Assembly (NCBI GenBank): GCA_903832625.1
Contig: CAILCI010000058.1
Span: forward strand, 1-64,000
Direction: 5' to 3'
Origin: an uncultured Burkholderiales bacterium
Lineage (GTDB): Bacteria; Pseudomonadota; Gammaproteobacteria; Burkholderiales; Burkholderiaceae_C
Length of the DNA stretch: 64,000 bases
This document shows, piece after piece, positions 1-64,000 of the stretch. Position numbers and translations under genes: made by a program. Each line of letters opens with the position of its first letter. Position 1 is the first letter of the stretch. The notes under the pieces are model-generated. The model was not told the DNA's origin and did no database searches. It saw nothing but the letters and a program-made list of their open reading frames with translations.

Positions 1-27
1 ATTTTTTCCGGTAGTTTGCAAAAAACA

Positions 28-86
28 AAGTTTGATAAAAACCTGAAGTGTCCACACTGTGGACAGTCAAGGTTTTTATCAAACTT
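28..86. repeat. Nested inverted repeat (long hairpin)
   Basis: The outer arms AAGTTTGATAAAAACCT (28-44) and AGGTTTTTATCAAACTT (70-86) are perfect 17-base complements. Inside them TGTCCAC (49-55) and GTGGACA (59-65) form a second perfect 7-bp stem around ACT; a 4-base internal loop separates the two stems. It lies beyond the 3' end of the ROK regulator gene. It has no GC-rich stem followed by a T-run, so it is not a standard terminator. It could be a regulator site, a small palindromic element, or an end of something outside the window. No gene is visible in 1-151. Confidence 0.75.
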
Positions 87-151
87 CGAATTAGGTTGAA
101 TCTTGGGTTTGAAATGCTGCGGGGGCTGTGCAAGGTGAGCGTTGATACGCC

Positions 152-1366
152 TCACCCCACCTGCTTCAAAAATATATCCATATCCGGAAAAAACTGCGCA
201 TGCAGCGGCAGCAGCGATGCGCCCAAAGCCCGCGCATGGCCGCCTACTTGGCCTTTGAGCAACTGGGGTTGGTGCAAGCCGTCAAAGCGTTGCGCGTTCA
301 GGGCTTGTTCTGTGTGCGTCATCAAGGCTTGCATCAACAAGGGGCTGAGCGATCCATCGACCACCACGGCGTCTAAATCGAGCAAGGCCGAGGCCGCTGC
401 CATGCTGGCAGCGAGTGCGCTGGCGGCTTGTTGGAGCCACGGTTGCACCCATTGTGCAAAAGCGTCTTGCATGATGGCGTCTTGTTGCACCAACAAAGGG
501 TCGTGACCCGCTTGAATCAAGGCTTGCTCAAGTTGCCAGCCCGAGGCGAGTTCTAGCAATTGCAAGCCTTGTCGGTCTTTGCCGCTCACGGGCATGGAGC
601 CAATGGCGCCTGCATTACCGCGTGGGCCATTGACCATGTGGCCGTCCAGCACCAAGCCGCCGCCCACAAAGGTGCCGACAAACACATACAAAAAATTCTC
701 CATCGCGCGGCCATGGCCTTGCACCAATTCGGCCACACAGGCGGCGGTGGTGTCTTTGGCAAATTCGACGGGCAAATCGCTGAGTTGCTTCACCTGTGCC
801 AGCAAGTCCACGCCTTCCCATTGCGCCAACACTTGCTTGGCGGGTTCGCCCATCACATCGCCCCACAGGTGCAATGCCAGCGGGGCGCTCAGGCCAATGC
901 CAACCACGCGCTGCCACTGTTTGCCCATGCGCGTTTGCATGAGTTGCAAGCCTTCTTGAATTTTGGCCAATACATCGGCGGGGGCAGGGTAGGGATAGAG
1001 GTGTTGCCACTGGTGGCGCATCGTGCCCAAAAAATCGGTGACGACCACTTCTAAGCTGCGCCGCCCAATTTGCAAACCCACGCTGTATGCGCCATCGGCA
1101 TTCAAAGCCAAGGGCACAGAGGGCTGACCCATTTTGCCGCGAATGCGTTCTTGCTTGAGCACCAAGCCGTCGTCAATCAGCCGCGTGACGATGGTGGCCA
1201 CGGTTTGCGAGGTGAGTTGGGTGAGTCGCGCCAAATCGGCCTTGGGCATGGCGCCGTGGTGACGGATGGCACGCAACACCGTGCGTTCGTTGAACTGCCG
1301 CATGCCCACATGGTTGGAGCCGCGCATTTCGCGCAGGTCTTTGCTGGGGCTGTTTTTAGGTGTCAT
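152..1366 (-). CDS. ROK-family transcriptional regulator of the sugar operon
   Basis: The protein has an N-terminal winged helix-turn-helix (about residues 20-75, with 'KADLARLTQLTSQTVATIV') followed by a ROK sugar-kinase-like domain, the architecture of NagC/Mlc/XylR repressors. The start at 1366 is preferred over the longer ORF because its ATG overlaps the stop of the upstream mutarotase gene as ATGA, so the two are probably translationally coupled. The CxCGxxGC zinc motif usual in ROK proteins is not visible; the region reads 'GNAGAIGSMPVSGKDRQG'. It is divergent from a FrcBCAK-like transporter and kinase operon, so it probably represses that operon when the sugar is absent. The family call is secure; the ligand is inferred from context. 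Confidence 0.88.
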   Translation of the reverse strand: MTPKNSPSKDLREMRGSNHVGMRQFNERTVLRAIRHHGAMPKADLARLTQLTSQTVATIVTRLIDDGLVLKQERIRGKMGQPSVPLALNADGAYSVGLQIGRRSLEVVVTDFLGTMRHQWQHLYPYPAPADVLAKIQEGLQLMQTRMGKQWQRVVGIGLSAPLALHLWGDVMGEPAKQVLAQWEGVDLLAQVKQLSDLPVEFAKDTTAACVAELVQGHGRAMENFLYVFVGTFVGGGLVLDGHMVNGPRGNAGAIGSMPVSGKDRQGLQLLELASGWQLEQALIQAGHDPLLVQQDAIMQDAFAQWVQPWLQQAASALAASMAAASALLDLDAVVVDGSLSPLLMQALMTHTEQALNAQRFDGLHQPQLLKGQVGGHARALGASLLPLHAQFFPDMDIFLKQVG

Positions 1367-1806
1367 GACAGAAGTATCACACCCTTGCAAAACAGGGCAT
1401 TGCCGTAGGCCGTGCCTTCTCCGGTTTTGACAATCAAGCTGGCGGTGTCCAAACGCTCATAAAACGCAAAGCGTTCAATGGCTTCTACTTGGTGGGCTGC
1501 TACACCGTTTTGTTCGGCCAAGCGAACCACTGCGGCTTGCGCAGGCGTGGTGTGGCCAGCGGGGCTGTGGCTGACCTGCATATAACCCACGGGGTGCGGC
1601 ACATCTTCGGCCAAAGGGAAGACTGACAACACGGCGCGGCTCACGCGCTCCAGCGACAAACCAGGCAATTCGACCACGGGCTTGCCTTTGGCCAAGTAGT
1701 GCGCAGTGAAATTGGCGTCCACCACGGCCACCCATTCGCCGTGGCCCATGGCGCACAGGTGCATCAGCAGTTCGGGGGTGAGGATGGGATCGATTCCTTT
1801 GAGCAC
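1363..1806 (-). CDS. RbsD/FucU-family sugar mutarotase
   Basis: This 147-residue protein matches the RbsD/FucU family, which interconverts anomers of ribose, fucose or related sugars so that the kinase or isomerase receives the right form. The N-terminus 'MLKGIDPILTPELLMHLCAMGHGEWVAVVDANF' carries the family's conserved His and Asp. The start codon is GTG, with an AAGGA ribosome site four bases upstream. It is first in a two-gene unit with the ROK regulator and divergent from the transporter. FucU and RbsD cannot be told apart with confidence here; FucU looks slightly closer by overall reading. Confidence 0.88.
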   Translation of the reverse strand: MLKGIDPILTPELLMHLCAMGHGEWVAVVDANFTAHYLAKGKPVVELPGLSLERVSRAVLSVFPLAEDVPHPVGYMQVSHSPAGHTTPAQAAVVRLAEQNGVAAHQVEAIERFAFYERLDTASLIVKTGEGTAYGNALFCKGVILLS

Positions 1807-1882
1807 GTTATTCCTTTAGACAAATCTTGCTGGGTGCAGAGGATGCCTCAAGTTTAGAGACTTTTGCATGGGGTTTGTCCTA

Positions 1883-1903
1883 ACTAAATTAACTTGATTT
1901 AGT
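1883..1903. promoter_or_regulatory. Palindromic operator between ROK unit and sugar transport operon
   Basis: ACTAAAT-TAACTTG-ATTTAGT is a perfect 7-bp inverted repeat with a 7-base spacer in the 171-bp divergent intergenic region. Its centre spacing of about 14 bases suits a dimeric helix-turn-helix protein. The adjacent ROK regulator is the obvious candidate binder, and AT-rich operators are usual for NagC/Mlc-like proteins. The repeat is seen; the function is inferred. Confidence 0.5.
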
Positions 1904-1977
1904 AAGTCAATTTCTTTTACAGTACATCCGCTGCGCAACACATGCGCTGGCTATCAACCACAACCTTTGGAGACCCT

Positions 1978-2976
1978 ATGAAGTCAATTGCCCCCAAACT
2001 GATGTTGTCTGCGCTTGTCTTGGCGGTCAGCGGCGCGTATGCCGATGAACCCGTCATCGGCCTGATCACCAAAACCGAAACCAATCCTTTTTTCGTCAAA
2101 ATGAAAGAAGGCGCGCAAGCCGAAGCGAAAAAACTCGGTGCCAAGCTGCTCTCAGGCGCAGGCAAAGCCGACGGTGACAACGCAGGCCAAGTGACTGCCA
2201 TGGAAAACATGATTGCCGCAGGTGCCAAAACCATTTTGATCACCCCCAGCGACTCCAAAGCCATCGTGCCCGCCATCAAAAAAGCGCAAGAAAAAGGCGT
2301 GATGGTCATCGCCTTGGATAGCCCCGCTGATCCGGCCAACGCCACCGACGCGCTGTTTGCCACCGACAACTACAAAGCAGGCGTGCTGATTGGTCAATAC
2401 GCCAAAGCGGCCTTGGGCGGCAAAAAGCCAGTCATCGCCACCTTGGATTTGTTCCCCGGCCACCCCGTGGGCGCACAACGCCACAACGGTTTCTTGCAAG
2501 GCTACGGCTTGCAGTCGTTTGACGCGAAAAACAACGAATTGGCCAAACCCGCCGAAGTGGTGTGCATGGCCGACAGCTTTGGGGACCGCGCCAAAGGCCA
2601 AACCGGCATGGAAAACTGCTTGCAAAAGAACCCCAACATCAACGTGGTCTACACCATCAACGAGCCCGCAGCCGCAGGTGCTTACAACGCTTTGAAAGCC
2701 GCTGGCAAAGAAAAAGACGTGTTGATCGTGTCGGTGGACGGTGGCTGTGAAGGCATCAAAAACGTGGGCGCTGGCGTGATTGCTGCCACCTCACAACAAT
2801 ACCCCTTGCGCATGGCGTCGATGGGCGTGGCTGCGGGTGTGGAATACGCCAAATCGGGCAAAAAAGTCAGCGGCTACACCGACACTGGCGTGACCCTGAT
2901 TGCTGCCAAAGCCATTGCAGGCGTGGACAGCAAAGACGTGAAAACTGGCACAGACCTGTGCTGGGGTAACAAGTAA
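1978..2976 (+). CDS. frcB: Sugar ABC transporter periplasmic binding protein (FrcB-like)
   Basis: This 332-residue periplasmic-binding protein of the ribose/fructose class begins with the signal peptide 'MKSIAPKLMLSALVLAVSGAYA' and cleavage is likely before DEPVIG. The mature start 'VIGLITKTETNPFFVKMKEGAQAEAKKLGA' is typical of the RbsB/FrcB group. The ATG at 1978 follows a GGAG ribosome site (ggagaccct), so the longer ORF start was rejected. It is first gene of binding protein, permease, ATPase, kinase. By analogy with the rhizobial FrcBCAK system fructose is the best guess for the ligand; ribose or a related sugar is possible. Confidence 0.88.
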   Translation: MKSIAPKLMLSALVLAVSGAYADEPVIGLITKTETNPFFVKMKEGAQAEAKKLGAKLLSGAGKADGDNAGQVTAMENMIAAGAKTILITPSDSKAIVPAIKKAQEKGVMVIALDSPADPANATDALFATDNYKAGVLIGQYAKAALGGKKPVIATLDLFPGHPVGAQRHNGFLQGYGLQSFDAKNNELAKPAEVVCMADSFGDRAKGQTGMENCLQKNPNINVVYTINEPAAAGAYNALKAAGKEKDVLIVSVDGGCEGIKNVGAGVIAATSQQYPLRMASMGVAAGVEYAKSGKKVSGYTDTGVTLIAAKAIAGVDSKDVKTGTDLCWGNK

Positions 2977-2984
2977 GAACCGCC

Positions 2985-3962
2985 ATGCAAACTTGGACCG
3001 ACAAACTCCCCCTCAAAGACAAGCTGCCACCGATTGGCACGCTTGGCCCCGCTATTGCTTTGCTGCTGGCCTGCGCATTTTTTGCCAGCCAAAGCGATCG
3101 GTTTTTGAGTGCGCAAAACTTCTCGCTCATCTTGGCGCAAGTCATGGTGGTGGGCGTGATTGCGATTGGGCAAACCCTCATCATCTTGACCGCGGGCATT
3201 GACTTGTCGTGCGGCATGGTCATGGCGTTGGGGGGCATTGTCATGACCAAGTTTGCCTCTGACTTTGGCCTGTCCGCACCTGCGGCCATGGCCTGTGGAT
3301 TGGCGGTGACGTCGCTGTTTGGGCTGATCAACGGTTTGTTGGTGACCCGCATCAAGTTGCCGCCGTTCATTGTGACTTTGGGCACCTTGAACATTGCGTT
3401 TGCTATCACCCAGTTGTACTCGGGTTCGCAAACCATCACCGATATTCCGTCTGGCATGACCGTGCTGGGCGACACCTTCAAGCTGGGCAGCGCCACCGTG
3501 AGTTACGGCGTGGTGCTGATGCTGGCTTTGTATGTGTTTGCATGGTTTGGCCTGCGCGAAACCGCGGCCGGACGCCATGTGTATGCCGTGGGCAACAACC
3601 CCGAAGCCACCCGTTTGACGGGGATTCCCACCGATCGCGTGTTGGTTGGTGTGTATGTGCTGGCGGGCTTGGCCTATGGCGTGGCCTCGATGTTGAGCGT
3701 GGCGCGCACGGGCGCGGGCGACCCCAATGCCGGACAAACCGAAAATTTAGACGCCATCACCGCCGTCGTGCTGGGCGGCACCAGCTTGTTTGGTGGACGC
3801 GGCGTGGTGCTGGGCAGCTTGGTGGGCGCGCTGATTGTGGGCGTGTTTCGCAATGGCTTGACGCTCATGGGCGTCTCCAGCGTCTATCAAATTTTGGTCA
3901 CTGGCATTTTGGTGATTCTGGCCGTGACCACCGACCAACTCTCGCGCAAGGGAGTGCGTTAA
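2985..3962 (+). CDS. frcC: Sugar ABC transporter permease (FrcC-like)
   Basis: This 325-residue inner-membrane permease of the RbsC/FrcC family (BPD_transp_2) has about eight to ten hydrophobic segments and the usual 'GQTLIILTAGIDLSCGMVMALGG' motif near residues 60-85. The late 'AVVLGGTSLFGGRGVVLGSLVGALIVGVFRNGLTLMGV' segment is also typical. It starts 8 bases after frcB stops and its stop codon directly abuts the ATPase start, so it belongs to the same operon. It forms the homodimeric membrane channel of the importer. Confidence 0.9.
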   Translation: MQTWTDKLPLKDKLPPIGTLGPAIALLLACAFFASQSDRFLSAQNFSLILAQVMVVGVIAIGQTLIILTAGIDLSCGMVMALGGIVMTKFASDFGLSAPAAMACGLAVTSLFGLINGLLVTRIKLPPFIVTLGTLNIAFAITQLYSGSQTITDIPSGMTVLGDTFKLGSATVSYGVVLMLALYVFAWFGLRETAAGRHVYAVGNNPEATRLTGIPTDRVLVGVYVLAGLAYGVASMLSVARTGAGDPNAGQTENLDAITAVVLGGTSLFGGRGVVLGSLVGALIVGVFRNGLTLMGVSSVYQILVTGILVILAVTTDQLSRKGVR

Positions 3963-4751
3963 ATGACAACCCATCAAATCGTGATGCAAGCCCGTGGCTT
4001 GGTCAAACGCTACGGCCAAGTGACGGCCTTAGATGGCGCAGATTTTGAACTGCGCGCCGGCGAAATTTTGGCCGTGATTGGCGACAACGGCGCGGGCAAA
4101 TCCTCGCTCATCAAATGCCTCTCGGGCGCGACCGTGCCCGACGAAGGCCGCATTGAGTTGGACGGCCAAGCGATTCATTTCAAAACCCCCATCGACGCGC
4201 GTCGTGCCGGCATTGAAACCGTCTACCAAGATTTGGCCGTGGCAGCGGCCATGACGATTGCAGAAAACTTATTCTTAGGCCGCGAAATTCGTCGCCCCGG
4301 CTTCATGGGCAGTGTGCTGCGCATGTTGGACAAAAAAGCCATGCTCGCCCAAAGCGTGGAGCGCATGAACGAGCTCAAAGTTGGCATTCGCTCCATGACG
4401 CAAGCGGTGGAAACGCTCTCCGGCGGGCAACGTCAATGCGTGGCCGTGGCGCGTGCGGCAGCGTTTGCGCAACATGTGGTCATCATGGACGAGCCCACAG
4501 CCGCCCTGGGCGTCAAAGAAGGCAATATGGTGCTAGAGCTGATTCGCCGTGTGCGCGACAAAGGACTGCCCGTGGTGCTGATCTCGCACAACATGCCCCA
4601 TGTGTTTGAAGTGGCAGACCGCATTCACGTCGCGCGTTTGGGCAAACGTGCTGCGGTGTTGAACCCCAAAAAAATCAGCATGAGCGACACCGTGGCCGTC
4701 ATGACGGGCGCCATGAAACCCGAAGACATCCCCACGGAGTGCTTGGCATGA
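3963..4751 (+). CDS. frcA: Sugar ABC transporter ATP-binding protein (FrcA-like)
   Basis: This is a single-domain ABC ATPase of 262 residues with Walker A 'GDNGAGKSS', signature 'LSGGQRQ' and Walker B 'HVVIMDEPTAAL'. Ribose-type importers often use a double-length ATPase (RbsA), whereas FrcA-type systems use this single-domain form; that is the main support for the Frc assignment. The start codon follows the permease stop with no gap, and the 3' end overlaps the kinase start by four bases (ATGA). Confidence 0.9.
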   Translation: MTTHQIVMQARGLVKRYGQVTALDGADFELRAGEILAVIGDNGAGKSSLIKCLSGATVPDEGRIELDGQAIHFKTPIDARRAGIETVYQDLAVAAAMTIAENLFLGREIRRPGFMGSVLRMLDKKAMLAQSVERMNELKVGIRSMTQAVETLSGGQRQCVAVARAAAFAQHVVIMDEPTAALGVKEGNMVLELIRRVRDKGLPVVLISHNMPHVFEVADRIHVARLGKRAAVLNPKKISMSDTVAVMTGAMKPEDIPTECLA

Positions 4752-5695
4752 GCGCGGCCAGCGTGTGGGTGCTGGGCGAAGCTTTGATGGATTGCGTGGC
4801 GCAGCCCGACGGCTCGCTCATGCCTTTGCTCGGCGGTAGCCCCTACAACCTCGCCTGCGCCGCTGCGTTGCAAGGCGTGGCGGTGGGCTTGATCAACCCG
4901 TTTTCGCACGACACCTTTGGCCAAGCTTTGGAAAAACGCTTGAACCAAACAGGTGCCAAAGCCTTGTTGCCCGCCAGCCGCTTGCCCACGTCGTTGGCGG
5001 TGGTGCATGTCAACAACGGCCAGCCCAGCTACGGTTTTTACCGCGAAGGCGTGGCCGACCGCGACTATGCCGTGGCCGATGTGTTGGCCTTGCTCTCCAC
5101 CCACGCGCCAGGTGTGCTGCACACGGGATCGCTCATGGCCATGCCGCCCGAGCACACCAAGGTCTTGCAAATTGTGGAAAAAGCCAAAGCCTTGGGTTGG
5201 ACCATCAGCGTGGACGTCAACCTGCGCCCCCGCTTGGCCAGTGACTTGAACCACTACCTAGACGCCGTGCGCGCCGTCGCCGCCCACGCCGATTGGCTCA
5301 AAGCCAGCGACGAAGATTTGGAGCTTTTGGGCTTCAAAGACGTGCACTTGAACAACGCGCAGCATTTGGCGCAACACTGGATGCAACAAGGCGCAAGCCG
5401 CGTGGCGCTGACTTTTGGCGCACAAGGCGCGTACCTGCAAGTGGGCGAGGCCAGCGCCAGCGGCACAGCGCCCAAAGTGACGGTGATCGACACCGTCGGC
5501 GCAGGCGACACCTTTTGGGGCAACTGCTTGGCCGATTGGGTGCTGCACCACAGCCTGTCAAACCCATCGGTCGCTCAAGAACGTGTGGCGCTCACCTTGC
5601 AACGCGCCATGCAAGCCGCAGCCATCAACTGCACCCGCAAAGGGTGTCAGCCGCCTGATGTGGGGGAGTTGGCTCAGGCGTTGGTTGAAAGCTGA
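4748..5695 (+). CDS. frcK: PfkB-family carbohydrate kinase (probable fructokinase)
   Basis: This cytoplasmic PfkB/ribokinase-family sugar kinase has about 315 residues. The substrate-side motif 'LLGGSPYNLACAAALQG' and the C-terminal ATP/anion-hole signature 'DTVGAGDTFWGNCLADW' with its catalytic Asp are both present. The ATG at 4748 overlaps the ATPase stop as ATGA; the ORF-track start at 4739 is a GTG further inside the ATPase gene. As last gene of the operon it should phosphorylate the imported sugar. Fructokinase is favoured by context. Confidence 0.85.
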   Translation: MSAASVWVLGEALMDCVAQPDGSLMPLLGGSPYNLACAAALQGVAVGLINPFSHDTFGQALEKRLNQTGAKALLPASRLPTSLAVVHVNNGQPSYGFYREGVADRDYAVADVLALLSTHAPGVLHTGSLMAMPPEHTKVLQIVEKAKALGWTISVDVNLRPRLASDLNHYLDAVRAVAAHADWLKASDEDLELLGFKDVHLNNAQHLAQHWMQQGASRVALTFGAQGAYLQVGEASASGTAPKVTVIDTVGAGDTFWGNCLADWVLHHSLSNPSVAQERVALTLQRAMQAAAINCTRKGCQPPDVGELAQALVES

Positions 5696-5709
5696 CGTGC
5701 TGTGTCAGC
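5691..5709. terminator. Hairpin between convergent kinase and brnA genes
   Basis: GCTGAC-GTGCTGT-GTCAGC is a 6-bp inverted repeat. One arm contains the kinase stop codon and the other contains the brnA stop codon. On the minus strand it is followed by TTTC, so it could weakly terminate both convergent transcripts. There is no long T-run, so the call is tentative. Confidence 0.35.
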
Positions 5710-5938
5710 GCGCCATTTCGATGAGTTCAATATCTTTTTTGAGAAGCTCGTTGACGAGCGCAGAAATATCCATGCCTTTTGCGTGTGCGAGTGCCGCCAA
5801 GGTGGATTGAACTTGCTGGTCTAAATACACAGGCAAATTGAGTTGCGAATCCGCCTTGTAGAACTGCCCGCGTTTGGCACCTGAGAAATTAATTTCTGAG
5901 GGCATTGGTTCATCGTCGTGATTAGTTTGTGCGTTCAT
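5705..5938 (-). CDS. brnA: BrnA-type antitoxin
   Basis: This 77-residue protein has a C-terminal ribbon-helix-helix-like segment ('INLPVYLDQQVQSTLAALAHAKGMDISALVNELLKKDIELIE' pattern) typical of BrnA antitoxins, which bind the BrnT toxin and repress their own promoter. The start at 5938 is chosen because AGGTGA lies 5 bases upstream; the ORF-track start is a GTG nine bases earlier that directly abuts the brnT stop. It follows the toxin gene, the usual brnTA order. Confidence 0.75.
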   Translation of the reverse strand: MNAQTNHDDEPMPSEINFSGAKRGQFYKADSQLNLPVYLDQQVQSTLAALAHAKGMDISALVNELLKKDIELIEMAR

Positions 5939-5947
5939 GGTGTTCAC

Positions 5948-6259
5948 CTAACGAGGTTCATTCTCATATTGTTGACGTTCACGCTTTGTTGCATCTCGCG
6001 CAGAAATGATGCGCACATTGACCTGAATTGAACTGCTGTGTTGATAGGTATGAGCGACAGCTAACAATTTACCGTCTTTGGAAATTCCCAAAGTAAACCA
6101 ACGCTCCTCAAAATCGCTGTGGGCATTGTCGAAGACGGTAAGTGCCAGTGGGTCGAGCAACACTGTAGCTGCATCCTCAAATGTTACGCCATTGTGTTTG
6201 ACGATATTGGAGTGTGCTTTTGACAAATCCCAAGTGACATTGAGCTGCAGCGCGTTCAT
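5948..6259 (-). CDS. brnT: BrnT-family ribonuclease toxin
   Basis: About 103 residues matching the BrnT family, RelE-fold ribonucleases that inhibit translation. Visible family features are 'WDLSKAHSNIVKHNGVTFEDAATVLLDP', 'DFEERWFTLGISKDGKLLAVAHTY' and the C-terminal 'VRIISARDATKRERQQYE'. The start 'MNALQLNVTWD' is chosen because homology begins there. A TATACT hexamer ends six bases upstream of this ATG, so the mRNA might have a very short or no leader. It is paired with brnA and divergent from murI. Confidence 0.82.
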   Translation of the reverse strand: MNALQLNVTWDLSKAHSNIVKHNGVTFEDAATVLLDPLALTVFDNAHSDFEERWFTLGISKDGKLLAVAHTYQHSSSIQVNVRIISARDATKRERQQYENEPR

Positions 6260-6352
6260 TACATCAGTATAGGAGGCTTGCCAGAGGACGGCCACATGAA
6301 AAGGAAAGAAAAGGGGTGGCGTTGCTTTCACCCAAAGTTATCATTGGCGGCC

Positions 6353-7162
6353 ATGCCCGCTGAAAAAAAACTCCATTTGCACAACGCCATAGGCATCTTC
6401 GACTCCGGCGTTGGCGGCCTGTCTGTGCTCAAAGCCATTCGCGCCGCTTTGCCGCAGGAAGATTTGGTGTACGTGGCCGATTCGGCCCATGCGCCGTATG
6501 GCGAGCGCAGCGAAGACTTCATCACCCAACGCACCTTGGTGTTGGGCGAATGGCTGGCCAGACAAGGCGTCAAAGCCATCACCATTGCTTGCAATACTGC
6601 CACCGTGGTGGCCGCCAAGCGTTTGCGTGACAGCACACAAGTGCCTGTGATCGCCATCGAGCCGGCCATCAAACCCGCCGCAGGCTTGACCCGCAGCGGC
6701 GTGATTGCCGTCTTAGCCACCCGTCAAACCGTGCAAAGCGAGAGCGTGGCGCGTTTGTGTGAGTTGCACGGTGGCGGCAAAAAAATCTTGCTACAAGCCT
6801 GCCCCGGCTGGGTGGAGCGGGTTGAAGCCGCCGATTTGACCAGCCCGCACACCTTGGCTTTGTTGCGCGAGGTGTTGGCGCCCTTGTTGGCGCAAGGTGC
6901 AGACACTTTGGTGCTGGGCTGCACCCATTACCCGTTTTTGCGCGCAGCTATTCAAAGCATTGCGGGCGAGGGCGTGCAGCTCCTCGATCCCGCAGAGGCC
7001 GTGGCGCGAGAGCTGGTGCGGCGCTTGCCCGAGCAGTCCAACGCTGCGATGAAAAACGGGCAAACCTATTTCTTCACGACAGGCAATCCCGATGACGTGG
7101 CGCCCACCCTCAAGCGCTTGTGGGGTGAAGAGGCGCGGGTGCAGCATTTGGCAAACACTTAA
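6353..7162 (+). CDS. murI: Glutamate racemase
   Basis: MurI makes D-glutamate for peptidoglycan by a two-cysteine racemisation. Both catalytic cysteines are visible: Cys80 in 'ITIACNTATVVAA' and Cys190 in 'LVLGCTHYPF'. The N-terminal 'IGIFDSGVGGLSVLKAI' is the family hallmark. The start at 6353 (MPAEKK) gives 269 residues, the usual length; the ORF-track start at 6278 would add 25 poorly conserved residues overlapping the brnT region. The ribosome site is weak, so the exact start is less certain than the identity. Confidence 0.93.
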   Translation: MPAEKKLHLHNAIGIFDSGVGGLSVLKAIRAALPQEDLVYVADSAHAPYGERSEDFITQRTLVLGEWLARQGVKAITIACNTATVVAAKRLRDSTQVPVIAIEPAIKPAAGLTRSGVIAVLATRQTVQSESVARLCELHGGGKKILLQACPGWVERVEAADLTSPHTLALLREVLAPLLAQGADTLVLGCTHYPFLRAAIQSIAGEGVQLLDPAEAVARELVRRLPEQSNAAMKNGQTYFFTTGNPDDVAPTLKRLWGEEARVQHLANT

Positions 7163-7249
7163 AGCCAAGATAAATGCCCTAGAGGCATAGCTTTTGCGAA
7201 TAGCCTTGCTAAGCACCACAGTAAGCCTCAACCCTTACACTTGAGGGTT

Positions 7250-9520
7250 ATGCCTAATTACGCAGACGTGTCTCTGTTCCCCCGCAACGCCAAGCCGCTC
7301 TCCAGTTACCGAAAATACTGGGCGGCTCGTTTCGGCACAGCCCCGTTTTTGCCCATGTCCAAAGAGGAAATGGCGCAACTCGGTTGGGACAGTTGCGACA
7401 TCATCATCGTCACGGGCGACGCCTATGTCGATCACCCTAGTTTTGGCATGGCCGTCATTGGGCGGATGTTGGAGAACCAAGGTTTTCGGGTCGGCATCAT
7501 TGCCCAGCCCGATTGGCAAAGCGCCGAACCGTTCAAGGCCTTGGGCAAACCCAATTTATTTTTCGGCGTGACCGCGGGCAACATGGATTCCATGATCAAC
7601 CGCTACACGGCTGATCGCAAAATTCGCAGCGACGACGCTTACACCCCCGGCGACATCGGCGGCAAACGCCCCGACCGCGCCGCATTGGTCTACAGCCAGC
7701 GCTGCAAAGAGGCCTACAACGACGTGCCCATCATCTTGGGCGGCATTGAAGGCTCGCTGCGCCGCATCGCGCATTACGATTATTGGTCGGACAAGGTGCG
7801 CCGCTCCATCGTGGTTGACAGCAAATGCGATTTGCTGCTCTACGGCAACGCTGAGCGCGCCATTGTTGAAATCGCCCATCGCTTGGCGGCCAAAGAGCCC
7901 GTGCAGCAGATCACCGATGTGCGTGGCACGGCGTTTGTGCGACGCCAAACGCCTGAGGGTTGGTATGAAATCAACTCCACCGACATCGACACGCCGGGCC
8001 GTGTGGAGGCGCACGTCAACCCATATTTGATGGTCAGCGAACAAGCCAAAGCCCAAGGGCAAACGTGTGAGCGCGAAAATGAGGCGCAGGCCGTGGCCGA
8101 TGCGCAAAACACCAAAGTCCTGCGCTTCCAGCCCAATCCCAACTTGCCCGCATTGCAAGGCAAGGGCAAGCTCAAAGTGCCGCCACGTGAGCGCAGCGTC
8201 ATCCGCTTGCCGTCTTACGAGCAACTCAAATCCGACCCCGTGCTGTATGCCCACGCCAACCGAGTGCTGCATTTGGAAACCAACCCCGGCAACGCCCGCG
8301 CCTTGGTGCAAGCCCACGGCGAAGGCGCAACCGCTCGCGATGTGTGGATCAACCCGCCACCCATTCCGCTCACCACGCCTGAGATGGATTTGGTGTTCGA
8401 CTTGCCCTACGCGCGCAGCCCGCATCCTGCCTATGCGGACGAGAACGGCAGCCACGACGGCGCAACCAAAATCCCCGCATGGGAGATGATTCGCTTCAGC
8501 GTCAACATCATGCGCGGTTGTTTTGGTGGCTGCACGTTTTGCTCCATCACCGAGCACGAAGGCCGCATCATCCAAAGCCGCTCGGAAGATTCGGTGATCC
8601 GCGAAATCGAAGACATCCGCGACAAAGTGGCGGGCTTCACGGGCGTGATTTCAGACCTCGGTGGCCCAACGGCCAACATGTATCGCATTGGCTGCAAAAG
8701 CCCCGAGATCGAAGCCGCGTGCCGCAAACCCAGTTGCGTCTACCCCGGCATCTGCCAAAACCTCAACACCGACCACAGCTCGCTCATTCACATGTATCGC
8801 CGTGCGCGAGCATTGAAGGGCGTGAAGAAAATCCTGATCGGTTCCGGTCTGCGCTACGACTTGGCCGTGAAGTCGCCCGAATACGTCAAAGAATTGGTCA
8901 CGCACCATGTCGGCGGCTACCTCAAAATTGCGCCAGAGCACACCGAAGGCGGGCCGCTGTCCAAAATGATGAAACCGGGCATTGGCAGCTACGACAAGTT
9001 CAAGCAAATGTTTGACCGCTTTTCTGCCGAGGCGGGCAAAAAACAATTTTTGGTGCCTTACTTCATCGCCGCGCATCCGGGCACCAGCGACGAGGACATG
9101 ATGAACTTGGCGCTGTGGCTCAAACGCCATGGTTTTCGTGCCGACCAAGTGCAAACCTTCTACCCCAGCCCCATGGCCACCGCCACGGCCATGTACCACT
9201 CAGGCCGCAACCCCTTGGGGCGCATCAGCCGCAGCAGCGAAGCGGTCGACATCGTGCGTGGTGAACGCCGCCGCCGCTTGCACAAAGCCTTTTTGCGCTA
9301 CCACGACGCCAACAATTGGCCGCTCTTGCGCGAGGCCTTGAAAGCCATGGGCCGCGCCGATTTGATCGGCAACGGCAAGCAACACCTCATCCCCACGTTC
9401 CAGCCCGTGACCGATGGCAACTACACCAGCGCAAGGCGCAAAAACAGCACAGTGACCGCCCCCAAACCGGGTCGAGTGTTGACGCAACACACGGGCTTGC
9501 CGCCGCGTAAGAAGAAATAA
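7250..9520 (+). CDS. ygiQ: YgiQ-family (UPF0313) radical SAM protein
   Basis: This 756-residue protein is of the YgiQ family, large radical-SAM enzymes whose substrate is not established. The [4Fe-4S] motif is '[17 protein letters not shown]' (CxxxCxxC) around residue 423. An N-terminal cobalamin-binding-like region precedes it ('[27 protein letters not shown]'), and a basic '[14 protein letters not shown]' tail ends it. The start is the ATG at 7250 with GAGG five bases upstream; the ORF-track start is a TTG nine bases earlier. It appears monocistronic. Confidence 0.9.
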
Positions 9521-9547
9521 AACCTTTGTGGTTTGTTGCGCTACGCA

Positions 9548-9560
9548 CTACAATTTGTAG
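9548..9560. promoter_or_regulatory. Palindrome over probable -10 box of higBA
   Basis: CTACAA-T-TTGTAG is a perfect 13-base palindrome ending two bases before the higB ATG. It contains TACAAT (9549-9554), a good -10 hexamer, with TTTGTG 18 bases upstream as a weak -35. HigA-type antitoxins repress their own promoter through such short palindromes, so this is the likely operator. Confidence 0.5.
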
Positions 9561-9562
9561 GC

Positions 9563-9841
9563 ATGATCAAGAGTTTTCGCCACAAAAGTCTTCAGCGTTT
9601 TTTCGAAACGGGGAGCAAGGCCGGCATCAAAGCGACGCATGCTGCGCGGTTGCGTCTTCAATTGGCCGCACTTGATCAAGCCGTGAGAGCAGAGGATTTA
9701 TCTGCGCCAGCTTGGGGCTTGCATCTGCTCAAAGGCGATCTAAAAGGCCATTGGGCCATCACAGTCAATGGCAATTGGCGCGTCATATTTAGCTTTGACG
9801 GCCAAGACGCCGTGCTTGTTGATTACAAGGATTACCACTGA
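9563..9841 (+). CDS. higB: HigB/RelE-like toxin
   Basis: This 92-residue protein has the RelE-superfamily HigB pattern: 'MIKSFRHKSLQRFFETGSKAGI', the central 'APAWGLHLLKGDLKGHWAITVNGNWRVIF' and the C-terminal 'AVLVDYKDYH'. HigB toxins cut mRNA at the ribosome. The ATG at 9563 matches the family start, while the ORF-track start is upstream in the promoter. The stop overlaps the antitoxin start by one base (TGATG), and toxin-first order is usual for higBA. Confidence 0.9.
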   Translation: MIKSFRHKSLQRFFETGSKAGIKATHAARLRLQLAALDQAVRAEDLSAPAWGLHLLKGDLKGHWAITVNGNWRVIFSFDGQDAVLVDYKDYH

Positions 9842-10125
9842 TGACGACTCGAATGTTCAAACCCCCGCATCCCGGGGAAGTTTTGAGGGAGTATTTAGGC
9901 GAGGTCAGTGTGACGCAAGCCGCCGAAAAACTCGGCGTGAATCGCGTGACACTCTCTCGTCTGTTGACTGGCTCGGCTGGTATTTCGCCAGATATGGCTT
10001 ACCGACTCAGCGAGGCTTTTGGAACCAGCGCAGAGTTGTGGGCTGGCATGCAACTTCAGTACGACTTACATCAGGCCTCAAAGCTCAAACGGCCCAAAGT
10101 GCAGCGTTTTGCAGCTTATGCCTGA
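9841..10125 (+). CDS. higA: HigA/VapI-type antitoxin (XRE helix-turn-helix)
   Basis: The 94-residue XRE-family HigA antitoxin begins with the family hallmark 'PPHPGEVLREYLGE', followed by a helix-turn-helix 'VTQAAEKLGVNRVTLSRLLTGSAGIS' (about residues 24-50) and 'LSEAFGTSAELWAGMQLQYDL'. It should neutralise HigB and autorepress the pair. It ends 15 bases before the convergent smpB stop. Confidence 0.9.
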   Translation: MTTRMFKPPHPGEVLREYLGEVSVTQAAEKLGVNRVTLSRLLTGSAGISPDMAYRLSEAFGTSAELWAGMQLQYDLHQASKLKRPKVQRFAAYA

Positions 10126-10140
10126 TGGTGCATCCATCGT

Positions 10141-10617
10141 TCAGCGATTGCGCGATTTCATCGCCCGCTCCACCTCGCGCTTGCCTTCGCGGTCTTTGAT
10201 GGTGTCGCGTTTGTCGTGCTCGGCCTTGCCTTTGGCGAGGGCAATTTCGCATTTGATTTTGCCGTTTTTCCAATGCAAGTTGATGGGCACGAGTGTGTAG
10301 CCTTTTTGCTCGACCTTGCCAATCAGACGCTTGATTTCGTCTTTTTTCATCAGCAGTTTTTTGGTGCGTACTGCGTCGGGGCTGACGTGGCTGGACGCTG
10401 TGTGCAGCGGGTTGATTTGGCAGCCAATGACAAACAACTCGCCGTCGCGCACCACCACATAGCCGTCGGTGAGCTGCACTTTGCCTTCGCGTGCGGCTTT
10501 GACCTCCCACCCTTGCAGCACCATGCCGGCCTCGAACTTTTCTTCAAAGAAGTAGTTGTAGGAAGCTTTTTTGTTGTCAGCGATGCGAGCGGGGAGAGCG
10601 GGTTTTTTGGTAGCCAT
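10141..10617 (-). CDS. smpB: SsrA-binding protein SmpB
   Basis: SmpB (158 residues) binds tmRNA and brings it to stalled ribosomes for trans-translation. The sequence has the core OB-fold motifs '[37 protein letters not shown]' and '[27 protein letters not shown]', then the basic C-terminal tail '[19 protein letters not shown]'. It is divergent from ratA with a 47-bp gap containing the inverted repeat GTAAGA-GAGCT-TCTTAC (10633-10649). Confidence 0.96.
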
Positions 10618-10664
10618 GAAGTAAAGATAAGGGTAAGAGAGCTTCTTACAATGCAGCCTATTCT

Positions 10665-11117
10665 ATGAAAACCATTCACAAGTCCGTTTTGATCTGGTTC
10701 AGCGCCGAGGAAATGTTCGCCCTCGTCACCGATGTGCCGCGCTATCCCGAGTTTTTGCCGTGGTGCGAACACGGCAAAGTGCTCAACCAAACCGCCGCTG
10801 GCATGACCGCAGAAATTGGCATGTCGCTGGCCGGTTTTCGCAAAAGCTTCACCACACAGAACCAGCATGTGCCGGGCAGACAAGTCAAACTCCAGTTGGT
10901 GGACGGCCCTTTCAAACACTTAGACGGCACGTGGGATTTCATTCCCTTGCTCGACCCCAACACCCAAGCGCCGCAACGCGCCTGCCGCATTGAGCTGACC
11001 CTCAACTACAGTTTTGAGAGCCTGTTTGGTGCCTTGGTCGGTCCGGTGTTCGACAAAATCGCCACTACCTTGGTGGACGCTTTTGTGCAACGCGCCGAGC
11101 AGGTCTACACCGCATGA
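10665..11117 (+). CDS. ratA: RatA-family START/polyketide-cyclase-like protein
   Basis: This 150-residue protein of the RatA/Coq10 family (SRPBCC fold) has 'HKSVLIWFSAEEMFALVTDVPRYPEFLPWC' at the N-terminus and 'FKHLDGTWDFIPL' in the middle, both typical. Family members have been described as affecting ribosome subunit association or as binding ubiquinone, so the exact role here is open. It overlaps rnfH by four bases (ATGA), and this pair beside smpB is a common proteobacterial arrangement. Confidence 0.9.
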   Translation: MKTIHKSVLIWFSAEEMFALVTDVPRYPEFLPWCEHGKVLNQTAAGMTAEIGMSLAGFRKSFTTQNQHVPGRQVKLQLVDGPFKHLDGTWDFIPLLDPNTQAPQRACRIELTLNYSFESLFGALVGPVFDKIATTLVDAFVQRAEQVYTA

Positions 11118-11461
11118 GCGACATCACCATCACCTTGGTCTACGCGCCCAAAGCCCGTGAGGTGACGGCGCAAACGCTCAGTTTGCCAGCGGGAAGCACC
11201 GTTTTACAAGGCTTGCAGGCCAGCCATGTCCTGCAAAGCTTTCCCGAGATTGATCTAGATGACGAAGATGCTTACAGCGTGGGCGTTTGGAGCCGAAAAG
11301 CCCCGCCAAGCCAGGTATTGCGACATCTTGACCGCATCGAGATTTATCGTGCGTTGACCGTTGACCCCAAAGTGGCTCGGCGCGAACGGTTTCAGAGCCA
11401 AGGCACGCACCGCGCAGGTTTGTTTTCTAAGCGGCGACCTGGGGCTAAACCCGGTTATTAA
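11114..11461 (+). CDS. rnfH: RnfH-family ubiquitin-like protein
   Basis: This 115-residue RnfH-type (beta-grasp) protein has 'ITLVYAPKAREVTAQTLSLPAGSTVLQGL', 'VGVWSRKAPPSQVLRHLDRIEIYRALTVDPKVARRERF'. The family's function is not settled. It is translationally coupled to ratA by an ATGA overlap. The C-terminal extension 'QSQGTHRAGLFSKRRPGAKPGY' is basic and probably disordered. Confidence 0.88.
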   Translation: MSDITITLVYAPKAREVTAQTLSLPAGSTVLQGLQASHVLQSFPEIDLDDEDAYSVGVWSRKAPPSQVLRHLDRIEIYRALTVDPKVARRERFQSQGTHRAGLFSKRRPGAKPGY

Positions 11462-11545
11462 AGGCGTGTTGAATCGGGCGCAGCGACGCTTTGTATACAG
11501 GCAAAGCTTGCAAGGTGGCTAGAATCTTTTTTTTGGAGCCTTGAC

Positions 11546-13015
11546 ATGCGCCTTCTCGGCAAAGCCCTCACCTTCGACGACGTGTTGTTGGTGCCAGCCT
11601 TCTCTCAAGTCCTGCCCAAGGACACTTCTTTAGCCACCCGTTTTTCTCGCAACATCGCGCTCAATTTGCCGCTGGTGTCTGCGGCAATGGACACCGTCAC
11701 CGAAGCCCGTTTGGCCATTGCCATTGCGCAAGAAGGCGGCATGGGCATCGTGCACAAAAACCTCACAGCACAACAACAAGCGGCTGAAGTCGCCAAAGTC
11801 AAACGCTACGAGAGCGGCGTGTTGCTTGACCCCGTGGTCATCACCCCGCAGCACACCGTGCGCCAAGTGATGGCGTTGTCCGAGCAACTGGGTGTGTCTG
11901 GTTTTCCGGTCTGTGATGGCGGCAAAGTCGTCGGCATTGTGACCAACCGCGATTTGCGCTTTGAAACCCGCTACGACGTGCAGGTCAAAGACATCATGAC
12001 TCCGCGCGAGCGTTTGATCACCGTGGCCGAAGGCACCACGCCCGAGCAAGCCAAGGCGCTGCTCAACAAACACAAGCTCGAACGCCTGCTCGTCATCAAC
12101 GACGGCTTTGAGCTCAAAGGCTTGATCACCGTCAAAGACATCACCAAACAAACCAGCTTTCCCAATGCGGCGCGTGACAGCGCAGGTCGTTTGCGCGTCG
12201 GTGCTGCGGTGGGTGTCGGCGAGGGCACAGAAGAACGTGTGGAAGCCTTGGCACGCGCAGGCGTGGACGCCATCGTCGTTGACACTGCGCACGGCCACAG
12301 CATGGGCGTGATCGAGCGGGTGCGCTGGGTCAAAAAGAACTATCCCCACATCGACGTGGTGGGCGGCAACATTGCCACGGGTTCGGCTGCATTGGCGCTG
12401 GCCGAGGCGGGTGCCGATGCCGTCAAAGTGGGCATTGGCCCGGGCTCGATTTGCACCACCCGCATTGTGGCGGGCGTGGGCGTGCCACAAATCATGGCCA
12501 TCGACAACGTGGCGCAAGCGCTGCTGGGCAGTGGTGTGCCACTCATTGCTGACGGCGGCATTCGCTACAGCGGCGACATTGCCAAAGCCATTGCGGCAGG
12601 CGCGTCCACCGTCATGATGGGCGGCATGTTTGCTGGCACCGAAGAAGCGCCGGGTGAAGTCATCCTCTACCAAGGCCGCAGCTACAAAAGCTACCGTGGC
12701 ATGGGCTCCATTGGCGCCATGCAGCAAGGCAGCGCCGACCGCTATTTCCAAGAATCCAGCACCGGCAACCCCAATGCCGACAAGCTCGTGCCCGAAGGCA
12801 TTGAAGGCCGTGTGCCCTACAAAGGCTCGATGGTCAGCATCGTCTACCAAATGGCGGGCGGCGTGCGCGCCAGCATGGGCTACTGCGGATGCGCGACGAT
12901 TGAGGACATGAAAAACAAAGCCGAATTCGTCGAAATTACCGCCGCCGGCATTCGCGAAAGCCATGTGCACGATGTGCAGATCACCAAGGAAGCGCCTAAC
13001 TATCGGGCGGATTGA
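11546..13015 (+). CDS. guaB: IMP dehydrogenase
   Basis: GuaB (489 residues) oxidises IMP to XMP with NAD, the committed step to GMP. The catalytic loop 'GPGSICTTR' places the active-site Cys at residue 303. Two CBS domains interrupt the barrel at about residues 95-200 ('[20 protein letters not shown]' and '[22 protein letters not shown]'). The C-terminal flap 'GSADRYFQ' is present. GGAG lies eight bases before the ATG. guaA follows after a small toxin-antitoxin pair instead of directly. Confidence 0.97.
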
Positions 13016-13061
13016 CGGTGCGCACAAAGGGTGGCAGGCGTTTGCGCCACCCAGCTTCACG

Positions 13062-13091
13062 CAGAGTTGTACAATTTTAAGTACAACTCTG
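13062..13091. promoter_or_regulatory. Inverted-repeat operator upstream of yefM-yoeB
   Basis: CAGAGTTGTAC-AATTTTAA-GTACAACTCTG is a perfect 11-bp inverted repeat ending 11 bases before the yefM ATG. It contains TGTACA, the core hexamer reported for the Escherichia coli yefM-yoeB operator. It is therefore the likely autoregulatory site. Confidence 0.62.
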
Positions 13092-13102
13092 GAGCCGTCG
13101 TC

Positions 13103-13354
13103 ATGGATGCCATTTCATACTCTTCTGCACGCGCCAACTTAGCCAGCACCATGGATCGTGTGTGCAATGATCATCAGCCACTCATCATCACGCGCAATGG
13201 GCAGCAATCGGTGGTCATGCTGTCACTTGAAGACTATTCTTCCCTTGAAGAAACGGCTTATTTACTGAGAAGCCCAGCCAATGCCAAGCGCTTGCTATCA
13301 GCCATTGAACAATTGAATGCGGGCGAGGGCGCTACGCGGAGTTTGATGGAATGA
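13103..13354 (+). CDS. yefM: YefM/Phd-family antitoxin
   Basis: This 83-residue antitoxin starts 'MDAISYSSARANLASTMDRVCNDHQPLIITRNGQQSVVMLSLEDYSSLEETAYLLRSP', a textbook YefM sequence. The N-terminal part binds DNA and the C-terminal tail wraps the toxin. The start at 13103 is set by homology; the ORF-track start lies upstream in the operator. The stop overlaps the yoeB start by four bases. The pair sits between guaB and guaA. Confidence 0.93.
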   Translation: MDAISYSSARANLASTMDRVCNDHQPLIITRNGQQSVVMLSLEDYSSLEETAYLLRSPANAKRLLSAIEQLNAGEGATRSLME

Positions 13355-13605
13355 AACTGATTTTTGCGGACGCTGCGTGGGAGGATTATTTATATTGGCA
13401 GCGGCAAGACAAACGGATTGTCGAACGAATCCACAAACTCATTCAAGAAGTGCAACGCGAGCCCTTCGTTGGCATAGGCAAGCCTGAACCGCTGAAACAT
13501 GATTTCGCGGGTTATTGGTCGCGTCGAATAACGGATGAACACCGCATGGTTTATAAGATTGAGGGGGATGGATTGTTGATTGCTCAGCTGCGATATCACT
13601 ACTAA
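13351..13605 (+). CDS. yoeB: YoeB/Txe-family ribonuclease toxin
   Basis: This 84-residue YoeB toxin cleaves mRNA on the ribosome. Family residues are visible in 'AWEDYLYWQRQDKRIVERIHKLIQEVQREPFVGIGKPEPLKHDFAGYWSRRITDEHRMVY', including the Glu/Arg/His set and the C-terminal 'RYHY'. Antitoxin-first order and a four-base overlap fit the family. Confidence 0.94.
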   Translation: MKLIFADAAWEDYLYWQRQDKRIVERIHKLIQEVQREPFVGIGKPEPLKHDFAGYWSRRITDEHRMVYKIEGDGLLIAQLRYHY

Positions 13606-13625
13606 AAAATTTGCGACAATACTAG

Positions 13626-13647
13626 AGGCCACTTTCTGGCCTTTTTT
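13626..13647 (+). terminator. Terminator-like hairpin just upstream of guaA
   Basis: AGGCCA-CTTTC-TGGCCT is a perfect 6-bp stem followed by a T-run (TTTTTT), ending five bases before the guaA ATG. It could terminate the yefM-yoeB or guaB transcript. Because it occupies the place of the guaA ribosome site it could also act as an attenuator for guaA. ACAATACT just upstream could be a -10 region. Confidence 0.6.
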
Positions 13648-13652
13648 GCTTT

Positions 13653-15269
13653 ATGTCTCACCAAAAAATCCTCATCCTCGATTTCGGCTCACAAGTCACT
13701 CAACTCATTGCCCGCCGTGTGCGCGAGGCGCATGTGTATTGCGAAGTGCATCCCTGCGATGTCAGCAGCGACTGGGTGCGCGACTACGCCCGTGACGGCT
13801 CGCTCAAAGGCGTGATCTTGTCTGGCTCTCATGCCAGCGTGTACGAGGTGGACGACCGTGCGCCCGATGCGGTATTTGAGTTGGGCGTGCCTGTGCTGGG
13901 CATTTGTTATGGCATGCAAACCATGGCCACGCAGTTGGGTGGCAAGGTTGAGGCAGGGCACACCCGCGAGTTTGGTTACGCCGAGGTGCGCGCCCACGGC
14001 CACACGGCCTTGCTCAAAGACATTGAAGACTTCAACACGCCAGAAGGCCACGGCATGCTGAAAGTCTGGATGAGCCACGGCGACAAAGTCACCCAACTGC
14101 CCGAGGGCTTCAAGGTCATGGCTTCCACGCCAAGCTGCCCCATTGCGGGCATGGCCGACGAAGCGCGACGTTTTTACGCCGTGCAGTTCCACCCAGAGGT
14201 GACGCACACCCTGCAAGGCCAGGCCTTGCTCAACCGTTTTGTGTTGGACATTTGCGCGGCTGAGCCAAGCTGGGTCATGCGCGACCACATTGCCGAAGCC
14301 GTGGCATCCATCCGCCAACAAGTGGGCGACGAAGAAGTGATTTTGGGCTTGTCCGGCGGGGTCGATTCTTCTGTGGCGGCTGCGCTCATTCACCGCGCCA
14401 TTGGCGACCAACTCACTTGTGTGTTTGTCGATCACGGCTTGCTGCGCTTGAACGAGGGCGACATGGTGATGGAGATGTTTGCAGGCAAGCTCCACGCCAA
14501 AGTCATTCGCGTAGACGCCAGCGATTTGTTCTTGGGCAAACTCGCGGGCGTGAGCGAGCCTGAAGCCAAGCGCAAAATCATTGGTGGTTTGTTTGTCGAT
14601 GTGTTCAAAGAACAAGCGGCCAAACTCAAAGCAGGCGAGGCAGGGCACAAGGGTGCGAGCTTTTTGGCGCAAGGCACGATTTACCCCGACGTGATCGAGA
14701 GCGGCGGCGCAAAAAGTAAAAAAGCCGTCACCATCAAAAGCCACCACAACGTGGGCGGCTTGCCCGAGCAACTCGGTTTGAAGTTGCTGGAGCCGCTGAG
14801 AGATTTGTTCAAAGACGAAGTGCGCGAGCTGGGCGTAGCGCTCGGCCTGCCGCATGACATGGTGTACCGCCATCCCTTCCCCGGACCGGGCTTGGGGGTG
14901 CGTATTTTGGGCGAAGTCAAAAAAGACTATGCCGATTTGCTGCGCCGCGCCGACGCCATCTTTATTGAAGAACTGCGCAATTTCAAAGATGAAGCCACCG
15001 GCAAAACTTGGTACGACCTCACCAGCCAAGCCTTTACCGTCTTCTTACCCGTCAAAAGCGTGGGCGTGATGGGTGATGGCCGCACTTACGACTACGTGGT
15101 GGCCTTGCGCGCCGTGCAAACCAGCGACTTCATGACCGCCGACTGGGCAGAGCTGCCGTATGCGCTGCTCAAAAAAGTGTCTGGGCGCATCATCAATGAA
15201 GTGCGGGGAATTAACCGTGTGACTTATGACGTGTCGTCTAAGCCGCCGGCGACGATTGAGTGGGAGTGA
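13653..15269 (+). CDS. guaA: GMP synthase (glutamine-hydrolysing)
   Basis: GuaA (538 residues) converts XMP to GMP. It has an N-terminal class I glutamine amidotransferase domain with nucleophile Cys in '[15 protein letters not shown]' and His/Glu in 'FHPEV'. An ATP-pyrophosphatase domain with PP-loop '[15 protein letters not shown]' follows, then the dimerisation domain ending '[20 protein letters not shown]'. No Shine-Dalgarno is visible because the hairpin above fills the leader. Confidence 0.97.
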
Positions 15270-15432
15270 TTTAACGTCTGGCCATGACTGGCATTGCATG
15301 GCAGTAAATACCCGTCACTTTTTAACGCCCCCTCCCTTCAAGATTTGAAAGTCCAGCTACAAATAAAGCGCTGATGCCCATTAACAATTCGTAAAACCAA
15401 TTCATTTTGACAAGCGAATTCAAGGGGGGCTT

Positions 15433-16758
15433 ATGCAGGCAGCGCCACACACTGCGGACAAGGATTTATCCACCCGTCGCCAACGCATCGTCATTGTGGG
15501 CGGTGGGTTTGCTGGCACAACATTGCTTAAGCAGCTGATTTGCCGCTTAGCGCAGGGCTACGAGGTGTTGATGATTTCCGAGGAAAGCTACACCACCTTT
15601 AACCCCATGTTGCCCGAGGTGGTGGGCGCGTCGATTTTTCCGGAGCAGGTAGTGGCGCCGATTCGCGCCATGTTCTCGCCCAGTGCGCATGTTCGCTTCA
15701 TCATGGGGCAGGTGACCAGCGTCAACGCGCAAGCTAAGACCTTGGTCTGCACCAGCCTGCACAACGATTGCGAGATTGCTTATGAGCATTTGGTGCTGGC
15801 CTTGGGCAATCGCGCCATGCTCAACCTGATTCCGGGTATGGCCGAGCATGGCTTACCGCTCAAAACTGTGGGTGACGCCATGCACATTCGCAACATTGTG
15901 CTGCGCCGCATTGCCCGCATGGAGCTAGAAACTGACGCGCAAAAACTCAAGTCGCTGGGGCATTTTGTGGTGATTGGCGGGGGCTTTTCGGGCGCAGAGG
16001 TGGCGGGCGAGTTGATCGATTGCCTGCGTTCGGTGCAGCACTACTACCCACGGGTCAACCCGGCCGATTTGTCTGTCACGGTGCTGCACGACCAAGATCG
16101 TATGCTGTTGGAGTTGCCCGAGTATTTGGGCTTGGCCGCAGCCAAGTCGCTGCGCGCGCGCGGCGTGAATATTCTGCTCGGGGCGAATGCCCGTGCGGCA
16201 GAAATCAGCGACGAGCATGTCAAACTCACCGATGGCAGCGTTCTTTTAGCCTCCACCATCATCACCACAATTGGCACGCGCCCCAATGCCTTGCTCGCAA
16301 AACTTGACTTGCCACTGGAGCGCGGACGCTTGATGGCGCAAAGCGATTTTTCTGTGGCGGGTGCGCCCAACCTGTGGACCTTGGGCGACTGCGCGCATGT
16401 GATCAATGGCTTTGACGGCAAACCTTGCCCGCCCACGGCGCAGTTTGCGGTGCGCCAAGCCAAGGCCTTGGCGTTCAATTTGGTGGCGCGCATCAAGGGC
16501 GAACCCACGCAGGCTTTCAGCCACAAGTCCTTGGGTTCGATGGCGGCCATTGGGCACAAAAAAGGCGTGGCTTCGGTGTTCGGTTTTTGTGTGACAGGGC
16601 TGCCTGCTTGGCTGATTTGGCGGGCGTATTACCTGATTCAAATGCCCACCTTGGGGCGAAAAGTGCGGATTTATTTGGAATGGACTTGGGGCATGTTTTT
16701 CCCCGCCGACATCACGCATTTGCGTTTTACACGCAGCGAAGACCGCGACATGCAGTAA
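15433..16758 (+). CDS. NAD(P)/FAD-dependent oxidoreductase, type II NADH dehydrogenase-like
   Basis: This 441-residue flavoprotein has an N-terminal FAD Rossmann motif '[17 protein letters not shown]', a second NAD-binding motif '[17 protein letters not shown]' near residue 180, and an FAD-contact '[10 protein letters not shown]' near residue 318. This is the NDH-2 architecture. The C-terminal '[34 protein letters not shown]' resembles the membrane-anchoring helices of type II NADH:quinone reductases, which pass electrons to quinone without pumping protons. GGGG lies a few bases before the ATG. It appears monocistronic. Confidence 0.82.
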
Positions 16759-16801
16759 GGCCTACAATAGCGGGTTATCCAAAACCCAAGAATCGAAAGA
16801 C

Positions 16802-17059
16802 ATGGCCAAAGAAGAAATGATTGAAATGAAGGGTGTCGTCAACGAAGTGTTGCCCGACTCCCGCTATCGCATCACCTTGGAGAATGGCCATTCTCTGATT
16901 GCCTACACCGCAGGCAAGATGCGTTTGCACCGTATTCGCATCATCGAAGGCGACAAAGTTACTGTCGAGCTCTCGCCTTACGACATGAACAAAGCCCGCG
17001 TGACTTTCCGCCACATCGAAGGCAAAGCTCCCATGACCTCAGGCTTTAAGCGACGTTGA
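16802..17059 (+). CDS. infA: Translation initiation factor IF-1
   Basis: This 85-residue S1-fold protein begins '[47 protein letters not shown]'. It is longer than the 72-residue IF-1 usually encoded in the ribosomal protein operon and has the tail '[17 protein letters not shown]'. Outside the ribosomal cluster it is probably a second infA copy, a known pattern in this order. A TACAAT hexamer at 16764-16769 could be its -10 element, and a GGGTT/AACCC mini-hairpin lies in the leader. Confidence 0.92.
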
Positions 17060-17093
17060 TGGTGTTGTAGGGCACAGCTTCCAAACCATAGCC

Positions 17094-17720
17094 GTGTATT
17101 TACCTCCTCAATTCAAAGCCAAAGATGATGCCCATGCGTTCGACATCATGCGGGCGCATCCCTTGGCCAGCCTGATCAGCCATGATGATGAGGGCTTTCC
17201 TTTTGTCAGCCATTTGCCCATGCATTTGCAACTGCGTGGCGATCAGCCGGTGCTCCTAGCCCATGTGGCCAAAGCCAATCCACACGGACAGTTTTTAAAA
17301 AAACGACCCCAAGCCTTGGTGACTTTCATGGGGCCGCAGGCCTATATGTCGCCCAAGGTCTACCCCGATCTCACCCGCGTCCCCACTTGGAGTTATCTGG
17401 CCGTTCACGCCAAGGTCGATGTGGTGATGCTGGACGACACACCAACCAAAGACCGCTTGCTCAAGCACCTCATTGCCGACCATGAGGCCACTTACGCTAA
17501 GCAATGGCGCGGGCTAGAGGCGGATTATCAAGACAAGCTGTTGGCTGGCATTGTGGCGTTTGAATTGCACATCACATCGCTTCAATGCAAGCTCAAGCTC
17601 AACCAACATCGTCCTGAATCGCACGCCGCCATGCACGCAGCCTATGCTCAGGGAACGCCTGACGAACAAGCTTTGGCGCAATGGATGCTCAAGCTTGGGT
17701 TGGTCGAGCTCAAAGGCTGA
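17094..17720 (+). CDS. PaiB-family FMN-binding protein
   Basis: This 208-residue protein of the PaiB/FMN-binding negative regulator family starts 'MYLPPQFKAKDDAHAFDIMRAHPLASLISHDDEGFPFVSHLPM', with 'VTFMGPQAYMSPKVYPDLTRVPTWSYLAVHA' in the middle. The start codon is GTG with no strong ribosome site. PaiB in Bacillus is linked to protease and sporulation control, but the fold resembles pyridoxamine-phosphate oxidases and most homologues are uncharacterised. It ends five bases before the tadA fusion gene and is probably cotranscribed with it. Confidence 0.85.
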   Translation: MYLPPQFKAKDDAHAFDIMRAHPLASLISHDDEGFPFVSHLPMHLQLRGDQPVLLAHVAKANPHGQFLKKRPQALVTFMGPQAYMSPKVYPDLTRVPTWSYLAVHAKVDVVMLDDTPTKDRLLKHLIADHEATYAKQWRGLEADYQDKLLAGIVAFELHITSLQCKLKLNQHRPESHAAMHAAYAQGTPDEQALAQWMLKLGLVELKG

Positions 17721-17725
17721 TCGTG

Positions 17726-18961
17726 ATGGCGCCAACAAGCGATCACGCAACCCCCAACAACGCCCAGCTCGAGGCAGACGAATTTTTCATGCGCCAAGCC
17801 TTGGTTCAGGCGCAACAGGCGGCACAAGTGGGTGAAGTGCCTGTCGGTGCGGTGGTCGTGCGTCAAGGCCAAGTCATTGCAGCGGCACACAACGCGCCCA
17901 TTTCCAACCAAGACCCGAGCGCGCACGCAGAAATCAATGCCATGCGCCAAGCTGCGCGCTTGCTGGGCAATTACCGTTTGGAAGATTGCACCCTGTACGT
18001 CACGCTAGAGCCTTGCACCATGTGCAGCGGTGCATTGCTCAACGCCCGTTTCAAGCGCGTGGTGTTTGGCGCGAATGAACCGCGAACTGGCGCGGCTGGC
18101 TCGGTACACAACGTCTTTGGCATTGCAAGCCTCAACCCGCAAACGCAGATCAGCGGCGGCGTATTGGCGCAAGACTGCGCCGCGGTCATGCAAGATTTTT
18201 TCAAGACACGCCGCGATAACCCCAATCCGTTGCGTGATGATGCGCTGCGCACGCCCGACGCGTGCTTTGCGTCTTTGCACGACTTTGCCTGGCCCGCTCA
18301 CTATCTGAGCGATTTGCCCAGTTTGCAGGGCTGGCGTATGCACTACATTGACGCAACTGCGCAGCAGCCTGCGGCAAATGAGGTGGCGGCCACAGAGTTA
18401 AGCGACCTCCCAGCAGCATCAAACACAAATCCCAGCACCAGCCGCCCGCAGTCTTTCACCTTCTTGTGTCTGCACAGCCACGACAGCTGGGGCTACCTTT
18501 ACCGCGACATGTTGCCCGTGCTCGTCGGTGCGGGCCATCGTGTGCTTGTCCCCGATTTGATTGGTTTTGGCAAAAGCGACAAGCCCAAAAAACCAGCGGT
18601 TCACACCTTGGAATTTCACCGCGACTATGTCTTGGCGTGGTTGACGCGCTTGGATGTGCAAGACTGTGTGTTGGTGTTGCCGCAAGCGAACGACGCCTTG
18701 GGTGTGAGTTTGCTGGAGTCGTTGAGCTTCATTGGCATCATCACGACGCAAACAAACACCACGGCACTCAAGCGCAATGACCAAGCCGCTTTGCAAGCGC
18801 CTTACCCCGACAAAGGCCATCGCGCAGCGCCTCAAGCCATGTCTGAATGGCGCAATTTGACGCAGCCCAAGCCCTGGCCCATTCGCCACCTCGATTTGAA
18901 TTTATCCCCGCTAACGCATGGCTCGACCATTGCCCAAGAAGCCGTGAAGTTTTTTACATGA
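17726..18961 (+). CDS. tadA: TadA tRNA adenosine deaminase fused to a degenerate haloalkane-dehalogenase-like domain
   Basis: Residues 1-165 are TadA, which deaminates A34 to inosine in tRNA-Arg; zinc ligands and catalytic Glu are present as 'HAEINAM' (His67) and 'PCTMC' (Cys97, Cys100). Residues about 170-411 resemble haloalkane dehalogenases: 'CLHSHDSWGYLYRDMLPVLVGAGHRVLVPDLIGFGKSDKP' fits well. The nucleophile elbow, GQDWGG in active relatives, reads 'PQANDALG', and most of the cap and the C-terminal His region appear missing, though a remnant of 'APYPDKGHRA' can be aligned. The second domain therefore looks like a pseudoenzyme. The start is just after paiB; the stop overlaps the next gene as ATGA. 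Both domain calls come from reading the sequence; the loss of activity is inferred. Confidence 0.85.
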   Translation: MAPTSDHATPNNAQLEADEFFMRQALVQAQQAAQVGEVPVGAVVVRQGQVIAAAHNAPISNQDPSAHAEINAMRQAARLLGNYRLEDCTLYVTLEPCTMCSGALLNARFKRVVFGANEPRTGAAGSVHNVFGIASLNPQTQISGGVLAQDCAAVMQDFFKTRRDNPNPLRDDALRTPDACFASLHDFAWPAHYLSDLPSLQGWRMHYIDATAQQPAANEVAATELSDLPAASNTNPSTSRPQSFTFLCLHSHDSWGYLYRDMLPVLVGAGHRVLVPDLIGFGKSDKPKKPAVHTLEFHRDYVLAWLTRLDVQDCVLVLPQANDALGVSLLESLSFIGIITTQTNTTALKRNDQAALQAPYPDKGHRAAPQAMSEWRNLTQPKPWPIRHLDLNLSPLTHGSTIAQEAVKFFT

Positions 18962-19635
18962 CCGTATTTGCTCCTAATCCTCTCGGCTATGACATCAAAT
19001 TTGAGAGGGTGGGCGTACACGGCGGCCTAGATTTGCACATCCGCTCGCTGTTGGACAAGCAGCAGTTTTTTGACCCCGACCATTTGGCTTTGGACGCAGG
19101 CATTTCATCGGCCACTTGGCCTTTGTTTGGCTTGGTTTGGCCGTCAGCGCAAAAGCTGGCCGACCTCATGCAGACCTGGGTGTTGGGCGACAAACGCATT
19201 TTGGAAGTGGGCTGCGGCTTGGGGCTGGCGAGTTTGGTGGTGCATCGCCGTTTGGGCAACGTCACAGCCAGCGACTGCCATCCGCTGACCGAACTCTTTT
19301 TGAAAGCCAATTTGGCGCTCAACCATTTGCCGCCACTGCCTTATGTCACGGGCAACTGGGGGCGAGTGAATGCGGGTTTGGGGCAGTTCGATTTGCTCAT
19401 GGCCAGCGATGTGCTCTATGAGCGCGACCATCCGGCGCAGCTCTCAGGCTTTATTCAAACCCATGCAGCTGAGGGCGCAGAGGTCATCATCATCGATCCC
19501 AACCGGGGCAACCGCAGTGCGTTTCATCGTGACATGGCAAACATGGGTTTTTCGGTCGATGAGGTCATGCTCACCGAGCCTTTGGAAAACCTCAGTCCTT
19601 ATCGCGGCCGCTTGTTGCATTACACGCGGCATTGA
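18958..19635 (+). CDS. Class I SAM-dependent methyltransferase
   Basis: This 225-residue Rossmann-fold methyltransferase has SAM motif I 'ILEVGCGLGLASLVVHRRLGNVTASDCHP' and the acidic loop 'FDLLMASDVLYERDHPAQL', features of the METTL21/nicotinamide-N-methyltransferase-like group that often modifies protein lysines. The start is taken at 18958, where ATGA overlaps the tadA-fusion stop; the longer ORF is a read-in from that gene. The substrate is unknown. Its place between tadA and ldcA may be only operonic. Confidence 0.8.
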   Translation: MTVFAPNPLGYDIKFERVGVHGGLDLHIRSLLDKQQFFDPDHLALDAGISSATWPLFGLVWPSAQKLADLMQTWVLGDKRILEVGCGLGLASLVVHRRLGNVTASDCHPLTELFLKANLALNHLPPLPYVTGNWGRVNAGLGQFDLLMASDVLYERDHPAQLSGFIQTHAAEGAEVIIIDPNRGNRSAFHRDMANMGFSVDEVMLTEPLENLSPYRGRLLHYTRH

Positions 19636-19662
19636 AAGAATTTGCCCTGACAATGGCGGCTT

Positions 19663-20592
19663 ATGGCACACATCTACATTTATTCCCCCAGCGGCGCGGT
19701 GCGCGACAAAGCGGCGTTCAAGCGCGGCGTCTCGCGTTTGAAACAACTCGGTCATGAGGTCGAGCTCGATGCCGACGCCTTGAGCCGATCCACCCGTTTT
19801 GCTGGCGATGACGCAACACGCCTAGCGGCCATCCATCGTGCAGCCGCCAGTGGCGCCGACTTGGCGTTGATTTCGCGCGGCGGCTATGGCCTGACACGCA
19901 TCTTGCCCGCCATTGGCTACAAAGCCGTGGCCAAAGCCATTGCCCAAGGCACACAGTTCATGGGCTTGAGCGATTTCACGGCGTTTCAAAACGCCGTGTT
20001 GGCCAAGACGGGCGCCATCACATGGTCGGGCCCGGCTTTGGGCGAAGACTTTGGTGCAGAGCAGCCCGACGACATCATGGAAGCTTGTTTTGACGACGTG
20101 TTGAGCGGGCAGGGCGAGGGCACAGGTTGGCAGTTTTCCAAAGCCACGGCGGGCGTCTATGCTGACAAACGACAAGGCGTGTGGGCGAAAGACGCGGTGT
20201 TGTGGGGCGGGAATTTGTCGGTCTTGGTCAGCCTGTTGGGCACACCGTATTTCCCGCAAGTCAAAGGCGGTATTTTGTTTTTAGAGGATGTGGCCGAGCA
20301 TCCCTATCGCATTGAGCGCATGTTGACGCAGTTGCTGCACGCGGGCGTGTTGGCGCAGCAAAAAGCGGTGGTCTTGGGGCAGTTCACAAACTTCAAACTC
20401 ACGCCACACGATGCGGGTTTCAAGCTGCAAAGCGTGGTCGATGGGTTGCGCAAGCAAATCAAAGCGCCAGTGCTCACCGATTTGCCCTTCGGTCATGTGG
20501 CCACCAAAATTTGCTTGCCTCTGGGACAAACCTTGAGTTTGGTGGTCGAAAACCGCGACGCTTTGCTGTTGTGGGGACATACCCACGCATGA
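19663..20592 (+). CDS. ldcA: LD-carboxypeptidase (peptidase S66 family)
   Basis: This 309-residue S66-family peptidase removes the terminal D-Ala from murein tetrapeptides in the cytoplasm during recycling. The family motif 'ALISRGGYGLTRILPAIGYKAVAKA' is followed by the nucleophile-containing 'MGLSDFTAFQNAV' (Ser of GxSD). 'WGGNLSVLVSLLGTPYFPQVKGGILFLEDVAEHPYRIERML' carries the catalytic Glu region. A short gap after the methyltransferase suggests the same operon. Confidence 0.87.
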   Translation: MAHIYIYSPSGAVRDKAAFKRGVSRLKQLGHEVELDADALSRSTRFAGDDATRLAAIHRAAASGADLALISRGGYGLTRILPAIGYKAVAKAIAQGTQFMGLSDFTAFQNAVLAKTGAITWSGPALGEDFGAEQPDDIMEACFDDVLSGQGEGTGWQFSKATAGVYADKRQGVWAKDAVLWGGNLSVLVSLLGTPYFPQVKGGILFLEDVAEHPYRIERMLTQLLHAGVLAQQKAVVLGQFTNFKLTPHDAGFKLQSVVDGLRKQIKAPVLTDLPFGHVATKICLPLGQTLSLVVENRDALLLWGHTHA

Positions 20593-20617
20593 GAGCAACA
20601 AAATAGCATTCTATTTC

Positions 20618-20633
20618 CCGACCAATCGGTCGG
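20618..20633. promoter_or_regulatory. TetR-type palindrome upstream of aldehyde dehydrogenase
   Basis: CCGACC-AATC-GGTCGG is a perfect 6-bp inverted repeat, and a further GGTCG follows. Sites of the form (A)CCGACCNNNNGGTCGG(T) are typical for TetR-family regulators of fatty-acid and aldehyde metabolism. It lies 45-60 bases before the start codon, and TAATAT (20639-20644) just downstream may be the -10. No tetR gene is in the window nearby, so the regulator would be encoded elsewhere. Confidence 0.55.
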
Positions 20634-20677
20634 TCGATGTAATATATTGCCTTTGCGCCAAATAACGGAGACACATC

Positions 20678-22102
20678 TTGAAAAAATACGACTCGCATTA
20701 CATCAACGGCCAATGGGTCAAGGCGCAAGCCGCGCAGGTGTTCGAGGTGCACGACTCCACCACGGAAGAAGTCTTCGCGACCGTCCCGCAAGGCACCCGT
20801 GCCGAGGCCGAACAAGCGGTGTTGGCTGCGCGCGCTGCGTTTGAGAGCTGGTCTAGCTTGCCGGTTGAAACCCGATGCGGCTACATCGACAAAATTGTCG
20901 AAGGCCTCAAAGCGCGCACCGACGACATGGGCACAGCGATTGCCCGCGAGGTCGGCATGCCCATCAAAATGGCCAAAATGATTCAAGTCGGTGGCCCCAT
21001 TTTCAACTGGGGCAATGCCGCCAAAGTGGCGCGTCGCTTTGTGTGGGAAGAACAAGTCGGCAATTCACTGGTGGTGCGTGAACCGATTGGCGTGGTTGGC
21101 TGCATCACGCCTTGGAATTTCCCACTCAACCAAATCACGCTCAAGGTCGCGTTTGCCATGGCCGCAGGTTGTACTGTGGTCTTGAAACCCAGCGAAATTG
21201 CGCCCGTCAACGCCATGATCTTGACCGAAATCATCCACGCGGCTGGCTTGCCTGCTGGTGTGTTCAATTTGGTCAACGGCACCGGCCCCGAAGTGGGCGA
21301 AGTCTTGGCCAGCCATCCCGAGGTGGACATGGTGAGCTTTACAGGTTCGACCCGCGCTGGCAAACGCGTGGGCGAATTGGCGGCGCAAAGCGTCAAGCGC
21401 GTGGCGCTGGAGTTGGGCGGCAAATCGGCCAGCGTGATCTTGCCCGATGCCGATCTAGAAGCCGCCGTCAAAGGCAGCATTGGCGCGTGCATGCTCAACA
21501 GCGGTCAAACTTGCTCGGCGCACACCCGCATGTTGGTGCCCGAATCGATGTACGAAGAAGCCAAGAAAATTGCCCAAGCCACCATCGCCAAATTCACCAT
21601 TGGCCCGAGCTTGGACGAAGCCTCGCGCTTGGGGCCCTTGGTCAGCGCCGCGCAGCGCGACCGTGTGCTGGGCTTTATTGCACAAGGCATCCAAGAAGGC
21701 GCAGAAGTCGTCGCGGGCGGCTCGGTCAGCACAGGCTTTGACACAGGCTATTTTGTGCAACCCACGATTTTGCGCATCAAAGCCACCGACACCTTGGCCA
21801 AGGAAGAAATTTTCGGTCCCGTGTTGGTCATCATCACCTACCAAGACGAAGCCGAAGCCATTCGCATCGCCAATGACACCATTTATGGCTTGGGCGGCGG
21901 CGTGTGGAGCAAAGACGAAGCCCATGCCGTGGCCGTGGCGCGACGCATTCGCACAGGTCAAGTGGACATCAATGGCGCGCCGTTCAACAGCAATGCACCG
22001 TTTGGCGGCTACAAGCAATCGGGCAATGGCCGTGAGAATGGTAAATTTGGGTTTGAAGAGTTTCTCGAATACAAAGCATTACAGTTCAAACCCGCCACCT
22101 GA
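20678..22102 (+). CDS. Aldehyde dehydrogenase (NAD-dependent)
   Basis: This 474-residue enzyme is of the ALDH superfamily. Catalytic residues are visible: Glu245 in 'ALELGGKSASVIL' and Cys279 in 'NSGQTCSAHTR', with the cofactor region 'ITPWNFPLNQI', 'LKPSEIAP' and 'FTGSTRAGKRV'. The start codon is TTG, supported by GGAG seven bases upstream; no ATG fits. It is cotranscribed with the penicillin acylase gene (11-base gap). The aldehyde substrate is unknown; the TetR-type site suggests induction by a lipid or aromatic compound. Confidence 0.92.
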   Translation: MKKYDSHYINGQWVKAQAAQVFEVHDSTTEEVFATVPQGTRAEAEQAVLAARAAFESWSSLPVETRCGYIDKIVEGLKARTDDMGTAIAREVGMPIKMAKMIQVGGPIFNWGNAAKVARRFVWEEQVGNSLVVREPIGVVGCITPWNFPLNQITLKVAFAMAAGCTVVLKPSEIAPVNAMILTEIIHAAGLPAGVFNLVNGTGPEVGEVLASHPEVDMVSFTGSTRAGKRVGELAAQSVKRVALELGGKSASVILPDADLEAAVKGSIGACMLNSGQTCSAHTRMLVPESMYEEAKKIAQATIAKFTIGPSLDEASRLGPLVSAAQRDRVLGFIAQGIQEGAEVVAGGSVSTGFDTGYFVQPTILRIKATDTLAKEEIFGPVLVIITYQDEAEAIRIANDTIYGLGGGVWSKDEAHAVAVARRIRTGQVDINGAPFNSNAPFGGYKQSGNGRENGKFGFEEFLEYKALQFKPAT

Positions 22103-22113
22103 AGGGGACCGCC

Positions 22114-24522
22114 ATGAAGCGCTGGCTATTGAGGATTTTTTGGTTCTTGTTGTCAGCCTTGGTCGTCCTGAGTGCCGCCCTTGGCGCTTGGATGTATAAA
22201 ACCAGCCCGCAATACGATGGCGAAATCAAAGTGGGTGGGCTGGAGCACCCCATCACAGTGGGTCGGGATGAGGACGAGGTGGTTCACATCCAAGCCGCTT
22301 CCATGCGCGAAGCAGCTTTTGGATTGGGCTTTGCCCATGCACAAGATCGCAGCTGGCAGTTGGAATTCAACCGCCGCCTGATGCACGGCGAGTTGTCTGA
22401 AATTCTGGGCGACGTCACCTTGCCGACCGACAAACTCATTCGCACCTTGGGCATTCGGCAAGCCGCGCAGCGCCAATACGACAAGTTGCCTGCCGAGGTG
22501 CAAGATGTGTTGAAGGCCTACAGCGAGGGCATCAACGCTTTTCATGCGCACCGCACCAGCGCATTGCCTCCCGAGTTCACCATTTTGCGCACCCAAGCCG
22601 GTGGCAAGTCAGGCGTGGCTTGGGACCCGATAGACAGCGTCGCTTGGACCTTGATGATGGCGCTTGATTTAGGCGGCAATTGGGGCAACGAATTTGCCCG
22701 CTTGAGCGCTGCGAAAACCTTGGATACCCAGCGTTTGTGGGAGCTGTATCCGCCCTACAAAGGCGAGCAACCCGCCTCCAAAGTGGACTTTGCCAAGCTC
22801 TACCGCAACTTGGGCGTTTATCGAGACAACGCACAAACCCAAACCGCTTGGTCTGTGCCGCTGATGGGTGAGCCGGGTTTTAACGAAGGGCGTGGCAGCA
22901 ACAACTGGGTGATTGCGGGCTCGCACACCAAATCGGGCAAACCATTGCTGGCCAACGATCCGCATTTGGCGCTCAGCGCGCCGGCGATTTGGTATTACGC
23001 CCATTTGCAAGCGCCGGGCTTGAATGTCATTGGTGCGAGCTTGCCGGGTTTGCCTTTGATCGTGCTGGGCCACAACGAGCGCACCGCATGGGGCTTTACC
23101 AACACGGGGCCCGATGTGCAAGACCTCTTTTTAGAGCAACTCGACGAACAAGACGCCACACGATACAGAACGCCTGAAGGCTGGGCTAATTTTGAAAAAC
23201 GCACCGAGACGATTGCCGTCAAAGGCAAGCCGGATGTCACCATCACCGTGCGCAACACGCGACACGGCCCAGTCATCAGCGACGCGCAGGCCAACTATGG
23301 CGAACTGATTGACACAGACAAATACGTGATCGCTCTCAAATGGGCGGCGCTCGATGACGACAACCGCACCTTGGTGAGCGGTTTGAACATCCAAAAAGCC
23401 AAGAATGTGGCTGAGTTGATCGCTGCTTTCTCCGAGAACCATTCGCCCATGCAAAACGTGGTGATGGCCGACGTTGATGGCCGCATTGCCTACAAAGCCG
23501 CTGGCAAAGTGCCGCTGCGCCGCGCCGACAACGACATCAAAGGCATGGCACCTTCCCCCGGTTGGGATGCACGCTACGACTGGTCGGGCTGGATTCCTTA
23601 TGAACAAACGCCACAAGACATGGGCGACAAGGGCTGGATTGCTACTGCCAATCAGCGCATCACACCGCCCAACTATCCCTATTTCATGGGGCAAGACTGG
23701 ACTTGGCCGCACCGCTACGAGCGCATTGAGCAAGTGTTAAACGACAAAGGCCGCTTTAGCCTGCAAGACATGAAAAATTTGCAAGCCGATGTGGTGTCAT
23801 TGTCCACCCAAGCCTTGTTGCCCGTGTTGCAACAAAGCGCAGGCAAACACGCTTTGAATGCGCAAGCCCACAAGCTGCTGGAAGGTTTTGATGGTGCGAT
23901 GCGCGCCCAAGATGCAGCGCCTTTGATTTTTGCGGTTTGGAGCGATGAGCTCACGCGCGGCTTGCTGGCGCCCAAAATGGGCGAGTCTTTGTTCAAAGCG
24001 CAATACGGCAAACGAAACTTCCGAGTTTTCTTGGAGCAAACCATGCGAAACAAAGACAGCTGGTGGTGTGAGCCCATGAGCTGTCTCGACCAATCTTCAG
24101 CCGCTTTGGACCGAGCGCTCGAGCACATCGTTGCCATGCAAGGCAAAGACCCAGCGCAATGGCAGTGGGGCAAGTCGCATGTTGCGTTGAGTACACACCG
24201 TCCTTTGGGGCAAGTGCCTGTGCTCAAAGACTGGTTCAATGTCAAAGTTGCCTCGTCGGGTGACCCATTTACCGTCAATGTGGGTCAATATTGGTCAAGT
24301 GAGGCGTATTTACCCTTTGCTACCCGCCATGCAGCGTCGATGCGAGCCATTTACGACCTGTCAAATTTAGAGGATTCGTTATTTATTTATCAAACAGGCC
24401 AAAGTGGTTTGGTTTGGGATTCAGATTATCGAAATTTGAGAGAACCTTGGTCTAAAGGTGAGTATCGTAATTTAACTACAAAAAATGCAAAATTTGCTTA
24501 TTCTCTAGTTATTAACAACTAG
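22114..24522 (+). CDS. Penicillin acylase-family N-terminal-nucleophile hydrolase
   Basis: This 802-residue Ntn-hydrolase precursor has an N-terminal membrane anchor or signal ('WLLRIFWFLLSALVVLSAALGAWMY'). The autoprocessing site is 'GRGSNNWVIAG', with Ser262 becoming the N-terminal nucleophile of the beta chain. Family motifs 'FAHAQDRSWQLEFNRRLMHGELSEI' (alpha chain) and 'LLANDPHLALSAPAIWYYAHLQAPGLNVIGASLPGLP' are present. Relatives cleave beta-lactam side chains or acyl-homoserine lactones; with an aldehyde dehydrogenase alongside, amide catabolism is as likely as quorum quenching. AAGGGG precedes the start. The last about 160 bases are notably AT-rich. Confidence 0.9.
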   Translation: MKRWLLRIFWFLLSALVVLSAALGAWMYKTSPQYDGEIKVGGLEHPITVGRDEDEVVHIQAASMREAAFGLGFAHAQDRSWQLEFNRRLMHGELSEILGDVTLPTDKLIRTLGIRQAAQRQYDKLPAEVQDVLKAYSEGINAFHAHRTSALPPEFTILRTQAGGKSGVAWDPIDSVAWTLMMALDLGGNWGNEFARLSAAKTLDTQRLWELYPPYKGEQPASKVDFAKLYRNLGVYRDNAQTQTAWSVPLMGEPGFNEGRGSNNWVIAGSHTKSGKPLLANDPHLALSAPAIWYYAHLQAPGLNVIGASLPGLPLIVLGHNERTAWGFTNTGPDVQDLFLEQLDEQDATRYRTPEGWANFEKRTETIAVKGKPDVTITVRNTRHGPVISDAQANYGELIDTDKYVIALKWAALDDDNRTLVSGLNIQKAKNVAELIAAFSENHSPMQNVVMADVDGRIAYKAAGKVPLRRADNDIKGMAPSPGWDARYDWSGWIPYEQTPQDMGDKGWIATANQRITPPNYPYFMGQDWTWPHRYERIEQVLNDKGRFSLQDMKNLQADVVSLSTQALLPVLQQSAGKHALNAQAHKLLEGFDGAMRAQDAAPLIFAVWSDELTRGLLAPKMGESLFKAQYGKRNFRVFLEQTMRNKDSWWCEPMSCLDQSSAALDRALEHIVAMQGKDPAQWQWGKSHVALSTHRPLGQVPVLKDWFNVKVASSGDPFTVNVGQYWSSEAYLPFATRHAASMRAIYDLSNLEDSLFIYQTGQSGLVWDSDYRNLREPWSKGEYRNLTTKNAKFAYSLVINN

Positions 24523-24523
24523 A
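24504..24523. repeat. Inverted repeat across penicillin acylase stop codon
   Basis: TCTAGTT-ATTAAC-AACTAGA is a perfect 7-bp inverted repeat that contains the stop codon TAG. It comes just before the intrinsic terminator. A second inverted repeat at 24578-24600 shares the core TTAACAAC. Confidence 0.55.
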
Positions 24524-24529
24524 ATCTTT

Positions 24530-24556
24530 GCCATGAGAAATTCATGGCTTTTTTTT
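24530..24556 (+). terminator. Intrinsic terminator after penicillin acylase gene, overlapping the next start codon
   Basis: GCCATGA-GAAAT-TCATGGC is a perfect 7-bp stem followed by eight T residues, a canonical rho-independent terminator. The ATG of the following binding-protein gene (24533) is within the left arm. It either separates the two units or works as an attenuator of the binding-protein/kinase genes. Confidence 0.8.
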
Positions 24557-25348
24557 GCTAGAACTGTTGTGTCGGTGCTTGTTGTTACGTTAACAACAAG
24601 TGCTGTTTTTTCTCAAACCAAAGAGAGCCACTTAGTACGTGTGGCTTTCAGCAAAAAGTTACGGGTCTGTATTTGGCCTTCTTATTTCGGAATTAGTTAT
24701 CGAAATCCTAAAACGCAACAACTCGTTGGCATGGATGCCGATTTGGCACAAGAGTTGGCCAAAGATTTGGGAGTGGCTGTTGAGTTTGTGGACAGCAGCT
24801 ATGCCAAGCTGACTGACGATGTCACCAACGACCGCTGCGATGTGGCCATGTTTGGCATTGGCATCACGCCTGAGCGATCGGCCAAATTGCGCTTTACAAG
24901 CCCGACCTTGAGCAGCGATATTTTTGCGCTGACCACACGCAGCAACCGCAGAATCAAGCATTGGAGCGATATTGACAAGCCCGGCGTGGTTGTATCGGTC
25001 ATGCGCGGCACGCTCTCTGAGGGCGTGATGCGCGACTACCTTAAGCTCGCAACTTTGTCGGTGGTGGACTCACCCGCCGCGCGTGAACAAGAAGTCACGG
25101 CAGGGCGCAGCGATGTGCTGATGAGTGACTATCCTTATGTTCACCATATTTTGGAGACCAGCGACTGGGGTCGAATGCTGGTGCCCGACCATCCGCTGCG
25201 CGATACACCCTATGCCTATGCGATGGCGCCGGGCGACGAGGCTTGGGCGCAGCGATTGGAGCAATTTGTCAGCGATATCAAACGCGACGGCCGATTGATG
25301 AAGTATGCCGCCCGCTATAAATTGAGCAGCATTGTGGTGAAGTATTGA
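24533..25348 (+). CDS. Family 3 periplasmic solute-binding protein
   Basis: This SBP_bac_3 protein (271 residues) is of the amino-acid-binding type: '[45 protein letters not shown]', '[31 protein letters not shown]' and 'ARYKLSSI' are typical. The first about 28 residues are a plausible signal peptide ending 'AVFSQ'. The ATG sits in the terminator stem, so an internal GTG at 24569 giving '[16 protein letters not shown]' is a possible alternative start. No permease or ATPase follows; a hybrid histidine kinase does, so it probably senses rather than transports. Confidence 0.83.
24578..24600. repeat. Inverted repeat in 5' end of binding-protein gene
   Basis: CTTGTTGTTA-CGT-TAACAACAAG is a perfect 10-bp inverted repeat inside the signal-peptide coding region, 22 bases after the terminator T-run. 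It may bind a regulator of an internal promoter or simply reflect the repeated Val/Leu/Thr codons. Confidence 0.5.
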
Positions 25349-25350
25349 CC

Positions 25351-27501
25351 ATGCACACATCGCCTCAAAAAACCTACACACGATTTGTCTTGGGCACATT
25401 ATTTGTGTTCATGGTAGTTTTGGGCTTTGGGGTGAGCTATTGGGCGTATCGGGACCGTGCTGTGGTTCAACACATCCATTTGCAACGCGCTCAAAACGGC
25501 GTGTTGATGATGGAAGACCAATTGACGCAAACCATGCAATTGGTCGAAAACACCTTGCGCACCTTGCCCGAGTTATCGGGGCAGCCCTTGAGCACAGCGC
25601 CCAGCAAAGACTTGAGCATGTTGTTGCAACGTCTGCAACATGCCCAACCTGCTTTGCGCTCGCTGTCCGTCATGACTGAGCGCGAGGGCATTCGCGCCAG
25701 CACCAATTCTGAAAACTTGGGATTGCGTTTTGAGCTGGAAGATTTTTCGCCGCCAGATCAAGACAAAGCCGCATCGTCGGTGCTGCGGTTTGGTGCGGCT
25801 TGGGAAGGGCGAGATTTCAATGCGGTTCATGTCATCAATACCCGTAAGGCGGGCACCATCAATTCGCCTTATTTCATTCCGGTGGTTTTGCGTTTGGGCT
25901 CAGACGATGACAAGGTCTGGGTGCTGGCTGCGCTCAATCCAGATTTCTTGATCAACCGATTCACCCGTTACATCCAAACAGAGACTGATCGTTTCGAGTT
26001 GATGCGGTTTGACGGCTTGTCCTTGGTGAGTTCGGAGGACAGCTTAAGCCCCGATGAGTTTGAGCTCGCCAGCCTGTTGCCCTTGATTCGTGAGCAAGAA
26101 ATTGGCACCCATTCGGGCGAATGGTTGACCGCTTATCGTGCCTCGCCGAGCTATCCCTTTGTGGTGGCAATCCGCATCAACCGTCAGCTGGTGTTGAAAG
26201 ACTGGGTGATACGCACCTGGTGGCAAGTGTTGGCGACGTTGCTTACTTTGAGTGTCATGTCAGGCATCACGCTTTATCTGATGCGCCAGCTCAAGCGCAG
26301 CGAGTTGGCTGAGGAGCAGCAACGCGTGGACTTGGCGCGCTCTCGCGACAACGCAGAAGCCGCCACCCGAGCCAAAAGTGATTTTCTGGCCAATATGAGC
26401 CATGAAATTCGCACGCCCATGAACGGCCTCATTGGCATGACCGAGCTGGCGTTGGAGGAGCCCATGTCAGATACCGCCAAAACCTATGTTCGCAACGCGC
26501 ACACGGCGGCCGTGTCTTTGCTGGGCATCTTGAATGACATCTTGGATTTTTCCAAAATCGAGGCGGGGAAGCTGCAAATTGAGTCCATCAATTTCAATCT
26601 CAAAGAGTTGGTCGATGAAATCATGAGCATGCAATCGTGCGCAGCCCAAAGCAAAGGCCTGAGCTTGCGCGCCAACTGGGACAAGAAGTTGCCCACATGG
26701 ATCAAGGGCGATCCGTTGCGAATTTCTCAAATCATCAACAATTTGGTGGGCAATGCCATCAAGTTCACGCACCAAGGACATGTGGACTTGAACCTATCGA
26801 GCCCGACGGACAATTGGCTACACATCGAAGTCAAAGATCAAGGTGTGGGCATGAGCCAAGAGCAACTCGCCCATTTATTCAAGCCCTTCATGCAGGCCGA
26901 CACCTCTATTTCGCGCTTGTACGGCGGCACCGGATTGGGTTTGGCCATTTGTCAGCATTTGTGCGAGCGCTTGGGGGGCAAAATTGCTGTCACCAGCCAG
27001 CTCCATGTGGGCAGTTGCTTTAGCGTTGATTTGCCGTTTGAAGAAGCCATTGAAACCGAACGTCCGGCCAAGCCCGTTTTGCCCAATTCCCAGTCGGCCT
27101 TTGACATGTCCGACCTGCGCGTTCTCTTGGTCGAAGACCATGCCTTGAACCGTCAGTTGTTGCTGGCTTTGCTGGACAAAGTGGGTGTGAGCACAGAGAT
27201 TGCGGTGCACGGTCAAGACGCATTGCAAAAACTCTCAGCCGCCTCGGTGCCATACGATTTGGTGCTGATGGACATTCAAATGCCCGTGATGGATGGCATT
27301 GCCGCCACCAAGGCCTTGCGCAGCGATCCACGATTTAACAACTTGCCCATCATCGCCGTCACGGCCAACGCCTTGTCTGACGAGCGTGAGCTGTGTTTGA
27401 GCGCAGGAATGCAGGCCTATTTGGTCAAGCCCATTGATCGACAAACCTTGTACGAAGCGCTGGTTCAATGGGGCCGCAAGCCGCAGGCTGTCAAGTCTTA
27501 A
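25351..27501 (+). CDS. Hybrid sensor histidine kinase with C-terminal receiver
   Basis: This 716-residue inner-membrane kinase has TM1 at about 12-32, a periplasmic sensor of about 250 residues, TM2 near 287-307, and a HisKA domain with '[10 protein letters not shown]' (His351). HATPase motifs '[11 protein letters not shown]' and 'DQGVGMS', 'GGTGLGLAI' follow, then a receiver with Asp641 in '[13 protein letters not shown]'. The ATG at 25351 is used; a TTG six bases earlier overlaps the binding-protein stop. No Hpt domain is visible, so the phosphate must go to a separate Hpt protein or the response regulator downstream. It is probably cotranscribed with, and informed by, the preceding binding protein. 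Confidence 0.9.
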
Positions 27502-27540
27502 TTTGTAGGTAGACTCATCCCATCATTCGAGAAAAATCTG

Positions 27541-28209
27541 ATGCGGATACTGGTTGTTGAAGATGATCCAGCCCTGAGACTGGGCTTGAAGCGTATTTTG
27601 CTGACCGAAGGCTGGCAAGTCGATGCTGTTGAAGACGGCGAATTGGCCATTGCCGCGACACACACCGAGAGCTACGACTTTGCGGTGCTGGATTTGAATT
27701 TGCCCAAAAAAGATGGTTTTGCAGTTTTGGCGCAATGGCGACAAGCGCATTTTTTAAGCCCCGTCTTGGTGTTGACTGCCAGAGATGAGTTGCACGACCG
27801 AGTGATCGGACTCAACAGCGGAGCCGACGACTACCTCACCAAACCCTATGAACCCGCTGAGTTGGTGGCGCGCATTCGCGCCATCATGCGGCGCAACTTA
27901 GGCGCACCGGTGAATTTGCTCAAAATTGCAGCGCTCAGCTTTGATGTGCAAAGCCGCGAGCTCAAACACGGTGACGAAAAAATCTCCCTCACGCCGCGCG
28001 AATCGGCCTTGATGGAGCTGTTGATGTCAGCGCAAGGCAAGGCGGTGAGCAAAAGTCGCATCGTGGCCACGATGTCGAGCTGGGAGTCCGATTTCAGCTC
28101 CAACGCGGTGGAAATCTACATCATGAAGCTGCGCCGCAAATTGGCAGGGCGGGGCGTGGGCATTGAAACCATTCGTGGCGTTGGCTACGCCCTTCAAGCG
28201 GAGGCTTGA
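27541..28209 (+). CDS. OmpR-family response regulator (QseB/PmrA-like)
   Basis: The 222-residue regulator has an N-terminal receiver with acidic pocket 'EDD', phospho-acceptor Asp51 in 'FAVLDLNLPKKDG' and Lys in 'DDYLTKPYEP', then a C-terminal winged helix 'ISLTPRESALMELLMSAQGKAVSKSRIV...VEIYIMKLRRKL'. Its closest overall look is to QseB/TctD/PmrA types. The stop overlaps the kinase start by one base (TGATG). It lies 40 bases after the hybrid kinase and directly upstream of an RND efflux operon, its probable target. Confidence 0.92.
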   Translation: MRILVVEDDPALRLGLKRILLTEGWQVDAVEDGELAIAATHTESYDFAVLDLNLPKKDGFAVLAQWRQAHFLSPVLVLTARDELHDRVIGLNSGADDYLTKPYEPAELVARIRAIMRRNLGAPVNLLKIAALSFDVQSRELKHGDEKISLTPRESALMELLMSAQGKAVSKSRIVATMSSWESDFSSNAVEIYIMKLRRKLAGRGVGIETIRGVGYALQAEA

Positions 28210-29606
28210 TGCTCAAAAAAGCCTTCAGTTTGCGCCGTAACTTGTTGGTCACGTTTTTGGCCTTGTGGTTGGTCAGCGTGGTGCTGGCGACGTTTGCGGC
28301 GTTTTGGCTGTCGGGGCGAGCGGCGCAGGTTTCCTTTGATCGCATTTTGAAAGACGATGCGCTGGCTCTTGCGGCGCAAATCAAGTGGTTGCCCGACGGG
28401 CCGAGCTTTAGTTTGGATACCAATACGGCCGATTTGGTGATTTTCGATTCTTCTTCGCCCTCACAATTTGCGCTCTTTGACCGCAAACTCAATCCCATCA
28501 CGGGCGATTTGCAAGCCGACATACCGCTCAACTTCAAAGCCTTGAAAGGCAATGAGCCCAACTTCTTTGACATCCTCACCGCCAAAGGTTTGTTTCGGGT
28601 GGTGGCCTTGAAAATTGATCACGCCACTGAAGATTTTGTGTGGGTGGTGGTGGCTGAATCCAATGCCAAGCGCAGCGACATTTCGCACGAGCTGGCCGCC
28701 GCGATTTTCTTACCTGCTGTGGGTTTGGCGTTTTTGGTGGTGCCCCTTTTGCTCGCGGGCATTCGCTATGGATTGGCGCCTGCGCAAAGCATCAGCGAGG
28801 CAGTCTCGCGCAAAGGCATCAACGATTTGTCACCCCTCAAGCTAGAGGGTGTGCCCGAAGAGTTGCGCGTGGTGATTTTGCACATCAACGACTTGCTCAA
28901 TCGCTTGCAAGAGGCCATTGAACACGAAAGACGGTTTATTGCCGATGCAGCGCACCAATTGCGCACGCCCATTGCCGGCATCAAACTGTTGGCAGAAGAT
29001 TTGGTGCGTACCCACAAGGCCAAGGCTCATGAACCACCCGATGAAGAAGTGCTCCAAGAGCTCAACGCGGCGGCCACCCGAGCCACCCATTTGGTGAGGC
29101 AGCTCTTGAGTCTGGCGCGTACCGACAGACCCCGACAAGAAGACGACATCAGCTTTGTGCTCACCGATGTGCTCAGCGAAGTGTTTGAGCAATGGCGCAA
29201 ACCCATTGCCGCAGCTCACAAGCAATGGTCGCTGCAAGCCAATCTGAATCAGCTCTCGCACATTGTTATCCGAGGCAATGCGGTGCTGGTGGGCGAGGCT
29301 TTGGGCAACATCATTGACAACGCCATTCAATACGGGGGTTCTTCCATTGTGTTGAATGCGCAGATTGTGGGGACTCAGGTGCAAATAACTGTCACAGACA
29401 ATGGCGATACTGTGAGCCCTCAAGATCGAGATTTGATGCTGACCCCCTTTTGGCGAGGCGCCAATGCGGGGCCGGTCGGCGTAGGCTTGGGTTTGCCCAT
29501 TGCTGCCAAAGCCATTCAAAACATGGGCGGTCAATTGGTGATCAAAACAAGGCCAGAGGTCAATGGAACGCAACTTTTGTTGGTTTTGCCTTGTAGTAAC
29601 CTCTAA
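28209..29606 (+). CDS. Sensor histidine kinase (TctE/QseC-like)
   Basis: This 465-residue membrane kinase has TM1 at about 12-33, a short periplasmic domain (2CSK_N type), TM2 near 160-183, and a HisKA H-box 'RRFIADAAHQLRTPIAGIKLLAEDL'. The ATPase domain carries 'LGNIIDNAIQYGG', 'VTDNGDTVSPQDRD' and 'GVGLGLPIAAKAI'. The ATG at 28209 overlaps the response-regulator stop as TGATG. It should control the efflux operon through the partner regulator; the periplasmic signal is unknown, metal ions being a reasonable guess. Confidence 0.9.
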   Translation: MLKKAFSLRRNLLVTFLALWLVSVVLATFAAFWLSGRAAQVSFDRILKDDALALAAQIKWLPDGPSFSLDTNTADLVIFDSSSPSQFALFDRKLNPITGDLQADIPLNFKALKGNEPNFFDILTAKGLFRVVALKIDHATEDFVWVVVAESNAKRSDISHELAAAIFLPAVGLAFLVVPLLLAGIRYGLAPAQSISEAVSRKGINDLSPLKLEGVPEELRVVILHINDLLNRLQEAIEHERRFIADAAHQLRTPIAGIKLLAEDLVRTHKAKAHEPPDEEVLQELNAAATRATHLVRQLLSLARTDRPRQEDDISFVLTDVLSEVFEQWRKPIAAAHKQWSLQANLNQLSHIVIRGNAVLVGEALGNIIDNAIQYGGSSIVLNAQIVGTQVQITVTDNGDTVSPQDRDLMLTPFWRGANAGPVGVGLGLPIAAKAIQNMGGQLVIKTRPEVNGTQLLLVLPCSNL

Positions 29607-29627
29607 ATTTATCGAAATTTGAGGAAA

Positions 29628-29657
29628 TTAAGCTAATTTAAAGCTGCCTTAAGGCAG
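29628..29657. promoter_or_regulatory. Tandem TTAA(G) half-sites and palindrome before the RND efflux operon
   Basis: Three related half-sites, TTAAG (29628), TTAAA (29638) and TTAAG (29649), are spaced 10 and 11 bases apart in the same orientation, one helical turn each, as in direct-repeat binding sites of PmrA/QseB-type regulators. The third is also the centre of a perfect palindrome CTGCCTTAAGGCAG (29644-29657). The site ends nine bases before the tolC-like start codon, so it could also overlap the transcription start. Confidence 0.45.
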
Positions 29658-29666
29658 ACTACCCGA

Positions 29667-30953
29667 ATGAAAATTTCTGTTTATTTTTCTCTTGTTTTTC
29701 TCCTGCTGGCGAGTGGCTCTCAAGCCTTTGCACAGTCTGAGACCATGGCGGTCGCAGGGGGCGAGCTGACCTTGACTCAACTGACGCAACGTTTGTTGCA
29801 AGACAACCCTCAGTTGCGCTCAGCCAAGGCCAGTGCCAGCGCGGTGCAATTGGGCGTTCAACCTGCGCAGGCATTGGATAACCCCATCGTGGGTGTGTCT
29901 CAAGACAATATGAAACACAATCCCTTGGCGTTTGGCACTTCGCAATCAACCGCTTGGACGTTTTCGCAAAATTTGATGTGGCCTGGCAAAAAGAGTTTGG
30001 CTGGTGAAATTGTGCAAGCCCAAGCCAATGTGAGCCAAGAGCAGGTTCAATTTCTCAAAATTCAATTGCTCGGTCAACTCCAGAGCACCTGGGTGAGTTG
30101 GCAGCAAACCAATGCGCAAATTCGTTTAGCCCAAGCCCAAGCCCAACGCTTAGAGCAAATCAAAGACATCATCAAATTGCGCTATGCGAACAACGCCGCT
30201 GCATACGTCGACTTCATCAATGCTCAGGTCACGCAGGCGCAAATCAAGAGCGACATCATTGGGCTTGAGCGTCAATTGCAGAGCAATTTGGCGCAAATTG
30301 CCAGCCTGATTGGTTACCCCGCTGCCAGCCCCGCTTTGAAACTGGCACAACAATCGATTCAGGCCAATCGTGAACTTACAGGCTTGGAAGACTTCAAAAC
30401 ACGCGCTCTGAGCGTCAATCCACAGATTCGCGCCTCCAAACAAGTGGTCAATGCGGCGCAAAAAGCGCTTGATTTAGCCGAACTCGGGCGTCGTCCCGAT
30501 TTTGTGCTCAGCCTCACCAGCCACTCGGCCACACCTCCGGCCGGTTTTGCTGATGCGTCGACTTTTGGTTTGAGTGTTGGCGCTGTCATCCCCCTGTATT
30601 ACGCTAGCAAAGAGCGCTACCTCATCGACCAAGCCAAAGCGCAACTCGGCGCAGCGCGCGACAGCGATGAATCTTCGACGCAGCAAGTGAACTTGGCCGT
30701 GGAGAGTGCCTATTTGCAATGGGCGCAAAGCATTGAGCAACTCAAGTTGGTGGAAGATCGCATCGTCACCCAAGCCCATGTGGGCTATCGCTTGGCTTTG
30801 ACCAACTACAGCACCAGCCAAATGAGCTACACCGATTTGCTCAATGCTTACAACACCTTGCGTGCCGCCGAAATCAGTGCCGAACAAGCGCGTGCGATGG
30901 CGCTTCAATCTCGCATTGCCTTGGATGTGGCGGTGGGTGAAATCCAACAATGA
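29667..30953 (+). CDS. TolC-family outer-membrane channel of RND efflux system
   Basis: This 428-residue outer-membrane factor of the CzcC/CusC type has the signal peptide 'MKISVYFSLVFLLLASGSQAFAQ'. Long helical repeats follow, with family-like 'LTLTQLTQRLLQDNPQLRSAKASASA' and 'GLSVGAVIPLYYASKERYLIDQAKAQLGAA'. It forms the outer-membrane exit duct. The stop overlaps the adaptor start by four bases. Confidence 0.87.
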   Translation: MKISVYFSLVFLLLASGSQAFAQSETMAVAGGELTLTQLTQRLLQDNPQLRSAKASASAVQLGVQPAQALDNPIVGVSQDNMKHNPLAFGTSQSTAWTFSQNLMWPGKKSLAGEIVQAQANVSQEQVQFLKIQLLGQLQSTWVSWQQTNAQIRLAQAQAQRLEQIKDIIKLRYANNAAAYVDFINAQVTQAQIKSDIIGLERQLQSNLAQIASLIGYPAASPALKLAQQSIQANRELTGLEDFKTRALSVNPQIRASKQVVNAAQKALDLAELGRRPDFVLSLTSHSATPPAGFADASTFGLSVGAVIPLYYASKERYLIDQAKAQLGAARDSDESSTQQVNLAVESAYLQWAQSIEQLKLVEDRIVTQAHVGYRLALTNYSTSQMSYTDLLNAYNTLRAAEISAEQARAMALQSRIALDVAVGEIQQ

Positions 30954-32131
30954 AACCGTTTGATATGAATAAAAAAAACCTGAGCTACCTTGCACTGGCC
31001 TTGGCTGTTGGCGTCTTGGCTGGCGTGTGGATGACCAAAAGCACCAGCTCCAACGAGGCCAAGCCCGCTGAGCCTGCTCCTGCCACCAAGGCTTCTGCCA
31101 GTTATGACGCCAGCCGGACACTGGGCGAAAGGCTCATCCAAGCCCAGCCCGTGGAGATGCAAAAAGTGCTGGATCGTTTGGTGGTCAATGGCAAGCTGGC
31201 CATCAATGGCTTGAACCTGCACCAAGTCTCTGCGCGCGTGGCGGGTCGGATTGATCGCATCACCTTGCTCGAAGGTGCTTATGTGCAATCGGGCCAGCCC
31301 ATTGCTTGGCTTTTCAGTCCAGAATTTATTTCTGCACAAAATGAATATTTGTTGGCACGACGTGCCGTCAAAACCCTCAACACCCAGGCCACCCAAGACT
31401 TGTTAGAAGACGCCAAGGCCACGCTGGACGGCGCGCGCAACAAGTTGCGCATTTTGGGCGCCTCAGAAAAAGATGTTGCAGTGCTTGACAGCAAAGGCGT
31501 AGCGCAAGAGTACTTGGCCATCAGTTCACCGATTTCTGGACGCGTGACCAAGCGCAACATTGATCCGGGCGGTTACTTGAATACAGGCGACAGCGTTGGT
31601 GCTGTTGCCGATATGTCTGTGTTGTGGTTTTTGGGCAATGCCTTTGAGGTCAACCTTGCCAGCTTGCGTGAGGGTCAAGAGGTCAACATCGTGGTGCCTG
31701 CGGCCAATGCTGGGGGCAGCTTCAAAGGGCGCATCAGCTTTGTTTCACCCACCGTTGATCCCCAAACCCACACCGTGGCTGTGCGGGTTGATATTGCCAA
31801 CAGCCAAGGTGTTTTAAAACCCGATATGTTTGCCAAAGCAGAAATCGATTTGGGCGCCCGCGAATTGCCCGTTGTGCCACGCAATGCGGTGGTGCAAGAC
31901 GGCGCCGAGTCGTTTGTGCTGATTCAACGCGATGCCAAAACCTATGAACGCGCCTCTGTGGTCGTTATTCCGGCCAACGATGTCGACCACTTGGCCATTC
32001 TCAAAGGGGTTCAAGCGGGCGACAAAGTAGTTTACGAAGGCAGTGTTTTGGTGGATCGTGAGCTCATCAACACCAACCGAATTAACCAAGCCAATGCGGC
32101 TGCTTCTGCTGCGGCCCAGGTGAAGCCATGA
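30950..32131 (+). CDS. RND efflux periplasmic adaptor (CusB/CzcB-like)
   Basis: This 393-residue membrane-fusion protein has one N-terminal hydrophobic segment 'LSYLALALAVGVLAGVWMTKS', a lipoyl-like half-motif 'VSARVAGRIDRITLLEGAYVQSGQPIAWLFSPEF', an alpha-hairpin, and the second half 'LAISSPISGRVTKRNIDPGGYLNTGDSVGAVADMSVLW'. The overall arrangement is that of heavy-metal RND adaptors. No Met- or His-rich metal-binding N-terminus is present. Both ends overlap the neighbouring genes by four bases. Confidence 0.9.
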   Translation: MKPFDMNKKNLSYLALALAVGVLAGVWMTKSTSSNEAKPAEPAPATKASASYDASRTLGERLIQAQPVEMQKVLDRLVVNGKLAINGLNLHQVSARVAGRIDRITLLEGAYVQSGQPIAWLFSPEFISAQNEYLLARRAVKTLNTQATQDLLEDAKATLDGARNKLRILGASEKDVAVLDSKGVAQEYLAISSPISGRVTKRNIDPGGYLNTGDSVGAVADMSVLWFLGNAFEVNLASLREGQEVNIVVPAANAGGSFKGRISFVSPTVDPQTHTVAVRVDIANSQGVLKPDMFAKAEIDLGARELPVVPRNAVVQDGAESFVLIQRDAKTYERASVVVIPANDVDHLAILKGVQAGDKVVYEGSVLVDRELINTNRINQANAAASAAAQVKP

Positions 32132-35100
32132 TGGACGGTTCTTCCGGCTATGGGCCGTTTAAATTTGCGCGCATGGTCATTCGCCGCCGCTGGCTGGTGG
32201 CCGCGATTTGTTTTGTGCTGCTGATTGCGGGCATCAATGCGTTTACCAAGCTGCCCATCGAGCCGTACCCCAATGTTTCACCGCTGAACGTGCAAGTCAT
32301 CACGCAGTGGCCAGGGCGCAGCACGTTGGAGGTCGAACAACAACTCACTATTCCCATTGAAACCGCACTGGCAGGCTTGCCCGAGGTCAAGACCTTCCGT
32401 TCGATTTCGATTTTTGGCCTGAGCGTGATCACGCTTCAATTTACCGACAACACCAGCGCATTTGTGGCGCGCAACAACGTCATGCAGTATTTGGGCAATG
32501 CCAGTTTGCCGCCCAATGTGACGCCTAATTTATCGCCAGATGCGGATGCTTTGGGCGAGGTGATGCGCTACCGCGTGGATGCGCCCGGATGGGATTTGAC
32601 CTCCATCAAAACCTTGCAAGACTGGACGATTTACAAAAATATGAAGACCGTGCCCGGGATTGCCGATATCACGGGCTTTGGTGGGCGCGTCAAGCAATAT
32701 CAAATCATGCCGGATCCTGCCAAGCTACAGCAATACGGCATTTCACTCAACCAATTGATGATGGCCGTCAACAACGGCAACGGCAATGCAGGGGGCGACG
32801 TCATGAGCACGGGCAGCCAGCGCGTTGTCGTGCGCGGTGTGGGCATGCTCAAAACTTTGGATGATGTGCGCAACATCGTCATCGCTACCACCCATGGCGT
32901 GGCCGTTCGGGTGGGCGATGTGGCTGAAGTGGTGACGGGTTTTGCGCCTCGCTTGGGCTCGGTCGCGCAAAATGAAAAAGACGAAATCGTCGAAGCCATT
33001 GTGCTGATGAGACGAGGCGGTAATGCCAGCGAGGTGCTGGCCAAGGTGCGCGAGCGTGTCAACGAAATCAACGCCGGTAGTTTGCCTCCAGGCGTCAAAG
33101 TCACGCCTTTTTATGACCGCCAACATTTGCTCGATTTGACGGTAGACACCGTCAAACATACCTTGGTGGTCGGCATTATTTTGGTGATGATGGTGCTCTA
33201 CGCATTCCTCGCCAACTTTCGTGGCGCTTTGATCGTGGCAATGGTGATTCCATTGGGCTTGTGCGCCGCCTTTATTGGCATGACCCAAGTGGGTATTCCA
33301 GCTAACCTGATTTCCTTGGGCGCGGTGGACTTTGGTTTGATCGTGGATGCGGCGGTGATTGTGATTGAGAACATCATCCGCTTGATAGAAGAGAAAAAGC
33401 ACCGCCAACTCTCAGACACCATCGTCGCCGCCGTGGCTGAGGTTCAGCGGCCTGTGATTTTTTCAACCGGCATCATCATCGTGGCTTACTCGCCCTTGTT
33501 TATTTTGGGTGGAGTCGAGGGGAAAATTTTCCACCCAATGGGCATGACCATGGGTGTGGCGCTGCTCGCTTCGATTGCCTTAGCGCTGTCTTTGGTGCCA
33601 GCGATGGCCTCATTTGCATACAGCGGCACGACCGAGTTGCATGAGCCCAGCTATGTGACGCGGGTCATGAGTGCGTATCGTCGTTTGGTCAACCGCTTGT
33701 TGAATCATCCCAAGACAGTGTTGGTCTCGGCGCTGGCTGCTTTTGGCATTGCCTTGGTTCTATTGACCCGTTTGGGTACCTCATTCTTGCCCACCTTGGA
33801 AGAAAACAATTTGTGGGTGCGCGTTACTTTGCCTACAACAGTTGATCTGGAGTATTCCACCCGTGTAAGCCGCCAACTGCGCGAGTTGTTTACCAGCCAG
33901 CCCGAAGTCAAAACCGTGACCGCACAAGTTGGGCGGCCAGACGATGGAACAGACGCGACTGGTGTGTTCAATCAAGAATATTCGGTCGCTTTCAAAGAAC
34001 CTTCGCAGTGGCCCAAAGGCGTTACGCGTGAAGATGTGGTCAAGCGCCTGAAAAAACAACTCGACACCATTCCCGGCGTGGACTACGGTTTTTCACAATA
34101 CATTCAAGACAACGTGGCAGAAGCTTTGTCCGGTGTCAAAGGCGAGAACTCCGTCAAAATTTTTGGAGATGATTTGAACCAACTCACCACCATGGCTGAG
34201 CAAATCGAGCATGTGTTGGAAACCACGCCTGGCGTGGTGGACGCCGGTATTTTCCGAGCTCTGGGGCAACCCACCTTGAACATTGAAATTGATCGCGCGG
34301 CATGCGCACGTTTTGGCGTGAATGTGAGCGACTTGCAAAATGTTGTGGCCAACGCCATTGGTGGTGGTGTGGCCACCACGGTGCTCGAAGGCGAGAGGAG
34401 GGTGGACGTGACCGTTCGCTTGCCCACCTCCGAGCGCTCTAACGTTGACAAGCTGGGTGTGCTGTTGGTCGATGCACCTGATGGTTCACGTATTCCGCTC
34501 AATATGTTGGCGCGTATTGTGCAAGCCAATGGTCCCTTCTTTGTGTACCGGGAAGGCGCCAAGCGCTACATGGCCGTTAAGTTCGGGATTCGTGACCGCG
34601 ACTTGGGTAGTACCGTGGCGGAAGCCCAAAAACGCATTGCCAAAGAAGTGGTCTTGCCCCACGGCTATATGCTCAAGTGGGCTGGACAGTTTGACCAAAT
34701 GAAAGAGGCACAGAAAAAGCTCTCGCTCATCATTCCCGCCACTTTGGGCATTATTTTCTTGCTTTTGTATTTTGCGTTTAGCAATTTGCGCGATGCGGCC
34801 TTGGTCTTGCTCAACGTTCCATTCGCAGCCATTGGCGGCATCATGGCGTTGTATTTCACGGGTGAAGATTTGTCAATCTCGGCAGCGATTGGCTTTTTGT
34901 CCTTGTTTGGCATTGCCATTCAAGACGGCATGATTTTGATTTCCTACATCCGCAAGTTGCTGGAAGAAAAAATCGCGCAAACAGGTGCCTTGACCTTCGA
35001 GAGTCTGCGTCATTCGGTGCTTGAAGGTGCTGCTTTGCGCATGAGGCCTGTGCTCATGACGGCCTTGTTGGCGGGCTTGGGATTGCTGCCTGCTGCTTTG

Positions 35101-35244
35101 TCCCACGCCATTGGCTCGCAAGCGCAACGTCCCTTGGCCTTGGTGATTGTGGGCGGCATGATGACCACCACTGTGTTGACGCTCTTTGTGTTGCCAGTGA
35201 TTTATTTGGTGGTGCGTGGGTTCTCCATCAGCTCTGAAAAATAG
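32128..35244 (+). CDS. Heavy-metal-type RND efflux pump, CzcA/CusA family
   Basis: This 1038-residue inner-membrane proton antiporter has 12 membrane segments and two large periplasmic loops. TM4 carries the charged motif 'AVDFGLIVDAAVIVIENIIR', matching the Asp/Asp/Glu proton-relay pattern of CzcA-like (HME) pumps, although the Gly usual after the second Asp in CzcA is Ala here. The C-terminus 'GGMMTTTVLTLFVLPVIYLVV' is standard. The adjacent two-component system suggests inducible metal efflux; the metal cannot be read from the sequence. The 3' end overlaps the convergent aminotransferase remnant by 17 bases. Confidence 0.9.
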   Translation: MMDGSSGYGPFKFARMVIRRRWLVAAICFVLLIAGINAFTKLPIEPYPNVSPLNVQVITQWPGRSTLEVEQQLTIPIETALAGLPEVKTFRSISIFGLSVITLQFTDNTSAFVARNNVMQYLGNASLPPNVTPNLSPDADALGEVMRYRVDAPGWDLTSIKTLQDWTIYKNMKTVPGIADITGFGGRVKQYQIMPDPAKLQQYGISLNQLMMAVNNGNGNAGGDVMSTGSQRVVVRGVGMLKTLDDVRNIVIATTHGVAVRVGDVAEVVTGFAPRLGSVAQNEKDEIVEAIVLMRRGGNASEVLAKVRERVNEINAGSLPPGVKVTPFYDRQHLLDLTVDTVKHTLVVGIILVMMVLYAFLANFRGALIVAMVIPLGLCAAFIGMTQVGIPANLISLGAVDFGLIVDAAVIVIENIIRLIEEKKHRQLSDTIVAAVAEVQRPVIFSTGIIIVAYSPLFILGGVEGKIFHPMGMTMGVALLASIALALSLVPAMASFAYSGTTELHEPSYVTRVMSAYRRLVNRLLNHPKTVLVSALAAFGIALVLLTRLGTSFLPTLEENNLWVRVTLPTTVDLEYSTRVSRQLRELFTSQPEVKTVTAQVGRPDDGTDATGVFNQEYSVAFKEPSQWPKGVTREDVVKRLKKQLDTIPGVDYGFSQYIQDNVAEALSGVKGENSVKIFGDDLNQLTTMAEQIEHVLETTPGVVDAGIFRALGQPTLNIEIDRAACARFGVNVSDLQNVVANAIGGGVATTVLEGERRVDVTVRLPTSERSNVDKLGVLLVDAPDGSRIPLNMLARIVQANGPFFVYREGAKRYMAVKFGIRDRDLGSTVAEAQKRIAKEVVLPHGYMLKWAGQFDQMKEAQKKLSLIIPATLGIIFLLLYFAFSNLRDAALVLLNVPFAAIGGIMALYFTGEDLSISAAIGFLSLFGIAIQDGMILISYIRKLLEEKIAQTGALTFESLRHSVLEGAALRMRPVLMTALLAGLGLLPAALSHAIGSQAQRPLALVIVGGMMTTTVLTLFVLPVIYLVVRGFSISSEK

Positions 35245-35650
35245 CCGCTAATTTTTTCAATCCCGCATCCATTTGAGCCTCGCTTGCGTGGCTGAAGTTC
35301 AATCGAATTTGGCCTGTGGGCGAGCTTGAAAACGGCATAAAAGGCTCGCCCGGCATGAAAGCCACGCCTTGCTCTATGGCTCTGGGGAGCAGGGCGCGGG
35401 TGTCTGTTTTGCCTTTGTGCGTTTCTTTGAGCGTGATCCAATAAAACAGTCCACCCGCAGGTGTGTCCCAATTCGCTAATTCAGAAAAATAGTGCTTGAG
35501 CCTGTCCTCAAACGCATCACGTTTGTGGCGGTAGTTGGCAATGAGTTGCTCCATTCGTTGGGTGCGTTCAGGGTGTTGGAGCAAACCCAATACCAGCCAC
35601 TGACTCAAGCGGTTGCTGTGCAAATCTGCGGCTTGTAAAATCGTGTTCAT
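35228..35650 (-). pseudogene. C-terminal remnant of a PLP-dependent aminotransferase
   Basis: Only about 140 residues of a class I/II aminotransferase are left, from 'ILQAADLHSNRLSQWLVLGLL' through 'GGLFYWITL' and 'GVAFMPGEPFM' to 'RLNFSHASEAQMDAGLKKLAAIF'. Full members are about 400 residues, and the PLP-Lys half is missing. The ORF track extends to 35689 through non-homologous codons of the neighbouring gene. The truncation point coincides with that of the marR remnant facing it, suggesting one deletion removed both 5' ends. Confidence 0.8.
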
Positions 35651-35971
35651 CACAGAATTTTGTATTTCGTGGGGCGCCATTCTGAGCAAACGATCAACGA
35701 ATTGTTGGCCACCTTACAAGTCAGCAAACAAGCTTTGAATGCGCCATTGAGACAATTGATTGAAATGCAATTGGTCTCAATCAAACCCAGTAGTGTCGAT
35801 AAACGTAAACGCTTGTTGTGTTTAACGCCTAAAGGTTCGGAGTTAGAGCGGTTGCTGACGAAAACTCAGATTGATCAACTGAACGCAGCATTCAAAGCCG
35901 CTGGAACACAATCTATTGAGGGGTGGTTCGAGGTCATGCGGCATTTGAATAGCGGCCAAATTGATGCGTAA
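35642..35971 (+). pseudogene. C-terminal remnant of a MarR-family regulator
   Basis: About 105 residues resemble the wing and C-terminal part of MarR regulators: 'HHRILYFVGRHSEQTINELLATLQVSKQALNAPLRQLIEMQLVSIKPSSVDKRKRLLCLTPKGSELERLL'. The N-terminal dimerisation helix is missing, and the frame runs back into aminotransferase sequence and then a stop at 35636. The ORF-track start at 35660 is a TTG inside the domain. It might still express a short protein, but a broken gene is more likely. Confidence 0.72.
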
Positions 35972-36067
35972 TCAATACCTTGTTTATTTGATACGATGTA
36001 TATTATGTTGAATTATGGATTGATGAAAATCAGGCCATCCTACGTTTCAAAAGGTCAGAACGTTTGT

Positions 36068-36436
36068 TTAGACGCAGATCGAAATGATGCTGTTCAGCTC
36101 TTCGCATGCCGATTCAAATACCGTTGGGGGCACTTGTTTCCAAGCGTGCGGTCGAGAACCACGGTCGCGCCAGGCGAATGACTTGGGTTGATGCGCCAGT
36201 ACGTAGCAGACCTCTCCCTTGGGTGATGTGAACTTGACGGCAAAAGGGTTGGTTTCGTTGCTGGGCGCATGAGTCATTGGCAGTCCAATAACGAGATTGG
36301 TACGCTCATTGAACGCTTTGGAAGATAACACCAACATAGGATGCTCGTCCTTCATCTCCGCACCAACTTGTGGATTGAAATCTATCCAGATCATGTCGCG
36401 GCGATCTGGCACCCAGAGCTTGCTCGGTGTCGCCAT
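36068..36436 (-). CDS. mazF: MazF/PemK-family toxin
   Basis: This 122-residue protein has the MazF/PemK fold pattern: 'RRDMIWIDFNPQVGAEMKDEHPMLVLSSKAFNERTNLVIGLPMTHAPSNETNPFAVKF'. Such toxins are sequence-specific endoribonucleases. The start codon overlaps the antitoxin stop by one base (TGATG), giving antitoxin-first order. The C-terminal 'VFESACEELNSIISI' is the dimerisation helix. Confidence 0.9.
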   Translation of the reverse strand: MATPSKLWVPDRRDMIWIDFNPQVGAEMKDEHPMLVLSSKAFNERTNLVIGLPMTHAPSNETNPFAVKFTSPKGEVCYVLAHQPKSFAWRDRGSRPHAWKQVPPTVFESACEELNSIISICV

Positions 36437-36696
36437 CAGAACACTTCAGCGCCGACGCGGCCAGTTGCCATGACTTCGCCGCCATGAATGGCCGGGTCAA
36501 ACGCTTTGAGCTTTTGCGCCATTGTCAACTTGGGCTTGCCTGCTGCGCGCAGGAACACGCCGCCTTCAACCACCTCGACATGGATTGGCAGGCCTCGAGT
36601 AAAACGCGCAGCCTTGGCAACCGGGGCGGTGATACGCACCGCAAGGCCATTGCCCCACTCCTGAACCGTCTGCTCAACCGAAACTGCTGCTGTCAT
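36436..36696 (-). CDS. mazE: MazE/AbrB-type antitoxin
   Basis: This 86-residue antitoxin has an N-terminal AbrB/SpoVT DNA-binding domain ('VQEWGNGLAVRITAPVAKAARFTRGLPIHVEVVEGGVFLRA') and an acidic, flexible C-terminal tail that would bind MazF. It is first in the minus-strand pair with a promoter and operator directly upstream. Confidence 0.9.
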   Translation of the reverse strand: MTAAVSVEQTVQEWGNGLAVRITAPVAKAARFTRGLPIHVEVVEGGVFLRAAGKPKLTMAQKLKAFDPAIHGGEVMATGRVGAEVF

Positions 36697-36714
36697 TTGG
36701 ACACCTCATTGAAA

Positions 36715-36765
36715 TGTTGATACGAGTTTATACATCACATCCAGCCGTGTCAACAGGTATCAACA
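36715..36765 (-). promoter_or_regulatory. mazEF promoter flanked by inverted repeats
   Basis: On the minus strand TTGACA (36748-36753) and TAAACT (36725-36730) form a good promoter with 17-base spacing, with TATAAA as an alternative -10. It is flanked by perfect 9-bp arms GTATCAACA (36757-36765) and TGTTGATAC (36715-36723), 33 bases apart. One arm overlaps the -35 side and the other the start region, as expected for an autorepressed toxin-antitoxin operon. Confidence 0.6.
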
Positions 36766-36795
36766 TCCGCCATCATCAATTGCGTCTGTGAGTAC

Positions 36796-37917
36796 TCAAA
36801 GAACACCGAAATCTCTTGGCGCCACATTCGCAAATACCTTTTGAAGTGAATTCGAATTCAAGCTATACATGCGCTGGAACAGCCCGCCCAGCACAGCACG
36901 GTAGTCGTTGAGCACTGGGTAATCGCGGTTCTCAAACAAATTACGCGACTCCACGCTGACTTGCTCTCCCAGCACACGGCCGCCAGCGACGCTTCCGCCA
37001 AGCACCCACATGACGCTGCCGTGGCCGTGGTCTGTGCCACGGTTGCCGTTTTCACGCAAAGTTCTACCAAACTCGCTCATCACAATGACTGTGGTACGTT
37101 GCCAAGCTTGGGCACTGCGCATTTCTTGTGAAAAAGCGGCCAAACCGCGCCCAAGTTCTTCCAACAGGTTGGCCAATTTGCCCGTTGTGGCGCCCTGCCC
37201 AATGTGCGTGTCCCAGCCGCCCACGTCCACAAAGCCGATGTCAAACCGTGTTTGCATCAGCTTGGCCATGCGCCTTGCAACGGCTTCGAATCCCTTGATG
37301 TTCATGGCATCGCGATTGGCCGCGTTCATTTCGTCTTGCATGGTTTGCATGATGTCGCTGCGCACTTCAAAGCTCTCTCGCACAAGCTCGGATAAAGCGG
37401 TGTTGGCATACATGGTCGCCACAATGCTGGCTTGTCGTTCATCCAGTTGCGATTTGCCCAGTTGCGACAAGGGCATGTTGGGGACTTGGAGCGTTCCCCG
37501 AAAAATGATGGGCATTTGTGGCGTGAAAGCAATGGGGCGAGCCAATGAATGGTCAAGTTCCGTTGCCAAGCGATTCAAAAATCCCGATTGAAGGTTGCTC
37601 GGCGCATGGGCTGAGATGCCCATCTCCAATGTGTCTTGGGTGGCAAAGTGGCTACGGCTGACGTCGTCACTGCCGACAAATGGCAAAAAGCACAGCTCTT
37701 TTTGTTGGTACAGCGGCCATAGGCTTTGCGTCAAGGCTGGATGCAAGCCCCAATGGGCATCGAGCGCGAGGGCGGAATTGCCGTTGCCCGTGGGCTTGGG
37801 AATAGCAATGTTGGGGCGCTGTTCATAGTAAAAACTGCTGTCAATGGGCACCAGCAAATTGGCACAGTCATAGCCGCCCCGCAAGAAAACAAAAAGAAGT
37901 TTGTTGTTTTGCGACAT
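36796..37917 (-). CDS. DUF1501-domain protein
   Basis: This 373-residue member of the DUF1501 family (alkaline-phosphatase/sulfatase-like fold) has 'KLLFVFLRGGYDCANLLVPIDSSFYYEQRPNIAI', 'LALDAHWGLHPALTQSLWPLYQQKELCFLPFVG' and 'VIVMSEFGRTLRENGNRGTDHGHGSVMWVLGG'. It has no signal peptide of its own, unlike most relatives. Its partner DUF1800 protein carries an RR-type leader, so co-export is conceivable. DUF1501/DUF1800 pairs are widespread and of unknown function. Confidence 0.88.
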   Translation of the reverse strand: MSQNNKLLFVFLRGGYDCANLLVPIDSSFYYEQRPNIAIPKPTGNGNSALALDAHWGLHPALTQSLWPLYQQKELCFLPFVGSDDVSRSHFATQDTLEMGISAHAPSNLQSGFLNRLATELDHSLARPIAFTPQMPIIFRGTLQVPNMPLSQLGKSQLDERQASIVATMYANTALSELVRESFEVRSDIMQTMQDEMNAANRDAMNIKGFEAVARRMAKLMQTRFDIGFVDVGGWDTHIGQGATTGKLANLLEELGRGLAAFSQEMRSAQAWQRTTVIVMSEFGRTLRENGNRGTDHGHGSVMWVLGGSVAGGRVLGEQVSVESRNLFENRDYPVLNDYRAVLGGLFQRMYSLNSNSLQKVFANVAPRDFGVL

Positions 37918-37922
37918 GGCAT

Positions 37923-39509
37923 TCAGCGGTACATGAAGTCAGGCGAGGCGAGCAAGAAAAAATTCCACTCTACGGCGCCTTTAGCTTGCTCTAAAGCCGT
38001 GCGAGTGCTTTGGCTCAAAGCCGCAACGCTGGAGTCTTCGTAGAGTGTTTTGAAAAACTGCGATGGAGGGGCTGGCTCCGGCGGTTTTTGCATGTCGGTG
38101 CGCCATAAATTGGGGTTGTTGGGTGCGATAGATTTTGCAATGTCAAACCGCGTGGCCATTTGCCCGACGTTGAGCCAGTTCGAAGGCTCTAGCGGATAGC
38201 CATCGGGCGTGAGATGGCTGAACAACGGCTCTCCCAAACGCTGCAACCAACCCATGATGGGACCTGGATTCAAGATGACCCGCTCGTCGTTGGAGGCACG
38301 CAAAGCTGCCAACACATAATGCAGCGGATCACAGAATTTTTTGCCCAATGAGGCTGTGAATTCTTGGCTCTCGAACACGCTCTGTAGGGTGGCGGCTAGA
38401 TCGCCATCGGTTTTACTAAAGCGCTTGGCGGTGTTTTCGATCAAAGCCGCCGAAGGCTTTTCACCGACAAAAAAGACGGCGAGTTTGTGCGCAATAAACC
38501 GCGCTGTTGCGGGCGAGCGCACCAACAGATCAAGCGCTTCATCGAGCTCGGCCATGCCGGTGCCGCGAATGGTTTTGCCCAGCAACACCTTGTCGCCAAA
38601 ATCGTGCCGATTCGGATTGAATTCAAACAAATCGCGCCGCACATAAGCCGCTTTGAGGTCGGGAGTGACCCGCGGTGCAGGGGCGTCGAGCGGGGATAAA
38701 TTCACGCCAAAGCCAGTGAGTATGCGCGCCAGCTCTTGCACATCTGTTTGGCTGTAGCCACCGTTCACGCCCAGCGTGTGCAACTCCATCAATTCGCGGG
38801 CATAGTTTTCGTTGATATGCCCCAAGGCGTTTTGCTCATTGTTCAAATACCTCAGCATGGCAGGATGAAACACCGTGGCTTTGAGTAAATTTTTGAAATG
38901 CCCCAAGGCGTGAGGCCGAATGGCATGGTCCTCAAAATCGGCCATCATCCAGCGCACATTGTCGGCATACATGTTGATGTTGAAATGGTTCATCCAAAAC
39001 CACAACATTTGTTCTTGCAATTGCAGTGGTGAGTACAAAGCGCGCAGCAAAAACCGCCGCGTCACTTCGCCACCAGCTTGGTTCAATTGGTCTTGTAATT
39101 TTTGCTGTGCAGCCACCCTCTCCTCGCCCAACGCCATGGTGTCGAGCGCTTTGCGCTGAGTCACGTTGTCAATGACAAGACGCGTCATGGGCTGCTGCGA
39201 AATCGACATGGCATCGATTTGGGCTTGTGCCTGAGCAGGCAACGAATAACTGCCGCCTTTGAGTTGGTTTTTCAAATAGGCCGCCATGCCCTGCTCAGTC
39301 AATTGTTTCAGGCTTGAGACCGTTGCGCCCCATGTGATGCGGTTGAGCCAGTTCAGATTCAACAAGGCATCGCCGTCAGAGGCTGATGTGGCGTTCGAAA
39401 TCCTTGTCTGGGCAAATACTTGCTTAGCGCTCCCACCCGCAGCCAAGTACCAAGCCAACCAGCGGATGGCGCTGCGACGCGATATCAAGGCCTGAGTGGT
39501 CGCTGTCAT
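37923..39509 (-). CDS. DUF1800-domain protein with Tat-like leader
   Basis: This 528-residue DUF1800 protein contains 'RFLLRALYSPLQLQEQMLWFWMNHFNINMYADNVRWMMADFEDHAIRPHALGHFKNLL' and 'HINENYARELMELHTLGVNGGYSQTDVQELARILTGF', both family hallmarks. The N-terminal 'SRRSAIRWLAWYLAAGGSAKQVFAQ' resembles a Tat signal. It lies 5 bases before the DUF1501 gene and 17 bases after cobQ, so it is probably in the same minus-strand transcript. Function unknown. Confidence 0.9.
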   Translation of the reverse strand: MTATTQALISRRSAIRWLAWYLAAGGSAKQVFAQTRISNATSASDGDALLNLNWLNRITWGATVSSLKQLTEQGMAAYLKNQLKGGSYSLPAQAQAQIDAMSISQQPMTRLVIDNVTQRKALDTMALGEERVAAQQKLQDQLNQAGGEVTRRFLLRALYSPLQLQEQMLWFWMNHFNINMYADNVRWMMADFEDHAIRPHALGHFKNLLKATVFHPAMLRYLNNEQNALGHINENYARELMELHTLGVNGGYSQTDVQELARILTGFGVNLSPLDAPAPRVTPDLKAAYVRRDLFEFNPNRHDFGDKVLLGKTIRGTGMAELDEALDLLVRSPATARFIAHKLAVFFVGEKPSAALIENTAKRFSKTDGDLAATLQSVFESQEFTASLGKKFCDPLHYVLAALRASNDERVILNPGPIMGWLQRLGEPLFSHLTPDGYPLEPSNWLNVGQMATRFDIAKSIAPNNPNLWRTDMQKPPEPAPPSQFFKTLYEDSSVAALSQSTRTALEQAKGAVEWNFFLLASPDFMYR

Positions 39510-39526
39510 GGGGGGCTAAAAAGTGG

Positions 39527-40993
39527 CTATAAAGAAATAATATCACCCAGCAAAGTGATTCCCATGTGTTTTTCTACAAAGTCAGCCAAGCCATCAAAAA
39601 CGCCATCTAAATTCGGAGCATCTGCACCGAACAAAGCGCGAAGCACGCGCGGGTCTTCCAACAAGCCGTGCATATAAAGCCCCAGCACATTGCCCGCCTT
39701 GTTTTGCCATGCGAGTTGTGCGATGACTTCGTGCGCCACATCGCCCGCAGCGTGCATGGCGGTATGGGCTTGGGTTTGCCCGTGGTGAATTTCATAGCCA
39801 TCAAAGCGCACGCCGGATAGTTCGCGCCAAGTGCCATTCATGTGCGCAAACTGTGCGGACATGCGACGCACTGTCTTTTCTTGCGCGAAAGACGTCACCA
39901 AAGGCAGCAAACCAAGCCCTGGCGCATTGCCGTCTATGCCGTGGGTATCGATCAAGGCTTCGCCCAGCATTTGTAAGCCACCGCAAATGCCCAGCACTGC
40001 GCCGCCCTGTTGTGCGTGCTGGGCAATCGCGTGATCGAGGCCTTGCGTGCGCAGCCAAGCCAAATCGCTGCTGGTGTGCTTAGAGCCGGGCAAAATCAGC
40101 CAGTCGGTGGGTTTTAAACCTCCTAAATCGGCGGGTGTTCTCGCCCACAGCAAGCGAAGTCCTGGAATGTTTTTGAGGGCTTGGAACTCGTCTAAATTAC
40201 TGATGCGCGGATAAGCCATGACGGCCACGGTTTGGGTCACTGCGCCATGTTGTTGGGTTCTGTCGTCAAACACACCGTCTTCTTCGGGCAAGCCGTGCTG
40301 CCACCACATGGGCAGCACGCCCACGGTGGGAATGCCTGTCAGCGCTTGGAGTTGCGCGGGTGCGGGCGCGAGCAATGCTGGGTCGCCCCTGAATTTGTTG
40401 AGAACAAAACCGCGAATCAGCGCTTGGTCTGCTTTGTCCAGCAAGGCCCATGTGCCGTAGAGATGTGCAAATGCGCCGCCTCGGTCAATGTCTGTCACCA
40501 ACAAGCACTGTGCTTGCGCATGGCGTGCGACCCGCATATTGACGATGTCGCTGGCCATGAGGTTGATTTCTGCGGGCGAACCCGCGCCCTCGATGACCAC
40601 CACATCGTTGTCCGCACGCAAACCGTCCAGTGCTTGTGCAATGTGCGGCCACACATGCGCGCTGCGCTCGCGCCAAGGCATGCGCGTGAGCGCCTGATCG
40701 ACTTGTCCGAGCAAGACCACTTGGCTGTGGGTGTCGGCCTCGGGCTTTAAGAGCAATGGGTTCATTCGCACATCGGGCACAGCGCGAGCGGCCAAGGCTT
40801 GAAAATATTGAGCCGAGCCAATTTCGCCTGAGCCGTTAGCAGAGGCCACAACGCGCGCGTTGTTGCTCATGTTTTGCGCTTTAAAGGGCGCGACTTTGAG
40901 GCCTTGACGGGCATACCAGCGACACAGCGCCGTGGTGAGCCAACTCTTGCCCGCACCGCTGGTGGTGCCCAGCACCATGACGCAGCGCGCCAT
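39527..40993 (-). CDS. cobQ: Cobyric acid synthase
   Basis: CobQ (488 residues) adds four amide groups to adenosylcobyrinic acid a,c-diamide using glutamine. It has an N-terminal dethiobiotin-synthetase-like ATPase with P-loop 'VLGTTSGAGKSWLTTALCRW' and a C-terminal glutamine amidotransferase with nucleophile Cys in 'GAVLGICGGLQMLGEALID'. The start at 40993 overlaps the cobC stop as TGATG; the ORF-track start is a GTG three bases before. Confidence 0.94.
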   Translation of the reverse strand: MARCVMVLGTTSGAGKSWLTTALCRWYARQGLKVAPFKAQNMSNNARVVASANGSGEIGSAQYFQALAARAVPDVRMNPLLLKPEADTHSQVVLLGQVDQALTRMPWRERSAHVWPHIAQALDGLRADNDVVVIEGAGSPAEINLMASDIVNMRVARHAQAQCLLVTDIDRGGAFAHLYGTWALLDKADQALIRGFVLNKFRGDPALLAPAPAQLQALTGIPTVGVLPMWWQHGLPEEDGVFDDRTQQHGAVTQTVAVMAYPRISNLDEFQALKNIPGLRLLWARTPADLGGLKPTDWLILPGSKHTSSDLAWLRTQGLDHAIAQHAQQGGAVLGICGGLQMLGEALIDTHGIDGNAPGLGLLPLVTSFAQEKTVRRMSAQFAHMNGTWRELSGVRFDGYEIHHGQTQAHTAMHAAGDVAHEVIAQLAWQNKAGNVLGLYMHGLLEDPRVLRALFGADAPNLDGVFDGLADFVEKHMGITLLGDIISL

Positions 40994-42024
40994 CACAGCG
41001 CACCGCCGTTTTGCAAAGCATCCAGCAAAGCTTGCTGCGCCTCGGGGGGCTGCACGCTCAAGCGCCAGTGCCCAGGCAACCCAAACGATTGGGTGTCACG
41101 CAGCTTGATGCCACGGTCTCGCAAAAAAAGTGTGTCGAGTTGGGCTTGCATACAAAAGAAATTCGTGTCGCTGGGCAAACACGGCCAAGCTTGTAGCCGT
41201 TTGATTTGTTGGTCTTTCCAGTCGCGCAAGGTGTTGAGGCTTTGCTGCAACCAAGCTTGTGTCTGGTTTTGCGTCCAAGTATGCAATAGACATAGGGCAT
41301 GAGCACCCAAAGGCCAAGACGACGCGAGTTGCGCAACAGCCCTCGCCTCGTCAAGCTGATGTTCAGGCGCAATCGCATAAGCGCCACGAATGCCCGTCAT
41401 GCCCAACGCTTTGTTAGGTGAAAAAAGCTGCCACAGGGTCTTGCGTTGCTGGTGCGTGAAACTGCTTTGTCCTGAAAGTCGTAAGGGCTCATAAGCACAA
41501 TCTAAGACAAGCAAAGCGCCGCCCTGCCCTGCACTGTGTGACGCCACAGTTTGAACGATATCGCTCGACAGCCATTCGTGTTGTCCCAGCGGACTGCTGG
41601 GTTCGCACAACCAAACAAGATCAGCTTGTGTGGGCTGCGCTGTGCGCTGCAAATTCCAAACGCTGGCGGCGTGGGCATATTCGCCATAACTCAAATTGGG
41701 CAGGTACACCTTTTCGGCCTTGGGATTGACCGAGCCGCGCTGCGATGCAGCTTGCGGCAAAGCGCCACGTTGTGCAGCGTAAGCCGTGATCCGCAAAATG
41801 AATTCACTCGCGCTAGCAGCCAACACAATTCGCTCCACTTCGACGCCATGAAAACCAGCCAAAGCAGACCGCAAGGCGCTGTAGTTGGGGTCTGGGTAAT
41901 GCCGCGCATCCACTTTCTGCAAAGCTTTGAGCAACACGGGACACGGCGCACATGAATTGGCATTGGTCGAGAAATCCCAACGCGCCAAGCCGTGTTGGTC
42001 TGCGCCTCCGTGAATTCGGGTCAT
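40993..42024 (-). CDS. cobC: Threonine-phosphate decarboxylase / CobC-type aminotransferase
   Basis: This 343-residue PLP enzyme of the aminotransferase class I fold supplies the aminopropanol arm of cobalamin. The PLP lysine region is 'QLFSPNKALGMTGIRGAYAIAP', and 'STNANSCAPCPVLLKALQKVDARHYPDPNYSALRSALAGFHGV' is typical of CobC/CobD. It sits between cobQ and cbiB with single-base overlap or spacing. Confidence 0.87.
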   Translation of the reverse strand: MTRIHGGADQHGLARWDFSTNANSCAPCPVLLKALQKVDARHYPDPNYSALRSALAGFHGVEVERIVLAASASEFILRITAYAAQRGALPQAASQRGSVNPKAEKVYLPNLSYGEYAHAASVWNLQRTAQPTQADLVWLCEPSSPLGQHEWLSSDIVQTVASHSAGQGGALLVLDCAYEPLRLSGQSSFTHQQRKTLWQLFSPNKALGMTGIRGAYAIAPEHQLDEARAVAQLASSWPLGAHALCLLHTWTQNQTQAWLQQSLNTLRDWKDQQIKRLQAWPCLPSDTNFFCMQAQLDTLFLRDRGIKLRDTQSFGLPGHWRLSVQPPEAQQALLDALQNGGAL

Positions 42025-42025
42025 C

Positions 42026-42964
42026 TCACAAGCCTAACAATGAAAGCAAGGCAAAGCACAAAACCACACACACCATTACTGCGCTGCGACATAGCTTGAT
42101 TGCCGCTACAACATGCTGTGTTTGCGCTTTCTGACCTTGCGTATTGAGGCTGTAAACCGCGTGTTTGTTCAAATGCACCCCCAACGCCAAGGCCACAGCC
42201 GCCATTGGCCAGCCGCTGTTGGGCGATGGGGTTTTGTGCGCTTCACGGCGTAAATTTTGGAAGGAAATGCCGCCTGCACACGCCACCAACAAGGCCGCTG
42301 TGATGCGTGCGGGCAACCAAGACAGTACATCGTCTGCGCGAGCGGCAAACTTGCCTGCCCATGTCCAGTCGCGGCCTGATCGTTCGCCTCTGTAGCCCCA
42401 CATGGCGTCTGCTGTGTTGGCAAATCGATAAAGCGCAGCGCCTGGCAAGCCCAGCAACACAAACCAAAACATGGGCGCAACCAGCGAATCGTTGAGATTT
42501 TCTGCCAAGGTTTCTAGCGCGGTTTCGCGTGCTTGGGCGTCGTTGAGCTGGCTCACATCTCGGCTGCATAAGCGCGCTAAACGTTCGCGGCCTGCGGCTA
42601 GTGATTGGTTCAATGCCGCTTCAACGGCCTGAACTTCTTGCACCAACATGCGCCAAGCAAACAAGGGTTTGAGCGTCACGGCCAGCAAAGCTATGGCTGC
42701 CCAAGAGGGTAATTCAGCAGCCAGTTTTTGCACGCCAACGGCAAACAGCACACACACCAAAGCGCCCAAGCACCAAAACCACATCCCTCGCGCAAACTCT
42801 CTTCCATGTGCTCTGGCCGTGTTGTGCGCCACCAGCGGCGCACAGCGTGTCCCAGTGAACGACAAATACTGGCCCATCCACACAACGGGATGCCAGCGGG
42901 CTTTGGGTTCACCCCACAGCGCGTCGATGGCAAAAGCCACAAGCAAGGCGCTGGACAACATCAT
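42026..42964 (-). CDS. cbiB: Adenosylcobinamide-phosphate synthase
   Basis: CbiB (CobD) (312 residues) is an inner-membrane protein that attaches aminopropanol phosphate to cobyric acid. 'FAIDALWGEPKARWHPVVWMGQYLSF' is the N-terminal family motif, and 'RLCSRDVSQLNDAQARETALETLAENLNDSLVAPMFWFVLLGLPGAALYRFANTADAMWGYRGER' is highly characteristic. Several hydrophobic segments are present. Two consecutive ATG codons make the exact start ambiguous by one residue. Confidence 0.93.
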   Translation of the reverse strand: MMLSSALLVAFAIDALWGEPKARWHPVVWMGQYLSFTGTRCAPLVAHNTARAHGREFARGMWFWCLGALVCVLFAVGVQKLAAELPSWAAIALLAVTLKPLFAWRMLVQEVQAVEAALNQSLAAGRERLARLCSRDVSQLNDAQARETALETLAENLNDSLVAPMFWFVLLGLPGAALYRFANTADAMWGYRGERSGRDWTWAGKFAARADDVLSWLPARITAALLVACAGGISFQNLRREAHKTPSPNSGWPMAAVALALGVHLNKHAVYSLNTQGQKAQTQHVVAAIKLCRSAVMVCVVLCFALLSLLGL

Positions 42965-42970
42965 GCCGTC

Positions 42971-43540
42971 TTAATCTTCAATGCCGCGTTGGGCAGGCAC
43001 GCCAGCTTTGAAGGCATGTTTGATCATGCGCATTTCGGTCACTGTGTCGGCCAGCGTCATGATCTCTTCGGGGCAACGACGTCCGGTGATCACCACATGC
43101 ACATGATGGGGCCGCTCGCGCAAAGTTGTGAGTACCGCATCGAGCGAGAGCCAACCGTAAATCAAGGGATAGGTCAACTCGTCCAATGTGACCATGAAGA
43201 ATTCGCCACTCATGATGGCGGCGCTGACTCTGTCCCAACCCTCGCGCGCTAGCTGTGCTGAGTGTTCTAGGTCTTGGCTTTTCCAGCTGAAACCGTCACC
43301 CAGGCCCTCAATGGGAATGCCCAGTTGTTCAAACATCCGGTGCTCACCAAAGCGGGCGGTGGGCACTTTCATGAACTGGAAAATCTTGACCGCTTTGGCG
43401 CGACCGTGTGCTCGCAGCGCCAAGCCAAAGGCCGCCGTGCTCTTGCCTTTGCCGTCTCCGGTATAGGCGATGATCAAACCACGGCGCTCGCCCAATGCTT
43501 TGTCATAAGGCTTTTCTGTGGGAGGTGTTTCAATGTGCAT
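42971..43540 (-). CDS. cobO: Cob(I)yrinic acid a,c-diamide adenosyltransferase
   Basis: CobO/BtuR (189 residues) adds the adenosyl group to cobalt. P-loop 'IIAYTGDGKGKSTAAFGLALRAHG', 'KIFQFMKVPTARFGEHRMFE' and 'VVITGRRCPEEIMTLADTVTEMRMIKHAFKAGVPAQRGIED' are diagnostic. The start region overlaps the end of btuF by 11 bases. Confidence 0.95.
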   Translation of the reverse strand: MHIETPPTEKPYDKALGERRGLIIAYTGDGKGKSTAAFGLALRAHGRAKAVKIFQFMKVPTARFGEHRMFEQLGIPIEGLGDGFSWKSQDLEHSAQLAREGWDRVSAAIMSGEFFMVTLDELTYPLIYGWLSLDAVLTTLRERPHHVHVVITGRRCPEEIMTLADTVTEMRMIKHAFKAGVPAQRGIED

Positions 43541-44384
43541 AGGTGTTCAAACAATCGGCCATGATGCGTGCAGCCTCAGCCATGCGGGGGCCGGGACGCA
43601 CCAGTATTTCGGCTTGTTCCGTGGGCAACACACAAATGCGCTGTTCGCGCACAGCGCGGATAGCGCTCCAACCGGGGCGCTCCACCATGCCTGCAAAATC
43701 GCTTTGACTGACCAAAATCACATCTGGGTTGGCTTTGACGATGAATTCGGGATTGAGTTTTGGGAACGGTCCTAACCGGGCAGGCACAATATTTTTTGCA
43801 CCCAGTCGCGTCAAGGTCTCTCCAATAAAGGACGATTCACCTGCCGCATACGGGCCGCGATTGACTTCGTAGTAAACGTGCAATGCGTTGACTTTAGACG
43901 GCAAGCTTTGCGCTGCTGCGCTCACGCCAGCGTCAATTTCTCGCCACACACGCTGTGCGTCTTGTGCTTGCAACAGTTGTCCAACAGTGTTTAAAACACG
44001 GCGCACATCGGCATGGGTTTTGGTTTCTAAAGAAATAACTTTCAAACCCAAAGCCTCTAACCGCGCCCCTGCGCGTGAGCCGCTGGACATGAGCACCACG
44101 TCGGGCTTGAGCGCCACAATGGCTTCGATATTGGGGTCTAGCCCGCCTCCGACTTGGGGCAATTGGCGCAGCGCGGGTGGATAAGTGGAATATCGGTCCA
44201 CGCCCACCAAGCGCTCACACTGGCCGAGCGCACACACGGTTTCAGACAAAGACGGCAGCAAACTCACAATACGCAGCGGTGTGTGCGCAAAGTTGACGCG
44301 CACCCCTCGGTCATCACGTATTTCAAACGCATGGCTGGCCAGTGAGGCGCACAGCAACAAACAACAAGTCAATAGTCGATTCAT
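43530..44384 (-). CDS. btuF: Cobalamin ABC transporter binding protein
   Basis: This 284-residue periplasmic helical-backbone binding protein has signal peptide 'MNRLLTCCLLLCASLASHA' and 'LRIVSLLPSLSETVCALGQCERLVGVDRYSTYPPALRQLPQVGGGLDPNIEAIVALKPDVVL'. That is the BtuF/FepB class; the locus points to cobalamin. No btuC or btuD permease or ATPase is in the window. It overlaps cobB by four bases. Confidence 0.88.
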   Translation of the reverse strand: MNRLLTCCLLLCASLASHAFEIRDDRGVRVNFAHTPLRIVSLLPSLSETVCALGQCERLVGVDRYSTYPPALRQLPQVGGGLDPNIEAIVALKPDVVLMSSGSRAGARLEALGLKVISLETKTHADVRRVLNTVGQLLQAQDAQRVWREIDAGVSAAAQSLPSKVNALHVYYEVNRGPYAAGESSFIGETLTRLGAKNIVPARLGPFPKLNPEFIVKANPDVILVSQSDFAGMVERPGWSAIRAVREQRICVLPTEQAEILVRPGPRMAEAARIMADCLNTYAH

Positions 44385-45703
44385 GGCTGGAACAGCAAAG
44401 CCGTTGCCTGTAAATTAGACGTAAACCACGGGTGAAAATAACTCGCCCGGGTTGCGTCTTGTTGATAAAAAGCCTCGCCATGACAGACCTCTGGCGCGTC
44501 GGCTCGGGCGGTTCGTGTGAGCACGGGCATGTCCGTTTCAATGCGCGAGTAATGAAATGTATGGCCTCGCAAGGTCTGACCTTGTAGCGTCAAGGCATGT
44601 GGCCCCAGCGCTGCAAGTTTGTTTTGCATCACCACTTGGCCGCGCAACAGGCCCCACATTTCAAAACTGCTGCCATCTTTGAGGGTGAGGCGCTCAAACA
44701 GCGCCATCATGCCGCCGCACTCTGCCCAAATGGCGCGGTTTTGTTGTGCATGATGCAACAGGCTTTGCTTTAGGCGGGTGTTGCTTGCCAAGACCTGCGC
44801 ATGCAATTCAGGGTAGCCGCCCGGCAACCACACGGCGTCACACTCAGGCAAGGCGTCGCCGGCGAGTGGTGAGAAAAAAGTGAGTCTCGCGCCCAAGCTT
44901 TGCAGCGCGTCCAAGTTGGCGGGGTAGACAAAGCAAAAAGCGGCGTCACGCGCGACAGCAATGGTTTTTCCACCCAACAGCGCGGGTGCAGCTTCAGTGG
45001 GTTCGGGCGGTTCAAAGCGCACGGACCACGCTTGAAAATCAGACAAGTCCATTTGCCCTAGGCGCGTGGCTTGCAGCGCATCGGCAGCGGCGTCTAGCCG
45101 TTGCAGGGCGTCGGGTAATTCGGCCGCGACGGTGAGGCCAAGGTGGCGTTCAGGCAGTTTGAGTGCATCGTTGCGCGCCAGTGCGCCCCACCACGAGGCC
45201 TTGTCTTGAATGACGTCTTGCAGCATTTGCGCGTGCCTGTCACTGGCCACGCGGTTGGCGAGTACGCCCGCCCATGGCAACTCGGGGCGATAGTGCTTCA
45301 AACCAAAAGCCAGAGCGCCAAATGTGCCGGCCATGGCGCTGGCGTCAATGACCGTCAGCACAGGAATATTGAATTTTTGGGCCAAATCAGCTGCGCTGGG
45401 CTGGCCGTCAAACAAACCCATCACGCCTTCGATGAGGATGAGGTCTGAGCACTGTGCCGCTTGGTACAAACGACGCGCAATGTCAGCCTCAGCCGTGATC
45501 CATAAATCTAACTGATGCACGCTGCGACCGCTGGCAAGTTCATGCCAAAACGGATCCAAAAAATCGGGCCCGCACTTGAACACGCTCACCCTGAGACCTC
45601 GGCGCGTCAGCAAACGCGCCCAAGCCGAAGTGACCGTGGTTTTTCCCTGCCCCGATGCAGGGGCAGAAATCAACACAGCGGGGCAAGAAATGGGCAGTTG
45701 CAT
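44381..45703 (-). CDS. cobB: Cobyrinate a,c-diamide synthase
   Basis: CobB/CbiA (about 440 residues) amidates cobyrinic acid. N-terminal P-loop 'VLISAPASGQGKTTVTSAWARLLTRRGLRV', 'IEGVMGLFDG', and C-terminal amidotransferase 'IWAECGGMMALFERL' are visible. The start 'MQLPISCPAVL' is favoured; the ORF-track extension overlaps the btuB stop. No clear ribosome site is present, so reinitiation after btuB is possible. Confidence 0.93.
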   Translation of the reverse strand: MQLPISCPAVLISAPASGQGKTTVTSAWARLLTRRGLRVSVFKCGPDFLDPFWHELASGRSVHQLDLWITAEADIARRLYQAAQCSDLILIEGVMGLFDGQPSAADLAQKFNIPVLTVIDASAMAGTFGALAFGLKHYRPELPWAGVLANRVASDRHAQMLQDVIQDKASWWGALARNDALKLPERHLGLTVAAELPDALQRLDAAADALQATRLGQMDLSDFQAWSVRFEPPEPTEAAPALLGGKTIAVARDAAFCFVYPANLDALQSLGARLTFFSPLAGDALPECDAVWLPGGYPELHAQVLASNTRLKQSLLHHAQQNRAIWAECGGMMALFERLTLKDGSSFEMWGLLRGQVVMQNKLAALGPHALTLQGQTLRGHTFHYSRIETDMPVLTRTARADAPEVCHGEAFYQQDATRASYFHPWFTSNLQATALLFQP

Positions 45704-45723
45704 CGCTTGGATTATTGATGCTT

Positions 45724-47565
45724 TTACAGCGGCGCCCAACGCAAGCCCACAAACACATTGCGCCCTGCGGTGTTGTAATTGTTGGCGAGTTGGTAAGCGC
45801 GGTCGCCCAAGTTGTTCACGCGCACCAGCACGCTGTAGTCTTTGTTGAGAGGGCGTGTGCCAAACAGGTTGACCAAGCCGTAGCCACCCAAACGCGTGGT
45901 GTTGCTGGCATTGTCAAAGCGCTGACCAGAGATTTGCACCTCCGAGCCTAAATTCCAAGCGCCCACTGGCGCCGAGATGGCCAATGTGCCGTAATGGTTG
46001 GCTCGACGCGCCAAGGTGTTGCCTGTGCCCAAGTCAATGGGTTTCAACCAGTCATAAGAAGCGCTGAGCGTGGCCGCATTGATTTGGGTCGAACCGCTCA
46101 GCGTTGCGCCTTGCAGCAAAGCGCTGGGAGTGCTGGTGTAGCAGCCCCGCGTGCTGCGACAGCCTTTGGCCGAGGCTGAATAGCCAATCAAGTTGTCCAC
46201 CTTGTTGCGATAGACCACCAAGCCCAGCGCATCGCCTTGATGGGCATATTTCAAGCCCAGCTCACGGCTCAAAGAGGATTCGGGCTGCAAGCTTGAAACA
46301 CCATAGCTGCTGAAACGCTGATACAAGGTGGGTGCCCTGAAGGCCGTGCCAGTAGATGCTGTGGCCTGCCATGCGGGCGTGAAGTGATAGGCATAAGCGG
46401 CACTGCCCGTGGTTTTTTGACCGAATTCGCTGTCCACATCGCGGCGTGTGTTGAGTTGTAGTGCATGCTGGTCTTGCTTGACACCATAGCCCAATGCCAC
46501 CGCGTTTTGGGCGCGGTCGTTGTAGCTTGGCTGGGTGGACATGTTGCTCAACGAATCTTCTCGGCGCTCCAGCGCAGCGACGAACGATTGATTGCCCAAG
46601 CTGTACTCGTTTTGCCACAAATAACTTTGCACTTTGGTGTCTGTGCTGTAGGGGCTTGGGGCTGTGTTGTAGTGGTCTTTTCCTGTGCTCACCAGAGCTT
46701 TGGTGCTGAAGTTGTCGCTCCATTGGGCGCGCCAAGACACGCCCATGGTTTCGAGTTTATGGATGCTGTGGTCGTCTGCATAAAACCCGGGGTCGGTTTT
46801 TTGTGTTTTATCGTCATATTGCGCGTCAAGCGAATTGCTCAAAAACGTAGTTTCAATGCGGTGCTGGGCGTTGATTTTGTAGCCCAAACGAATATTGGCT
46901 GCGTCGGATCTGTAGCCATCGCGGTCGGGATTGCCGGGTTGGTTGACGTGAAACCCTGTGCTTTGCTCTTTGGAAAAACCCAAAGAATAATCAAAATTGC
47001 CGTTGGCACCCGACACGCCTGTATTGGCTTGGCGCGTGTTGTAGCTGCCAGCGCCCACGCTGACAAACGGCTTGGCTGCACCCTCGCCTTTGCGGGTGAA
47101 AATTTGAATCACGCCCGCAACAGCGTCTGATCCATAGATCGCAGCCGCTGGGCCTCGGAGCACTTCGATGTGGTCAATTTGTGCCAAAGGAATGGCCTGC
47201 CATGTCGCGCCTCCGGTGGATTGGCTGTCAATGCGCACACCGTCCACAAACACAGCCGTGTGTTGCGTGTTGGAGCCACGAACAAACACAGAAGTCGACG
47301 TGCCAGGCCCGCCGTTGCCCGAGATTTGCAAACCCGGCACGCGGCTGAGCACATCGGCAACGCTCCCCGCGCCGCTGCGCTCAATGTGAGCGCGGTCAAT
47401 CAAGCTGACATCGGCCAGCACGTCCTTGAGCGATTGCTCAGTGCGCGTGGCGGTGACAACGATGTCGCTGTGTGAACTGGTGGCGGATTGTGCGTGAGCG
47501 GAAAAAACGGCGCCCATCAGCGCACCCAACAAGCTCAGCTGAAGAGCATTCGAAGAAAAAGTCAT
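45724..47565 (-). CDS. btuB: TonB-dependent vitamin B12 receptor
   Basis: This 613-residue outer-membrane receptor has signal peptide 'LSLLGALMGAVFSAHAQ', TonB box 'SDIVVTATRTEQ', plug domain 'VPGLQISGNGGPGTSTSVFVRGSNTQHTAVFVDGVRIDSQSTGG...IEVLRGPAAAIYGSDAVAGVIQIFT', and a beta-barrel ending in 'NVFVGLRWAPL'. BtuB is assigned from plug features and its place at the head of the cobalamin genes, with a possible riboswitch upstream. Confidence 0.9.
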   Translation of the reverse strand: MTFSSNALQLSLLGALMGAVFSAHAQSATSSHSDIVVTATRTEQSLKDVLADVSLIDRAHIERSGAGSVADVLSRVPGLQISGNGGPGTSTSVFVRGSNTQHTAVFVDGVRIDSQSTGGATWQAIPLAQIDHIEVLRGPAAAIYGSDAVAGVIQIFTRKGEGAAKPFVSVGAGSYNTRQANTGVSGANGNFDYSLGFSKEQSTGFHVNQPGNPDRDGYRSDAANIRLGYKINAQHRIETTFLSNSLDAQYDDKTQKTDPGFYADDHSIHKLETMGVSWRAQWSDNFSTKALVSTGKDHYNTAPSPYSTDTKVQSYLWQNEYSLGNQSFVAALERREDSLSNMSTQPSYNDRAQNAVALGYGVKQDQHALQLNTRRDVDSEFGQKTTGSAAYAYHFTPAWQATASTGTAFRAPTLYQRFSSYGVSSLQPESSLSRELGLKYAHQGDALGLVVYRNKVDNLIGYSASAKGCRSTRGCYTSTPSALLQGATLSGSTQINAATLSASYDWLKPIDLGTGNTLARRANHYGTLAISAPVGAWNLGSEVQISGQRFDNASNTTRLGGYGLVNLFGTRPLNKDYSVLVRVNNLGDRAYQLANNYNTAGRNVFVGLRWAPL

Positions 47566-47588
47566 GGATCAATAAACAATGCAAGAAA

Positions 47589-47731
47589 CCAAGGCTTGCT
47601 TCCCCATTTGCCTTGGCGAATCGCCCGACTCAAAAATCAGGCCCCATGTTGGCGGTCGTTCTGCCTTGAGGGATTGCTTGCAATACTTGCGATGTCACTC
47701 CTCCGAGGCTGTCTACTCAGGGAGTGCCAAC
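47589..47731 (-). ncRNA. Candidate divergent cobalamin riboswitch in btuB leader
   Basis: On the minus strand AGTCGGGCGATTCGCC (47615-47630) matches the B12 box consensus at about 11 of 16 positions. UUGGC (47730-47726) can pair with GCCAA (47617-47613) as a closing stem, enclosing a strong hairpin CACTCC...GGAGTG (47696-47726). CCAAGGC/GCCTTGG (47589-47616) competes with that closing stem. At about 118 enclosed bases it is shorter than usual B12 aptamers and the GCCACTG-like core is degenerate. A downstream B12 receptor supports it; structure and binding are inferred. Confidence 0.4.
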
Positions 47732-47802
47732 AAATCTTATTGTAACTATAAATAGCTAATAAATAATATTTAAGTATTCAATAAAAGACGGATTAAGTGC
47801 AT

Positions 47803-48045
47803 TTAAGCCGTGGATTTTTTGGGGGTCAACATTGAAAGATTGTCTATAACGGCCTCTCGCACCAAATCATGCAGGCCTGCTGTGGTCGGCGTATCCAACT
47901 GGCTGATCAAGGCCTCGCGCATGCGTGGCTCCCAAAACTTGCGGATGTGGTCGGCAATGTCGTGCTTGGCTTCGGCACGGTCGGGCATGCTTTGAAAGAA
48001 GTCGCCAATGCGGTTGGCCATGTGAACGAGGTTTTGAATATCCAT
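47803..48045 (-). CDS. fdsD: Formate dehydrogenase delta subunit
   Basis: FdsD (80 residues) is a small protein found in NAD-dependent molybdenum formate dehydrogenase operons. 'NLVHMANRIGDFFQSMPDRAEAKHDIADHIRKFWEPRMREALISQLD' is diagnostic. It is needed for full enzyme activity in relatives, probably in cofactor handling. Last gene of the operon, 5 bases after fdhD. Confidence 0.93.
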   Translation of the reverse strand: MDIQNLVHMANRIGDFFQSMPDRAEAKHDIADHIRKFWEPRMREALISQLDTPTTAGLHDLVREAVIDNLSMLTPKKSTA

Positions 48046-48050
48046 GAGTT

Positions 48051-48893
48051 TTACCTGAGTGTGGAGGGCTGAACGCCAGCGTCAAAGCGCTCGGCAAAGC
48101 TATAGGCAACCCAGCTGTGCGGGCGCACATAACCCGCCAAAGCCAGGTTGTGTGCCTGCGCGACCTCGACCGCCAAGGCCGTGGGAGCCGAGACAGCGGC
48201 CAGGATGCCTGCGCCAAAGCAAATGGTTTTTTGCACCATCTCAAAACTGGCGCGGCTGGTGATGAACACAAAACCCGTGCGGGCATCCACACCGCTGCGG
48301 GTGAGGTGACCAATGAGTTTGTCCAAGGCGTTGTGACGCCCCACGTCTTCACGCACATGCAAGATCTGCCCCGCCAACGACGCCCACGCAGCGGCATGGG
48401 TGGCGCCAGTGAGTTGCTGCATGGGCTGCCAATCGCGCAAGTGTTGTTCAGCGCTGTGAATGGCTTGTGCCGATACGTTCACGCTGGTTACGGGTTGTAA
48501 GTCGCGTTGTACTTGGTTCAAACTGTCTGTGCCGCACAAACCGCAGCCTGTGCGTCCGGCCAATGTGCGGCGGCGTTCTTTGAGCCGCCATTCGCAAGCG
48601 GCGGCCACGTCCAAGCGCAACTCAATGCCTTGCGCGACGTCGATTTGCTCCACACCGTACAACTCTTGCGGCGAAGCCAGCAAACCTTCGGTCAAGCCAA
48701 AGCCCAGGGCAAAGTCGTGCAAGTCGGTGGGGCTGGCCATCATCACCGCATGAGAAATGCCGTTGAACACCAAGGCCACAGGCACTTCTTGCGCCACACA
48801 GTCCGCGCGCGTCTGCACCGCTCCAGCCTTGTGGGTGCTGACCATCAGTTCAGACACACCCAAGGGCAAGACTTCGGCGCTGCGGTTCATCAT
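48051..48893 (-). CDS. fdhD: Formate dehydrogenase accessory sulfurtransferase FdhD
   Basis: About 280 residues. FdhD passes sulfur to the molybdenum cofactor of formate dehydrogenase. The conserved cysteine motif is present in 'LAGRTGCGLCGTDSLNQ'; 'EVPVALVFNGISHAVMMASPTDLHDFALGFGLTEGLL' and 'VREDVGRHNALDKLIGHL' are family hallmarks. ATG at 48893 overlaps the fdsA stop as ATGATGA, so one of two adjacent ATG codons is used. Confidence 0.95.
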   Translation of the reverse strand: MMNRSAEVLPLGVSELMVSTHKAGAVQTRADCVAQEVPVALVFNGISHAVMMASPTDLHDFALGFGLTEGLLASPQELYGVEQIDVAQGIELRLDVAAACEWRLKERRRTLAGRTGCGLCGTDSLNQVQRDLQPVTSVNVSAQAIHSAEQHLRDWQPMQQLTGATHAAAWASLAGQILHVREDVGRHNALDKLIGHLTRSGVDARTGFVFITSRASFEMVQKTICFGAGILAAVSAPTALAVEVAQAHNLALAGYVRPHSWVAYSFAERFDAGVQPSTLR

Positions 48894-51772
48894 TTGCCCA
48901 TGACCTCGGCGTGTTGGGCTTGCGCGTTGGGCAACAAGTCGATTTGCTTTTTGCTGAACTTGACATAGCGGCTTTGCCACTCAGACGGCTGGCTGACCGC
49001 CACCACTTGCACCGCCGTGACTTTGTATTCAGGGCAATTGGTCGCCCAGTCAGAGCTGTCGGTGGTGATGACGTTGGCACCCGACTCCGGAAAGTGGAAG
49101 GTGGTGTAGACCACGCCCGGCTGCATCCGCTCGCTGACCTCGGCACGCAAGACGGTGCGTCCGGCGCGGCTTTCAATGCCCACCCAATCTTTGTCTTGGA
49201 TGCCGCGCTCTTGCGCGTCGTGGGGGTGAATCTCCAAAATGTCTTCGCTGTGCCACAAATTGTTGGCGGTGCGTCGGGTTTGCGCACCCACGTTGTATTG
49301 CGACAAGATGCGCCCTGTGGTGAGCAGCAGCGGGAATTTTTGCGTCACCTTCTCATCGCTGGCGATGTATTGGGTGTTGAAGAACTTGCCCTTGCCGCGC
49401 ACAAACTTGTCGATGTGCATGATGGGCGTGCCGGCCTCTTCGGTGTGTTCGTTACACGGCCATTGCACGCTGCCCAAGCGCTCAATCTTCTCGTAGCTCA
49501 CGCCTCTGAAGCTGGGCGTCAAATCGGCAATTTCTTGCATGATTTGCTCGGGATGGTCGTAGTGCATGTCGTAGCCCAGCGCTTGGGCAAACTTGACGGT
49601 GACTTCCCAATCGGCCAAACCTGCCAGAGGTGGCATGGCTTGGGTCACGCGCGAAATGCGGCGCTCGGCGTTGGTGAAGGTACCGTCTTTTTCCAAGAAC
49701 GAGCTTCCGGGCAAGAACACATGGGCGAACTTGGCGGTTTCGTTCAAGAAAATGTCTTGCACCACGATGCACTCCATGGCCGACAAAGCGGCTTCGACGT
49801 GCTGGGTGTCGGGGTCGGATTGGACAATGTCTTCGCCTTGGCAATACAAGGCTTTGAAGCTGCCGTCCAGTGCAGCCTCAAACATATTGGGAATGCGCAA
49901 GCCCGGCTCGGGGCTGAGGGTCACGCCCCAAGCGCCTTCAAACAAGCTTCGTGTGGTGGTGTCTGAAATGTGGCGGTAGCCCGGCAACTCGTGCGGAAAG
50001 CTGCCCATGTCGCAACTGCCCTGCACATTGTTTTGACCGCGCAAGGGGTTGATGCCCACGCCTTCGCGTCCCACCATGCCGCAAGCCATGGCCAAGTTGG
50101 CAATGCCCAGCACCATGGTGGAACCTTGTGCATGTTCGGTCACGCCCAAGCCGTAGTAAATGGCGGAGTTGGGGCCGCTGGCAAACAGCCTTGCAGCGCC
50201 GCGCACCAACTCGGCTGACACACCGGTCACGGCCTCAAAAGCTTCGGGCGAGTTTTCGGGTTTGGCAACAAAATCGCGCCAAGCTTGGAAGCTCTTGTCA
50301 TCGCAACGCTCTTTGACATAGTCCTCGGCCAGCAAGCCTTCGGTGGCCACGACATGCGCCAAGGCGGTGATCATGGCGACGTTGGTGCCCGGCTTCAAGG
50401 CCAAGTGGTAGTCGGCTTTGACGTGCACGCCGTTGACCAAATCGATCTTGCGTGGGTCAATCACAATCAAGCGCGCACCTTGGCGAAGGCGGCGTTTCAT
50501 GCGCGAAGCAAACACGGGATGCGCGTCGCTGGGGTTGGCACCAATGACCATGATCACGTCGGCATGTTTGACCGACTTGAAGGTTTGCGTTCCGGCGGAC
50601 GTGCCCAAGGTTTGTCCCAAACCATAGCCCGTGGGCGAGTGGCAGACGCGGGCGCAGGTGTCCACGTTGTTGGTGCCAAAAGCGGCACGCACCAGTTTTT
50701 GCACCAGATAGGTTTCTTCGTTGGTGCAGCGCGATGAGGTGATGCCGCCGACCGAATCTTTGCCGTGTTTGGCTTGAATGCTTTGAATGCGAGTCGCGGC
50801 GTAGGTCAGCGCCTCGTCCCAACTCACCACTTTCCACGGATCGCTGATGTTGTCGCGAATCATGGGCGTGGTGATGCGGTCTTGGTGGGTGGCGTAACCC
50901 CACGCGAAACGGCCTTTCACGCACGAATGGCCTTCGTTGGCTTTGCCGTCTTTCCACGGCACCATGCGCACCACGGTGTTGCCTTTCATCTCGGCTTTGA
51001 AGCCGCAACCCACGCCGCAATAGGCGCAGGTGGTGATCAGGCTGTGCTCGGGCTGACCCAATTCGATGATGGATTTTTCTTGCAACGTGGCGGTGGGGCA
51101 GGCTTGCACGCACGCGCCGCAAGAGACGCAATCGCTCTCCATGAAAGGCTGGTCTTGCCCTGCGGAGACGCGGCTTTCAAAACCACGGCCTGAAATGGTC
51201 AAGGCAAACGTGCCTTGGGTTTCTTCGCAGGCACGCACGCAACGGTTGCAGACAATGCATTTGCTAGGGTCGTAGGTGAAATATGGGTTGGATTCGTCTT
51301 TGGGTAAATCGCAGTGGTGTGCACCGGCTTGTTCGCCCACGCCATAGCGCACATTGCGCAAACCGACGACGCCAGCTTGGGTTTGCAATTCGCAATCGCC
51401 GTTGGCGCTGCAGGTGAGGCAGTCCAACGGATGGTCGCTGATGTAGAGCTCCATCACGCCTTTGCGCAGGTCTTGCAACTTGGCAGTTTGGGTGTGAACC
51501 ACCATGCCCGCTTCGGCGGGTGTGGTGCAGGAGGCAGGCGTACCTTTGCGGCCATCGATTTCGACCAAACACAGGCGGCAAGAGCCAAATGGCTCCAAGC
51601 TGTCGGTGGCGCACAGCTTGGGCACTTGAATGCCAGCGTCCACCGCTGCACGCATGAGTGAGGTGCCTTTGGGCACGGTCACAGCGTAGCCGTCGATGGT
51701 CAGGCTCACTTGCTCGGTGGATTCACGCTCGGGCGTGCCGTAGTCAATGTCTTGTTTCACGGTGTGCAACAT
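48890..51772 (-). CDS. fdsA: NAD-dependent formate dehydrogenase alpha subunit
   Basis: FdsA (960 residues) is the catalytic molybdopterin subunit. In order: N-terminal [2Fe-2S] 'CATDSLEPFGSCRLCLVEIDG', a His/Cys cluster 'SDHPLDCLTCSANGDCELQ', two ferredoxin-type [4Fe-4S] sites 'CIVCNRCVRACE' and 'CVSCGACVQACP', and the Mo-domain [4Fe-4S] 'CAYCGVGCGF'. Active-site Cys in 'CARVCHSPTGYG' shows the Cys, not selenocysteine, form. It oxidises formate to CO2 with electrons passing to FdsB. The stop overlaps fdhD. Confidence 0.96.
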   Translation of the reverse strand: MLHTVKQDIDYGTPERESTEQVSLTIDGYAVTVPKGTSLMRAAVDAGIQVPKLCATDSLEPFGSCRLCLVEIDGRKGTPASCTTPAEAGMVVHTQTAKLQDLRKGVMELYISDHPLDCLTCSANGDCELQTQAGVVGLRNVRYGVGEQAGAHHCDLPKDESNPYFTYDPSKCIVCNRCVRACEETQGTFALTISGRGFESRVSAGQDQPFMESDCVSCGACVQACPTATLQEKSIIELGQPEHSLITTCAYCGVGCGFKAEMKGNTVVRMVPWKDGKANEGHSCVKGRFAWGYATHQDRITTPMIRDNISDPWKVVSWDEALTYAATRIQSIQAKHGKDSVGGITSSRCTNEETYLVQKLVRAAFGTNNVDTCARVCHSPTGYGLGQTLGTSAGTQTFKSVKHADVIMVIGANPSDAHPVFASRMKRRLRQGARLIVIDPRKIDLVNGVHVKADYHLALKPGTNVAMITALAHVVATEGLLAEDYVKERCDDKSFQAWRDFVAKPENSPEAFEAVTGVSAELVRGAARLFASGPNSAIYYGLGVTEHAQGSTMVLGIANLAMACGMVGREGVGINPLRGQNNVQGSCDMGSFPHELPGYRHISDTTTRSLFEGAWGVTLSPEPGLRIPNMFEAALDGSFKALYCQGEDIVQSDPDTQHVEAALSAMECIVVQDIFLNETAKFAHVFLPGSSFLEKDGTFTNAERRISRVTQAMPPLAGLADWEVTVKFAQALGYDMHYDHPEQIMQEIADLTPSFRGVSYEKIERLGSVQWPCNEHTEEAGTPIMHIDKFVRGKGKFFNTQYIASDEKVTQKFPLLLTTGRILSQYNVGAQTRRTANNLWHSEDILEIHPHDAQERGIQDKDWVGIESRAGRTVLRAEVSERMQPGVVYTTFHFPESGANVITTDSSDWATNCPEYKVTAVQVVAVSQPSEWQSRYVKFSKKQIDLLPNAQAQHAEVMGK

Positions 51773-51781
51773 GGGGTGTCC

Positions 51782-53344
51782 TTAAGCTTTTTCGGTTTCG
51801 CGCACGTCAAGGCCGAAATCTTCGGGGTAATGGTTGAGCGCCGACAAGACGGGATAAGGCGTCATGCCGCCCATCGCGCACAAGCTGCCCGCCAACATGG
51901 TGTTGCACAAATCGCGCAACAACACAACTTGCTGTTCTTTGTTTTGGTTGTGGGTGATGCGGTCAATCACCTCCACGCCCCGCGTGGAACCAATGCGGCA
52001 CGGTGTGCATTTGCCGCAGCTCTCTAGCGCGCAAAACTCCATGGCGTAGCGCGCGAGTTGGGCCATGTTGGCGCTGTCGTCGTGCACCACAATGCCGCCG
52101 TGTCCGACCACAGCACCGACGGCGGCGTAGGCTTCATAGTCCAGCGGAATATCCCATTGCGATTCAGGCACATAGGCGCCCAATGGTCCGCCCACTTGCA
52201 CCGCTTTGATGGGGCGGCCACTGCGGCTGCCACCGCCAAAATCAAACAACAATTCGCGCAGGCTCAGTCCAAAGGCTTTTTCGACCAATCCGCCGTGCTT
52301 GATATTGCCCGCCAATTGGAACGGCAAGGTGCCGTGCGAACGGCCAACGCCGTAGTCGCGGTAAAACGCTGCGCCCTTGCTCAAAATAATGGGCACAGAC
52401 GCCAAGGTGATGACGTTGTTGATGACCGTGGGCAAACCAAACAAGCCTTCCAGCGCTGGCAGCGGTGGCTTGGCGCGCACAATGCCGCGCTTGCCTTCGA
52501 TGCTCTCCAACATGGCGGTTTCTTCGCCGCAAACATACGCGCCAGCGGCTTTGCGCACTTCCAGCGAAAAATGCTTGCCCGAACCGCAAATATTGTCGCC
52601 CAAAAAGCCCGCTTGCGTGGCCAACACAATGGCTTGACGCATCACGTCGATCGCGTGCGGGTATTCAGAACGGATGTAGATATAGCCTTGGGTCGCGCCC
52701 ACGGCAATGCCTGCAATCGCCATGCCTTCGATCAGCATGAAGGGGTCGCCCTCCATGGTCATGCGGTCAGAATATGTGCCGGAGTCGCCTTCGTCGGCGT
52801 TGCAGACCACGTATTTTTGGGCAGCTTGCGCATGCAGCACCGTGCGCCATTTGATGCCCGCTGGAAACGCCGCGCCGCCTCGACCCCGCAGGCCGGAATC
52901 GGTCACGGTTTGCACAATGGCAGCGCCTTCCAACTGCAACGCGGCACGCAAACCAGCCCAACCGTTGTGCGCTTCGTAGTCGCTCAAAGACAGCGGATCG
53001 GTGATGCCCATGCGGGCAAAGGTCAAGCGTTCTTGCTTGGCCAAGAAAGGAATTTTCTCGGTCAAACCGAGATGCAACGCGTGTGCGCCGCCTTGCAAGA
53101 CGCCTGCGTCGAGCAGCGACGCCACATCTTCGGCTTGCACTGGACCATAGGCCACGCGGCCTTGCGGGGTTTGCACTTCCAGCAAGGGTTCAAGCCAAAA
53201 CATGCCACGCGAGCTGTTGCGCACGATCTCCACCGACAAGCCGCGTTGCGCAATTTCTTGCTGCAAGCGGCTGACGACTTCATCCGCGCCTGCGGCCAAG
53301 GCAGCGCTGTCGCGGGGAACGAAAATTTTGACGGCATTCATCAC
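51782..53344 (-). CDS. fdsB: NAD-dependent formate dehydrogenase beta subunit
   Basis: FdsB (520 residues) is NuoF-like and reduces NAD. The NADH/FMN site 'GLRGRGGAAFPAGIKW' and 'VCNADEGDSGTYSDRMTMEGDP', 'YVCGEETAMLESIEGKRG', and the [4Fe-4S] motif 'SCGKCTPCRIGSTRG' are all present. The N-terminal 120 residues resemble a thioredoxin-like NuoE-type domain. It overlaps fdsG by four bases. Confidence 0.96.
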   Translation of the reverse strand: MMNAVKIFVPRDSAALAAGADEVVSRLQQEIAQRGLSVEIVRNSSRGMFWLEPLLEVQTPQGRVAYGPVQAEDVASLLDAGVLQGGAHALHLGLTEKIPFLAKQERLTFARMGITDPLSLSDYEAHNGWAGLRAALQLEGAAIVQTVTDSGLRGRGGAAFPAGIKWRTVLHAQAAQKYVVCNADEGDSGTYSDRMTMEGDPFMLIEGMAIAGIAVGATQGYIYIRSEYPHAIDVMRQAIVLATQAGFLGDNICGSGKHFSLEVRKAAGAYVCGEETAMLESIEGKRGIVRAKPPLPALEGLFGLPTVINNVITLASVPIILSKGAAFYRDYGVGRSHGTLPFQLAGNIKHGGLVEKAFGLSLRELLFDFGGGSRSGRPIKAVQVGGPLGAYVPESQWDIPLDYEAYAAVGAVVGHGGIVVHDDSANMAQLARYAMEFCALESCGKCTPCRIGSTRGVEVIDRITHNQNKEQQVVLLRDLCNTMLAGSLCAMGGMTPYPVLSALNHYPEDFGLDVRETEKA

Positions 53345-53811
53345 GCGCTCTCCAACTGTTTCAAAAGCGTGGTCAGCTTTTGCGCCGTCACGCGGGCGTG
53401 CAGCTTGTCATCCACCTGCATGGCGGGCGACGAGGCGCACAGTCCCAAGCAATACACCGGCTCCAGCGTCACAGCGCCATTGGCTGTGGTGTGGTGCGAG
53501 GCGCAACCCAAGGTTTTTTCGGCCAAGTCCAGCAAGGCGTCTGCGCCACAGGCTTGACAGGCTTCGGCACGACAAATTTGCACCACATGTCGGCCTGGCG
53601 GCTGGGTTCTGAAAAAGTGGTAGTAAGTGATGACGCCGTGAACTTCGGCACGGGACAAATTCAAACCCTTGGCAATGTCGCTCACTGAGGACTCGGGAAT
53701 AAACCCGAATTGGTCTTGAATCGCGTGCAGCAAAGGCAGCAATGCGCCTTTCATGCTTTGGTGCGACTCAATCAGTGCTTGTATTTTTTGCTTCGGGTCT
53801 GAATTGTTCAT
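53341..53811 (-). CDS. fdsG: NAD-dependent formate dehydrogenase gamma subunit
   Basis: FdsG (156 residues) is NuoE-like with a thioredoxin-fold [2Fe-2S] site: 'GRHVVQICRAEACQACGADALLD' and 'TLEPVYCLGLCASSPAMQVDD'. It forms the electron-transfer part with FdsB. It begins 13 bases after the OFA transporter stop. Confidence 0.95.
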   Translation of the reverse strand: MNNSDPKQKIQALIESHQSMKGALLPLLHAIQDQFGFIPESSVSDIAKGLNLSRAEVHGVITYYHFFRTQPPGRHVVQICRAEACQACGADALLDLAEKTLGCASHHTTANGAVTLEPVYCLGLCASSPAMQVDDKLHARVTAQKLTTLLKQLESA

Positions 53812-53824
53812 ACATCAAGTCTGG

Positions 53825-55483
53825 TTAATTGAAAAATTTCGCCACGCTCAAGGCCGTGCGGTAAATGCCCCAAGCCAAGGGAATACCCACCGCACCCCAA
53901 GCCAACCAAACCAAAACAGGGTTGTTTTGATGGAAGGCTGCGTTGCTAGAACCCGCGTCTGCTGCTGAGGCACGTTCGTGAGCCAATTTTTTCTCCACAG
54001 CGAGCTCTTCGGCGGTCATGAAGAATTTTTGGTCAACAGGTTTGATCAGCAAATTGCAAATCAGACCAATCACCAACATGCCCACCAAGATGTACATGGT
54101 TTGGTTGTAGACCTGTTCACGTGGCAGCCCCAAGCCCAATTGGTAGTCGCGCATGTAGTTCACCACCACAGGCCCCAAAATACCCGCAGTCGCCCAAGCG
54201 GTGAGCAATCGACCGTGAATCGCGCCCACCATTTGTGTGCCAAACAAGTCAGCCAGATAAGCCGGCACCGTGGCAAAACCACCGCCGTACATGCTCAAAA
54301 TAATGCAAAACGCAGCCACGAACAGCAGCTTGCTGCCCGCCCCTGCACTCGCAGGAATGCTGGCGTACAAAATGCCGCCCAACACGAAGAAAACGACATA
54401 CGTCATTTTGCGACCGAGCTTGTCTGAAAAACTCGCCCACACAAAACGACCGCCAATGTTGAACAAACTCAACAAAGCGGTAAAGCCTGCGGCCACACCG
54501 GCGATGGCCGTCAACTGGGCTTTGTCCAAGTCCACAAACTTAGCATCCACGCCAATCAAGTTGCCGCCAAACACTTCTTGCAGCATCGGGCTGGACATGC
54601 CAATCACGCCAATGCCTGCAGAGACGTTCATACACAACACCATCCACACCAACCAAAACTGAGGAATACCCCAGACTTTGCTGACATGCACATGACCTTG
54701 CGTGATCATGGCGTTGGCCGCTTGGTTGACAGGAGGCGTCCAGCCTTCGGGTTTCCAGCCGGTGGCTGGTACGCGATAAGACAAAGCACCACCCATCATG
54801 AAGACGAAATAGATCAAGGCCATCACAATGAAGGTTTGCGTCACGCCCACATCGGTGTCGGTTGCAAACAGCTTCATCAACTCAGCCGCCATGGGTGAGC
54901 CAATCATGGCACCGCCGCCAAACCCCATGATGGCCATGCCTGTGGCCATGCCGCGACGATCGGGGAACCATTTGATCAAGGTGCTCACGGGCGAGATGTA
55001 GCCCAACCCCAAGCCAATGCCGCCAATCACGCCTGAGCCCAGCAGCATCAGCCAAAACTGGTGATTGGCCACGCCCAGCGCAGAGATCAACATGCCGCCG
55101 CACCAACAAATGGCGCTGACTACACCCGCTTTGCGCGGTCCCACACGCTCAAGCCATCCTCCCCACAAGGCAGCAGAGGAACCGAGCAGCACAAAAAACA
55201 AGGTGTACATCCAACCCAAGGTTGAAATTTTCCAGTCACACGAGCTGATGAAAAGCTCTTGGAAGAAGCCCACATCGGGTCCGCACTTGATGGCTTCTTT
55301 GATGCCCAATGCCTTAGACAAAGGCAGCCAGAACACCGAAAAACCATAGGCCATGCCAATACACAAATGTATGGCCAAAGCCGCAGGTGGAACCAGCCAG
55401 CGGTTAAAACCGGGCTGGGCAATGATGCGTTGCTTTGACAAAAAGCTGTCATTCGCAAGTTCGCTGTTTACTTCAGTGGTCAT
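53825..55483 (-). CDS. OFA-family (oxalate/formate antiporter-like) MFS transporter
   Basis: This 551-residue major facilitator has about 12 membrane segments and an extended loop between TM1 and TM2 ('ALGIKEAIKCGPDVGFFQELFISSCDWKISTLGWMYTLFF'). 'GSGVIGGIGLGLGYISPVSTLIKWFPDRRGMATGMAIMGFGGGAMIGSP' is the OFA motif. A single segment at 'LVWLAWGAVGIPLAWGIYRTALSV' ends it. The ATG at 55483 has GGAG six bases upstream. As first gene before fdsGBA it could import formate or oxalate; the substrate is inferred from context. Confidence 0.87.
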   Translation of the reverse strand: MTTEVNSELANDSFLSKQRIIAQPGFNRWLVPPAALAIHLCIGMAYGFSVFWLPLSKALGIKEAIKCGPDVGFFQELFISSCDWKISTLGWMYTLFFVLLGSSAALWGGWLERVGPRKAGVVSAICWCGGMLISALGVANHQFWLMLLGSGVIGGIGLGLGYISPVSTLIKWFPDRRGMATGMAIMGFGGGAMIGSPMAAELMKLFATDTDVGVTQTFIVMALIYFVFMMGGALSYRVPATGWKPEGWTPPVNQAANAMITQGHVHVSKVWGIPQFWLVWMVLCMNVSAGIGVIGMSSPMLQEVFGGNLIGVDAKFVDLDKAQLTAIAGVAAGFTALLSLFNIGGRFVWASFSDKLGRKMTYVVFFVLGGILYASIPASAGAGSKLLFVAAFCIILSMYGGGFATVPAYLADLFGTQMVGAIHGRLLTAWATAGILGPVVVNYMRDYQLGLGLPREQVYNQTMYILVGMLVIGLICNLLIKPVDQKFFMTAEELAVEKKLAHERASAADAGSSNAAFHQNNPVLVWLAWGAVGIPLAWGIYRTALSVAKFFN

Positions 55484-55597
55484 GTCGTCTCCTGATGGTA
55501 TTATGCTTTGACAGCACAATGATAGCTCAAACAAATTAGGTATAAACCCTTTGTAAATGGCGTTTTCAAATGCTTTATTTCTCATTGCGATTGAGTT

Positions 55598-55619
55598 AAT
55601 ATGCTCTCGTCAGCATATT
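55598..55619. promoter_or_regulatory. Palindrome upstream of formate-locus regulator
   Basis: AATATGCT-CTCGTC-AGCATATT is a perfect 8-bp inverted repeat ending 13 bases before the regulator ATG. It lies in the divergent region shared with the OFA-fds operon. It is the most obvious candidate for autoregulation or joint control. Confidence 0.45.
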
Positions 55620-55632
55620 TACTAGAAGTTGA

Positions 55633-56724
55633 ATGCATAAAGTTTCGATCACGCCGCAGTGGACGATCAGCGACAGCGAGGGAAAAAATCTGTCCCACCG
55701 TTTGCTGGACTTGCTCAGCGATGTGCAAGAGCATGGCAGCCTCTCAAGTGCTTGCAAAGCCACCGGTGGCTCGTACCGACATGCGTGGAATTTGATCAAA
55801 CAAGGTGAGCAACAAATGGGCATGCCCTTGTTGAGCATGGAACGAGGCAAAGGTTCAAACCTTACGCCGCTGGCCGAAAAGCTGGTTTGGGCGGGTTACC
55901 GCATCAGCGCGCGCCTCACGCCTTTGTTGGAAACCTTGTCCTCCGAGTTGGAGAGCGAAATCTCCAAAGTTCTGCCGATTAAAAATGATGTGCTCAAAGT
56001 GCATGCCAGCCACGGATTCGCGGTTGAAAAGCTGATCGAAACCCTGCTGGCCAAAGGCAACAACGTCGAGCGCAAATATGTCGGCAGCCAAGAGTCGGTG
56101 GCCTCGTTGTTTGAGGGCAATTGTGAGTTGGCGGGCTTTCATATTCCGCAAGGCGAATTTGAGAACATTGCTTTTGAGCATTACGCCAAGTGGCTCCATC
56201 TCAAACGCAGCCTAATCATTCACATCGCCACCAGACGCCAAGGGCTGATGGTGGCCCAAGGCAATCCCCTAGAAATTTATTCGGTCTCCGATTTGACTAA
56301 GCCCGGTGTGCGTTTTGTCAATCGGCAACCCAGTTCAGGCACTTATTTTTTGTTGCAGTGTTTCTTGAAAAAAGCCAAGATTGATCCCGCAAAAATCACC
56401 GGTTTCACTCAAAGTGAATTCACCCATGCCGCCGTGGCCGCGTATGTTGCCAGCGGAATGGCCGATGTGTGCATAGGCGTGGAGCCGCCCTCTCGGCGCT
56501 TCAAGCTGGACTTCATTCCCTTGGCCAGTGAGCGATACTTCTTGTTGTGCAACAAAGAAGACCTTAACTCGGCACATCTTCAGGCTGTGTTGGACGTCCT
56601 CACAGACCCGCAGTTTCAGCAATCGATCAATGATTTGCCCGGCTATACGGCGGAACACTGTGGCAAGGTTGAAACGCTGCAGCAAGCCTTTCCCAACGCT
56701 TTTGCTTCTAAGAGGAGCAAATGA
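55633..56724 (+). CDS. ModE-like helix-turn-helix regulator with periplasmic-binding-like domain
   Basis: This 363-residue protein has an N-terminal LysR/ModE-type helix-turn-helix ('RLLDLLSDVQEHGSLSSACKATGGSYRHAWNLIKQGEQQMGMPLLSMERGKGSNLTPLAEKLV', about residues 20-85). A PBP_like domain follows ('LKVHASHGFAVEKLIETLLAKGNNVERKYVGSQESVASLFEGNCELAGFHIP'), of the class that relates to molybdate-binding proteins. Divergent to a molybdenum-dependent formate dehydrogenase operon, it probably couples its expression to formate or molybdenum status. It overlaps the nitroreductase start by four bases. Confidence 0.85.
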   Translation: MHKVSITPQWTISDSEGKNLSHRLLDLLSDVQEHGSLSSACKATGGSYRHAWNLIKQGEQQMGMPLLSMERGKGSNLTPLAEKLVWAGYRISARLTPLLETLSSELESEISKVLPIKNDVLKVHASHGFAVEKLIETLLAKGNNVERKYVGSQESVASLFEGNCELAGFHIPQGEFENIAFEHYAKWLHLKRSLIIHIATRRQGLMVAQGNPLEIYSVSDLTKPGVRFVNRQPSSGTYFLLQCFLKKAKIDPAKITGFTQSEFTHAAVAAYVASGMADVCIGVEPPSRRFKLDFIPLASERYFLLCNKEDLNSAHLQAVLDVLTDPQFQQSINDLPGYTAEHCGKVETLQQAFPNAFASKRSK

Positions 56725-57299
56725 TGGACACACGAAATCCGCTGTTTGCCTTGATGGTTGAGAGATCAAACACCGCGCCCAAGCGGTTGGTGGCGCCGGG
56801 ACCCACGCACGAACAGTTGCAGCTCATTTTTAGCGCAGCAGCCCAAGCTCCCGATCACGGTCGCATCAGGCCTTGGCGGTTTGTGCTTGTGCCATCGCAT
56901 AAAAGGGAAGATCTGGGCCAAGCCTTTGTGCAAGCGCTTCAAATGCGCGACATACAAGCGGGTCCAGCCCAGCTGCAGGCGGCTTATGAAAAAGCCTTTC
57001 GCGCCCCCTGTTTGATGCTGGCCGTTCTCGATAAAGCGCCGACTCAGGCTGAGATAGAAACCTCAGAACGCTTGATTTCATTGGGCTGCGCCGTGCAAAA
57101 CATGTTGCTGATGGCGCAAACATTGAGATTAGGAAGCGGGATCACCAGCGGAAAAGCTATGAATGCGCCCAGCTTGCGCTCGCTGTTTCAATTGACCGAG
57201 CACGAACAAGGTGTGTGCTTTTTGAATTTCGGCACCGTATCAACAACAAAGCCCGCACGCAGCAGGCCTGTTGTAGAGGAGTTTGTCAGCAGCTTGTGA
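56721..57299 (+). CDS. Nitroreductase-family protein (YdjA-like)
   Basis: This 192-residue FMN-dependent nitroreductase-like protein has 'RLVAPGPTHEQLQLIFSAAAQAPDHGRIRPWRFVLVPSHKREDLGQAF' and 'GCAVQNMLLMAQTLRLGSGITSGKAMNAPSLRSLFQL', as in the single-domain YdjA subgroup. It is cotranscribed with the formate-locus regulator (ATGATG at the junction). Its substrate is unknown. Confidence 0.86.
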   Translation: MMDTRNPLFALMVERSNTAPKRLVAPGPTHEQLQLIFSAAAQAPDHGRIRPWRFVLVPSHKREDLGQAFVQALQMRDIQAGPAQLQAAYEKAFRAPCLMLAVLDKAPTQAEIETSERLISLGCAVQNMLLMAQTLRLGSGITSGKAMNAPSLRSLFQLTEHEQGVCFLNFGTVSTTKPARSRPVVEEFVSSL

Positions 57300-57328
57300 T
57301 GAAACAAGGTAGTGACAAACTCACTGAG

Positions 57329-59251
57329 TTAGAGTGCTTTCACCGCGCCTGTAGAAGCCGTCAAATATCCCACCGCAGAACCAAAACGGTCTTTGTAGTT
57401 TTGGCGCATCAAGGGGTCTAACGCTTCTTTGACCTTGTCGTGCAACTTGGCCACCCAGTCGCCTGCATGTTGGAAGTTGCTGGTGATGTACATGAAGCCG
57501 TTGAGGTCATCCACCACACCCAAGCCTGTGGCCTCAGCGCCCGAGGGCATGGACATGAGGCGGCTCAACTTTTTGGTGTCTACGTTGTAGGCCCACAAGA
57601 AGTTGTTGACGTGCGAATTGGTGTCTTCACCAATGAACAAGGTGCGCAGTTTTTCCGAGAACTTCAGGTTGTCGGGGTTGGAGATTTTGTCGGGATTGGC
57701 CAAGTTGCCCAAAGCGTCTTGCGCAATGTCTTCGCCCATCAACAAAGCGCGCGTTTGTGAGGGAACCCATTCACTGGCAATGGCCGCGCCTTGGGTGTCT
57801 TTTTGCCCTCCGCTCAAGCTGTGCGCCACGATGCCACCTGCGATCAAGGCCTTGTCAACTGTCACGCCATGCACGGCGTCCCAGCCTTTGCCGCCTTTGA
57901 CCATCGAGTCTTGGATGTAAGATAACGCTGAGTAAGCCACTTTGTCTTTGATGTTGACCGTTGTGCCTTCCATTTTGGTGAAAGCCATGCTCGCGCCCAC
58001 CAAATAGGCATAGCGGTGGGTTTCCAAGAAAGCAGCCGCTTTCTCCATGCCAGGCTTAACTTTGACCCAGTTGGCCACGCCGCCCAAATAAATTTTGGTG
58101 AAGCTCGTATCGCTGGGGTCGGCCTTGAGCACCGTCATGATGTCGGCGGGTTTCAAGGTGTTGGCGAGTTTTTCGATTTCATCGCTGGTCGCGTGACCGA
58201 GTTTGATCCAGCTCAGTTTGGCACCGGCGTCTGCCGGGTTGAGCGAAAAGCCCTCGCCCACTTTGGCGACATACAAGGTGCCGGCAGACAAGGTTTTTTC
58301 TTTGTCGGCGACGAACATGAACAGGCCGCCGTTGGTGGCGTCGTCGCCCATCAACACGGTGCGGTTGTCAGGCATGACTTGCACCAATTCGTGCGAAATG
58401 CGACCCATGCAGAAGTGTTTGACGATGCTGCCCGTGCCGTCTGGGTTGACCGTGACTTCTGGCAAATGCCCGTAGTGGTAAGGGTTCGCAATGCCTTCTT
58501 GGCCAAACACGTTTTTGCTGAAGGCTTTGAACACTTTGTTGTCGGCGATGAAATGCGCGTCGGGTTCGTATTCTTCGCTGGACAAATGGGTGTTCCAAGG
58601 CGAGAGGCTGGAGCCGCAGGTGATCCACAGCGCTTGCACCGACGAGGTGTCCACATTGTGGTACTTGACCAAGCTGAGTTTGCCCGTTGTGGGGTCTTGG
58701 TCGAGGGTCAGCACGGCAATCGGAGAAGGCAAGGTGCCGTAAGTCAGGGCACCGCTTTGGTCGGCGTTGTTGTATTCGAACTGAACCACCGCAAACACAG
58801 CATTGCCTTTGACACCCGCCACCGTGGCTTTGGGCAGTTTGAGCAGCGATGTGCCGTCGGGGCAATCCGAGAAGAACTGGCGTTCTTTGCCTGACACAGA
58901 CTTGTCAATAATGGGTTGGTTGACGATGTTGTAGTAACCACCTGCCAACACCTTGCCGCCTTTGCCATCGCTGACCATGTCGCCAGTGATGAAAAATGGC
59001 TCATAGGCCAGTTTGTAACTTTGTTTGCTGCCGTCTTGAAAACTGATGTCCAGACCCGAGCCCACTGCCGTGGTGGCCATGGCCGCGGCTTGCGCCAAGC
59101 TGGGCGCGGGCATTGAGCTGAAAGTGGCTGAGGCAAAAGCTTTTGAGCCATTTTCGGCTGCAAAAGCGCTCAAACCCGACAAAGGCAGCATAGGCGCTGC
59201 GGCCATGATTTTGAGGATGGAACGACGGCTAGAAGTGTTCGAATGTGTCAT
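57329..59251 (-). CDS. phoX: PhoX-type (DUF839) phosphatase, Tat-exported
   Basis: This 640-residue DUF839/PhoX-like protein begins 'MTHSNTSSRRSILKIMAAAPMLPLSGLSAFA', a Tat leader with an SRRSILK twin-arginine motif. PhoX proteins are Ca/Fe-dependent periplasmic alkaline phosphatases that release phosphate from organic esters. Visible family stretches include 'YEPFFITGDMVSDGKGGKVLAGGYYN', 'SSLSPWNTHLSSEEYEPDAHF' and 'NLKFSEKLRTLFIGEDTNSHVNNFLWAYNV'. The start is the MTHSN ATG; the ORF track extends ten residues further. Confidence 0.88.
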   Translation of the reverse strand: MTHSNTSSRRSILKIMAAAPMLPLSGLSAFAAENGSKAFASATFSSMPAPSLAQAAAMATTAVGSGLDISFQDGSKQSYKLAYEPFFITGDMVSDGKGGKVLAGGYYNIVNQPIIDKSVSGKERQFFSDCPDGTSLLKLPKATVAGVKGNAVFAVVQFEYNNADQSGALTYGTLPSPIAVLTLDQDPTTGKLSLVKYHNVDTSSVQALWITCGSSLSPWNTHLSSEEYEPDAHFIADNKVFKAFSKNVFGQEGIANPYHYGHLPEVTVNPDGTGSIVKHFCMGRISHELVQVMPDNRTVLMGDDATNGGLFMFVADKEKTLSAGTLYVAKVGEGFSLNPADAGAKLSWIKLGHATSDEIEKLANTLKPADIMTVLKADPSDTSFTKIYLGGVANWVKVKPGMEKAAAFLETHRYAYLVGASMAFTKMEGTTVNIKDKVAYSALSYIQDSMVKGGKGWDAVHGVTVDKALIAGGIVAHSLSGGQKDTQGAAIASEWVPSQTRALLMGEDIAQDALGNLANPDKISNPDNLKFSEKLRTLFIGEDTNSHVNNFLWAYNVDTKKLSRLMSMPSGAEATGLGVVDDLNGFMYITSNFQHAGDWVAKLHDKVKEALDPLMRQNYKDRFGSAVGYLTASTGAVKAL

Positions 59252-59284
59252 GGTGTCTAGAAGGTCTTCAAAAGAAACCATCCT

Positions 59285-59302
59285 AGGTTTTGTTTATGAC
59301 AG
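59285..59302 (-). promoter_or_regulatory. Possible Pho box (half) upstream of phoX
   Basis: On the minus strand CTGTCATAAACAAAACCT begins with a perfect PhoB heptamer CTGTCAT plus the usual AT-rich spacer; the second heptamer (AAAACCT) is poor. It lies 34-51 bases before the phoX start codon. A phosphate-starvation site would fit a PhoX gene, but the evidence is one half-site. Confidence 0.35.
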
Positions 59303-59313
59303 CTGCATGAAGA

Positions 59314-60048
59314 TCACTGCTTTGGGCTTGCCGTTTCGCTGGGATGCTCTGCTTCTTTTTCTGCCTCGGCTTGCGCGGCTTCTTGATCTGCCAATGCCTT
59401 GAGCTCCCATGCTTGAACAAACGCTTGAATGTAAGCGGCACTTTGGGCTTGGTTAGCCGATTGCGCGAGTTCCTGCGCAGTGTTTCCGTTTTTGTTGGTG
59501 ACGGTTGGGTCTGCGCCCTCTTCTAACAAGAGTTTCACGGCCAAGGGCGACTTGCTGTAGAAAGCAGCCATCATCAGGGGCGTGTTGCCATCGGGCGACT
59601 CCGCATCGATGTAGGCGCTTTGGTCGAGTAACAAACGCATCATGGCGATGTGGCCTTTGCTGGCGGCGTAATGCAGCGGCGACCAGCCTGGGCGATTGAC
59701 TTCTGCGCCTTGTGCGATCAACAACTCCGCGATGTCGACTTGGTTGTGAATGGCGGCCAGCATCAGCGCAGATTCGCCTTGGGGGTTGTCGACATTGACG
59801 CGTGTGCGGGGGTCATGGAGCAGCAGCTTGGCGGTTTTTGTGGCGTCAGACTCAATGGCGACGATCAAGGCGGGTGTGAGGTTTTCGCTCGGGCTGTTGG
59901 GGTCAAAACCGACAGCAATCAGGCTGCTGACTGTGGCGTCATTGTCGAGCTTGATGGCACGAAAAAAAGCATCAAACGAACCAGCTTCCACAGAAGAAAA
60001 TCCAATAAAAACATATAGATATATGAAATATTTAAAGTATTTTCTCAT
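59314..60048 (-). CDS. Ankyrin-repeat protein with signal peptide
   Basis: This 244-residue protein has signal peptide 'MRKYFKYFIYLYVFIGFSSVEA' then five ankyrin-like repeats at about residues 55-205, with 'GESALMLAAIHNQVDIAELLIAQGAEVNRPGWSPLHYAASKGHIAMMRLLLDQSAYIDAESPDGNTPLMMAAFYSKSPLAVKLLLEEGADPT' the clearest. An acidic, Ala/Glu-rich C-terminal tail ends it. It overlaps tatD by four bases and is probably periplasmic. No function can be assigned. Confidence 0.88.
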   Translation of the reverse strand: MRKYFKYFIYLYVFIGFSSVEAGSFDAFFRAIKLDNDATVSSLIAVGFDPNSPSENLTPALIVAIESDATKTAKLLLHDPRTRVNVDNPQGESALMLAAIHNQVDIAELLIAQGAEVNRPGWSPLHYAASKGHIAMMRLLLDQSAYIDAESPDGNTPLMMAAFYSKSPLAVKLLLEEGADPTVTNKNGNTAQELAQSANQAQSAAYIQAFVQAWELKALADQEAAQAEAEKEAEHPSETASPKQ

Positions 60049-60839
60049 TTTGAAATGGCGCTAAAAAGTTGGTCAAAATTACGACTCGTGGCTTCGGCCA
60101 CCGCTTGCACGGTGATGCCTTTGATGTCCGCAATTTGCTGCGCCACAAACGGCACATACGACGGATTATTGGTTTTACCGCGAAACGGCACGGGCGCAAG
60201 ATAGGGGCTGTCGGTTTCAATCAGAATGCGCTCTAGCGGCACAAATTGCGCCACATCCCGCAAATCTTGGGCATTTTTGAAGGTCAAGATGCCAGAAAAC
60301 GAGATGTAAAAGCCCAAATCCAGCCCTGCCCTCGCCACCTCGGCGGTTTCGGTAAAGCAATGGAACACACCGCCCGCACTGCCCGCCGAGCCGTCTTCGC
60401 CCTCTTCTTTGAGCAAGCGGATGGTGTCCTCAGACGCGCTGCGGGTGTGGATGATGAGCGGCAACTGGGTGTGCTGCGCCGCCCGAATGTGGGTGCGAAA
60501 ACGCTCGCGCTGCCATTCCATGTCGGCCACGCTGCGGCCTTCTAAGCGGAAATAGTCCAAGCCCGTCTCGCCAATGCCGACCACGCGGGGGAGTTTGGCG
60601 CGCTCTAACAAGTCGTCCAGACTGGGTTCTTGCACATCGTCGTTGTCGGGATGCACGCCCACGGTGGCCCAAAAATTGTCATAGGTCGTGGCCAGCGCGT
60701 GGACTTCGTGAAAACGCTCCAAGCTGGTGCTGATGACCAAGGCGCGTGTGACCTGCGCTTGTTGCATGTCGGCACGAATGGTGTCGATGTTTTGCATCAA
60801 CTCAGGAAAATTTAGATGGCAATGCGAATCTGTGAACAT
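60045..60839 (-). CDS. tatD: TatD-family metal-dependent hydrolase
   Basis: This 264-residue TIM-barrel metallohydrolase begins 'MFTDSHCHLNFPEL' (metal-binding HxH), with 'GIGETGLDYFRLEGRSVADMEWQRERFRTHI' and 'RILIETDSPYLAPVPFRGKTNNPSYVPFVAQQIADIKG'. TatD proteins are Mg-dependent DNases or hydrolases. The start is the MFTDSH ATG. It follows holB, and the pilZ gene that often separates the two in relatives is not seen. Confidence 0.93.
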   Translation of the reverse strand: MFTDSHCHLNFPELMQNIDTIRADMQQAQVTRALVISTSLERFHEVHALATTYDNFWATVGVHPDNDDVQEPSLDDLLERAKLPRVVGIGETGLDYFRLEGRSVADMEWQRERFRTHIRAAQHTQLPLIIHTRSASEDTIRLLKEEGEDGSAGSAGGVFHCFTETAEVARAGLDLGFYISFSGILTFKNAQDLRDVAQFVPLERILIETDSPYLAPVPFRGKTNNPSYVPFVAQQIADIKGITVQAVAEATSRNFDQLFSAISK

Positions 60840-60884
60840 GTCAAAACCCAAGTAAAAACGTGTTGATAGCCCAACCGAAGGGGC

Positions 60885-61940
60885 TCAAGCCCTTGGCGCT
60901 GAGGTGCGCTGCGCTTTGTCGGCACTGTGGCGCATCGCCATCTGTGCACCTGCGGCCAAGGCTTCCACCATCAGGCCGGGGTTGTAAGGATGTTCTGCGG
61001 TACGCAGGCTCTGGGACAAGTCTTTCGCCCATTGGGTCAGCGAGGCCATGCTGCCCGCCGTGGGCAAATCGGCTGGCAAGAAAAAACGTGGCGCTGCGCC
61101 GGCGTGTGAAGCCAGCAAGTCGTGACAGAGTTTTTGCAGCGCCGAGATGATTTGCGCGGGCGTGCTGTCGGACAAGCTGCTCAAATCGCCGCGTTGCGCG
61201 GCTTTAGGCAATGCCGCCCAGTGACTGGCTTTGAGGCCGGTGTTGGCGAGCATGAGCGCGTCTTCAGGACGACCTCCGGCGGCGCGCAACAAGCTGGGCG
61301 CATCGGCAGCGGGCAGGCCTTGTTCACTGAGCCATTGCAGCGACTGCGGTTCATCCGGCCAAGCCATGTTGTGCATTTGGCAGCGGCTGCGGATGGTGGG
61401 CAACAGTTGGTGCGCGGCTTCGCTGGCGAGCACAAAACGGGTTTCACCCGGTGGCTCTTCCAGGGTTTTGAGGATGGTGTTGGCCGTCACATGGTTCATG
61501 CGTTCGGCGGGGTAAATCAAGACGACTTTGGTGCTGCCGCCAGAACGGGTTTGCTGGGTGAAGGCCACCATGTCGCGGGCAGCTTCGACGCGAATTTCTT
61601 TGCTGGGTTTGCGTTTTTTGTCGTCGAGGTCTTTTTGGGTTTTCTCATCCAGCGGCCAGCCCAGCTCCAGAGCCAAGGTTTCGGGCATGAGCACCGCTAA
61701 ATCGGCATGGGTGCGCACATCGACCGCGTGGCAGCTTTTGCACTGGTAGCAAGCGCCTTGCGGAGTGGGTTGCTCGCACAACCAAGTGCGTGCCAATTCC
61801 AGCCCCAAGCTGTATTGGCCCAAGCCAGACGGGCCTTGCAGCAGCCACGCATGGCCTTGGCGCGTCAGCAAGCTGCTGAGTTGGTGTTGCAGCCAAGGCC
61901 CCAGCGTTGGGCGCACTTGAGGTTTTTCTTTGTCGCTCAT
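60885..61940 (-). CDS. holB: DNA polymerase III delta' subunit
   Basis: HolB (351 residues) is part of the sliding-clamp loader. AAA+ features: P-loop-like '[27 protein letters not shown]' lacking the Lys, zinc-binding cysteines in '[10 protein letters not shown]', and sensor I region '[36 protein letters not shown]'. A degenerate P-loop is normal for delta'. ATG at 61940 overlaps the tmk stop as ATGA. Confidence 0.92.
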
Positions 61941-62575
61941 GCGCTTAACCAACCCCGCTGCACCAAGCTGGCGTGTAATTGCGCCCACACCGCCTCACGC
62001 GCTTGCGCCGCATTGAGGCGCACAAAACGCGCTGCGTCGGCTTCGGCGCGAGCGGCATAGCCGTCAGACACGGCCTGAAAAAACGCCACCGGCTGAGATT
62101 CAAACCGATCTGGCACACGCGCTGCGGCCAGCCGCTGCGCGGCAATGGCGGGGTCGAGTTCAAACCAAACCGTGACATCCGGTTGACGCAATCCGTGTGC
62201 GGAGGTTTGTACCCACGCTTCTAATTGGCGCAAGACCGTCAGGTCAAAACCGCGCCCGCCGCCTTGGTAGGCGAAGGTGGCGTCGGTGAAGCGGTCGCAC
62301 AACACCACATCGCCACGCGCCAAAGCCGGTTCGATGACTTGTTGCAAATGATCGCGCCGCGCGGCAAACACCAGCAAAGATTCGGTCAGCGAATCCATGG
62401 CGTCATGCAGCACCATCTCGCGTAGCTTTTCAGCCAAAGGCGTGCCGCCTGGCTCGCGGGTGAGCGTGACTTGGCGACCTTGTTGGGCGAAGGCTTGCGC
62501 CAAGGCCTCGATGTGCGTGGACTTGCCCGCGCCGTCGATGCCTTCAAAGCTGATGAATAAACCTGTGCTGGACAT
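61937..62575 (-). CDS. tmk: Thymidylate kinase
   Basis: Tmk (212 residues) phosphorylates dTMP. P-loop '[19 protein letters not shown]', '[21 protein letters not shown]' and LID-region '[18 protein letters not shown]' are all present. The start '[12 protein letters not shown]' is used; the ORF-track protein adds about 70 unrelated residues from inside mltG. It starts 5 bases after the mltG stop. Confidence 0.96.
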
Positions 62576-62580
62576 ACGCT

Positions 62581-63588
62581 CTATTTTGCCTGCCCTGCTT
62601 TGAGCTGAAATTTCGCCACGGCTTGGTTGTGTTCTTCCAGCGTCGCGCTGAATTGGCTGCTGCCGTCGCCGCGCGCCACAAAGTACAAGGCATCGCTTTT
62701 GGCGGGTTGCACGGCGGCCAGCAAAGCATTTTTGCCGGGCATGGCGATGGGCGTGGGCGGCAAGCCTTTGCGGGTGTAGGTGTTCCACGGCGTGTCGGTG
62801 TGCAAGTCGGCGCGGTGCAAATTGCCGTCAAAGGCTTCGCCCATGCCGTAGATGACCGTAGGGTCGGTTTGCAGCGGCATGTCAATGCGCAAACGGTTGT
62901 GAAACACGCTGCTGATCATGCTGCGGTCGCTCTCGCGGCCTGTTTCTTTTTCGATCACGCTGGCCAAAATCAAGGCTTCTTCGGGCGTTGTGACTTGGAT
63001 ATTGGCTTGGCGCGCTTCCCAAACTTGCGCCAGTTGTTTGTTCATGGCGTGAGCGGCACGCTGCATGAGGTGTAACTCGGAGCTGCCTTTGCCGTAGGTG
63101 TAGGTGTCGGGGAAAAACCGACCTTCAGGCGCGACGCCGGGCAAGCCCAATTGGTGCATCAATTCTTCGTTGCTCAGGTTTTGGGTGTCGTGCTTCAAGC
63201 CGTCGGCTTTGCTGAGCGCGGCACGAAACTGCTTGAAAGTCCAGCCGTCAATCAGTGTGACGGCTTTGAGACTTTCTTCGCCGCGCGTGAGTTTGCGCAG
63301 CAAGTCCAAAGGCGTGTTGCCCTGCGCCAATTCGTAACTGCCCGCGCGCAGCTTGCGTGATTGGCCGCTGTATTTGAACAAGGCAAACAGCAATTCGGGG
63401 TTGACGTTCACACCCGAATCGACCACGACCACCGCCATTTCACGCACCGAGGTTTGCGGTTCAATGGACACATCGACCAGTTGTGCCTTGAGCGACAAAG
63501 GCGAATACAGCCAAGCCGTGACGCCTGCGCCCGAGAGAATCAGCAGGCTCAAAAACAGCAAAAAAACGCGCTTGATAAGCTTGAACAC
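62581..63588 (-). CDS. mltG: Endolytic murein transglycosylase
   Basis: MltG (335 residues) cuts nascent glycan strands and ends polymerisation. N-terminal TM '[23 protein letters not shown]', a LysM-like region, then the YceG domain with the catalytic Glu in '[46 protein letters not shown]'. A GTG start at 63588 with AGGG upstream removes about 23 residues of the ORF-track sequence that reads into the divergent promoter region. Confidence 0.92.
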
Positions 63589-63635
63589 AACCCTGTTCCT
63601 GTGAGGTTCATCAGAGAGAGGATGATAATTCACGC

Positions 63636-64000
63636 ATGACAAGCTATTTCGAATCATTACAAGGCGCCGCCGCCCTGCCCCACCTCGGCGTGATCCGCGC
63701 GTCGGGCGCAGATGCCGCCAACTTTTTGCACAACCAACTGACCCAAGACGTGTTGCTTTTGCCTGTGGGACAAGCCCGACTGGCCGCTTTTTGCAACGCC
63801 AAGGGGCGTGTGCAAGCCAGCTTTGTGCTGCTCAAAGTCAGCGCGGACGATATTTTGTTGGTACTCAGCCGCGATTTGCTGGCGCAAACCTTGAGGCGGT
63901 TGTCCATGTTTGTGCTGCGCGCCAAGGTCAAACTGGCAGATGTCAGTGATGACGGGCAAGTCTCGCTGCGTGGTTTGTTGGGCGCTGCGGCTTGTGCCGG
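63636..64000 (+). CDS. ygfZ: YgfZ/GcvT-family folate-binding protein (partial)
   Basis: The gene runs off the right edge; 121 residues are seen: 'MTSYFESLQGAAALPHLGVIRASGADAANFLHNQLTQDVLLLPVGQARLAAFCNAKGRVQASFVLLK'. This is the N-terminal YgfZ domain, which uses tetrahydrofolate in Fe-S cluster repair; the diagnostic KGCYxGQE motif would lie beyond the window. It is divergent from mltG, a common neighbour. Confidence 0.87.
   Translation, partial: MTSYFESLQGAAALPHLGVIRASGADAANFLHNQLTQDVLLLPVGQARLAAFCNAKGRVQASFVLLKVSADDILLVLSRDLLAQTLRRLSMFVLRAKVKLADVSDDGQVSLRGLLGAAACA

What the first reader, a model, noticed from the sequence alone, without database searches (positions are those of the whole stretch)
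17726..18961. TadA fused to a catalytically dead haloalkane-dehalogenase-like domain
The tRNA deaminase half keeps all zinc and catalytic residues, while the hydrolase half has lost the nucleophile elbow, most of the cap and the His region. A retained but inactive alpha/beta-hydrolase domain on an essential tRNA enzyme could be a new RNA- or protein-binding module.
Basis: partly seen in the sequence, partly recalled or inferred. Interest (0 to 1): 0.7.

Follow-up and report, generated by a model that had tools for sequence, protein, structure and literature searches.

The report
tRNA deaminase with dead hydrolase domain
An essential tRNA-editing enzyme in this bacterium carries a haloalkane-dehalogenase domain that has lost its catalytic residues, and the same loss recurs across the family while the same short non-catalytic motifs are kept, which suggests that the dead domain now does a different job.

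Summary
ORF 17726-18961 is one uninterrupted frame: TadA (all zinc and catalytic residues) followed by a subfamily-I haloalkane dehalogenase (HLD-I, DhlA/DppA type). Its nucleophile Asp-Trp is Gln-Ala, and the cap, catalytic acid and base are gone. It is neither a frameshift nor a local accident. The TadA-HLD fusion is ancestral in this Comamonadaceae-like family. Of 66 genera fetched because their TadA frame was long, 60 were fused: 25 with an intact catalytic pentad, 35 degenerate. The tree needs about 11 intact/degenerate switches (3 forced by strongly supported branches). Degenerate tails are not random debris: close pairs have dN/dS of about 0.12-0.28, the window pair 0.48 (95% 0.32-0.70). 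Separate degenerate lineages keep the same blocks: DALRTP, PDLxGFGxSDKPKK and AP(F/Y)PDxGHRA. The KK and the G of GHRA were absent from the standalone HLDs examined. AlphaFold predicts a compact, capless alpha/beta fold (pLDDT mostly 85-97). Most likely the domain is a retained pseudoenzyme serving TadA as a non-catalytic accessory. tRNA contact is possible but not shown, and the tail is net acidic. Same-genus TadA-only genomes show that it can be lost. I found no description in the searchable literature.

The parts
17726..18223 (+). TadA tRNA adenosine(34) deaminase domain (residues 1-166), HAE and PCxxC motifs intact
   Evidence: NCBIfam PRK10860 189.8 bits over cut-off 150; 1z3a E 1.4e-44; only TadA of the genome
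18224..18355 (+). former N-terminus of HLD-I acting as linker (PLRDDALRTPD...GWRMHYID, residues 167-210)
   Evidence: aligns with the N-terminus of the standalone enzyme DppA 2xt0 through the intact relative L049; A173 and R175 invariant or nearly so in degenerate forms
18356..18454 (+). low-confidence insertion peculiar to the window protein (residues 211-243)
   Evidence: absent from most relatives; pLDDT about 50-65
18455..18679 (+). retained strands and helices of the alpha/beta core (residues 244-318)
   Evidence: Pfam Abhydrolase_1 28.2 bits over cut-off 25.8; pLDDT about 94-97
18563..18592 (+). GFGKSDKPKK block (residues 280-289), kept in nearly all degenerate forms; the KK is fusion-specific
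18680..18694 (+). destroyed nucleophile elbow: PQAND in place of QDWGG (residues 319-323)
18797..18826 (+). APYPDKGHRA block (residues 358-367), kept although the rest of the cap and the acid/base regions are lost
18908..18955 (+). C-terminal helix (residues 395-410), homologous to the last HLD helix
   Evidence: alignment with EHGxxIAxxAVxFF of intact forms; helix 395-410 in the model

Best explanation
The gene encodes the cell's only TadA, carrying a C-terminal pseudoenzyme derived from an HLD-I haloalkane dehalogenase. An HLD-I with a complete catalytic pentad was fused behind TadA in an ancestor of this family (inferred from distribution and synteny). In the window's lineage and several others the domain lost nucleophile, halide-binding Trp, acid, base and cap (shown by alignment) and shrank to a compact capless alpha/beta domain (predicted) that stays under purifying selection (shown by dN/dS and recurrent retention of the same motifs). 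Inferred: through the surface around SDKPKK and PDxGHRA the domain packs on TadA or contacts the tRNA, acting as a non-catalytic stabilising or positioning module for wobble-adenosine deamination.
For: Fusion across 60 of 66 fetched genera of the family, 35 of them degenerate. About 11 state changes on the tree, 3 forced. dN/dS of degenerate tails 0.12-0.28 in close pairs and 0.48 [0.32-0.70] for the window pair, none of 2000 bootstraps >= 1. SDKPKK segment 89% retained in 10 degenerate groups against 8-37% for elbow, acid and base. KK and the G of GHRA absent from eight standalone HLDs. Confident fold. Conserved locus PaiB-tadA-ldcA. The gene is the only TadA and tRNA-Arg(ACG) is present.
Against: No direct evidence of contact with TadA or tRNA; the inter-domain arrangement is not reliable (pTM 0.67-0.70). 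The tail is not basic overall. TadA-only genomes in the same genus show it is dispensable there. The window's own lineage is more relaxed than others. Some retained motif residues are general HLD fold residues (D..G.G.SD.P).
Confidence: 0.5

Rival explanations
1. Slow decay: the dehalogenase activity became useless and the domain is shrinking towards complete loss. What remains is kept only because an unfolded tail on an essential enzyme would be harmful.
For: Stepwise series intact, degenerate, absent; TadA-only genes cluster with degenerate L004/L013/L015 and sit at the same locus without remnants. Weaker constraint in the window lineage (0.48).
Against: Exact fusion-specific residues (KK, H293, G364) are kept in 80-95% of degenerate proteins. 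Tails of 170-300 residues persist in 35 genera. dN/dS as low as 0.12 in L013/L015.
Confidence: 0.33
2. The degenerate domain is still an enzyme with another substrate or mechanism.
For: Alpha/beta hydrolases switch chemistry often (general knowledge); the predicted core is folded.
Against: No conserved replacement nucleophile: the elbow position differs between lineages (Q, S, D, E, G, A, or deleted), and acid and base are deleted in most.
Confidence: 0.07
3. The retained segments matter for translation or coupling with the downstream gene rather than for the protein.
For: In the window the next ORF starts in an ATGA overlap at 18958.
Against: Constraint is at amino-acid level (dN/dS below 1) and lies far from the junction; the downstream gene differs between relatives.
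Confidence: 0.03
4. Assembly or frameshift artefact joining two ordinary genes.
For: None found.
Against: The same fusion is found in isolates and a complete genome (Polaromonas sp. P2-4, Limnohabitans); no HLD remnant in other frames.
Confidence: 0.01

Closest known systems
TadA, tRNA adenosine(34) deaminase (E. coli 1z3a; S. aureus 2b3j)
   Same: The N-terminal domain is a full TadA with zinc and catalytic residues; it is the only TadA of a genome that has tRNA-Arg(ACG).
   Different: Standard TadA ends near residue 160-170; this one carries about 245 further residues of hydrolase origin.
Haloalkane dehalogenase subfamily I (DhlA 1b6g/1ede, DppA 2xt0, DpaA 7avr)
   Same: The tail is homologous along its length; intact fused relatives align end to end with DppA (E 3e-107) and keep the Asp-His-Asp + Trp-Trp pentad.
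   Different: The window tail lacks all five pentad residues and the cap, and is fused to TadA; the fused clade has SDKPKK and GHRA where the standalone enzymes examined have SDKP(V/A/E/L)(D/E) and (R/Q)(Y/H)(K/R)A.
Eukaryotic ADAT2/ADAT3 wobble deaminase
   Same: Possible functional analogy: an inactive polypeptide attached to a wobble deaminase; ADAT3's N-terminal domain recognises and presents tRNA (PMC12404733).
   Different: Unrelated fold; the dead part there is itself a deaminase homologue; tRNA recognition by the bacterial tail is not shown.

Membership tests
TadA | HAE and PCxxC zinc/catalytic motifs and model score above cut-off | tested here: met
   PRK10860 189.8 bits over 150; HAE 67-69, PCTMC 96-100
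TadA | deaminates A34 of tRNA-Arg(ACG) | not testable with these tools
   substrate tRNA gene present; activity not measurable here
HLD-I haloalkane dehalogenase | Asp nucleophile in the elbow | tested here: not met
   Gln320
HLD-I haloalkane dehalogenase | two halide-stabilising Trp | tested here: not met
   Ala321; cap Trp region deleted
HLD-I haloalkane dehalogenase | acid Asp and base His | tested here: not met
   acid segment deleted, Leu at the base position
HLD-I haloalkane dehalogenase | curated model score above cut-off | tested here: not met
   PRK00870 125 bits, cut-off 265
alpha/beta-hydrolase fold (ancestry) | sequence and fold homology | tested here: met
   Abhydrolase_1 28.2 bits over 25.8; Foldseek matches to DhlA and DpaA
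RNA-binding accessory domain | binds tRNA | not testable with these tools
   only indirect evidence: KPKK and GH conserved but net charge -5

The most novel reading that the evidence does not exclude
A second function, independent of dehalogenation, arose in the fused HLD domain at a fusion-specific surface (SDKPKK plus PDxGHRA). It works on TadA or its tRNA, so catalysis could be discarded repeatedly while this surface stayed: a bacterial pseudoenzyme cofactor of wobble-inosine formation.
Probability: 0.4. Interest if true: 0.75.

Novelty: new variant of a known kind. Interest (0 to 1): 0.5.

Why it matters
Bacterial TadA is usually a small, single-domain enzyme and is the parent of adenine base editors. 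A conserved, repeatedly inactivated accessory domain on natural TadA proteins would suggest that wobble deamination can be tuned by an added module. It is also a well-replicated natural experiment in how an enzyme becomes a pseudoenzyme: intact, degenerate and absent states coexist at one syntenic locus in one bacterial family. For dehalogenase mining it warns that many TadA-fused 'haloalkane dehalogenases' lack the catalytic residues.

Tried and rejected
Frameshift or pseudogene remnants: all frames of 17600-19700 were searched with intact tails; nothing beyond the main frame. Remnant HLD behind the TadA-only genes of the same genus: none. A globally basic tail as support for RNA binding: rejected, pI 6.1. 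dN/dS across genera: synonymous sites saturate or are distorted by G+C, so most pairs were not used; only close pairs and the window pair were. Literature searches for a TadA-dehalogenase fusion gave nothing relevant. A 2018 dehalogenase-mining paper that, from memory, may mention deaminase fusions is not held, so earlier notice of the intact fusion cannot be excluded. Mapping the motifs onto 3D coordinates was not possible, because model coordinates are not exposed.

Full report
1. The window encodes one uninterrupted 411-aa protein at 17726-18961. Its first 166 residues are a bona fide TadA: NCBIfam TadA model 189.8 bits against a cut-off of 150, E. coli TadA structure 1z3a E 1.4e-44, HAE and PCxxC motifs intact. 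It is the only TadA of the 99.8%-complete genome; the one other hit (38% identity, 377-aa frame) fits RibD (RibD is my reading of its length and similarity). The substrate tRNA-Arg(ACG) is present. From about residue 167 the protein is a haloalkane dehalogenase of subfamily I. The 'linker' is simply the HLD N-terminus: the tail of an intact relative aligns to DppA 2xt0 from DppA residue 4 onward.

2. The tail is catalytically dead by sequence. HLD-I uses Asp-His-Asp plus two Trp (PMC6920932). In the window the elbow QDWGG reads PQAND (Gln320, Ala321), the oxyanion His-Gly reads His-Ser, and cap, acid and base are missing. The HLD model scores 125 bits against a cut-off of 265.

3. The fusion is old and widespread. 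The genome scan returned its maximum of 80 loci, all fused, including Polaromonas sp. P2-4 (complete), Limnohabitans, Hydrogenophaga and Acidovorax isolates. In a draw of the window's family (111 genomes, nearly one per genus) I fetched 66 other genomes, chosen for long TadA frames: 60 are fused, 25 with the intact pentad and 35 degenerate; 6 are not fused. The rest, mostly with short TadA frames, were not fetched, so 60 plus the window is a lower bound and the intact/degenerate ratio applies to fused genes only. A second family (f3) also has intact fusions (L146-L148). The neighbourhood PaiB-tadA-ldcA is common among relatives (PaiB in 76 and LdcA in 96 of 111 loci), which supports one ancestral fusion.

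4. Catalysis was lost more than once. On a TadA-domain tree (110 rows, 147 columns) the degenerate label needs 11 changes, of which strongly supported branches force 2. On a larger tree (135 fused rows, 272 columns) it again needs 11, with 3 forced. Resolution is modest, so 'several times' is safe and 'eleven' is only the parsimony count, which does not by itself separate loss from gain. Degenerate forms include Verminephrobacter (Gly at the nucleophile, L104), Rhodoferax, Polaromonas and several freshwater Comamonadaceae lineages. The window's sister is L032/L003 (support 99).

5. The dead domain is still under selection. In close degenerate pairs the whole tail has dN/dS of 0.20 [0.13-0.33] (L053/L057), 0.23 [0.16-0.32] (L035/L062), 0.28 [0.18-0.41] (L075/L103) and 0.19 [0.12-0.29] (L082/L103), and 0.12 for L013/L015. 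The window against L032 gives 0.48 [0.32-0.70], none of 2000 bootstraps at or above 1, against 0.12 for TadA. The window's own lineage is therefore more relaxed but not neutral. Caveats: simple Nei-Gojobori counts; part of the constraint could date from before inactivation if the two members of a pair were inactivated separately; cross-genus pairs were set aside because synonymous sites are saturated.

6. The same pieces are kept each time. Across 10 degenerate groups, identity to the intact consensus is 89% for the segment ending in SDKPKK, 67% for the APFPDxGHRA segment (present in all groups) and 64% for the linker, but 37% for the elbow, 15% for the first cap part and 8% for the acid and base regions. 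In 60 non-redundant degenerate proteins, D277, G280, G282, S284 and D285 (window numbering) are invariant; K286, P287, K288 and H293 are 92-97%; K289 80%; G364 95%; H365 83%. Eight standalone HLD-I genes from other families have SDKP followed by VD, VE, ED, AD or LD and no G at the GHRA position. The KK and the G therefore belong to the fused clade. This is the strongest reason to think that the domain acquired a function separate from dehalogenation.

7. Structure. AlphaFold with a 49-sequence alignment gives the window tail pLDDT mostly 85-97 outside the insertion 211-243: a reduced, capless alpha/beta core with a C-terminal helix. Foldseek finds TadA structures and, for the tail, DhlA and DpaA. 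The intact relative gives mean pLDDT 88.8. The placement of the two domains relative to each other is not reliable (pTM 0.67-0.70), and confidence may be inflated by the intact homologues in the alignment.

8. Mechanism. Shown: fusion, loss of the pentad, recurrence, selection, motif retention. Predicted: a folded capless domain. Inferred: a non-catalytic accessory role towards TadA or tRNA. Against RNA binding by bulk charge: the window tail is net -5, pI 6.1, and the median degenerate tail is about neutral. Against essentiality: TadA-only genes in the same genus at the same locus with no remnant. The main rival, slow decay with retention only for solubility, explains the shrinking and the TadA-only sisters but not the exact fusion-specific residues.

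9. Novelty. The held literature has nothing on a TadA-dehalogenase fusion, but the library is partial and sequence databases must already contain these long TadA proteins. I call it a new variant of a known kind: a pseudoenzyme domain on a known enzyme, with an unusually clear record of repeated inactivation.

Noticed in passing
window 18958-19635: A methyltransferase ORF (Pfam Methyltransf_16) starts in an ATGA overlap with the tadA stop. It is found behind tadA in only a few close relatives (14 of 111 loci matched), whereas ldcA is the usual downstream neighbour.
   Followed up: partly
window 18356-18454: A low-complexity insertion (residues 211-243, A/T/S/P/N-rich) inside the tail is peculiar to the window protein and has low pLDDT.
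   Followed up: partly
L036: A contig titled Akkermansia muciniphila MAG carries a Limnohabitans-like tadA fusion (it groups with Limnohabitans sp. Rim28); the title is probably wrong or the bin mixed.
   Followed up: no
L146, L147, L148 (family f3): TadA-HLD fusions outside the window's family keep standalone-like SDKP(V/A)D and (T/S/A)YK(A/G)G motifs and an intact pentad, so the KPKK/GHRA signature is probably younger than the fusion.
   Followed up: partly
L104 (Verminephrobacter aporrectodeae): An otherwise full-length HLD domain with only the nucleophile Asp changed to Gly: apparently an early stage of inactivation.
   Followed up: no
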